Assembly: GCA_023129535.1 (NCBI GenBank)
Contig: JAGMBW010000135.1
Span: 1-34,104 of the forward strand
Length of the DNA stretch: 34,104 bases
Origin: Desulfobacterales bacterium
GTDB taxonomy: Bacteria > Desulfobacterota > Desulfobacteria > Desulfobacterales > C00003060
Direction of reading: 5' to 3'
Both the position numbers and the translations under genes were made by a program. Under the pieces are notes generated by a model that worked only from the letters and a program-made list of their open reading frames with translations, was not told the origin of the DNA and made no database searches. Shown one piece after another: positions 1 to 34,104 of this stretch; the stretch's first letter is position 1, and every line of letters begins with the position of its first letter.

Positions 1-1075
1 TGGCTGATCCGTTGCCGTCTACATCAAGGTTAGCTGTAACTACCACCGTAATCGTCCCACTTGTCAGAGTCGTACCATCTGACTGTGCAGTCAACTGACA
101 AGTTCCGGGATTTAACCCCTGTAGTGTCACTGAATTCACATCAGTCGTGGTGCCCGTCAGTTGGGCTACATCAGCCTCCGCTGTCTCAGGGGTTTCATTG
201 ATCACCGTCCACGTATATCCCGCTAAAGTTCCGCTGACCCGGAAAGTCCTGGTATCGGTCACGGCCAGATCGATGGCGGCCGTATTCGGATCAATACCCA
301 CCTGTTCCAGCAACGTAAAGCTTGCGGCCTCAGGCGTGCTGGAAATATTTCCTGCCTGATCTTCAAACCAGGCATATATGGTCTTAGTTTCCGGATCCGT
401 ATTCTGCAAAGTATAACTCGTGGTGGTGTAAGGAATACCTTCGGAAGGCCTGGTTGAGGTTTCATTCAGATACAATCCATTTTCGGCAACATCACCGGGA
501 TAGCCCACTTCTATTGTAATCTGAGTCTGTCTCGTTTGCTGGAGATCCTGATCGGGATGATCCGGGTCAGGAAGGCGGATGGTGCCGCTTACCACATTAT
601 CGATGTTAAATGGGCCGATTACCTTGTCATTGCTGTGGCTGATTTCAACAGTAATGGTATTGATGTAAACCGTTTTTAGATGCAAATAACGCAAATCATC
701 ATAATCATCGCCGGCAATCTCCTGGCTACCTAACTCGGCATGGTATGGTGTGGCATCCTTGTCCACAGTACCTCCATTAGGGGTATACGAACTTGGATTG
801 TCTGCGTTTAGTTGAGTATAATTTAGTGCACTTTCAGAAGTCGTCCATTTGTAAACGAACTCTACCAGAGTATAAGGGTCTGAAAACGAAGGAGCTTCCC
901 ACTGAACAGTCATGTCATTCGTCCATTGGATGGGAGTCTCGGAAGGTGGTGGCGAATCAGCGGTATAATCGGTCACCTCATAGGTAGCAAAGGCAAGTGA
1001 TCCGTAGGAAATGAAGGCCAGCGTTAAGAGAGAGGCCAGCACAACTCTAACAGAACATAGCGGGAATCTTTTCAT
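1..1075 (-). CDS. Exported Ig-like protein with the start of a dockerin repeat, 3' end outside the window
   Basis: The frame is open without a stop from ATG at 1075 to the left edge, giving the first 358 residues of a longer protein. AGGAGG lies about 10 bases before the ATG. Residues 1-30 form a signal peptide ending near SLAFA, so the product is exported. Residues 30-200 are Thr/Asp-rich beta-type sequence without a family I recognise. Around residues 200-265 there is a bacterial Ig-like segment including YAWFEDQAGNIS. The last visible residues, NLDVDGNGSA, match the first half of a dockerin type I calcium loop (D-x-D-x-N-G), so a C-terminal dockerin probably follows outside the window. Downstream of a cohesin-type gene on the same strand, 193 bases away. 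The function is inferred as a non-enzymatic surface protein; no catalytic motif is seen in the visible part. Confidence 0.8.
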   Translation of the reverse strand, partial: MKRFPLCSVRVVLASLLTLAFISYGSLAFATYEVTDYTADSPPPSETPIQWTNDMTVQWEAPSFSDPYTLVEFVYKWTTSESALNYTQLNADNPSSYTPNGGTVDKDATPYHAELGSQEIAGDDYDDLRYLHLKTVYINTITVEISHSNDKVIGPFNIDNVVSGTIRLPDPDHPDQDLQQTRQTQITIEVGYPGDVAENGLYLNETSTRPSEGIPYTTTSYTLQNTDPETKTIYAWFEDQAGNISSTPEAASFTLLEQVGIDPNTAAIDLAVTDTRTFRVSGTLAGYTWTVINETPETAEADVAQLTGTTTDVNSVTLQGLNPGTCQLTAQSDGTTLTSGTITVVVTANLDVDGNGSA

Positions 1076-1135
1076 TGTTTTCAAACCTCCTCAAAAGTGG
1101 TCAAGTATTTGCGACGTCAAATGATTGAGCAGATA

Positions 1136-1196
1136 TGTAGGGTGGGCATTGTCCACCGATGATCCATATTTTCTGATGGGCAGTGCCCACCCTACA
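1136..1196. repeat. Dispersed palindrome, GTAGGGTGGGCA family
   Basis: Perfect 13-base arms TGTAGGGTGGGCA (1136-1148) and TGCCCACCCTACA (1184-1196) enclose a 35-base spacer. A shorter copy of the same sequence lies at 11568-11589. It sits between the stop of the cohesin gene and the start of the Ig/dockerin gene. It is most likely a dispersed intergenic repeat; it has no T-run and does not look like an intrinsic terminator. Confidence 0.75.
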
Positions 1197-1230
1197 GGTA
1201 ATTACGTCGGTTTTCGCAATATAATGGAAC

Positions 1231-1257
1231 AGGCTGGCGCAAAACCCGCGCCAGCCT
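1231..1257 (-). terminator. Strong hairpin just after the cohesin gene
   Basis: Ten-base perfect arms AGGCTGGCGC and GCGCCAGCCT with a 7-base loop begin 12 bases after the stop of the 1269-4385 gene. Only a weak U-rich tract follows on the minus strand, so it may stabilise the 3' end or work with Rho rather than be a classical intrinsic terminator. Confidence 0.5.
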
Positions 1258-1268
1258 GCGCCATTTGA

Positions 1269-4200
1269 TTACTGGCTGCTGCTCAGGGTAATATCTACAT
1301 CGGAAGCGGGAGAGGACACCGCAGTTGCATCCTCCCTATCCGCCCCAGTGTCTACGCCGGTAGCGTACCACTTTGTGACATTGCCCGCCGCCCAGGCAAC
1401 CACCTTGTAGTTACCAGCAGCCAATCCGTCAAACGAGTACGGGTATTTGCCTGCCGCATCTGGCGTAATTACAGCAACATAACCTACAAGGTCACCGCTG
1501 CTGCTATCCCACAGGACGACATAGACCACGTTTGCAGCCGTACCAAGGGTGATCTTGCCACTGATGGCGCCGCCACACGGGATAAAAACATTTTGCGTAA
1601 CGTCGCCCCCAGTGCCGTCTATGTTACTAATCACCTTGAGACGCAGGTTCCCAGGCGGCACTACAACCAGATGGTAGTTAGCATCCTGGGGCAGCCCGGT
1701 GAAGTTGTAATAACCGTTTGCGACGGTCGTGGTCACCTTGAAGGAATCAGGTTTCCCAGGCCCCGGGTTGTAAGAGGCGATGACCTTGGCGCCAACAACT
1801 TCTGTATACGAAATACAATCGGTGGTTACCGTACCGTCAAGGTCAAATGTTTCTGCTGGTGGTGTGAAGGTAAAATCAACCACTGTGCCATCCGGAGTCG
1901 CGGGTTGCACGAGATTTGGATGAAAGGCTCTCTCGTATCCACGCTTCGAGGCAAAAACCAGATAGGTCTTAGTGGCATCCAGCCCATAGATGGCATAATC
2001 GCCACTCCCATCGGTCACAGCATAGGAAGGCTCCTCATCGGCCACTACGGCAATGATGGTTGCTCCCGCTATCGCGTTGCCGGAACCGTCTTGTACCTTA
2101 CCGTAGAAGTATGCCCCCTGACTCAGGGTGACATCTTGAGTCGTATCCCCGGTGATGTCCAGATCTTCCACCGTAGCACTCTGATAATCCGGGTGGCTTA
2201 CGTGAAGAGTATAGATACCATTCGGGATATCTCCGATGCTGTAATAGCCCTGGCTATTCGTGAAGTACATCCTGTGGCCGACGAGTTCACCGGTGCTGTT
2301 GTCGGTAAGGTAGAGCATAGCCCTGCTTATGGGCGTCACCGTTCCTTGCTCAGTCACCTGGCCTGACAGGGTATTTCCGGTGTCAATAATGAAATTAACT
2401 GCCACGCTGTCACAGTTGCTCCCATCTATTGTGATGCTCGTTACCTGAATTGCGTAATCACCGGTGAGCGGATTCATCTCAACCTGGTATGTATCCTGGC
2501 AAAGACCGGTTAACAGATAAGAACCATCCCGACGTGTGAATCCTGCCGCCTGGACCTTATCGCTGATTGCCGTAATCAGCGCCCCGGCAACGGGATCACC
2601 ACCTGTCCGCTCGTAGGTTACGTTGCCGCTGAGGGTGCAATCACACTCCGTTATATCAATATTTGCGTCTGACGACGAATCGCCAGCGTTTAGCACAAGG
2701 ATTGTTGCCTCGGACTCCTTTTGAGTTGTTTCAGTGGCGGACTTGTAATAGAAGGCCTTTCCGCTACTGAAGACAAATACCTCATAACTGCCCGGGGCCA
2801 CAGTCAAAGTGTAATTACCAGCGGAATCCGTTAGCTTAGAAACCAGGCCATAAGTGTTCACCTCAAGGGCATAGACACCAATATCTGCCACGCCGCTGCC
2901 GTTTTTGACCACCTGGCCGGTTATGGTGGCCCTTTCTACAGAAGTGAAGTCAAAATCGATACTTGTAGCATTGGCCGACGAAATATCGACCTTGGTGGCC
3001 TGCGTGATATCCGTTACATTAGAGTAATACTGCACCGGATTGTTCGCCGTGGTGACTGATACAATGTAGTCATTGGCAGGAACCAAATTTACAATCGTGT
3101 AGTCTACAGCCGACCCAGCCGTAAGACGCTTAAACTTAAGCAGTTTCCCGGTCTGCGAAGCCGCCTCAATTACAACTTCATCGTCGCTGCTCAGACCCTT
3201 GACCGTTCCTGCGATGGAATAAAGTGTGAGAGGCCAATTATATCCATCTATGTTGGCTTCACTTATTGAGCCGCTTTCCTGATTTCCGTAAACAAGAACA
3301 TATGTGTAATCTCCCGGCGCTAACGCCTCGGTTTCAAAATAGCCCTGATCATTTACAGGATAGATGCGTATGAGCTTGCCGTTTTCGTCAAAGACCTTGA
3401 CTCGCACACCGGGCAGGACCTGGCCGTTTATGGTCACAGTCCCGCTTTTTCGCACGGCCCCTGAAGCAAGGGTGAAATCCCTTGTCACGTTTTGCGTCAA
3501 CTCGAACCAGTCGGAAGACGCTTCAAGATACATCGAATCATAAGGATGGACGACCAGGCGGTAGCTTCCGGCCGGCTTGCTAAAACTATAAGTGCCATTA
3601 CGCACCGTGGTTTCCTCAATATACCAATAGCCTCCAGCGGCAGCCGTCGGCTTTTGCAGCTCCACAATAGAGCCATTGGCTGCGCCACCGTCCCCGTAAG
3701 TTACACTACCAGTGATCGTATATTTGGTTGCACTAACGGTAATATGTCCATCTACCAGCGAAGCAGTGTACACAGGGGTTGGATAATATCCCTCCGCATT
3801 TGAATAAGCGGCCGGCATGCCAATCAGTACAGGAGTAATAGTGGGCGTGTTATATCCGGCAGCAGGATTGTGAACTATTGTTTCCAGCAGCTCTATTGGA
3901 TAAGTACCATCGCCGCCCTTGATCAAAAACTTCGCCTTGAAAAGCCTCGGGCCCGTGACTTCATGGGCCGATGCAGCAGCCACTACCACTCTGCCGAACT
4001 TATTACCGTCTAAATCGCCCAGATCATTTACCTGATAAAACATGGTATTTTCGACGACATCGGCTGTATAACCGGTATATGTGCCCGCTCCTCCTGTTGT
4101 TGTAGTATAATACTCAGACGCGTCGCTAATGGCCTTTGTCTCCTGCTCGAGACCAACAAATTCAAAAACACCAGGATCATACCCAAGCGTAAAGGCAAGA

Positions 4201-4385
4201 CTTCCGACCTTTACCTCTGAGTCCAAGCTTATCGTTATCGGCAATGTCGCCGTATAACCGATACTCCCGGAATCACTTCCCACGGCGAGCGTGTTAGAAG
4301 CCATCACATCCGCGGCCGCGCCAAAAACCATAAACAAACTCATCAGCACAGCCAGACAGATTGAAATTTTCCGTATGTGATTCAT
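1269..4385 (-). CDS. Exported cohesin-domain protein with nine carboxypeptidase-regulatory-like repeats
   Basis: This 1038-residue protein starts at ATG 4385 with GGGAGG six bases upstream. Residues 1-29 are a signal peptide. Residues about 30-215 match the cohesin fold: the opening SDSGSIGYTATLPITI, then VGSLAFTLGYDPGVFEFVGL, are the characteristic first strands. From about residue 218 to the end I count nine CarboxypepD_reg/Cna-B-like beta sandwiches, each opening with a G-x-V/I strand (ITGSVTYGDGG, ITGQVVKNGSG, LSGQVTEQGT, FYGKVQDGSG, ISGKITLGT) and closing with a G-x-Y turn. Such repeats usually form rigid stalks or adhesion arms. No anchor, enzyme motif or dockerin is seen. It could be the receptor partner for dockerin-bearing neighbours; that link is inference. 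Cohesin-like binding specificity cannot be read from sequence alone. Confidence 0.85.
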   Translation of the reverse strand: MNHIRKISICLAVLMSLFMVFGAAADVMASNTLAVGSDSGSIGYTATLPITISLDSEVKVGSLAFTLGYDPGVFEFVGLEQETKAISDASEYYTTTTGGAGTYTGYTADVVENTMFYQVNDLGDLDGNKFGRVVVAAASAHEVTGPRLFKAKFLIKGGDGTYPIELLETIVHNPAAGYNTPTITPVLIGMPAAYSNAEGYYPTPVYTASLVDGHITVSATKYTITGSVTYGDGGAANGSIVELQKPTAAAGGYWYIEETTVRNGTYSFSKPAGSYRLVVHPYDSMYLEASSDWFELTQNVTRDFTLASGAVRKSGTVTINGQVLPGVRVKVFDENGKLIRIYPVNDQGYFETEALAPGDYTYVLVYGNQESGSISEANIDGYNWPLTLYSIAGTVKGLSSDDEVVIEAASQTGKLLKFKRLTAGSAVDYTIVNLVPANDYIVSVTTANNPVQYYSNVTDITQATKVDISSANATSIDFDFTSVERATITGQVVKNGSGVADIGVYALEVNTYGLVSKLTDSAGNYTLTVAPGSYEVFVFSSGKAFYYKSATETTQKESEATILVLNAGDSSSDANIDITECDCTLSGNVTYERTGGDPVAGALITAISDKVQAAGFTRRDGSYLLTGLCQDTYQVEMNPLTGDYAIQVTSITIDGSNCDSVAVNFIIDTGNTLSGQVTEQGTVTPISRAMLYLTDNSTGELVGHRMYFTNSQGYYSIGDIPNGIYTLHVSHPDYQSATVEDLDITGDTTQDVTLSQGAYFYGKVQDGSGNAIAGATIIAVVADEEPSYAVTDGSGDYAIYGLDATKTYLVFASKRGYERAFHPNLVQPATPDGTVVDFTFTPPAETFDLDGTVTTDCISYTEVVGAKVIASYNPGPGKPDSFKVTTTVANGYYNFTGLPQDANYHLVVVPPGNLRLKVISNIDGTGGDVTQNVFIPCGGAISGKITLGTAANVVYVVLWDSSSGDLVGYVAVITPDAAGKYPYSFDGLAAGNYKVVAWAAGNVTKWYATGVDTGADREDATAVSSPASDVDITLSSSQ

Positions 4386-4673
4386 TTTAAACCTCCCTAA
4401 CCGGATAAACCGGAAACTCGAAGCACGAAATCCGAAATTCTAAACAAATCCAAATATCAAATGCTCAAAACTGTAAGAGCGATTTCAACCGCCATCAGAA
4501 GTGTCACAATTCCTTACGGTTTTCGGATTTTGAATTTTTCTCATTCGATATTGTTTCGGATTTGTGGCCTACGCCTTGAAAACAGTACGAATTTGTTTTC
4601 TGCGACAAAAAACACCAAATTAACTATTAACGGACTAAATCGTGAATCGAAAAATCGTAAGACCTCAAGTACT
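4386..4673. other. Non-coding spacer with an imperfect inverted repeat
   Basis: No supported gene. Around 4415-4460 and 4530-4572 the AT-rich strings AAATCCGAAATTCTAAACAA and TTCGATATTGTTTCGGATTT are loosely inverted copies of each other. The arms are degenerate, so this looks like decayed dispersed repeat DNA. The promoter of the cohesin gene should lie here, but no convincing -35/-10 pair was found. Confidence 0.4.
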
Positions 4674-4736
4674 TACTCCCCTACTCCATCACTCCAGTAC
4701 TCCAGTACTCCAATACTCCATCACTCCAGTACTTCC
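4674..4736. repeat. Degenerate 8-base tandem array, TGGAGTAC type
   Basis: On the minus strand, units such as TGGAGTGA, TGGAGTAT and TGGAGTAC repeat about seven times, beginning a few bases after the TGA stop of the STN-domain gene. A related array with TGGAGTAA units lies after the gene at 12200-13378. Confidence 0.8.
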
Positions 4737-5534
4737 TCAGCGGTTTCCGGTCATTTCTCTGAACCGGGCTATTCTTTTTAAGGCCTCAATCCTGTTGATG
4801 TGTGAGACCTTCATCTCTTTAAACTTGTTCGCCTCATCTGCGTACACCTGGGAAAGCGCAAGCCTTCTTTCAGGGTCTCTTGCAGAGGCGAGCTTTTCTC
4901 GAAGCAGCATAAGCTCATGATAGCGAGCTGCCTCTTTGCGCTCAAGGTCCTTTTGCAAGACAAAGACCGGGGAAATACCGCTTTCAGGTGTTGTAAAAGC
5001 ATCGCCGGGCACTGTCTGAGATGGAATAAGGATTCCCCTGCTTTCAAGATTGCCATAAGTGACAAATTGTTCTCCGGAGCGAACCATAACGGCTTTTTTA
5101 GCGTTGCCTCCGTCAGCGTTTTTGATCTTTGCCGTTTCAGGCAGAATGGGCACTACTTTTCCCGTATATGTTCCCCCGGGATAAATCTTCAGTGAGGTGA
5201 TCTGCCATGATGAGCCCTTCTTACTATAGATGGCTGCGTAATTATAACCCTTGAGTATCGACTTGAAAGCGTCTTCCAGGGGTTTGTCGATAAAGTTGGC
5301 ATCGATAACCCCAGGTTCAAGATTTTCAGACACAGATATGTCTACCCCCGTAGAGATTGAGAGTTCCTCGAGTACCTGCAGCAGAGGCATCTGCGTGGCT
5401 TTGAGAGTTATGCGCCCGTCCTGGTACGTGAGGGCGGACTTGTTCGGGGTCACCCCCGCTTCCAAAATACATGGGGTAAACAACGAAAGAGTAACCGTAA
5501 TAAGGATAGCAAGCTTAATTCTCGAAAGGCCCAT
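4737..5534 (-). CDS. Exported STN (secretin/TonB N-terminal) domain protein
   Basis: The 265-residue product begins at ATG 5534, chosen because MGLSRIKLAILITVTLSL opens a clear signal peptide; the frame extends upstream to 5645, but that extension overlaps a repeat element. Residues about 35-110 match the STN fold found at the front of secretins and TonB receptors: ITLKATQMPLLQVLEEL, then DISVSENLEPGVIDANFIDK, then LEDAFKSILKGYNYAAI. The middle (110-190) is proline and glycine rich. The last 70 residues are charged and helical (KDLERKEAARYHELMLLREK), likely coiled coil. There is no secretin barrel, so it is not a pore itself. It may be a periplasmic adaptor; the role is unknown. Confidence 0.75.
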   Translation of the reverse strand: MGLSRIKLAILITVTLSLFTPCILEAGVTPNKSALTYQDGRITLKATQMPLLQVLEELSISTGVDISVSENLEPGVIDANFIDKPLEDAFKSILKGYNYAAIYSKKGSSWQITSLKIYPGGTYTGKVVPILPETAKIKNADGGNAKKAVMVRSGEQFVTYGNLESRGILIPSQTVPGDAFTTPESGISPVFVLQKDLERKEAARYHELMLLREKLASARDPERRLALSQVYADEANKFKEMKVSHINRIEALKRIARFREMTGNR

Positions 5535-5570
5535 CAGCGATGATGATTGTCGATTGTTGTCAATTGCTGG

Positions 5571-5858
5571 GTAACGTTCAAAAGTTGAGGCATCGTGAAT
5601 TATTGCACAAGGAGAGATGCCTTTTCGGTTTAACTTGGTGCACAAAAAACGAGATCAAAACCACACATTCAGAGCAGGGAAATTCAATCCTATGTGAGCC
5701 ATAACGCATTGTAACTACTAATAATACGTGGGATTATACTTTTTGCATTCAACACTGTGTACAAGGACTCCAGGCCAGTTCAGAAGGCGTTTGTAATATC
5801 CTGGAGAATTTAATCAGGTTGGCCGAAAAAGAGATTTGCCTCAACTTTTGAACGTTAC
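5571..5858. repeat. 288-base element bounded by perfect 22-base inverted repeats
   Basis: Bases 5571-5592 (beginning GTAACGTTCAAAAGTTGAGG) are repeated exactly in inverted orientation at 5837-5858. The 244-base interior has no supported gene. The form fits a small non-autonomous mobile element, but no clear target duplication abuts the ends. Its left end is 37 bases from the STN-domain start codon, so that gene's promoter probably lies inside or beyond it. Confidence 0.7.
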
Positions 5859-5939
5859 TAATTTTCTCAAGAAAAAACTGTGATGAAGCTCATGTTACAG
5901 GTAAATACAGCGGTTCTTTCTCTAACGGAATGATCTACG

Positions 5940-5990
5940 TCACACATTCTGTGTGAAATAGGTCACACAACAAATTTAGTTCGTTGTGTG
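5940..5990. promoter_or_regulatory. Chained CRP/FNR-type palindromes
   Basis: TGTGA-N6-TCACA is present exactly at 5952-5967, the half-site arrangement bound by CRP-family regulators. Its left arm (TGTGTGA, 5950-5956) also pairs with TCACACA at 5940-5946, and its right side (CACACAAC, 5964-5971) pairs with GTTGTGTG at 5983-5990. The site lies about 420 bases upstream of the STN-domain gene with the 288-base element in between, and after the stop of the gene at 6106-6588, so its target is uncertain. Confidence 0.45.
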
Positions 5991-6017
5991 TTGTCCGTAG
6001 TCCCTGGCCCACACCTG

Positions 6018-6066
6018 GTGGCATATAAAATGCCACTCTACGTAAGGTCGGGTTTTATACCCGACC
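6018..6066. repeat. Two adjacent palindromes, second of the GGTCGGG family
   Basis: GTGGCAT-ATAAA-ATGCCAC occupies 6018-6036, and GGTCGGG-TTTTATA-CCCGACC occupies 6046-6066. The second has a near copy at 10682-10702, and both are followed by ACTGACCACT words. They lie just past the stop of the gene at 6106-6588 and may act as its 3' hairpins. Confidence 0.65.
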
Positions 6067-6069
6067 GGG

Positions 6070-6097
6070 CACTGACCACTGACCACTAATCACTAAT
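6070..6097. repeat. Degenerate 7-base array, AGTGGTC/TTAGTGA type
   Basis: On the minus strand four 7-base units (TTAGTGA, TTAGTGG, TCAGTGG, TCAGTG) begin nine bases after the TAA stop of the small exported protein. Similar arrays in the same orientation follow the genes at 10728 and 11653. Confidence 0.75.
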
Positions 6098-6105
6098 ATG
6101 TAAGA

Positions 6106-6588
6106 TTACCAAAGGAGTTTATCCAAACTCTGGATGGTTGTGGTAACTTCGTTTGCAATGGACTTTGCCTTCTCAATCAGCTTATTTTCAGTCTCTCCTT
6201 TCCGAAAACGAAGTGTTATGCCGGAAGCGGCAATAGGTTTTCCAGCTTTATCACGGATAGGTGCAGTTACATCTAAGTTATCGCCTTCCCTTAAGACCAC
6301 AATCTTGTTGGTCTTTAATACCTCAAGGTCTTCAGGATCAGAAGGGGCTCCTATCTTTTCCCTGATATTACAGGCAATGATTCTGCTACCCTCCTTGCCA
6401 GTGGGCACTGCATGGATGGTAAGCCTTAACAAATCGGGATGTTTTGAGACCATATTGTCTACAAGTTCCTGAGCTTCCTTAAACTTAGACCCCTCCATTG
6501 CCCAGGATTCTTTGATAGCGTGACTGTAAAAGACAAAAAAGAAGACCAAAAGAACAGTGACTGCCCATTTAATAAAAAAGATTCTCAT
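6106..6588 (-). CDS. Small exported protein of unknown function
   Basis: The 160-residue product starts at ATG 6588 with AGGAGG six bases upstream. Residues 1-30 form a signal peptide or signal anchor (AVTVLLVFFFVFYSHAI). The mature part alternates strands and helices; the central VTAPIRDKAGKPIAASGITL resembles the core strand-turn-strand of Cache/GAF-like sensor folds, where a G-x-P/I turn is common, but the match is weak and only suggestive. The final 30 residues are an amphipathic helix. A 7-base-arm hairpin (6622-6644) lies in its leader. I do not recognise a family; periplasmic location is the only confident statement. Confidence 0.7.
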   Translation of the reverse strand: MRIFFIKWAVTVLLVFFFVFYSHAIKESWAMEGSKFKEAQELVDNMVSKHPDLLRLTIHAVPTGKEGSRIIACNIREKIGAPSDPEDLEVLKTNKIVVLREGDNLDVTAPIRDKAGKPIAASGITLRFRKGETENKLIEKAKSIANEVTTTIQSLDKLLW

Positions 6589-7002
6589 GATTAACCTCCT
6601 ATCTTTAATACACCTATTTTAGGTTCCGAAGCTGTTCCGGAACCTTGCAGGCTAGCACAACAACTTTATCACCTCCAAATCTTAGTAAGCCCTTATACTA
6701 TAATTCTTGCCAAGTCAACCCCCTAATTTTCGGGATGGTTTTCTCTATTGTGACATGTAAACACATATTTGTGGAGTTCCAAAATCCTTGTTCTGAAGCA
6801 AGGCAACCCTGGCCCAGACCGGGTTTTTCTCTCTTTAGCGCCGTTGGGTTTCTGTCGCGCCAGGGCGGGCCGCGTTGCCGGATTTTCCGCCGACACGGTC
6901 GGCTTGCTCCAGAAGGGTGTTACTCAATTTTTCGCTCGATTGCCGAATGAAACCACCAAATTATTCCCTTTCTGATCACATAGCAGGAAACCATCCCTAA
7001 TT
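6589..7002. other. Non-coding divergent spacer, mostly unexplained
   Basis: No supported gene. A hairpin GGTTCCG-N9-CGGAACC lies at 6622-6644 in the leader of the minus-strand gene. Bases 6800-6910 are clearly richer in G and C than the flanks and include GCCGAC-ACG-GTCGGC (6889-6903). This patch may be a dispersed repeat; short frames crossing it show no recognisable protein. Confidence 0.4.
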
Positions 7003-7030
7003 TTGACATTTGATAATGATATATCAAAAT
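7003..7030 (+). promoter_or_regulatory. Possible promoter with embedded operator for the ABC transporter operon
   Basis: A perfect -35 hexamer TTGACA (7003-7008) is followed directly by the palindrome TTTGATA-N6-TATCAAA (7009-7028). It contains GATAATGAT, identical to the first nine bases of the Fur consensus, though the remainder diverges. The best -10 is a weak CAAAAT at 7025. A repressor here would cover the promoter spacer. Iron control is an inference. Confidence 0.35.
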
Positions 7031-7132
7031 ATCAAAATAGAAAATCTTGCAATTTGATTGAATCTCTGGTACCAAATCTCCATTCTGTAGGTTTTAAGAA
7101 AATCCTTAAATTCTTTTTCTGAAAGACTATAT

Positions 7133-7151
7133 CATTTCAGTTCCTGAAATG
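7133..7151 (+). promoter_or_regulatory. Perfect small palindrome in the transporter leader
   Basis: CATTTCAG-TTC-CTGAAATG has 8-base perfect arms, 62 bases before the binding-protein start. It may be an operator or an RNA hairpin. Confidence 0.35.
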
Positions 7152-7213
7152 TTTGCCGTCGACGTTCAGCGTATCGTTGGCTTCACACTACTGTAAGGAG
7201 GAGACAGACTTCA

Positions 7214-8245
7214 ATGAAAAGAAATACCTGGTTGAGAAGCCTTACAATTGTTGTCATCGGAGCTCTGGCGCTTTTCTTTAATGCCTCTCTGGCCACAGGG
7301 AAACAAAAGGAACAAGTGGTGGTCTATACTGCCCTGGATCAAGTTTACAGTGAACCGGTCTTAAAGCACTTTGAAAAGACGACCGGTATTAGAGTAAGGG
7401 CGGTTTATGATGTGGAGGCCACGAAGACCATTGGCCTGGTCAATCGAATCATTGCTGAAAAGAACCATCCACAGTGTGATGTGTTCTGGAACAATGAGGT
7501 CATAAACACCATACGTCTTAAGAACAAAGGTCTGCTGGAGCCGCATGCTTCCGCACAGGCCCGGTACTTCCCTGAGATCTTTCGGGATAAGGATCACTGC
7601 TGGTGCGGCTTTGCCGCGCGAGCCAGAGTTATTGTATACAATACCAGGCTTCTAAGGAACAAAGAAAAGCCCAACTCCATTAAGAACCTTCTCGATAAGC
7701 AATGGAAAGATCAGGCTTGTATGGCCCTGCCTCTATTCGGAACTACGGCCACACAGGCCACTGCCCTGTTTGCCGTCTGGGGCCACGACCAGGCCCTTGC
7801 GTTTTTTCGAGATCTCAAGAAAAACGGTGTGGATCTTGTGGACGGAAACTCCGTGGTGCGCGACAGGGTTGCAGACGGCACCTACCTGTGGGGCTTGACT
7901 GACACGGATGATGTATATTCGGGTATGAAGCGAGGCATGCCTATTGACATGTTGCTTCCGGATCAAGACGGGATGGGTACCCTTGTCATCCCCAACACCG
8001 TAGCCCTTATTCGACACGCACCCCATCCCGGCCCGGCCAGAAAGCTTATCGATTTCCTTTTGAGCGAAGAGACAGAAAAGATGTTGGCCCGGTCCGGCTC
8101 AGGACAGATTCCGCTTCGACCAGGCATCAAGCCGGTTCCGGGCATCCCCTCCCTGGAAGAAATCTACCAAATGAAGGTCGATAACGAAGAACTGGCCCGG
8201 TTAATGGAAGACGTGCTTTCCCTGTTGGATAAAGAGCTCATGTAA
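7214..8245 (+). CDS. Periplasmic solute-binding protein of a ferric-iron-type ABC transporter
   Basis: The 343-residue protein starts at ATG 7214, with AAGGAGG about 12 bases upstream. Residues 1-29 are a signal peptide. The mature start VVVYTALDQ, then ILRVRAVYDVEA-like and DVFWNNEVINTIRLKNKGLL segments, are typical of the family 1 extracellular binding proteins that include FbpA/AfuA. The carboxyl part (PNTVALIRHAPHPGPARKLI) is the usual conserved helix. The paired tyrosines that bind iron in FbpA are not obvious, so the ligand could be another metal, a phosphonate or a polyamine. It is the first gene of a three-gene operon; the permease starts eight bases after its stop. Confidence 0.85.
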   Translation: MKRNTWLRSLTIVVIGALALFFNASLATGKQKEQVVVYTALDQVYSEPVLKHFEKTTGIRVRAVYDVEATKTIGLVNRIIAEKNHPQCDVFWNNEVINTIRLKNKGLLEPHASAQARYFPEIFRDKDHCWCGFAARARVIVYNTRLLRNKEKPNSIKNLLDKQWKDQACMALPLFGTTATQATALFAVWGHDQALAFFRDLKKNGVDLVDGNSVVRDRVADGTYLWGLTDTDDVYSGMKRGMPIDMLLPDQDGMGTLVIPNTVALIRHAPHPGPARKLIDFLLSEETEKMLARSGSGQIPLRPGIKPVPGIPSLEEIYQMKVDNEELARLMEDVLSLLDKELM

Positions 8246-8253
8246 GGATTTCA

Positions 8254-9837
8254 TTGACCCCCTCAAAAGCATTCATCCTCGGCCTCTCTCTGGTCCTGTT
8301 TGCATTGATCGCCCTGGCCCCTCCGGGCATGCTTTTACTCAATCTGTTTTCCTTTTCACCGAAGATTTCCATATGGAAATGGCTCCTTGAAAGACAGGTG
8401 CATCTCCTGACCCTGCACAGTCTGAACATGGCCCTGGTGGCCACGGTAACGGCCCTGGCATTAGGGCTTCCCGTGGGTCTGGCCCTTGGCTCCAAAAGAA
8501 AGCCTCTCTTGTTTGGTATAATCTTTTTCCTGCCGCTGGCGATTCCGCCCTATCTTACGGCCAGTTGCTGGATGGGCCTTTTGGGCCGAGGAGGCATTTT
8601 GCCCCATCTGGCACACGAATGGCTGGGAATGGACGCAAGGTCTTCCTGGCTTGGCGGAGCATGGGGCGCGGGGATCGTCCTGGGCTTGTCCTATTTTCCC
8701 GTACTCACTTACATGGTGATCTCTGGCATGCGGAGGCTCGACGCACACCTGGAAGAGGCAGCCATGTTTGCCCTGCCGGAAAACGGCATACTGCGGAAAA
8801 TCACCCTGCCACTTCTCTTCCCACAAATTGGTACGGGCCTACTTCTGGTCTTTTTGTTAGCTATCACCAACTACGCAGTGCCTTCGCTTTTGGGCATTCG
8901 AACATTTACCGTTAAGATCTATACCTACTTTTCTGTATTTCAAGACATTGGAGGAGCTGTGCTCCTCTCCTTGCCCCTCCTCTTGATCTGCCTTGTTTGC
9001 GTGCTTCTTTTACACCATATCATGAAGGGCCGAGTTTTCTTCTCCCTGCAGCAGGGAGAAGAGATGGGGGGAAGCCTCTTGAGACTACTAAATAGTAAAT
9101 TGTTCAAAATCCTTGCCTGCGGTCCTGCCCTATTCGTCACCTGCACGCCTATTCTTTTCTTGCTCTTTCAAACCGGATCGTTCCTTAGCCTGAAGATAGC
9201 CGTTGATCAGGCTAAAGAATCGATTCTCACCTCTTTCGTCCTTGCCCTCTTTGCCAGCTTCTGCATATCTATTGTGGCCTTTGTTTCAGGATACGCCCTT
9301 GAGAGAACAAAATGGGGAAAAGGAGGTGTGACCCGTTCGCTTTTCTTCTTTCCTTTTGCCCTCCCTTCTGTCCTGCTGTCCATTGGGGTCATTTTTTTCT
9401 GGAACAGGCCCGGCATCGTTCTGGTGTACCAGAGTCTGCTTATCATTACCATACTCTGGGGAGCCAAGTATCTTCCTCTGGCCCAACGGGTGTTGGCTGA
9501 CCACATCCGCCAGATTCCGTTAGAAATGGAAGAAATTGCCTTTTTGAGCCAGCTTTCGTGGACGAAAAGCCTATGCCGAATTGTCTGGCCGTTGGCCCGC
9601 CCCGGATTCCTGGTAGCCTGGGCTGTCACCTATATATTTTGCCTATCCGAACTGGGAGGGACACTGCTGGTTATTCCACCTGGCGCGGACACGATGCCGG
9701 TCCGGCTTTACAACATCATGCACTACGGATCATCCAGCCTGTTAGCCGCCCTTGGCCTGGTATTGATTATGATGACCATCATCCCTATGGGTCTACTTGT
9801 GTGGTGCGGAAAAGGGATTAAGGGATTGAGGGATTGA
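8254..9837 (+). CDS. ABC transporter permease with two fused inner-membrane modules (FbpB-like)
   Basis: The 527-residue protein uses a TTG start at 8254 with AAGGA five bases upstream; no better ATG fits. About twelve hydrophobic helices are arranged as two homologous halves (residues 10-275 and 285-527). Each half carries the ATPase-contacting EAA loop: EEAAMFALPENG near residue 166 and MEEIAFLSQLSWTK near residue 424. This fused arrangement is typical of iron(III) and thiamine-type importers. The carboxyl end, KGIKGLRD, is encoded by a tandem repeat (GGGATTGA units) that continues past the stop, so the natural C-terminus may have been altered by repeat growth. Confidence 0.88.
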   Translation: MTPSKAFILGLSLVLFALIALAPPGMLLLNLFSFSPKISIWKWLLERQVHLLTLHSLNMALVATVTALALGLPVGLALGSKRKPLLFGIIFFLPLAIPPYLTASCWMGLLGRGGILPHLAHEWLGMDARSSWLGGAWGAGIVLGLSYFPVLTYMVISGMRRLDAHLEEAAMFALPENGILRKITLPLLFPQIGTGLLLVFLLAITNYAVPSLLGIRTFTVKIYTYFSVFQDIGGAVLLSLPLLLICLVCVLLLHHIMKGRVFFSLQQGEEMGGSLLRLLNSKLFKILACGPALFVTCTPILFLLFQTGSFLSLKIAVDQAKESILTSFVLALFASFCISIVAFVSGYALERTKWGKGGVTRSLFFFPFALPSVLLSIGVIFFWNRPGIVLVYQSLLIITILWGAKYLPLAQRVLADHIRQIPLEMEEIAFLSQLSWTKSLCRIVWPLARPGFLVAWAVTYIFCLSELGGTLLVIPPGADTMPVRLYNIMHYGSSSLLAALGLVLIMMTIIPMGLLVWCGKGIKGLRD

Positions 9838-9870
9838 AGGATTAAGGGATTGAGGGATTGAGGGATTAAG
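9814..9870 (+). repeat. Degenerate 8-base array, GGGATTGA type, overlapping the permease stop
   Basis: About seven units alternating GGGATTGA and GGGATTAA. The first three lie inside the permease reading frame and the TGA stop is part of a unit. Confidence 0.85.
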
Positions 9871-9871
9871 G

Positions 9872-9903
9872 CCCCAGTGAAATATGCTTCGCATTTCACG
9901 GGG
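9872..9903. repeat. Imperfect hairpin between permease and ATPase genes
   Basis: CCCC-A-GTGAAAT-AT-GC pairs with GC-ATTTCAC-GGGG around a TTC loop, with small bulges. It lies 22 bases before the ATPase start and may shape differential expression within the operon, or be a dispersed repeat. Confidence 0.5.
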
Positions 9904-9924
9904 TACAGATCGAGGAATTGAGAT

Positions 9925-10662
9925 ATGAAAATTCCGCTACTTCAGGTTGAGCGGATAAGGCAGCATTTTGGGGACACGGCGGCCCTTGTTGATGTGAGCT
10001 TTGAGTTGCCGGAAGATCAAATCCTTACGATTTTAGGACCATCCGGCTGCGGTAAGACCACACTGCTGCGCATCATCGCCGGTTTGCAAAAGCCTGATGA
10101 AGGCACGGTCTGGATAAACGGACAGAAGATGAACGGGACGGGCACCTGGGTGGCTCCACAACAACGATCAGTGGGCATGATCTTTCAAACCCTGGCCTTG
10201 TGGCCCCATCTCACCGTAGAGGGAAACATTGGCTTAGGGCTTAAAGCACGGGGGATAAAGAAAGCCGACAGGGATTCAACGATTGAAGAGGTCCTGGAAA
10301 AACTTCAGATGGTTCAGCATCTGAAGCGTTACCCCCACACCTTATCAGTGGGCGAACAGCAAAGGGTCGCCCTTGCCAGGGCACTCGTCCTCCAGCCCCG
10401 CCTGCTGCTCTTAGATGAGCCTTTCTCACACCTTGATTTGGACTTGCGGGAAGACCTTATCACGTTAATCAAAGGATTGACCGCAACGATTATATTTGTC
10501 ACGCACGATCAACACGACGCCCTGGCCATGGGGGGACTTCTGGCAATTATGTGCAAAGGGCGGCTGGAGCAAATAGGGAAGCAAGAAGAGATTTTACAAA
10601 ACCCGGCCACGGAGTTCGTCCGGTATTTTGTCAGAAGATCTACAGGGCTTTTTAACGGATGA
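9925..10662 (+). CDS. ABC transporter ATP-binding protein
   Basis: The 245-residue protein contains Walker A GPSGCGKTT near residue 39, the Q-loop segment near residue 90 (MIFQTLALWPHLTV), signature LSVGEQQRVALARAL near 139, Walker B LLLLDEPFSHLD near 160 and the switch histidine in THDQHDAL near 192. It therefore hydrolyses ATP to drive the upstream permease. Iron-type ATPases such as FbpC normally have a C-terminal regulatory domain and about 350 residues; this one stops after the nucleotide-binding domain. ATG 9925 is the natural start. It is separated from the permease by an 87-base repeat-rich spacer. Confidence 0.92.
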   Translation: MKIPLLQVERIRQHFGDTAALVDVSFELPEDQILTILGPSGCGKTTLLRIIAGLQKPDEGTVWINGQKMNGTGTWVAPQQRSVGMIFQTLALWPHLTVEGNIGLGLKARGIKKADRDSTIEEVLEKLQMVQHLKRYPHTLSVGEQQRVALARALVLQPRLLLLDEPFSHLDLDLREDLITLIKGLTATIIFVTHDQHDALAMGGLLAIMCKGRLEQIGKQEEILQNPATEFVRYFVRRSTGLFNG

Positions 10663-10681
10663 CCCTCCAGGCCTGACGACC

Positions 10682-10726
10682 GGTCGGGCATAAAGCCCGA
10701 CCCTACTGAGCACTGACCACTGGTCC
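10682..10726. repeat. GGTCGGGC palindrome plus ACTGACCACT words
   Basis: GGTCGGGC-ATAAA-GCCCGACC (10682-10702) is followed by GAGCACTGACCACTGG, a near copy of 6046-6097. It sits between the convergent ATPase and cohesin-dockerin genes and could serve both 3' ends. Confidence 0.75.
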
Positions 10727-10727
10727 T

Positions 10728-11531
10728 TTACTGTGGCGGGTTTCGCAAGTCTGCCAGGACCTGCATGATGCCAACGGCCTCGGCCATCCCTATGATCCCA
10801 TCTCCTGAAAATTCGGCCAGTTCATGGACTGGTTCTGCCAGGGGCTGACGCGTCTGAACCTGCATGGCCAGGATGAGGTCCTTAAGGTCAATCACTTCGT
10901 CGTCGTTCAAATCCAACTTGCGGATGATCAACTCCACGATACTCACCGCATCGCCTTGCCAGTTATCTACCGCAATCGGTAGATTGCCGTCATCCCGCAA
11001 ACCAGCCAGGCCAAAACCGATGGCTGTAGTTTCCCCTGCTTCGGTGGTGGCTAAGGAACGAAAATAGACAGAGACAAGCACTTCACCCTCATCACTCACC
11101 GTAACCGCCTCTACCGGTCCTTTTCTCGCCAGACCAATGGTGACCCTGCCTGGCTGGTTGTTTACAAGAGCACTCAATAGAAAGGTCTCTGCAGTCCCCC
11201 CCTCGTTCAAGAGGTCACCTTCAAGCAGCTTGGGGAAAATCCTTTGGGTGAGCGGAATAGCGTCGATCACTTCAAGAAACTGAGGGTCGTAGACCAGGTC
11301 AATGCTGGCTCCATAGAGGAGATCTGCTGCACCAGCCGTTGGATTGACTTTGACCAGAACAAGGAACTCATGTCCCTGTTCCAGGATATCCACCTCTGTT
11401 TGTTTATAAGAGGCATGGAGTGAGACACTGTTCACCGCCCCGCTGGCGAGAGTAATCGGCAAATTGAAAGCAAGACCAAGAAAGAATAAACATCTGGCTC
11501 CGGTTCTTGTTATCCTTTTTAGAAAACTCAT
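10728..11531 (-). CDS. Exported cohesin-dockerin protein
   Basis: The start is set at ATG 11531, with AAGGAG seven bases upstream and a signal peptide directly after it; the longer frame runs through a dispersed repeat. The 267-residue product has a cohesin-like module at about residues 30-180 (LVKVNPTAGAADLLYGASID, then VYDPQFLEVIDA). At the C-terminus, about residues 200-260, are two dockerin-type loops: DLNDDEVIDLKD keeps the calcium positions D1, N3, D5 and D12, and EFSGDGIIGMAE is a degenerate second loop. Carrying both partner types suggests chaining to other exported proteins, or a self-contained family variant. No enzyme domain. It is the last gene of the minus-strand series that begins with the RHS protein. 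Confidence 0.8.
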   Translation of the reverse strand: MSFLKRITRTGARCLFFLGLAFNLPITLASGAVNSVSLHASYKQTEVDILEQGHEFLVLVKVNPTAGAADLLYGASIDLVYDPQFLEVIDAIPLTQRIFPKLLEGDLLNEGGTAETFLLSALVNNQPGRVTIGLARKGPVEAVTVSDEGEVLVSVYFRSLATTEAGETTAIGFGLAGLRDDGNLPIAVDNWQGDAVSIVELIIRKLDLNDDEVIDLKDLILAMQVQTRQPLAEPVHELAEFSGDGIIGMAEAVGIMQVLADLRNPPQ

Positions 11532-11567
11532 TGTTGTTCTCCTTGGTTCGAGGGGGCTAGAATCTTT

Positions 11568-11589
11568 GGTGGGCAATGCCCACCCTACA
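11568..11589. repeat. Second copy of the GGTGGGCA palindrome
   Basis: GGTGGGCA-A-TGCCCACC followed by CTACA repeats the core of the element at 1136-1196. Confidence 0.7.
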
Positions 11590-11624
11590 AATCCTGGTAT
11601 GTGTTTATCTTTCTTCAGGCCATT

Positions 11625-11655
11625 CTGACCACTGATCACTGACTACTGACCACTA
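11625..11655. repeat. Degenerate 7-base array, AGTGGTC type, containing a stop codon
   Basis: On the minus strand AGTGGTC, AGTAGTC, AGTGATC, AGTGGTC units run from the TAG stop of the ChrB-like gene; the stop itself belongs to the array. Confidence 0.75.
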
Positions 11656-12138
11656 CTCTTCCTGAAAATGCGCATAGAGCCAGTCAAACAAGACAAAACT
11701 CTTTTTGAGGGCCTCTATCGTTTCCCCTTCCTTCCTCCGGAGCCCGTTAATAAGGGCCTCGATCCCTTTTCCCTCCGGTGTTAAAGGGGCTTCCCATTTA
11801 TTCAGTTCAATATCCCAAATGATACGCCTGACTTTACTCAGGGTAGTATCACTGAGTTCATATTTCCAGTAAATGGCGCCGAAAGTGGTGGACCGGTGGG
11901 TTGTCCTGAATTCCGATTGAGGGGTATCAAAACTGACGCCCTCCTTGCTCACCGATCCTCGCTCCACAAAACGAAAGGTGGCCTTCTGGTCAACGAACCG
12001 GGCGATTAACCAGGCCGAGGCGCATTTATCGGCTTCCAGGCCCGGCCACGTAATGTAAAGATGACTGTCCCGGGCATGCCCCGTATTGACCAGACCAAGG
12101 ACAAGTAGCAAAAGAACGATCTTAAAGGTTACTCTCAC
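11653..12138 (-). CDS. Exported ChrB-domain-like protein
   Basis: A GTG at 12138 is the likeliest start because the signal peptide VRVTFKIVLLLLVLGLVNTG follows at once; the upstream GTG at 12174 lies in a repeat array. The 161-residue product matches the C-terminal domain of chromate resistance protein ChrB: LYITWPGLEADKCASAWLI, ARFVDQKATFRFV, then FDTPQSEF and the IIWDIELNKW segment. Known ChrB is cytoplasmic and regulates or aids chromate export; a leader-bearing version points to periplasm and a different use. The histidine/cysteine pair seen in many ChrB domains near the middle is only partly kept (TTHRSTTFGAIYW). Chromate function should not be assumed. Confidence 0.7.
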   Translation of the reverse strand: MRVTFKIVLLLLVLGLVNTGHARDSHLYITWPGLEADKCASAWLIARFVDQKATFRFVERGSVSKEGVSFDTPQSEFRTTHRSTTFGAIYWKYELSDTTLSKVRRIIWDIELNKWEAPLTPEGKGIEALINGLRRKEGETIEALKKSFVLFDWLYAHFQEE

Positions 12139-12170
12139 GATCTTCCCTGTCTGGACATACGCGCTGAGCC

Positions 12171-12196
12171 CCACTACTCCATTACTCCGTTACTCG
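12171..12196. repeat. Degenerate 8-base array, TGGAGTAA type
   Basis: On the minus strand CGAGTAA, CGGAGTAA, TGGAGTAG units follow the TGA stop of the FlgD-like gene by a few bases and run into the 5' end of the next gene's frame. Confidence 0.65.
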
Positions 12197-12199
12197 ATG

Positions 12200-13378
12200 T
12201 CAGTTGGACACCATCACTTTCTGGCTCCAGCTCCCCACCTGATCGCTCAGGGTTGCAATATTTACTGTAATAGTATGGGGACCATTTTCGAGAACACTGG
12301 TATCGAGGAGCCAGGTATACGGAGAATAGCCGCTTTCGTCTTCACCTGTCAGGACATCATCCACATAAAAGATCACTTCATACCTTTGCTGAAGAAGCAT
12401 TTTTTGGGTCAATTCCGAAAGAAGAACCTTAATTCCTACTCTACCTCGCAAGATCGGGATGTCGCCGCCTGATACAACCCCCTCCCCCTCCAGTTTCATG
12501 GTCACATCGGGCGGCCGGTTGGTGAATCTGTTCATCAAATAGTAATTGCTTATTTGAGTTTGAGTGTTTGACAGCGCCTTTTCCGTAACATCCCTTGCCC
12601 TGCGAAGAGCAGCCCTTGCATCTTCTGACAAGCGCATGTACTCAAACATCTCCATATCCTCTTTTCGGGCCCGTTCGGTCCAGTAGTCAAAATAATCAAG
12701 TTCGCTCCTGGCCACAATGATAGAATGGGGTGGTAAAGCAAAAGCAGAGGCATTCAAAACAAACCCATCTTTGTTCCAGATGATTTCCGCACCTGATTCA
12801 TCCTTTCCGTCCCAGGCTACAATATGATCCCCTCCCGTTGTAGGTGCCCAGTCCAGTATGGTCTTTCTTAAAGGGCCTCTTTGAATCCCGGCCCTGATCC
12901 GGATCCTCCCCGGCTCCGGAAGGTGATATCTGACCCCACCTTTCTGTTTATCCACCTGTGTATAAATTGTTCCCAGGTACTTGCCTCCGGAAAAGGCTGG
13001 ATTGTACAGGACGTGGCTGCCATCATCAAATACGAGCCCAACGGTAAAATAGTAAGCCTCAGCCGGAACCATCAGCCCATAGTTGTCTGTGCCATCCCAA
13101 ATAACAGTGTGCATTCCCGTGGGGCAGTAATGTCGATCCTCCAGGATTTTGACCAGGAAATGATTGGCATCAAACACCCTGGTCGTTACACGGGCCGATG
13201 CACGCAAATAAAAGGAGATGGCCGCCTGGCCGCCCGTGACCGGGTCAAGCACCTGTGGTTGCACTTCAATCGTTTCTGGTGAAAAAGCGTGTGAGTGGCC
13301 GGGCAGTACACCAAAAAGCAACACAAGAGAAAGCACGGCTGGCAGAAACAACTCCTTCAAATTCCCTCTTCTTCTCAT
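12200..13378 (-). CDS. Exported protein with FlgD-like Ig domains
   Basis: ATG 13378 is preferred: AAGGA lies about 9-10 bases upstream and the signal peptide (LPAVLSLVLLFGVLPGHSHA) follows; the frame opens earlier at 13423. The 392-residue product has two FlgD-like Ig sandwiches, recognised by V-x-D...G-x-H-x-x-x-WDG-x-D-x-x-G: TVIWDGTDNYGLMVPAEAYY near residue 85 and HIVAWDGKDESGAEI near 190. The carboxyl 100 residues form another Ig-like module (YSPYTWLLDTSVLENGPHTI). The same WDG-type sandwich closes the giant protein at 21270-32330, so the two share a building block. Such domains usually act as spacers or as docking ends of exported proteins. No enzyme motif. Confidence 0.78.
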   Translation of the reverse strand: MRRRGNLKELFLPAVLSLVLLFGVLPGHSHAFSPETIEVQPQVLDPVTGGQAAISFYLRASARVTTRVFDANHFLVKILEDRHYCPTGMHTVIWDGTDNYGLMVPAEAYYFTVGLVFDDGSHVLYNPAFSGGKYLGTIYTQVDKQKGGVRYHLPEPGRIRIRAGIQRGPLRKTILDWAPTTGGDHIVAWDGKDESGAEIIWNKDGFVLNASAFALPPHSIIVARSELDYFDYWTERARKEDMEMFEYMRLSEDARAALRRARDVTEKALSNTQTQISNYYLMNRFTNRPPDVTMKLEGEGVVSGGDIPILRGRVGIKVLLSELTQKMLLQQRYEVIFYVDDVLTGEDESGYSPYTWLLDTSVLENGPHTITVNIATLSDQVGSWSQKVMVSN

Positions 13379-13399
13379 TGATTGATTTCCTTTTCTGTA

Positions 13400-13562
13400 G
13401 GCGTTCACAGGTTCAGAGTTCACCGTTCAGGGTTACGGCTAACCCTGAACCTCTGAACCCGTGACACGAATCACCTGCCCGCTCGCCAAGCTTGCGAGGC
13501 AGGCGGGACGGTTTAGATTTTTGGTGAACCCTGAACCCGTGAACCATTGAACCCGTGAACGG
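13400..13562. repeat. GGTTCACG-type word arrays flanking a hairpin
   Basis: Two clusters of GGTTCA/GGTTCACG words and their reverse complements (13400-13460 and 13520-13562) surround a hairpin CCCGCTCGCC...GGCAGGCGGG at 13477-13504. It lies between the stop of the propeller gene and the start of the FlgD-like gene. Confidence 0.65.
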
Positions 13563-13586
13563 TTACCCTTTTCTCAACATTGGAGG

Positions 13587-14468
13587 TTACCAGTCGGGAT
13601 CTTTCTTCTCAGCAGGCCCCCCGGTCAATTGCCGTGGGTTCGACCCGTCGCTGTCCATCACCCAGATCTGTTTTTGACCCGACCGGGTGGAAACGAAAGC
13701 GATGCTCTTGCTATCAGGAGACCAGCATGGGTCAACATCAAGGCCCGGACTACAGGTTAGGCGGATAAGCCTCGCCGGTTTGAAGCCCAGAACCCATATT
13801 TCATAATCTCCCGTCAGGTTGGATGCAAAAACCAGGGAGCGACTGTCAGGAGACCAGTCGCCCTGGAAGTTCTGCTGTCCCCCCTGAATAAGGGGAAAAT
13901 CGGTCTTCACAGCCATATCTCTGATCCAGAGATCTTCTATAACCTGGTCCAAATCCCCCCTTCGAAAGATCGTATAGACAAGACGATTCCCGTCAGGCGA
14001 CCAGGCTGGAAAACCTTCCATGTCTTCGCGTGAAACGAGTCTTACGGGTTTTACTTCCAGGGCAGGCTCCACCCCAATTTCCCACAGATCGCTGTCCTCG
14101 CCCTTCTTGTATGTAAAGGACACAAATGCCAGCTTTTTCCCATCCGGATGCCAGGCCGGATGATCGCATCTGCCTGACGTCCCTGCAATCCTCCTCATGC
14201 GACTCCCATCTCGATCCATCACATAGATGGCCCCCGTGTTTGTGGCATAAGCGATTTTCTTCCTGTCCGGTGACCAGGCCGGTGAGCGCTCGTCTTCCAT
14301 GGTGCGGGTCAATTGCCGGGGCCTGTTTCCGCGGGCATCCACCGCCCAGATCTCCCAGTTGCCGGATTGATAGGAGGAATAGACGATGTCAGAAGCGCCA
14401 AAGGCAAACACGGGAACCATTAGCAAAAACATTATTACACCGAGTAAAACCCCGATCGATTGCCGCAT
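13587..14468 (-). CDS. TolB-like beta-propeller protein, exported
   Basis: The 293-residue product starts at ATG 14468, directly after the TAG of the preceding gene, with an AGGGGGG site inside that gene, so translation is probably coupled. Residues 1-24 are a signal peptide. Five PD40 blades follow with the motif W-S-P-D-x-x-x-I-A-Y: SPAWSPDRKKIAYA, HPAWHPDGKKLAFV, FPAWSPDGNRLVYT, QGDWSPDSRSLVFA, DPCWSPDSKSIAFV. The protein ends KKDPDW, a lone first strand, and begins with the matching later strands (DIVYSSYQSGNWEIWAV), so a sixth blade is closed between the two ends. TolB itself has an extra N-terminal domain and is longer; this is a stand-alone propeller, likely a periplasmic or surface binding scaffold. 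Confidence 0.82.
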   Translation of the reverse strand: MRQSIGVLLGVIMFLLMVPVFAFGASDIVYSSYQSGNWEIWAVDARGNRPRQLTRTMEDERSPAWSPDRKKIAYATNTGAIYVMDRDGSRMRRIAGTSGRCDHPAWHPDGKKLAFVSFTYKKGEDSDLWEIGVEPALEVKPVRLVSREDMEGFPAWSPDGNRLVYTIFRRGDLDQVIEDLWIRDMAVKTDFPLIQGGQQNFQGDWSPDSRSLVFASNLTGDYEIWVLGFKPARLIRLTCSPGLDVDPCWSPDSKSIAFVSTRSGQKQIWVMDSDGSNPRQLTGGPAEKKDPDW

Positions 14469-15077
14469 CTATAGTCCCCCCTGGTCCAGCTTATCTCTGC
14501 TTTTTCGTGCTCCGCCCGCAACAATCAAACCAAGACCCGCAAGGGCCAAAGCTCCTGACACAATGATGATATATGGCTTGATCCGGACGACCTGTTCCTT
14601 CAAGATCAACCTGGCGCTGTAAACGGTGCCGGACCGTTGCCACAGGTGAAATCTGATTCCGTAATCCGCGTCTTCATGAACATCGAAAGTCTTTATGACC
14701 TTTGACACCTTTACGTCTCCTCGTTTCTTGCTGCTGCCCTTCCTGACCGAACCAGATTTTCTCCATATCCTTTCTTTTCCCTGGAGGAGTTCCGCCTCAT
14801 ATTCTGCTTGCACGGCCCCCGAAAGAGACCGCCCGTAGGATAAGTTCAAAAGGAGTCTCACAGGATTCATGTCAGGACATAGGCGAACAGGACCAATTTC
14901 AACGGTCTTGTCTGATGCTCCGTCCTTGACAATGCGAACGGGTCCCAGAGTTATGCCATGGCCTCCAATGATCGTAAACTCGTTTAGCTTTGTTCCGGAA
15001 ATAAAGGTCACATATATGGTGTACGAAACCCCAACCAGTACGCCTATGACGAGAAAAATCACCCCAAATCGCTTCAT
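14469..15077 (-). CDS. Two-TM membrane protein of unknown function
   Basis: The 202-residue product has a TM helix at residues 4-26 (VIFLVIGVLVGVSYTIYVTF) and another at about 170-190 (IIIVSGALALAGLGLIVAGG), leaving a beta-rich domain of about 140 residues, probably on the periplasmic side, and a short basic tail. GPVRI and GPVRL repeat at the beginning of that domain. Start ATG 15077 has only a weak upstream GAGGA. Its stop touches the start of the propeller gene, so the two are probably made together. I do not recognise the family. Confidence 0.72.
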   Translation of the reverse strand: MKRFGVIFLVIGVLVGVSYTIYVTFISGTKLNEFTIIGGHGITLGPVRIVKDGASDKTVEIGPVRLCPDMNPVRLLLNLSYGRSLSGAVQAEYEAELLQGKERIWRKSGSVRKGSSKKRGDVKVSKVIKTFDVHEDADYGIRFHLWQRSGTVYSARLILKEQVVRIKPYIIIVSGALALAGLGLIVAGGARKSRDKLDQGGL

Positions 15078-15138
15078 GTCAATATTGGTGTCCTCAAAAA
15101 AATCTTTCCTTTATTAGATTCTTTCCCTGCTCAGGAAT

Positions 15139-16029
15139 TTATTTTCGCTCTACAAAATTGACCAGTTTACGACCCAGTTTTCCAACAGAAATATCCCTAA
15201 ATACGAAAGGGACTTGAACGTCTTTCCCTTCTAGCTTGTAGATGACCAGCCGTATCGGATCATGCATGTCTTTCATCTTGATGACATAATTTGTCTTTCC
15301 GTGGCTCCAGCGTTTACGCCCGAAGAGAAACGGAATCTTTTTTCCTTCCTCGTCCAGGAATTCAAGATGGTCGATCCCCTTTTTCTCCTCTAAAGAGAGA
15401 TAGTCTGCTTTTAGTTCGAAAACAAGGTTATACGTCTCATATTTCAATTTCTCGGTCCACACCTCTTGAGGCTGGTCTTCAACCTTGCCAACAGACCATC
15501 CCTTGCCAATTCCTTGCAGACTGATTAAATTACCCTCAATCGGGGTAAAAAACTTACTGGAAAAGCTATCCTCTCCCAAAACCAACATAAAGTCTGCTTG
15601 TCCCGTCATGAGATCGATAGAATCGCACCCCGGGGTCATGGGTTCAAGGTGAATGACGCTATACAATATGCCCCTTCCGTCAGCAGACCTTTCAGCATGC
15701 ATTATGCTCATGCGCCCGCCCTGCGTGGGAATGATGTTCTTTCCTTTGCAGTCAATGGCCTGATCAATCAATAGATCCTTGAGTAAAATCTTATAATTCC
15801 GCGAATGAAAAGACAGAGAAACAAGCGTTAAAGGGGGTCTTCCCAAGCAGTGGCCTAACTGATTTTTCAGCCCCACATCTGTTGTAAAAGTCAGTCCTTG
15901 AAGCCGGACTGCAATTCCACTTTGATTCAAGATCAAATCCTTTCCTTCAACTGCAGCAGGAAACATGAAATAGAAGCCGAATAATATGATAATAAGAAGA
16001 ACACGTTCCTTACTTGTTCGCATTCCCAT
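15139..16029 (-). CDS. Exported protein of unknown function directly downstream of the RHS gene
   Basis: ATG 16029 is chosen because AAGGA lies four bases upstream and the signal peptide (VLLIIILFGFYFMFPAAVEG) follows; the frame opens further up at 16188. The 296-residue product is beta-rich with no repeats and no enzyme motif that I recognise. Two cysteines (GHCLGRPP and AIDCKGKN) and a third near residue 130 could form disulfides in the periplasm. The position immediately after an RHS gene is where immunity genes usually lie, but classical immunity proteins are often smaller and need not be exported, so this is only a possibility. Confidence 0.7.
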   Translation of the reverse strand: MGMRTSKERVLLIIILFGFYFMFPAAVEGKDLILNQSGIAVRLQGLTFTTDVGLKNQLGHCLGRPPLTLVSLSFHSRNYKILLKDLLIDQAIDCKGKNIIPTQGGRMSIMHAERSADGRGILYSVIHLEPMTPGCDSIDLMTGQADFMLVLGEDSFSSKFFTPIEGNLISLQGIGKGWSVGKVEDQPQEVWTEKLKYETYNLVFELKADYLSLEEKKGIDHLEFLDEEGKKIPFLFGRKRWSHGKTNYVIKMKDMHDPIRLVIYKLEGKDVQVPFVFRDISVGKLGRKLVNFVERK

Positions 16030-16200
16030 TGCGTCCTTATGACTGAATATTCGGGACCTTCGCGTTTTTCTAAAAGGTACCGGCTTAATAGCCTCTGGAA
16101 ATGTTACACTCTCCGCAGCCCTCCCGGCTTGAAGGGAATAGGTGGAGCTGACCTCATCACGTCTACTTGTTATTGAGTAGATCCTCAAGATGGTAGGAAA

Positions 16201-19200
16201 TCATATTATTTTCTTGGATACCTGTGTACAAATCTTATCTTCCCAAAAGTCAAAGGATTTTTCAATCTCAGTAAGCCAGAGATCAATTTTTCCTTCCACC
16301 CAGACCTTTCCACCTAAACAAAATTCCCCTGAGAGAACCCCAGTTGTTGTAGCGCATATTGATGCCGACACAAACAGTTCACCGTACATTCCAGCCTCCA
16401 CGATGGCAGCTCGGAGCTGAAGACTCAGCTGCACATATCCTTTGTCGAGACTTAAACACGCCTGACCATAGGCAACCAGTTGGCAATCTTTGTTCCACGC
16501 CTTGTCGAGTTTACCCCTGGCAGTCATCACGATTCCTATTTTCGCATAAATCCCTCCGCCAATGTCGGTTCCCGGTATCTCAAAACCTGCTCCGGGTATT
16601 AGTTGCTCGTAGCTGATCGACGCTGATCCGCTTGCCGTAAACCTATACCATGTCCCCTCTTTCCAGGTGCCTGTTTTTTTCACGCAGCACCTTCCATTAC
16701 ACCTTTCAGCCAGGAACTTGATAGAGCTTTCCGAACCAAGCTCTATCTTAGCCAGAAATTTGATCTTATTGAGTATTTCCCCGAATTGTTTGCTGAGATC
16801 AAATTCTAAGGACCCTACCTCTTCGCACTTGGCGGCTTCCAGGCCAAGGGGATCTACAAAAGCCAAGGGATTGGAATTGGCATACTCATACAGATTAAAG
16901 CCACCCCGCTTATACCCCAGGGGGTCCCTGCTTAAAAAACGCCCGAACCTGGCACTGTAATATCTTGCATGAAAGTAGTAGTTCCCCGATTCCATGTCCC
17001 TTACCTGGCCTACAAAAAAGAAGCTGTTACCAACGGTAGATTCACCCATGGGATTGCCTGCCGCATCAAGCACCCGGCCATAGGGAGTATAGCTGTATTC
17101 TTCGACGATTGTTCCGTTCTGATCTGCAACGGCGATTACGCTGCCCATGCGGTCCTTCAGAAAATAGTAGTCCTGATAATTACCTCCCTGATGAATTCTC
17201 ATTCCCAATGCCTGATTGGGCAGAACACTGTTGTAAATATAGGATCTTATCAGGGTTCCAGTCTCATGCTCTTCAAGTACCTGCCGGGTTTGGCTGTACA
17301 CATACCTCGTCGTAGTACCACCTACCGTTTTTGTGATACGCCTTCCGAGGGCATCGTAGGTATAGGTTGCAACTTCATTCCCTGAAGCCTTTTCTGCAAT
17401 AGAGACTAACCGGTTGATGGCATCATACGTATAGGTAAAGTCGCCGTCATCATTCAGGTTTCCATTTGAATCATACCCGAGGGCCGTTCCCCCTTCAGAT
17501 AGATACTGGTTCAGGACATTCACTGTATAGGGAGTGGCTGCCCCATCCACTGTTTTACTGAGCCAGTTTCCGTTGGGATCCAGACTAAAGCTTGTGATAT
17601 CGGGATCTGACTCTCCCAGGGTCACCTGAATCAGTCTTCCCAGGGTATCATATGTATAGTTTTTAGTTTGATCACTCTTCAGATTATTCTTTTCCTCCGT
17701 AACCTTCCCGGAAGCATCTCGAGTGTAACCATAGTCAATAAGCTCGGCACTCCCTTTCTTGTAGATCAACCGACTGAGGCCTTCGGTATCATAGCTGTAT
17801 TGAGCGATGATACCATTTCCATAGGTCATCCCCGTCAGGCGTTGGGACGTAGTATCAAAGGAATTGTCAAGAAGATGAATACCGTTCTCGTCCGTCAACG
17901 TTGTTAATCTTCTACGACTGTCATACTGTTCGGTAACCGTACGACTGCCAGGATACGTGATTGTTCTGCGCCCATTGGCTGCATCATAAGAATAATGCAC
18001 GGAGCCACCGGGTTGATCCTCCTGGATCACTCGTGCGTTCACATCATAGGAATAGGTAACGGTGTAATCCTTATTGGCTGCCGCAGCTATCAATCCTCTG
18101 TAGTTACGTGCAAACGAAATCACTTCTCCATCCGGCATCGTGATTTGGGTCAACCGATTATTTTGGCCATAGGCATACTGAAGGGTCGCACCCGAAGGCT
18201 TGGTTTCTTGTATAAGATTGCCGTTGGCGTCATAAGCAAAGGCACTTGTGGAAGTGTCAGCATGTGTCACCTGGGTATTTCTGTTCAACGCATCATACTC
18301 AAAGCTTATGGTCTGGCCTTTATAGTCGGTAATGGACGTTCGGTTTCCCATCTCATCGTAGACAACACTTCCCGTTCTTGTGCCATCATTCAATGAGACA
18401 ACGCGACCCAATGCGTCCCGGGAAAACTGAATCGTTGTCCCACCCCGGTTGGTCATGGAAAGCATACGTCCGGCTTCATCATAAGCAGCCGATATACTCG
18501 AGCCGTTAGGGTAAGTGACCGCGACCCGTCTGTTCACTGAATCGTAAGTATAACTCGTCGTATTACCGGCACTATCTTTACGGGTCAAAAGTTTGCCGAT
18601 AGCATCATAGGTCAGTTCCTCAATCGTGCCGATAGAATCATAAAGCCTTATAGGCCTGTTGAGAGGGTTATACACATAACTAAACGTAGAACTGTCCGGC
18701 CCGATTACCTGGGTCCGATTCCCGTTTTCATCATAAACATAACTGGTTGTATCACCATTCGGATTTGTGACCGATATCCTGCGGTTCAAGGCATCATACG
18801 TTACTGTGACAGTGTAGGACTCCCCTTGGCCGCAAACCGTTCGAGTTAATGCATTTCCGTCTGCGTCATACTCTATGTTTGTTACAGTCCCCACACGATC
18901 TGTAATTGAAACAACGCGTCCAACCGGATCGTATGTCCGTGTCAATGTTTTGCCCTTGGCATCGATGATCGAAACAACACGGCCCACTGCATCGTGAACA
19001 AACTGTCTCTCGTTTCCCAAGGGGTCAACAGCTTTGGTACGTCTTCCAGCGGCATTATAAATGTAAGATATTGTATTTTCTCTTGCGTCCTTTACGGACG
19101 TCACATTTCCGAGATTGTCATACGTATAAGTAGTCGTATTGCCTATCGCATCTGTTTCGGAAATCAACCACCCCCTGGCATTATAACTCCATGATTTGGT

Positions 19201-20952
19201 ATTACCGAGAGGATCCGTTTCTGATATCTTTTCACCCTGCGCATTGTAAGCGTAGGTCGTTGCATTGCCCAGAACATCAGTCTTTTTGATCAGTTGGTTA
19301 TTGCTGTCATATTGATAAGTAGTCGTATTGCCTAGCGCATCTGTTTCGGAGATGAGATTACCGGCCGCGTCATACTGGTATCGCGTATCGTTGCCCAGGG
19401 CATTCCTGATGAGGGTCAGAAAACCGGCGGAATCGTAGCTGTAGTAACTGATGTTGCCCCTGGCATCAGTTTGAGAGCGCTTCCTACCCAACTGGTCGTA
19501 GGTGAAGCGTGTCTCGTTTCCAAGGGGATCCGTGACCTTGACCAGGTTTCCATCCGAATCGTACTCGTAGACAGTTGTTCTCCCCAAAGGATCGATCTTG
19601 CTCGTTTGTTGACTCTTAGCATTGTAAGTATACGTCCACTGATTCCCTGCCTTGTCCTTCCTGGAAATCATATTTCCAATTGCGTCATAGGCGTAAGTCT
19701 CAGTGTAGCCTAAGGGATCGGCCTCGGATGTTCGCTGATTGAACTCATTGTATGTGTACGTCCACGTATTTCCCAAAGGATCAGTCTTGGAAATAAGATT
19801 GCCGTTTTCATCATACGTATAGTTCCACTCCTTACCATTGGCATCCGTCATCCTGGTGGGGTTGTTATTCTCGTCAAATACGTATTCTGTGGAGGACCCG
19901 TCCGGATACACCACCTTCCAGACGAGATCATCGTCATTGTAATAGTAAGTAGTTGATTTATTGTTTGAATCTGTTTTCGTGGTCCTTTTATTACCGGGAT
20001 CATAGGCATAAGTGTAAGTTTCTGCCCCTTCCGTATAGGTGGCTACTCTTGCAAGGCTGTCATATGTTACTTGAAAGATTGTACGCCCGGTGGGATCAAT
20101 AATCGAAACCAGTCTCTGTTCATCGTTGTAAATATAGGTCGTGGTATTTCCTGCCGGGTCGGTGACAGACACAAGGTTGTCATTGTCATCATAACCGTAT
20201 CTATAGACTTCGCTATTCGGGAGCGTAATAGAGGATATCTTCCGGTTGCTGCCATAAGCGTAGATCAGGGATTTCCCTGCGGCATTTGTAACGGTCGCCA
20301 AGAAACCATCATTGTCATAGGAGAAGGTGAGCCGGTTGCCTTTTAGGTCAGCAATATACTCGGGAAAGCCATCGGCATTGAATTGTATCTCGGGTTGGGA
20401 TGACCGCGCGCAAGAAGCGCAGTTGGCGTTGAGGGTGAACGTGCCATCCCCGTTATCCTGCAAACGATCGTATGTCAGTACCTCCTCGGCTGTGTATGTG
20501 CCGTCAGGATTCTTTATAAACCTTGCCCTTTTTCCGTCGGAAAGCCGGATAATCACATAATCATTGATGCCATCGGTAAACTGAACGAGCTGGGTGGTAT
20601 GTTCAGAGACCCAGGCATAACCGAAGGGACCATTATAGTGCTCCTGGCTGTTGATGGAGCGGACAATGTCCATGGAGGGCCCTGGACCGGGGATGATTGC
20701 GTCCACAAAGGTCAGGATAAGATCCCCACTGGCAACGTGGACCGGTGAGCCCTTGGACTCCGTGGCCGGCTTGTCCTTGTCTTTGCACGGATCATCGTCC
20801 GGTGGCTCGGGCGGCTCCGGCGGTTTAGGCGGTTTCGTGTTTGTTAAATCATGGCCCGTATCCAGAGGCGGTGCATGATAAGACCAGCCATTGCCAGAGA
20901 AAACAAAGATCAGCACACATGCGATAATGCCTATGATTAGATTTCTACGCAT
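16201..20952 (-). CDS. Exported RHS/YD-repeat protein with a novel C-terminal domain
   Basis: The 1583-residue protein begins at ATG 20952 with AGGGAAG eight bases upstream. Residues 1-24 are a signal peptide, followed by a proline-rich linker (PPKPPEPPEPPDDDP) and a DUF6531-like opening (ASGDLILTFVDAIIPGPGPS). From about residue 200 to 1290 it is built of YD repeats (YDANGNLI, YDALNRR, YDELGN types), which wind into a hollow shell. The RHS core YYSARFGRFLSRDPLG lies near 1325-1345 and ends at NPLAFVDPLG near 1370, the usual cleavage zone. The last 210 residues are not like known RHS nucleases: they are glycine- and beta-rich with about nine cysteines (CNGRCCVKK, CLSLDKGYVQLSLQ). They may be a shell cargo or a surface domain. 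Sec export rather than a VgrG/PAAR link argues for a wall- or surface-type RHS. Confidence 0.9.
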   Translation of the reverse strand: MRRNLIIGIIACVLIFVFSGNGWSYHAPPLDTGHDLTNTKPPKPPEPPEPPDDDPCKDKDKPATESKGSPVHVASGDLILTFVDAIIPGPGPSMDIVRSINSQEHYNGPFGYAWVSEHTTQLVQFTDGINDYVIIRLSDGKRARFIKNPDGTYTAEEVLTYDRLQDNGDGTFTLNANCASCARSSQPEIQFNADGFPEYIADLKGNRLTFSYDNDGFLATVTNAAGKSLIYAYGSNRKISSITLPNSEVYRYGYDDNDNLVSVTDPAGNTTTYIYNDEQRLVSIIDPTGRTIFQVTYDSLARVATYTEGAETYTYAYDPGNKRTTKTDSNNKSTTYYYNDDDLVWKVVYPDGSSTEYVFDENNNPTRMTDANGKEWNYTYDENGNLISKTDPLGNTWTYTYNEFNQRTSEADPLGYTETYAYDAIGNMISRKDKAGNQWTYTYNAKSQQTSKIDPLGRTTVYEYDSDGNLVKVTDPLGNETRFTYDQLGRKRSQTDARGNISYYSYDSAGFLTLIRNALGNDTRYQYDAAGNLISETDALGNTTTYQYDSNNQLIKKTDVLGNATTYAYNAQGEKISETDPLGNTKSWSYNARGWLISETDAIGNTTTYTYDNLGNVTSVKDARENTISYIYNAAGRRTKAVDPLGNERQFVHDAVGRVVSIIDAKGKTLTRTYDPVGRVVSITDRVGTVTNIEYDADGNALTRTVCGQGESYTVTVTYDALNRRISVTNPNGDTTSYVYDENGNRTQVIGPDSSTFSYVYNPLNRPIRLYDSIGTIEELTYDAIGKLLTRKDSAGNTTSYTYDSVNRRVAVTYPNGSSISAAYDEAGRMLSMTNRGGTTIQFSRDALGRVVSLNDGTRTGSVVYDEMGNRTSITDYKGQTISFEYDALNRNTQVTHADTSTSAFAYDANGNLIQETKPSGATLQYAYGQNNRLTQITMPDGEVISFARNYRGLIAAAANKDYTVTYSYDVNARVIQEDQPGGSVHYSYDAANGRRTITYPGSRTVTEQYDSRRRLTTLTDENGIHLLDNSFDTTSQRLTGMTYGNGIIAQYSYDTEGLSRLIYKKGSAELIDYGYTRDASGKVTEEKNNLKSDQTKNYTYDTLGRLIQVTLGESDPDITSFSLDPNGNWLSKTVDGAATPYTVNVLNQYLSEGGTALGYDSNGNLNDDGDFTYTYDAINRLVSIAEKASGNEVATYTYDALGRRITKTVGGTTTRYVYSQTRQVLEEHETGTLIRSYIYNSVLPNQALGMRIHQGGNYQDYYFLKDRMGSVIAVADQNGTIVEEYSYTPYGRVLDAAGNPMGESTVGNSFFFVGQVRDMESGNYYFHARYYSARFGRFLSRDPLGYKRGGFNLYEYANSNPLAFVDPLGLEAAKCEEVGSLEFDLSKQFGEILNKIKFLAKIELGSESSIKFLAERCNGRCCVKKTGTWKEGTWYRFTASGSASISYEQLIPGAGFEIPGTDIGGGIYAKIGIVMTARGKLDKAWNKDCQLVAYGQACLSLDKGYVQLSLQLRAAIVEAGMYGELFVSASICATTTGVLSGEFCLGGKVWVEGKIDLWLTEIEKSFDFWEDKICTQVSKKII

Positions 20953-20994
20953 CGGATTTCTTCCCTTTCCAGTTTCAGATGGGTTTGATGCAAC

Positions 20995-21076
20995 TTCTCA
21001 AAAGGTTCGGGTATTCCCTGATCGCTTGTCACCGTGCTCTCTGTCTCCGGCAACAAAAACCCCAAGTTTTTGAGAA
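20995..21076 (-). ncRNA. Candidate structured leader of the RHS gene
   Basis: Transcribed with the RHS gene, UUCUCAAAA near the start of the segment (21076-21068) pairs with UUUUGAGAA at its end (21003-20995), extended by GGG with CCC. Inside, UUGUUGCCG pairs with CGGUGACAA over nine positions, two of them G-U. On the opposite strand those two positions would be C-A and A-C mismatches, so the structure favours a minus-strand RNA. It ends about 40 bases before the RHS ATG. It could be a regulatory leader or a dispersed hairpin repeat; it matches no riboswitch that I can name. Confidence 0.4.
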
Positions 21077-21118
21077 CTTACGGTTTGATATGCTAAGTGC
21101 CAAACATAATGTTTTTTA

Positions 21119-21261
21119 GGGTTGGTTCTAACTTCGGCCAGTCGCAACAAGGACGTTGCTCCTACAACGCATGACATCTTTGTAGGAGCGACCTCCCGGT
21201 CGCGATTCTCCAGGAGGAAATATTCTTCATTCTTTTAATCGGCCAAAGTTAGAACCAACCC
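21119..21261. mobile_element. Small inverted-repeat element containing two REP-like units
   Basis: Twenty-one-base ends, GGGTTGGTTCTAACTTCGGC at 21119 and its inverse at 21241-21261, differ at one base. ATGTTTTT flanks both sides (21109-21116 and 21263-21270), a possible target duplication. Inside, two inverted REP-like units share TGTAGGAGC (21158-21166 inverted, 21181-21189 direct), each followed by an imperfect GAC/GTC-type palindrome. No transposase inside, so it must move in trans if it moves at all. Confidence 0.65.
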
Positions 21262-21269
21262 CATGTTTT

Positions 21270-24200
21270 TCAATAAAACAGGTAAAACACCGAATATACG
21301 GCCTGCGACTCGTTGCCTGCCACATCTTTTGCCTTGAGCCTGACACGGTAGTACCCGGGGGCAACAAGCCTGCCATTTTCGTTCAGCCCGTCCCAATAAA
21401 TGGTATTCGGACCTGCACTGACCTGCTGACCCGTAAGCACTCGCACCATATTACTATTGAAATCCCAGACTGTTGCCTGCACATCTGCCTGCTTGGAAAG
21501 GAAAAAGCTGATGCCAAGGTCCAGATCCTCTTCATAAGGATTGAATGCAGGACTGAAATAGTGCGGAGAGGTCAACACATGGGACAAAAGCGGCCTGGTT
21601 TCCACAATCATGCCATTTTCCGCCAGGTACCAGGCGCTCGTAGAGATCGTATATGAGGTATCCGTTGGGATCAGGTTTCCGTCATCGTCGGTCCCGTCCC
21701 AGGTAACCACCTTGTTCCCTGATGTCATGGGATATTTCAACAGAATAGTCCTGATGTCCTGGCCCCAGTTCCATGCAAACACATACATGCTCACCTCGGC
21801 TGACTTTGCCAGGCTGAATCGGATATCCAGCGGATCGCCTGAGAGGGGGTCAAAGTTTGACTGGTACTGCTGATACGGCGTCTGCCGCTGGAACCCTTCG
21901 GTATTGGTGAGATCATAGACATACCGTGTGCCGCCACTCTCATACTCGGCAATAAAATAATAGACCCCGGGGTCAACGTGCTGGCCGTTGTTATTCCGGC
22001 CATCCCACGCGTACTGATGCACACCTGCTCCCACGTTCTGGTTAGCGATCAGGTTTCGCACCAGGCCGCCTTTTTCATCAACAACTCTCAGGGTCAGTTT
22101 CATGGAGCTGCACGTGGCCACGCTTATAGGCATGGTCTGCCCCGTCAAGGGATCAAAGCTTTGCCTGCCCCGCCATACCTTAAAGCCGGGGGTCACATTG
22201 ATATCAACAGCGGCCAGCCCGTACAGCCCGGATTGAGCCGTGACCTTGAGCAAGGCCCGGTATTGACCCGGCTGGGTGTAGTTGTGCTTAGCGTTACCGG
22301 TGGATGCAGAGTCCCAGTCATAGGCGCCGTCGCCATTGAAATCCCATTCATACTTGACAATAGGATCTCCGGCTGCTGGAGTGCCCCCACCCAAAAACTC
22401 AACAGACAGGGAAGCCGGACCTTCGGTGGGATCAGCCGAGGCCTGGACCGCCGGTGCGCCCGCATCCAGAACCAGAACATCGACCGAAGCGGTGGCCGTA
22501 TTGCCGTCATTGTCCTGCACCTCTACAACAGCCTGGTAGCTGCCGTTCTGTGTATACGTGTACGTGGCTTGAGATGACGAAGTTGCCGGTTCAAAACCGG
22601 ACCCTGTTCCAAAATCCCACCGGTACTGTATAATCGTCCCATCCTGATCGGTTGCATAGGCCGTAAAATCAACCCTTAGCGGCCCACTGCCAAATCGCGG
22701 ACTGGCTTCCGCCTCTACTGTGGGTGTGCCGGGCACGGTGACGTTGATCTCGATAGAAGCAGTATGTGTAAATCCGTCGTGATCCGTTACCTTGAGCGTC
22801 GCGTTATATGTCCCCGGCGTGTTGTATGTATGCTCTGTAGTCATGGATATGGGAGAGCTGAAGTCATAGGTGCCGTTCCCGTCAAAATCCCATCGAAAAT
22901 CGCGGATGGTATTGTCCGCGTCCGTCCCTTTGGTGTTAAACTTCACCCGGAGCGGCGCAGGGCCTGATGTAGGATACGCCACAGGTACTGCCACGGGAGG
23001 AACGCCGCCGGTTATGATCTCCACGCTGTCCGTTGCCTGTAGCCCGTCATTGTCTGTAACCCGCAACACGGCCACGTAAGTTCCTGTGTCACTATAAACG
23101 TGCTGGGTTTCGCCGATCACAGCAGAACTCCAGTCAAAATTGCCGTCCCCGTCAAAATCCCATTCATAGAGGACAATACTACCATCGGAATCCTGCCCAG
23201 TCCCGGTAAACTGGACGGTAAGGGGCACGTCTCCGGCCGATGGATCGGCGGCCGCATGGGCAGTCGGCGTCCCCGGCGGCACCAGGACGGTGATGGTAAC
23301 GCTATCGATATCCGTATTGCCGTCGTTATCGGTCACGGTCAGGACGGCATGATAGATACCAGGCGTAGTGTAGCTGTGGCTTGTGTTTCCCGTGGTATTC
23401 GACGAATATCCAATCTGCCCACTCACTCGGTAAAAGAGCCTCAAGGGATTGCCATCAGTATCAGTAAACCGGTACGCAAGGCCCCAGCCCCCCCCACCTT
23501 CGGATACACTGGACAGAATTCGATTCCAGCCCTCATTCAGAGTCACTTCAAAACTGTACTTATCGATGGATACACCCTCGCACGCTGTTTTTTCGTAAGC
23601 CAGGGTCCCATTCACCCAGAACCTGGCCGCATCATCCGCGCCAAATTTGATCCGGACTACCCGGTCCGTTGGTGAGTATATGTAAATGTGAGAATACGCA
23701 TAGCTGTTTGAATGGCTGCCAAAGACCCCATCCCAGTTGAAGTTTCCATCCGAATCACTGGCAGCAAACCAGGTTTTGCCGCCAAAGGTGTCTCCCTCCC
23801 TCGGCCAATGATCCAGGATGTCCTCTTGCATGCTGGTCACATCAGAGCAACCCGTAGAGGCCCAGGTGCCCAAAAACAACTGGTTGGTGGGATAGCCGGT
23901 CTCATTCAGTTGATACGCTCCTTCAAGACTCCAGTCTCCAAAATCCCACGCATAATTCGTTATCGTGTAATCGTCAGTGGAGCTGTTGGCTGTGAAATCG
24001 ACGGTCAAGGGGGCCGTACCTGTTACAGGTGTGGCCTTTGCCACGGCTGTTGGAGTACCAGCGGGCCTGACGAATACCGCCCGTGTTGCCTGGCCTGTCC
24101 CGCCATAAGAATCAGTTACGGTAAGGGTGGCAGTGTATGTTCCTGCCGGGGTGTATTCGTGGGCAACACTGGCACCGGTGGCTGTCTCACCATCCCCAAA

Positions 24201-27200
24201 ATCCCAGTCGTAGGAAATGATGCTGTCCCCACTGTCGTGGTCAAAAGAGGATGAGGCGTCAAATGTGACTTCAAGTGGTTCATTCCCTTTTACAGGCGTG
24301 GCCTCATCAAAGGCTGCTTCAGGAGGGGTATTCACTGTAATGGTCTTTGAATCCGTGGCCTCATAACCCTCATTGTCGATCACACGGAAGGTCGCTGTAT
24401 AGACGCCTGTCTGGGCATACGTAAAGTAGGTATTATCCACGGTTCTGGAACTCCAGTCGAAGATACCGTCACCATCGTAATCCCACTGGTATATGACTAT
24501 GCTGCCATCGGCATCGCTTGCCTGGCCATCCAAATGGATCTTCAAAGGCGGTGCGCCACTATCGGGGGTCACCGTGGCGGTTGCCGTGGGCGGGCTGGGA
24601 ATCACGGTGATGATGACTGCGTCGTAGACTGTACCTGAAGGACCCGTGGCCCGCAGCACCACTGAGTAGCTCCCCTGAGTCTGGAAGGTGTGGTCAACAC
24701 TGGCACCGGTCGCATCATAAGTCCCGTCTCCGCCAAAATCCCAGGCATATTCGGTAATCCTGCCATTCGGATCAAAGCCGCTCGCCGTAAAGTTTACCTG
24801 AAGAGGACCGACGCCCTGCGTTACGCTGGCCGAAATCTCGGCTGTCAAGTGACCAACTCGCACCGGCGACAGGTGCACATAATCTACGAGGCCGTCATTG
24901 TCCGTCACCCTTAGAACTGGCTGATAGTAGCCCTGTTCATCATAGATATGGCTCGCATTTGCAGACGCAAATGACTGATAATCAAACTGACCGTCACCAT
25001 CAAAATCCCACTCATACAAGACCACACTGCCATTGTCATCACTCGCAGATCCCGTGAAATTCGCCTGGAAGGGTATGGTTCCCGTATAGACATCCGCGGA
25101 GGCCGAGGCGGTAGGCGGGTTCTGGTTCTCAGGAGAATCCTCCCCGCTGATGACGTCCACATCATAGGGATCGTAGAATCCGCCCTTTCTGCTGACCTGG
25201 GTTCCGTTGGGGGATAGACGTTTGAGATCGTCGTTTCCGGTATCAGTCACCCAGCACTGCCCGGTTTGGGAGTCCACAGCAAGGCCGAAATCGTAATAAT
25301 GGAAACCGCCCGCCCGAGCCAATTCGAGAGTTCCGTCCGCACTGAGACGGACGATCTGACGATGGTCCTTGTCAGCCACCCAGACTGATCCGTCTGTCTG
25401 GTTGACGGCCACACGGGTCGGGTCGTCAAAACCGCTAACGCGGACAAGTTCGGCGGTTCCGTTCTCTGCCAGTTTTACTGCCTGGTGGTTAGATTTATCC
25501 GCCACCCAGCACGTGCCGTCAGTCTCGTCCACGGCGACGTGAGTCGGGTTGGAAAATCCTGCAATCTCCGTGTAACTACCCGATTCAGATCCGATGGTAA
25601 AACCATCAGTCACGTCGGGCTCAAAGCGATATACTTTGTCGCGTCCGTCATCCGCCACCCAAAAAACACCGTCTGTTCCATTGACAGCCACAGATTGCGG
25701 GTTGGAAAAACCGCCTATCCGTACAAGCGTATCAGCGGCCGGAGTAATGGCATTACACTTCCAGTAGGCGATCAATCCTGATTCGGTCCCTGCGAGCTCG
25801 CTATTGTTGCTATCACTGATTTGCTGTGCTGTCCGAACCACATTCCACACGCGGATTTCGTCAACAACGCCATCAAGCTCTTCGTTTGAGTTGAAATTCC
25901 CTCCTACCAGGTCCTGTTCCTGGCCTATGATTACCCCGCCAGGATCGACACCGAGGGGAATATCGTTTGCTGTTTTGGTTTCAATGAATGCACCATCTAT
26001 ATAAAGGGAAAGGTCTGAACCGCTTCTGACAAGAGTCAGATGATGAAACCCTTCATCGTTTAGATTAGGAACCGTGTACTCCAACTTACCCGATCCTTCC
26101 AGGTAGACATGCACGCTCGTTCCGCTACTCTTAAGATAGACCATCAAAGCATTATCATCGCCGCTTCTTGCGGCTGACAGTACGGCGCCATCGTGGCTAA
26201 AGCTATGGGTGAACCAGGCCTCAAAGGTGAAATCACCCAGGCCGTCCAGGACAGAAGAAGGAAGAATCAAATAGGAATCGCCTCCCAGGTCAATGCCGCC
26301 GTTAAGATGGGCAGTCGTATAGGGCGTTGCATCTCCTACAACAGTGGCGGTGTAGGCATTGGGCCCTAATCCGGCGGCAACCCCGGTGGTGGTGTATCCT
26401 ACGTGCCGCGAAATATCGACCGATGCCGGTATCTTCACCAGGCGATCGTTATTTCGATCCACCACCCAGCAGGCGCCGTCCCGTTTATCCACGTCAAGAT
26501 CATAAGGATAATTAAAGCCGCTGAAGACCTGGTGGAAGCCCCTGTCCGAAGAGACATTGTAAGCGTCAGGCGCATCCGCTTGTATCTTGTATACCGTATG
26601 GCCGTAGTAATCGGATACCCAACAGGTGCCGTCCGAAGGATTGACCGCCACAAAGATAGGATCATTAAAGCCTGTCACCTCTTTGATGACCGTCTGGCCG
26701 TCAGCAGCCAAGAGAACGATCTTGTCGTGGTTTCTGTCCGTCACCCAGGCCTTTGCCCACCCGATTCCGGCAGGCAGGACGCGCACCTGGGTGCTGTCAG
26801 AATCTGAACGGGTTCCACCCGTATCAGTGATGGTCAATGTGGCCGTATATGATCCAGGTGTGCTATACGTGTACGTTATTGCACCTGTAGAGGCACTGGA
26901 GAAAACAGGGCTTCCGTCTCCGAAATCCCACTTGTACTGACTGGGTGTGTCGTGAGCGACAGCCGCGTTGTCAAAGTAGGTGTCATCATTGGAGTTGCAC
27001 CACAGTCCCACGCCCCCGCTCGTGTAATCCGAGTCGGTCCCCTGCATGACCAATTCGCCATCCACGTAAACGGCAAACTGGCTGCCATCCACGTCGATAC
27101 GGATGCGATACCACCGGTTGGACTCGTATGCCACATCATCTGTGGCCAGTTCTTCAAGGCCGCCTGCTGTTCGCTTCAGAAGTCGACGGTGCAGAATGCC

Positions 27201-30200
27201 GCTTCTGTTTTGCCGGTTCCATTCAAACAGGTAGTATTGGGAATCATTCTGATACCGGAAAAGAACCCCCATCGTGTCGTCACCCGTGGAATGGATGTCC
27301 ACTGAAAAACTGTAGTCGTCCCAGGTGCCGTCGCTGGCGACAACATAAATACCGTACACGTCTCCTTCGGCCGCGTTGCCATCGTTGTTGGTCTGCTTAA
27401 GGATGCCGTCTGCTTCGACCCAGTTGCCCCCGCCCACAGGCGTGGCCCATATTGCCGGGTCAATCGTGTCATCCTCAAAATCGTCCAGGCTGCCATACCC
27501 TGAAAATCCAAAGCCAACAAAATTGACTGTAAGGGGGGCAAAACCTGAGGTGGCCGACAAGAGGCCTGTGGCTCCCAGGAAATCGCTTTCAAACACGGTC
27601 ACATCTATGTCTTCCGTGGTCATGAATCCCTCGTTGTCCATGGCTCGCAACGTGGGATGATAGAGCCCTGGGGTATCATAGGCATAATCCGCAGCCGCAG
27701 AAAGCGGCGAAAGCACATTGTAAATCCCGCTAAAGATGGCCACCTCTCCCAACTGTGTATAATTACCATGCCCGTAGTTCGAGGTGATAAGCATTTTGAC
27801 ATATTTTGCCGGCATCGCCGTAAAGGTGAAGGTTTGAAACCCGGCCTGGTTGGTAAGGGTAAACGTGGCTCCTTCAGCGATGGCCGTGAAGTCGCCCTCT
27901 TCAAGGCCCGTGGTAGACGCAAAAAGCTGGAAATTCTTTGCCCACCTGGTGCTGGATTCCGTGGTCTGGGGGTCGATGTCAAGGCGCTGTATGTTCCAGA
28001 TGTTACCTTCTGCCAGTGAGAATACGATCTCCTGGGGAAAGCCGGCATTGTATGCGCTGCACCATCCGCGGCTGTCGTTAGTGGCCACCACCCCGTCGAT
28101 GAGATTGGCTGCCGACCAGTTGGAGGTATTGTACTGGCTGGAAAAACTCACCACCTGGCCTGGCCCGGCGCTACCCCAATCATACGTGCCATCTCCATCA
28201 AAATCCCATTCATACCGAACAACGCTGCCGTCTTCATCCCTGGCTGAGCCGTCAAAGGATACATCAAGGGGGGCATTGCCGTGGGTGGTGTCTGCAGTCG
28301 GCTCCACATCCACTGGAGCCTTTTCTATGACCTGAAAGCTGACCGATGAACTCTCTTCAAGGCCACTATTATCCGTGACCCTGAACGTGGCCGTATAGGT
28401 GCCGGGGGAGGTAAATGAATAGAGCGTTACTCCAGTTGTCGTCGAGGACCAGTCGAAGGTTCCGTTCCCGTCAAAGTCCCACTCATAGAGAACGATCTCA
28501 CCATCGGCATCTGTCCCCTGGCCGACAAAGGCTACACCCTGCTTAAAATAAGGTCTACCGGATAAGGGTCGTTCGATCTGAGCCTGGGGAAGGGCCAACA
28601 CCGCAATGTTCACACTATCGGTATCGGTGAAACCGGCATTGTCTGTAACCATAAGGATGGGATGGTAGATTCCAGCTTGATTGTATGTATGACTGGTATC
28701 CCCGGTGGTGTCAGAGCTCCAGTCAATCGTACCGATACTGCCACTGACAACGACATCGTCAACATACCAACCGTCAGCGTTATAAGAGCCAGTATTGTTC
28801 AGCCGGAAGCGGATCATGACGTCCGACTCCCCGGCGTAGGCGCTCAGATCCACACGAACTTCGGTCCAGTCTGCCAGAGTACCTCGCGTGAATTTGGTGA
28901 ATTCTGTCCAGTTATTGCCATCATCCACTGAAACCTCCACCCAGCCTTCAGCATAATAACAGAAAGCATAGTGGTGCCAGAAACTCAAAGTCACCTGGGA
29001 AGAGGAGCTTAAGTCAAATGATCGGGTCACCAGGCTTGTATTCACATAGTCGACATAATCACCCAATGGGCTGTCGGTCCAGCAGTGGGTGCCACTGTGG
29101 GCATCTGAATCGATGATGCCCCACGGGACTTGGGCAGTCCAATTCCCTGAACCGGACTCCATATCGTCCTCAAAGGCCCCCTCAAAGTCCCACTCATAAA
29201 GGTCAATGGAACCATTGGGATCGTATGAGCCAGTACCTGAGAAATCCACGGTCAGAGGCGCAACCCCTGTATACGGGTCGGCACTCGCCACGGCAACTGG
29301 TTCTCCCCAGGTGACCTCTATGGTGAGCGAATCAGTGGAGGTATTTGCCTCATTGTCCGTCACACGCAGAGTCGGATGGTAGGTTCCCGCTTGTGTGTAC
29401 GTATAGGAGACGCTCCCAGACGTGCCTGTATGATCCTGGAACAGTTCTCCCACAACAACAACGTCGTCAATGTACCAACCGTCGCCATTGTACGTGTAAG
29501 TGTTGTTCAACCGGAAGCGGACCATAACATCCGACTCTCCAGCATAGGCGCTCATGTCCACCTGAGCCTGAGTCCAGTCGGCCTGGGTCCCGCTGAAATA
29601 GGTTAGTTGCGTCCAATCGCTCCCCTCGTCTGTGGAGACCTCTACCCGGCCATAGGCATACAAGGTGAATTCATGCCTGTGCCAGAAGGTCAGGGTCACG
29701 GGGTCAGATTCGCCTAAAGCGCTCAGGTCAAAGGATTTGCTGATAAGCGATACATCAGCGTTATCAGCATAGTCCTCCCCGGGGCTGTCAGTCCAGCAGT
29801 GGCTTGCGCTGTGAGAATCGGATTGGATCAGAGCCCAGGGCGTATAAGCCGTCCACTGGGAGGTTCCGGATTCCATGTCATCACGAAAAGGCGCAGTTGC
29901 AATATCGTCAAAATACCATTCGTAAAGCGTAATGGTGCCATCGTCAGAAGATCCGGAGGCATCAAAGTCCACCATCAGCGGCGCAATCCCGGTATAGGAA
30001 TCAGCGTTGGCCACGGCGATAGGGGTTCCCTCAGGAAGCACCTGGATGGTCTGGGTGGTCGTGTCTGTTCCTCCCTGGTCGCTAGTCACCGTGAGGGCAG
30101 CAGTATAGGCTCCGGCTGGAGTATAATCATGGGGAACGCTGGCCCCGCTGGCTGTCTGGCCATCCCCAAAATCCCAGGCATAGTCCGTAATGGCGCCCAC

Positions 30201-32330
30201 AGGTGTAGACGACCCGCTTCCATCAAATTGGACCGTCAAAGGGGCATTCCCTTTGACGACGTCCGCCAGCAGGACCGCGGTTGGCCTCCAGGCCGCAGGC
30301 AGGTTAGCTTCCACTTGTGTTGTGGCCGCTCCGGTCAACCCTGTATTATCCGTGACCTGAAACACCGGAGTGTAGGTCCCGACATTGGCGTATGTCGAAT
30401 AGGCGCTGCCGCTTCCAAGATTGTACCAGTCATAGCTGCCGTCGCCTTCGAAATCCCACTGATAAAACTCGATAGTTCCGTCCGGATCATTGCCGGTTCC
30501 TACCAGATTCGTCGTAAGAGGTGCGTCCCCGCTGTTCGGATTGGCGTAGGCCGAGGCCTGGGGACCGGCCTCATACACTTGAACGACCACGCTATCTATG
30601 GCTGTATCTCCAGCACTGTTTGTGACCTGGAACACAGCCGTGTAAGACCCCGGATCTGAATATTTGCGGGAGGTATCAGGATTGCTAAAATCGAAATAAT
30701 CCCACTCGCCGTCACCATTAAAATCCCAACGGTAGTTATCGATACGTCCCTCCACAGGGTCGATTGCCCGGCCGGTAAAAGAAAAATTTGTTACATTCGC
30801 TGTTCCGGTCAGCGGATCAGCGCTGGCTATGGCCGTCAACTGCCCCAGTTGCAGCATCTGGGTTGCATCGGTATCCGATAACCAATCATTGTCCGTTACC
30901 CGCAAGACAGGATTGTACATGCCGGGAGATGAAAAGGTGTGGGTTACAACAGGGGTATCTGCTGATTCATAGTCATAGGTTCCATCGCCATCAAAATCCC
31001 ACTCATACCGGATAATCTGCCCATCCACATCCCGGCTGCCACTGGCATCAAAGCGGACGTCCAGATTACCCAGCTTCTCCCAGGCAGCAACCGCCTCAGG
31101 CCGTCTGCGCGTGGCCGGTTCTTCACCGGGAACGGAAAGGACAAAAATGGGGTTGTTGAACCCGTCCAGACGGTGCAGTTCTGTTCCACCAGTTGATAAC
31201 TTAACCACCTGGTCATGATAATAGTCCGCCACCCAACATCCGCCTGTGAAAAGCTCGACCGAGACGGAAATAGGCCTGGACAATCCCCCGACTCGCAATC
31301 GCTCTATTACTCCGGATTGGGCCAACTTCACCACCTGGTTGTTGTTGTAATCAGCAACCCAGCAAGAATTATCCAGAGGATTGATGGAGACTGAGCGCGG
31401 GCTGGAAAAGCCGTTGGTCCTTCTAATCACCTGAACTCCGTTCTGGGCCACCAGCGCCACCTGATTGTTACCCGTATCAGCCACCCAGCAGGTTCCCTTC
31501 ACATAATTGACCGAGAGCGAGACTGGATCCTGGAAACCGGTAAGCACCGCATGGAATTCGGAGTCCGATCCGACGTCGTACCCGTCTGGTACATTGGCCA
31601 GCAGCTTGACGATGCGATCATTGTAGGTATCGGCGACCCAGCAGCTACCTTCATTATGGTTCACCGAAACCGATTTAGGACTATTAAAACCAATAAAGTT
31701 CTTGTGATAACCGGTGTTGTTGACCAGGTCATAACCATCAGGGGTATCCTCTGCGAGGCGAACAATACGGTCATTGCCTGTATCGGCGACCCAGCAACTA
31801 CCATCCAGGGAATTTACGGAAACCGATTCCGGCGCAGAAAAGCCGCTAATTCTTCGAAGGATGGGAGAGCCATCAGCATCATATTCCAGCCTGATGATCT
31901 CATTGGCGCCTTTGTTGGCTATCCAGGTGATGCCATTGGAGACATTAACGCCAACTGCTGTGGGATCATTCAGGTTCTCCAAAAGTCTGATCTGATTGCC
32001 CGTTTCTGCCCCCAACAAAACGACTCGGTCGTTGGCAAAATCGGCCACCCAGCAACCCTGGCTTCTTGCTATTCGGCCGAAGTAATCCCGAAGAATAGCC
32101 AGGTCTGCGTCGTCCACGGTTCCATCTCTATTAAGGTCGGCCCTGGGGTTCCAGTGGGCATCGCCGTCTGTTGAATCATAGGCACGGGAAAAGGTGATCA
32201 GATCAAACCCGTCCACGCGTCCTGACTCATCGATGTCCCCAGGCAGCGCCCATGCACTGGAATAGGGGGCAACGCCCGTTAATAAAAATATCAATGAAGC
32301 TATGAGAATCTTTAGATATGTTTTTGACAT
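21270..32330 (-). CDS. Giant exported PKD protein with nested binding domains
   Basis: The 3686-residue protein starts at ATG 32330, with AGGGGATG about eight bases upstream. A signal peptide (1-28) is followed by a two-loop dockerin (about 30-90; DIDESGRVDGFD and DLNRDGTVDDAD keep all calcium positions). Residues 92-397 hold seven NHL-type propeller blades (GSCWVADTGNDRIVRL). Eighteen PKD domains (motif Y-x-W-D-F-D-G-D-G) follow up to about 3377. Guest domains sit inside hosts: InhA/MAM-like at about 813-962 and 1052-1198, F5/8-type C at about 1392-1538, a LamG/thrombospondin-C-like sandwich at about 1613-1793, LamG at about 1980-2180 inside a second seven-blade propeller (1858-2397), and PA14 at about 2797-2967. 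Three FlgD-like Ig domains close the protein. No enzyme motif or anchor is seen. The domain types point to glycan or surface adhesion. Confidence 0.92.
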   Translation of the reverse strand: MSKTYLKILIASLIFLLTGVAPYSSAWALPGDIDESGRVDGFDLITFSRAYDSTDGDAHWNPRADLNRDGTVDDADLAILRDYFGRIARSQGCWVADFANDRVVLLGAETGNQIRLLENLNDPTAVGVNVSNGITWIANKGANEIIRLEYDADGSPILRRISGFSAPESVSVNSLDGSCWVADTGNDRIVRLAEDTPDGYDLVNNTGYHKNFIGFNSPKSVSVNHNEGSCWVADTYNDRIVKLLANVPDGYDVGSDSEFHAVLTGFQDPVSLSVNYVKGTCWVADTGNNQVALVAQNGVQVIRRTNGFSSPRSVSINPLDNSCWVADYNNNQVVKLAQSGVIERLRVGGLSRPISVSVELFTGGCWVADYYHDQVVKLSTGGTELHRLDGFNNPIFVLSVPGEEPATRRRPEAVAAWEKLGNLDVRFDASGSRDVDGQIIRYEWDFDGDGTYDYESADTPVVTHTFSSPGMYNPVLRVTDNDWLSDTDATQMLQLGQLTAIASADPLTGTANVTNFSFTGRAIDPVEGRIDNYRWDFNGDGEWDYFDFSNPDTSRKYSDPGSYTAVFQVTNSAGDTAIDSVVVQVYEAGPQASAYANPNSGDAPLTTNLVGTGNDPDGTIEFYQWDFEGDGSYDWYNLGSGSAYSTYANVGTYTPVFQVTDNTGLTGAATTQVEANLPAAWRPTAVLLADVVKGNAPLTVQFDGSGSSTPVGAITDYAWDFGDGQTASGASVPHDYTPAGAYTAALTVTSDQGGTDTTTQTIQVLPEGTPIAVANADSYTGIAPLMVDFDASGSSDDGTITLYEWYFDDIATAPFRDDMESGTSQWTAYTPWALIQSDSHSASHCWTDSPGEDYADNADVSLISKSFDLSALGESDPVTLTFWHRHEFTLYAYGRVEVSTDEGSDWTQLTYFSGTQADWTQAQVDMSAYAGESDVMVRFRLNNTYTYNGDGWYIDDVVVVGELFQDHTGTSGSVSYTYTQAGTYHPTLRVTDNEANTSTDSLTIEVTWGEPVAVASADPYTGVAPLTVDFSGTGSYDPNGSIDLYEWDFEGAFEDDMESGSGNWTAQVPWGIIDSDAHSGTHCWTDSPLGDYVDYVNTSLVTRSFDLSSSSQVTLSFWHHYAFCYYAEGWVEVSVDDGNNWTEFTKFTRGTLADWTEVRVDLSAYAGESDVMIRFRLNNTGSYNADGWYVDDVVVSGSIGTIDWSSDTTGDTSHTYNQAGIYHPILMVTDNAGFTDTDSVNIAVLALPQAQIERPLSGRPYFKQGVAFVGQGTDADGEIVLYEWDFDGNGTFDWSSTTTGVTLYSFTSPGTYTATFRVTDNSGLEESSSVSFQVIEKAPVDVEPTADTTHGNAPLDVSFDGSARDEDGSVVRYEWDFDGDGTYDWGSAGPGQVVSFSSQYNTSNWSAANLIDGVVATNDSRGWCSAYNAGFPQEIVFSLAEGNIWNIQRLDIDPQTTESSTRWAKNFQLFASTTGLEEGDFTAIAEGATFTLTNQAGFQTFTFTAMPAKYVKMLITSNYGHGNYTQLGEVAIFSGIYNVLSPLSAAADYAYDTPGLYHPTLRAMDNEGFMTTEDIDVTVFESDFLGATGLLSATSGFAPLTVNFVGFGFSGYGSLDDFEDDTIDPAIWATPVGGGNWVEADGILKQTNNDGNAAEGDVYGIYVVASDGTWDDYSFSVDIHSTGDDTMGVLFRYQNDSQYYLFEWNRQNRSGILHRRLLKRTAGGLEELATDDVAYESNRWYRIRIDVDGSQFAVYVDGELVMQGTDSDYTSGGVGLWCNSNDDTYFDNAAVAHDTPSQYKWDFGDGSPVFSSASTGAITYTYSTPGSYTATLTITDTGGTRSDSDSTQVRVLPAGIGWAKAWVTDRNHDKIVLLAADGQTVIKEVTGFNDPIFVAVNPSDGTCWVSDYYGHTVYKIQADAPDAYNVSSDRGFHQVFSGFNYPYDLDVDKRDGACWVVDRNNDRLVKIPASVDISRHVGYTTTGVAAGLGPNAYTATVVGDATPYTTAHLNGGIDLGGDSYLILPSSVLDGLGDFTFEAWFTHSFSHDGAVLSAARSGDDNALMVYLKSSGTSVHVYLEGSGKLEYTVPNLNDEGFHHLTLVRSGSDLSLYIDGAFIETKTANDIPLGVDPGGVIIGQEQDLVGGNFNSNEELDGVVDEIRVWNVVRTAQQISDSNNSELAGTESGLIAYWKCNAITPAADTLVRIGGFSNPQSVAVNGTDGVFWVADDGRDKVYRFEPDVTDGFTIGSESGSYTEIAGFSNPTHVAVDETDGTCWVADKSNHQAVKLAENGTAELVRVSGFDDPTRVAVNQTDGSVWVADKDHRQIVRLSADGTLELARAGGFHYYDFGLAVDSQTGQCWVTDTGNDDLKRLSPNGTQVSRKGGFYDPYDVDVISGEDSPENQNPPTASASADVYTGTIPFQANFTGSASDDNGSVVLYEWDFDGDGQFDYQSFASANASHIYDEQGYYQPVLRVTDNDGLVDYVHLSPVRVGHLTAEISASVTQGVGPLQVNFTASGFDPNGRITEYAWDFGGDGTYDATGASVDHTFQTQGSYSVVLRATGPSGTVYDAVIITVIPSPPTATATVTPDSGAPPLKIHLDGQASDADGSIVIYQWDYDGDGIFDWSSRTVDNTYFTYAQTGVYTATFRVIDNEGYEATDSKTITVNTPPEAAFDEATPVKGNEPLEVTFDASSSFDHDSGDSIISYDWDFGDGETATGASVAHEYTPAGTYTATLTVTDSYGGTGQATRAVFVRPAGTPTAVAKATPVTGTAPLTVDFTANSSTDDYTITNYAWDFGDWSLEGAYQLNETGYPTNQLFLGTWASTGCSDVTSMQEDILDHWPREGDTFGGKTWFAASDSDGNFNWDGVFGSHSNSYAYSHIYIYSPTDRVVRIKFGADDAARFWVNGTLAYEKTACEGVSIDKYSFEVTLNEGWNRILSSVSEGGGGWGLAYRFTDTDGNPLRLFYRVSGQIGYSSNTTGNTSHSYTTPGIYHAVLTVTDNDGNTDIDSVTITVLVPPGTPTAHAAADPSAGDVPLTVQFTGTGQDSDGSIVLYEWDFDGDGNFDWSSAVIGETQHVYSDTGTYVAVLRVTDNDGLQATDSVEIITGGVPPVAVPVAYPTSGPAPLRVKFNTKGTDADNTIRDFRWDFDGNGTYDFSSPISMTTEHTYNTPGTYNATLKVTDHDGFTHTASIEINVTVPGTPTVEAEASPRFGSGPLRVDFTAYATDQDGTIIQYRWDFGTGSGFEPATSSSQATYTYTQNGSYQAVVEVQDNDGNTATASVDVLVLDAGAPAVQASADPTEGPASLSVEFLGGGTPAAGDPIVKYEWDFNGDGAYDWDSASTGNAKHNYTQPGQYRALLKVTAQSGLYGLAAVDINVTPGFKVWRGRQSFDPLTGQTMPISVATCSSMKLTLRVVDEKGGLVRNLIANQNVGAGVHQYAWDGRNNNGQHVDPGVYYFIAEYESGGTRYVYDLTNTEGFQRQTPYQQYQSNFDPLSGDPLDIRFSLAKSAEVSMYVFAWNWGQDIRTILLKYPMTSGNKVVTWDGTDDDGNLIPTDTSYTISTSAWYLAENGMIVETRPLLSHVLTSPHYFSPAFNPYEEDLDLGISFFLSKQADVQATVWDFNSNMVRVLTGQQVSAGPNTIYWDGLNENGRLVAPGYYRVRLKAKDVAGNESQAVYSVFYLFY

Positions 32331-32525
32331 GTTTTCATCCCCTGTCTAAGTGGAATAAAATAGGTCTCGTTAGAACACGGTAGCTGTTTTTCCCTCATCT
32401 TTTCGAATGAAGGTCTTATCAGATAACTGCACACAATTGATGGATAGGTTTGAAAATTTGCAAAAAGAAGTAAGATGGCGTGGATACGGTGCGAAGCAAG
32501 CGGTTATCACAAAAATGTCCACCTG

Positions 32526-32759
32526 TCAATGAGCTATTTCACCCCAAATCCGCCGCTTCAATTTGGGCAGGTGTTTCTTGGGGCCTTTTGGGGCCATTTT
32601 TTTGTTTGTGAATGTTTTTGATCGCTCCCAGCGGCTGGGTTTTGGCTCAAAGCCGTAACGCCCCAGAAATACGCTGGATTTGCACGCAGCTATGCCGTGG
32701 CTTTTCCCCTTTGTGAAGTATTCGACCTCCTCCAGGTCATCCCGAAGGCACTGACGCAA
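32526..32759 (-). CDS. Short unassigned frame beside the transposase relic
   Basis: A 77-residue basic product (KKMAPKGPKKHLPKLKRRIW near its end) with no homology that I can name. It lies six bases from the transposase fragment in the same orientation and may be a shifted continuation of the same decayed element rather than a gene. Confidence 0.25.
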   Translation of the reverse strand: MRQCLRDDLEEVEYFTKGKSHGIAACKSSVFLGRYGFEPKPSRWERSKTFTNKKMAPKGPKKHLPKLKRRIWGEIAH

Positions 32760-32765
32760 ACATCG

Positions 32766-33208
32766 CTATCTTTGCTCGAATATCGAGTAACCATTTGAAA
32801 GAAAGCACACCTCTGCCCATTGTTTGCCTGTGTCAACCTCACGGCCCTTCACCTTCTTCGTAAGGGATTGCCATTCTGGCTCGGCCACTTCGGCTACAGC
32901 CTTCTTGAACTCCGGAGTCACATCATGTATGTCCTTCGCAAAACCCGACAAAAACCCTCATCCGCCTCAAGAATATCTAGATCATCCACACAGTCACCGC
33001 CAGCAAGGTTTAATAACACAAGCGATGTAATTACCTGGGAATCACTCCACCCACGCCCGTTTGCTCGCACTTCCAGGTGTTTTTCTGCTGACCTCGATAG
33101 CACCATCACGTGAGCCAAATCCAAGTAAACCGGCAATCCCGCCAGTGCCGTCATGCCTCCACCTTGGAGTTGCTCTTCGTACTTGAAAGGTAGCGCTCCT
33201 TGTGCCAT
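32766..33208 (-). pseudogene. IS1380-family transposase remnant, internally deleted and shifted
   Basis: Bases 33208-32918 encode the conserved N-terminus of IS1380 transposases (MAQGALPFKYEEQL, MTALAGLPVYLDLAHVM, VLLNLAGGDCVDDLDILEAD, EGFCRVL). Near 32940 the frame changes and the next segment, FAKDIHDVTPEFKKAVAEV and DTGKQWAEVCFLSNG, comes from well inside the same family. About 200 residues that would carry most of the DDE catalytic core are missing. Full IS1380 transposases are about 440-480 residues. The start keeps a good GAGGTGA site. The element cannot be active. Confidence 0.8.
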
Positions 33209-33343
33209 AATCGTGTCACCTCGTTGATGATAGTTTTGTTATGTCAAAAGCATTCTATCTGCTTGATTTCTCAAGCGCAACGAGGTTTTTTATTTTTTTG
33301 CCGGTGAATCAGGGGCGGGCGACCTTAGCTCAGTACGGAAAAA

Positions 33344-33374
33344 GGGGAGGGCACATTGTGCGCTCCCCTTTTTT
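33344..33374 (-). terminator. Bidirectional intrinsic terminator after the outer-membrane barrel gene
   Basis: GGGGAGGGCAC pairs with GTGCGCTCCCC with one mismatch, flanked by A-runs on the left and T-runs on the right, so a U-tract follows the stem on either strand. It lies 77 bases past the stop of the gene at 33451. Confidence 0.8.
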
Positions 33375-33450
33375 GGCATGCGCAAGGAAATTGCTATGAG
33401 GCGGATTGGATTTCATCACTTTCATCCCTCCGGGCCGGAGGCTGGAAAGT

Positions 33451-34053
33451 TCAGAAATGATAAGAAGCGCCAAGGGCGACCGATGTGTACTCTACATGGT
33501 CTACATCGCCTGTGCCAAAGACATAAACCCCTTCGAGTCCAAGTGAAAAATCAGGGTCGATGTACAAATCGAGGCCAAGGCCACACCGGGCTCCGAAACC
33601 CCAGTCGCTGGTCTCTGAGCTGCGGCCACCGTAAGAGATATCCTCATAGGCATTCATGGCGCCAAGCCCAACAACAGCATATGGGACAAATTTCTCGTAA
33701 GCAGGGCATGTGAACTTCCCGTTTAAGGTGAAGTTCATGACATCCAGGTCGTCCTCATTTGCTCCGCTCTTGGCTTCGAAAGGGGCAACATATTCAAACA
33801 TGGCCTCTGCCGAGAAGTACTTGTTCATTATATAACCGCCCCGGACCTGGAAGCCCCACGCGTCGTCAAAATCCACCTTGATAGGACCCGAGAACTTGTC
33901 CTTTGTCTGCCCTTCATCCAGGCTTTCAAAAGCATAAAGGCCATATAGACTGACATAATACTCCTTATCCTTTTTCTCCCTTGCCTCGGCACTTCCGGCT
34001 AAAATGAGAGCTGCGAATGACAACACTACCGCTACTGCTGCGATTTTCTTCAT
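33451..34053 (-). CDS. Outer-membrane beta-barrel protein
   Basis: ATG 34053 is preferred because the signal peptide MKKIAAVAVVLSFAALILAG begins there; an upstream GTG at 34089 only adds a poor leader, although no clear Shine-Dalgarno is seen for either. The 200-residue product alternates short strands ending in aromatic residues (YYVSLYGLYAF, WGFQVRGGYIM, YFSAEAMFEYV, FVPYAVVGLGAM, WGFGARCGLGLDLYI, FSLGLEGVYVF) and ends in YHF, the C-terminal aromatic signal recognised by the barrel assembly machinery. This fits the eight-strand OmpA/OmpW-like barrels of about 180-200 residues. It points to a Gram-negative host. Substrate or role not readable. Confidence 0.85.
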   Translation of the reverse strand: MKKIAAVAVVLSFAALILAGSAEAREKKDKEYYVSLYGLYAFESLDEGQTKDKFSGPIKVDFDDAWGFQVRGGYIMNKYFSAEAMFEYVAPFEAKSGANEDDLDVMNFTLNGKFTCPAYEKFVPYAVVGLGAMNAYEDISYGGRSSETSDWGFGARCGLGLDLYIDPDFSLGLEGVYVFGTGDVDHVEYTSVALGASYHF

Positions 34054-34104
34054 CGACCGGGTATATCTGACCAGGCCCGTCCTACGCACCCACAGCCAAC
34101 CAAC

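Follow-up and report, generated by a model that had tools for sequence, protein, structure and literature searches.

Whole domains nested within PKD domains of a giant, probable surface display protein from a Desulfobacterales bacterium

The stretch of DNA analysed here, referred to as the window, comprises 34,104 nucleotides of a Desulfobacterales genome (contig JAGMBW010000135.1, assembly GCA_023129535.1). Its minus strand carries a giant open reading frame, P0001, the features of which are collected in Table 1. Read from the N terminus, the protein consists of a signal-like stretch, a dockerin, an NHL propeller, four PKD domains, two split PKD domains (S1 and S2), one further PKD and another two split PKDs (S3 and S4). 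These are followed by a second NHL propeller, four PKDs, the split domain S5, four more PKDs and three FlgD_ig domains. P0001 thus contains 18 PKD domains, 13 of them intact and five (S1–S5) split by guests of about 140–180 aa. The product of the gene directly downstream, P0002, matches the RHS_repeat and teneurin YD-shell profiles with 509 and 53 bits, respectively, and has a C-terminal part of roughly 200 aa beyond a DPLGL motif. Elsewhere in the window, FlgD_ig and Big_7 domains also occur in a 407-aa protein (12200–13423, minus strand), which is 31% identical over 188 residues to the FlgD_ig module of P0001.

Table 1. Features of P0001 and the adjoining gene; residues refer to P0001 and positions to the window.
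Feature	Position	Strand	Evidence
P0001, giant surface protein, 3686 aa, signal peptide-like N terminus	21270..32330	-	open frame, domain profiles
Dockerin type I, residues 29-86	32073..32246	-	Pfam PF00404, 26.5 bits (cut-off 22.9)
N-terminal NHL beta-propeller, uninterrupted, residues 89-399	31134..32066	-	profile search, propeller alignment
PKD x4, intact, residues ~411-764	30039..31067	-	PKD profile
S1 host PKD, N half, residues 770-808	29907..30023	-	PKD profiles
S1 guest, InhA/MAM-reelin type jelly roll, residues 809-966, C-D turn	29433..29906	-	
S1 host PKD, C half, residues 968-1006	29313..29429	-	PKD profiles
S2 host PKD, N half, residues 1011-1052	29175..29300	-	PKD profiles, AlphaFold model
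S2 guest, InhA/MAM-reelin type jelly roll, residues 1053-1199, C-D turn	28734..29174	-	AlphaFold model
S2 host PKD, C half, residues 1200-1244	28599..28733	-	PKD profiles, AlphaFold model
S3 host PKD, N half with complete C-D turn, residues 1340-1391	28158..28313	-	PKD profiles
S3 guest, F5/8 type C, residues 1392-1536, D-E loop	27723..28157	-	Pfam PF00754
S3 host PKD, C half, residues 1537-1579	27594..27722	-	PKD profiles
S4 host PKD, N part, residues 1583-1613	27492..27584	-	half-domain profile
S4 guest, concanavalin-like (3keto-disac_hyd/LamG type), residues 1614-1794, B'-C loop	26949..27491	-	PF06439
S4 host PKD, C part, residues 1795-1851	26778..26948	-	PKD_4, 55 bits, columns 33-85
Second NHL propeller, first part, residues 1855-1965	26436..26768	-	propeller alignment
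LamG (Laminin_G_3) guest inside propeller, residues ~1966-2200	25731..26435	-	PF13385, 76.5 bits
Second NHL propeller, second part, residues 2201-2398	25137..25730	-	propeller alignment
PKD x4, intact, residues 2405-2753	24072..25118	-	PKD profile
S5 host PKD, N half, residues 2760-2798	23937..24053	-	PKD profiles, model
S5 guest, PA14-like jelly roll, residues 2799-2972, C-D turn	23415..23936	-	fold match
S5 host PKD, C half, residues 2973-3015	23286..23414	-	PKD profiles, model
PKD x4, intact, residues 3020-3379	22194..23273	-	PKD profile
FlgD_ig-like x3, residues 3384-3686, C-terminal module conserved throughout the family	21273..22181	-	
P0002, RHS/YD-repeat (teneurin YD-shell-like) protein, directly downstream of P0001	16201..20952	-	

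A PKD profile built from only the 13 intact PKDs of the window stops midway at five sites of P0001 and resumes past the guest at a complementary column. The partial matches cover columns 2–42 and then 50–89 at S1, 2–52 and 45–89 at S2, 5–57 and 45–89 at S3, 11–39 (weak) and 31–87 at S4, and 2–44 and 45–89 at S5. With the Pfam PKD_4 profile (cut-off 27 bits), single halves, tested for S1 and S5, score 18–33 bits. When the guests are cut out, the scores are 51.8 (S1), 52.3 (S2), 45.8 (S3) and 61.5 bits (S5), over columns 4–85. Given the complementary half-profiles and the full-length matches once the guests have been removed, the host PKDs of S1, S2, S3 and S5 are complete. At S4, PKD_4 matches columns 33–85 alone and does not detect the N half, which scores 16.4 bits with a half-domain profile, a value reached by none of the 4883 scored shuffles. 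The nesting of whole guests inside PKD domains of P0001 is real.

In the PKD domains of collagenases, strand C and the turn leading to strand D lie within the motif DxDGxIxxYxWDFGDG, and strand E starts at HxY (PMC4356367); the strand names used here for the PKD hosts follow that work. The guests of S1, S2 and S5 replace the C–D turn of their hosts. At S3, the F5/8C guest is preceded by the complete WDFDGDGTYDW turn and therefore lies in the D–E loop, and the S4 guest sits in the B'–C loop. According to the initial annotation, four guests occupy the same host loop, with the break after Y-x-W-D-F, and a fifth lies one loop earlier. The shared loop applies to S1, S2 and S5 (three of the five), but not to S3, which keeps the full turn and breaks in the D–E loop, nor to S4.

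AlphaFold models were obtained for two of the host–guest units, S2 (residues 1009–1248) and S5 (residues 2757–3017), from alignments of 47 and 12 rows, respectively, the former combining window and relative sequences. The S2 model has a mean pLDDT of 92.2. Its best PKD match is that of ColG (4jrw), to which the predicted host can be superimposed over 86 residues (1.8 Å, Z 13.5) spanning model residues 1–239, that is, both flanks, while the guest (model residues 43–191) matches the MAM domains of reelin and meprin with Z of about 16. The S5 model is weaker (pLDDT 73.9), with a guest part of middling confidence. Its host nevertheless corresponds to the PKD of 2c26 over 88 residues (1.3 Å, Z 13.9), spanning 1–261. 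In both models one PKD sandwich closes around the guest, which is the outcome of the closure check proposed at the outset.

The guests of S1 and S2 match Pfam Reelin_subrepeat-B with 34.1 bits (cut-off 27) and InhA-like_MAM with 25.5 bits, slightly below its cut-off of 26.9. That of S3 is an F5/8 type C domain (PF00754, 44.1 bits; cut-off 28.2). The names given in the initial annotation to the two InhA/MAM-like guests and the F5/8C guest hold, the former by both profile and fold (the fold from the S2 model). The fifth guest, described there as LamG/thrombospondin-C-like, is the one in S4. It is concanavalin-like, of the 3keto-disac_hyd/LamG type (best Pfam match 3keto-disac_hyd, PF06439, 42.6 bits; cut-off 26.8), and thrombospondin-C was rejected at 22.3 bits, under the cut-off of that profile. 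For the S5 guest, called PA14, there was no match to the Pfam PA14 profile at E ≤ 1. Its model resembles the sugar-binding PA14 domain that 6m8m shows for an RTX adhesin (Z 9.5, with GH2 jelly rolls scoring equally), and the guest is predicted to be PA14-like by fold only. To speak of unrelated guest types was an overstatement, since the MAM, F5/8C and PA14-like guests share the beta-sandwich jelly-roll fold. Domains of the MAM-, F5/8C-, concanavalin- and PA14-like kinds often have glycans, proteins or membranes as ligands.

Several other proteins with such domains were encountered. An F5/8 C protein matched in the PDB (7js4) has a PKD-like C half that is possibly interrupted. In a 2444-aa protein (L022), MAM-like domains with Fn3-like linkers are arranged end to end over nearly the full length. 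In two proteins with a prepilin N terminus (L025 and L027; 893 and 895 aa), a domain resembling the MAM guests interrupts a concanavalin-like region, so that this nesting habit may extend to a further, pilin-like class of protein.

A sixth nesting, absent from the initial annotation, involves a different host. The second NHL propeller of P0001 is interrupted by the LamG domain, and its two pieces, when joined, align over the entire length with the uninterrupted N-terminal propeller (residues 10–310 against 8–316; E value 7e-69). In relatives of P0001 the nesting reaches three levels, with LamG inside an NHL propeller inside a PKD, at residues 2875–3471 of L038, 2832–3427 of L032, 2823–3419 of L036, 1855–2449 of L033 and 1427–2016 of L046. 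In the propeller that follows S3/S4, the number of LamG domains is zero for L035, one for the window and two for most others.

These relatives were retrieved by a scan of 84,980 species genomes and by searches of genomes related to that of the window. The giant ones, of up to 4054 aa, come from Desulfobacterota-type genomes and one Scalindua metagenome-assembled genome (MAG). They include proteins from a MAG of the same genus (L031/L024; Guaymas), Desulfobacula sp. (L032, 4008 aa), Desulfobacter latus (L036, 4000 aa), Desulfatibacillum alkenivorans DSM 16219 (L038, 4054 aa), a Desulfocapsa MAG (L034), a Desulfobacterales MAG (L046), a MAG that could be misbinned (L035) and a MAG of Candidatus Scalindua, Planctomycetota, which could likewise be misbinned (L033). 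As far as each record reaches, the giants have a common order: propeller, three to four PKDs, S1, S2, one to two PKDs, S3, propeller, four PKDs, S5, three to four PKDs and three FlgD_ig domains. Short relatives (about 850–1380 aa) consist of one to three PKDs followed by three FlgD_ig domains, and no sockets were found in the sequence stretches examined.

The positions of the split domains correspond across the giants, whereas the guests differ. Slot 1 holds a MAM domain in all giants. The guest of slot 2 is MAM for the window genus, an NHL propeller for L032, L034, L036 and L038, and PA14-like for Scalindua; that of L035 is different again, a diverged sequence that matches the propeller weakly. 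The guest of slot 3 is F5/8C in the window and L035 and MAM in the other giants. At slot 4 the window has its concanavalin-like guest and L035 an intact PKD after S3. Slot 5 is occupied by a PA14-like guest in the window genus and L035, and by a propeller holding LamG in L032, L033, L036, L038 and L046. The initial annotation had suggested a search for homologues with another guest or none, and this search indeed yielded corresponding sockets with other guests. Furthermore, in L026, an unrelated 2514-aa protein of the same order, the C–D turn of PKDs is split by concanavalin-like guests (residues about 460–1320). With PKD_4, two of its hosts reach 31.4 and 35.8 bits once the guest has been cut out, and L026 is an independent case of PKD hosting.

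The type of junction also corresponds. Searched for as a fixed pattern, the C–D turn motif precedes the guest in seven of eight S3 hosts versus none of 22 hosts of other slots; the pattern missed the S3 host of L036 (DFNGDGTFE), where the turn is present by eye, and the counts keep the pattern result. Among MAM guests alone, the figures are 5/6 for S3 and 0/9 for the other slots (Fisher p 0.002). Since the turn motif is specific to S3, also when only MAM guests are considered, the junction type goes with the slot rather than with the guest.

We consider it probable that P0001 is a long surface display scaffold, comparable to the split Ig domains of RTX adhesins but with PKD hosts. The idea that PKDs serve as hosts has been borne out, and that of a display architecture is well supported, by two models that close around their guests and by relatives that keep the sockets while the guests vary. 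In such a scaffold the intact PKDs would be extender beads and the split ones sockets. The chain would leave the PKD sandwich at C–D, D–E or B'–C, fold a complete guest, re-enter and complete the PKD. The guest, a beta-sandwich or beta-propeller with termini close together, would project sideways from the rod, tethered through two covalent strands. Given the kinds of domain found as guests, P0001 most likely works as an adhesin or a binding display. We infer export, sideways projection and ligand binding of the giant from the guest families and from precedent. The NHL propellers are atypical as ligand-display modules and may have another role. The protein could also be anchored non-covalently: its dockerin (Dockerin_1, 26.5) and the cohesins on two proteins of the window make docking at the cell surface possible. 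The cohesin-bearing proteins are encoded at 1269–4385 and 10728–11639 (both minus strand), one of them with five CarboxypepD_reg domains. Cohesin scores are 30.2 for P0004 and 24.1, at the cut-off, for the protein at 10728–11639. The cohesin region of P0004 had no match in the loci of the relatives, so cohesin does not emerge as a conserved neighbour.

As to how the sockets are filled, the family keeps the socket positions, and guests would be exchanged or host–guest units duplicated, by which the binding of the rod would be retuned. One possibility is that of fixed split-PKD sockets into which binding domains or whole propellers, which can themselves be sockets for LamG, were swapped in evolution (PKD > propeller > LamG); guest variation would then have arisen by exchange. 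It may equally be that the sockets are not fixed, and that whole units of host and guest were copied, relocated and recombined by way of the repeated PKD sequence. The S1 and S2 units of the window genus speak for such shuffling. Their guests form a clade (94/94) separate from the single clade of the S3-slot MAM guests, Scalindua included (100/99), and their hosts are grouped at 86/84; judging from the guest clade, it was most probably the S1 unit that gave rise to the S2 unit, the two guests stemming from duplication of one host–guest unit and not from two captures. Likewise, the PA14 host of S5 in the window falls among the slot-2 hosts, whose guests are propeller or PA14, rather than among the propeller hosts of slot 5. 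However, the guests differ (PA14 versus propeller) even within that host group (87/88), the D–E junction of slot 3 is common to F5/8C and MAM guests, and the intact PKDs flanking the sockets group by position across species. Split hosts group apart from intact PKDs (7 tree changes versus a shuffled mean of 28.5). AU tests on the 87-column host tree gave p values of 0.163 (slot 5), 0.115 (slot 2) and 0.329 (PA14 hosts). For the guests of the giants as a single clade, the AU p value was 0.263, which neither establishes nor rejects such a clade. Since host trees of 87 columns fit slot-wise descent and cassette movement alike, the designation 'same socket' is based on domain order and junction type. 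Guest exchange and movement of whole units probably both occurred. A recurrent insertion mechanism, as had been suggested, finds no support: at six junction pairs the flank-to-flank repeats measure 5–8 bases, no longer than in random pairs (fraction as long 0.15–0.99), and the G+C content of the guests (0.515–0.558) is like that of the whole gene (0.539).

Other explanations dispense with display or extend it. That the half-PKDs merely surround an independent domain, owing to an assembly error or domain decay, might be suspected of a window from a draft genome of 230 contigs, but this explanation is practically negligible. The same splits occur in the same-genus genome, in the cultured Desulfatibacillum alkenivorans DSM 16219 and in Desulfobacter latus, the halves are complementary and not degraded, and the S2 and S5 models close; the recurrence in relatives and the closing models already refute it. 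Neutral nesting, with guests with close termini landing by chance in tolerant PKD loops and nothing being displayed, is unlikely. Insertions are found in about 20% of multidomain proteins (PMC13114784), and the C–D turn varies among PKD structures (PMC4356367), both of which would suit such an origin. Yet the socket positions are conserved across distant genomes and nearly all guests have binding-type folds. Moreover, in a survey of 48,263 insertion pairs (PMC13114784), the median guest and host measured 115 and 199 residues and the guest was the smaller in 77%, whereas every guest of the giants exceeds its 87-aa host. A further explanation would join the giant and the RHS/YD-repeat protein in a single contact or delivery complex, the nested domains serving to recognise a target and the RHS protein to exert the effect. 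The RHS gene directly follows the giant in the window and in L024, L030, L032, L033, L035, L036, L038 and L046, and thus in nearly all relatives with flanking sequence. The argument is, however, one of co-location, and the gene also lies beside most of the short, socket-free relatives for which the flank is available (it was not detected beside L126), so that the linkage is to the PKD/FlgD_ig core and not to the sockets. Such a complex is therefore conceivable but rather doubtful.

The display scaffold, as we envisage it, can be compared with several known systems. In fold, motifs and sequence, its hosts are like the PKD_4/PKD domains (PF18911, PF00801) of the ColG and ColH collagenases. The solved PKDs matched here are continuous, whereas the hosts of the giants are interrupted by guests of 140–515 aa. 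The metallopeptidase InhA2 (4yu5, 4yu6) has a MAM domain of the same family as the S1 and S2 guests, which is reportedly likewise grafted into a beta-sandwich domain; unlike P0001, InhA2 is a protease with a single guest and another host. An archaeal surface-layer protein (1l0q) also combines propeller and PKD, in tandem according to its title, whereas they are nested in the giant relatives. The A1-B-A2 and A1-B1-C-B2-A2 patterns of nested insertions in general (PMC13114784) are those of the giants, which differ in their large guests and in having repeated sockets with exchanged guests. In the literature searched, where most subscription papers were outside reach, we found no case of a PKD with an inserted domain and no paper combining PKD, RHS, NHL and Desulfobacter. 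Broken PKD matches may be of practical use in pointing to likely binding domains for which routine annotation provides no context. The giants also offer a natural set of insertions, in known loops, that are larger than their 87-residue host, which should be useful for domain insertion studies and protein design.

A further comparison is with the RTX adhesins and their split Ig-like domains (PMC12077191, PMC10865825, where Graham 2024, 10.1002/prot.26689, is cited). P0001 itself was ruled out as an RTX adhesin: there are no RTX repeats among its Pfam matches, and the C terminus consists of three FlgD_ig domains. In those proteins, a ligand-binding domain is carried on two strands by a split Ig-like bead, which makes it protrude from the rod; ligand binding is proven for domains projected in this way, and split domains have been put forward as a marker for ligand-binding domains (PMC12077191, PMC10865825). 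The premise of the initial annotation, that domains of long surface proteins are normally chained end to end, overlooks these cases. Like P0001, the adhesins MpIBP, FrhA and AhLap are long chains of beads in which an Ig-like bead is interrupted by a complete beta-sandwich, including one of PA14 type, and in one case a guest is itself interrupted (vWFA in AhLap), which resembles the multi-level nesting in the giants. The differences lie in the host, split at the C–D turn or D–E loop in P0001 but after the first strand in FrhA, in the number of sockets, five in the one protein P0001, and in their arrangement, spread along the chain in P0001 but gathered in one ligand-binding region in RTX adhesins, and in the propellers, which in the giants, unlike in RTX adhesins, serve both as guests and as hosts. 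Here, other bacteria use the split-domain trick with another host fold, one protein has several sockets, and the guests vary from relative to relative, which suggests a general construction rule for bacterial surface rods.
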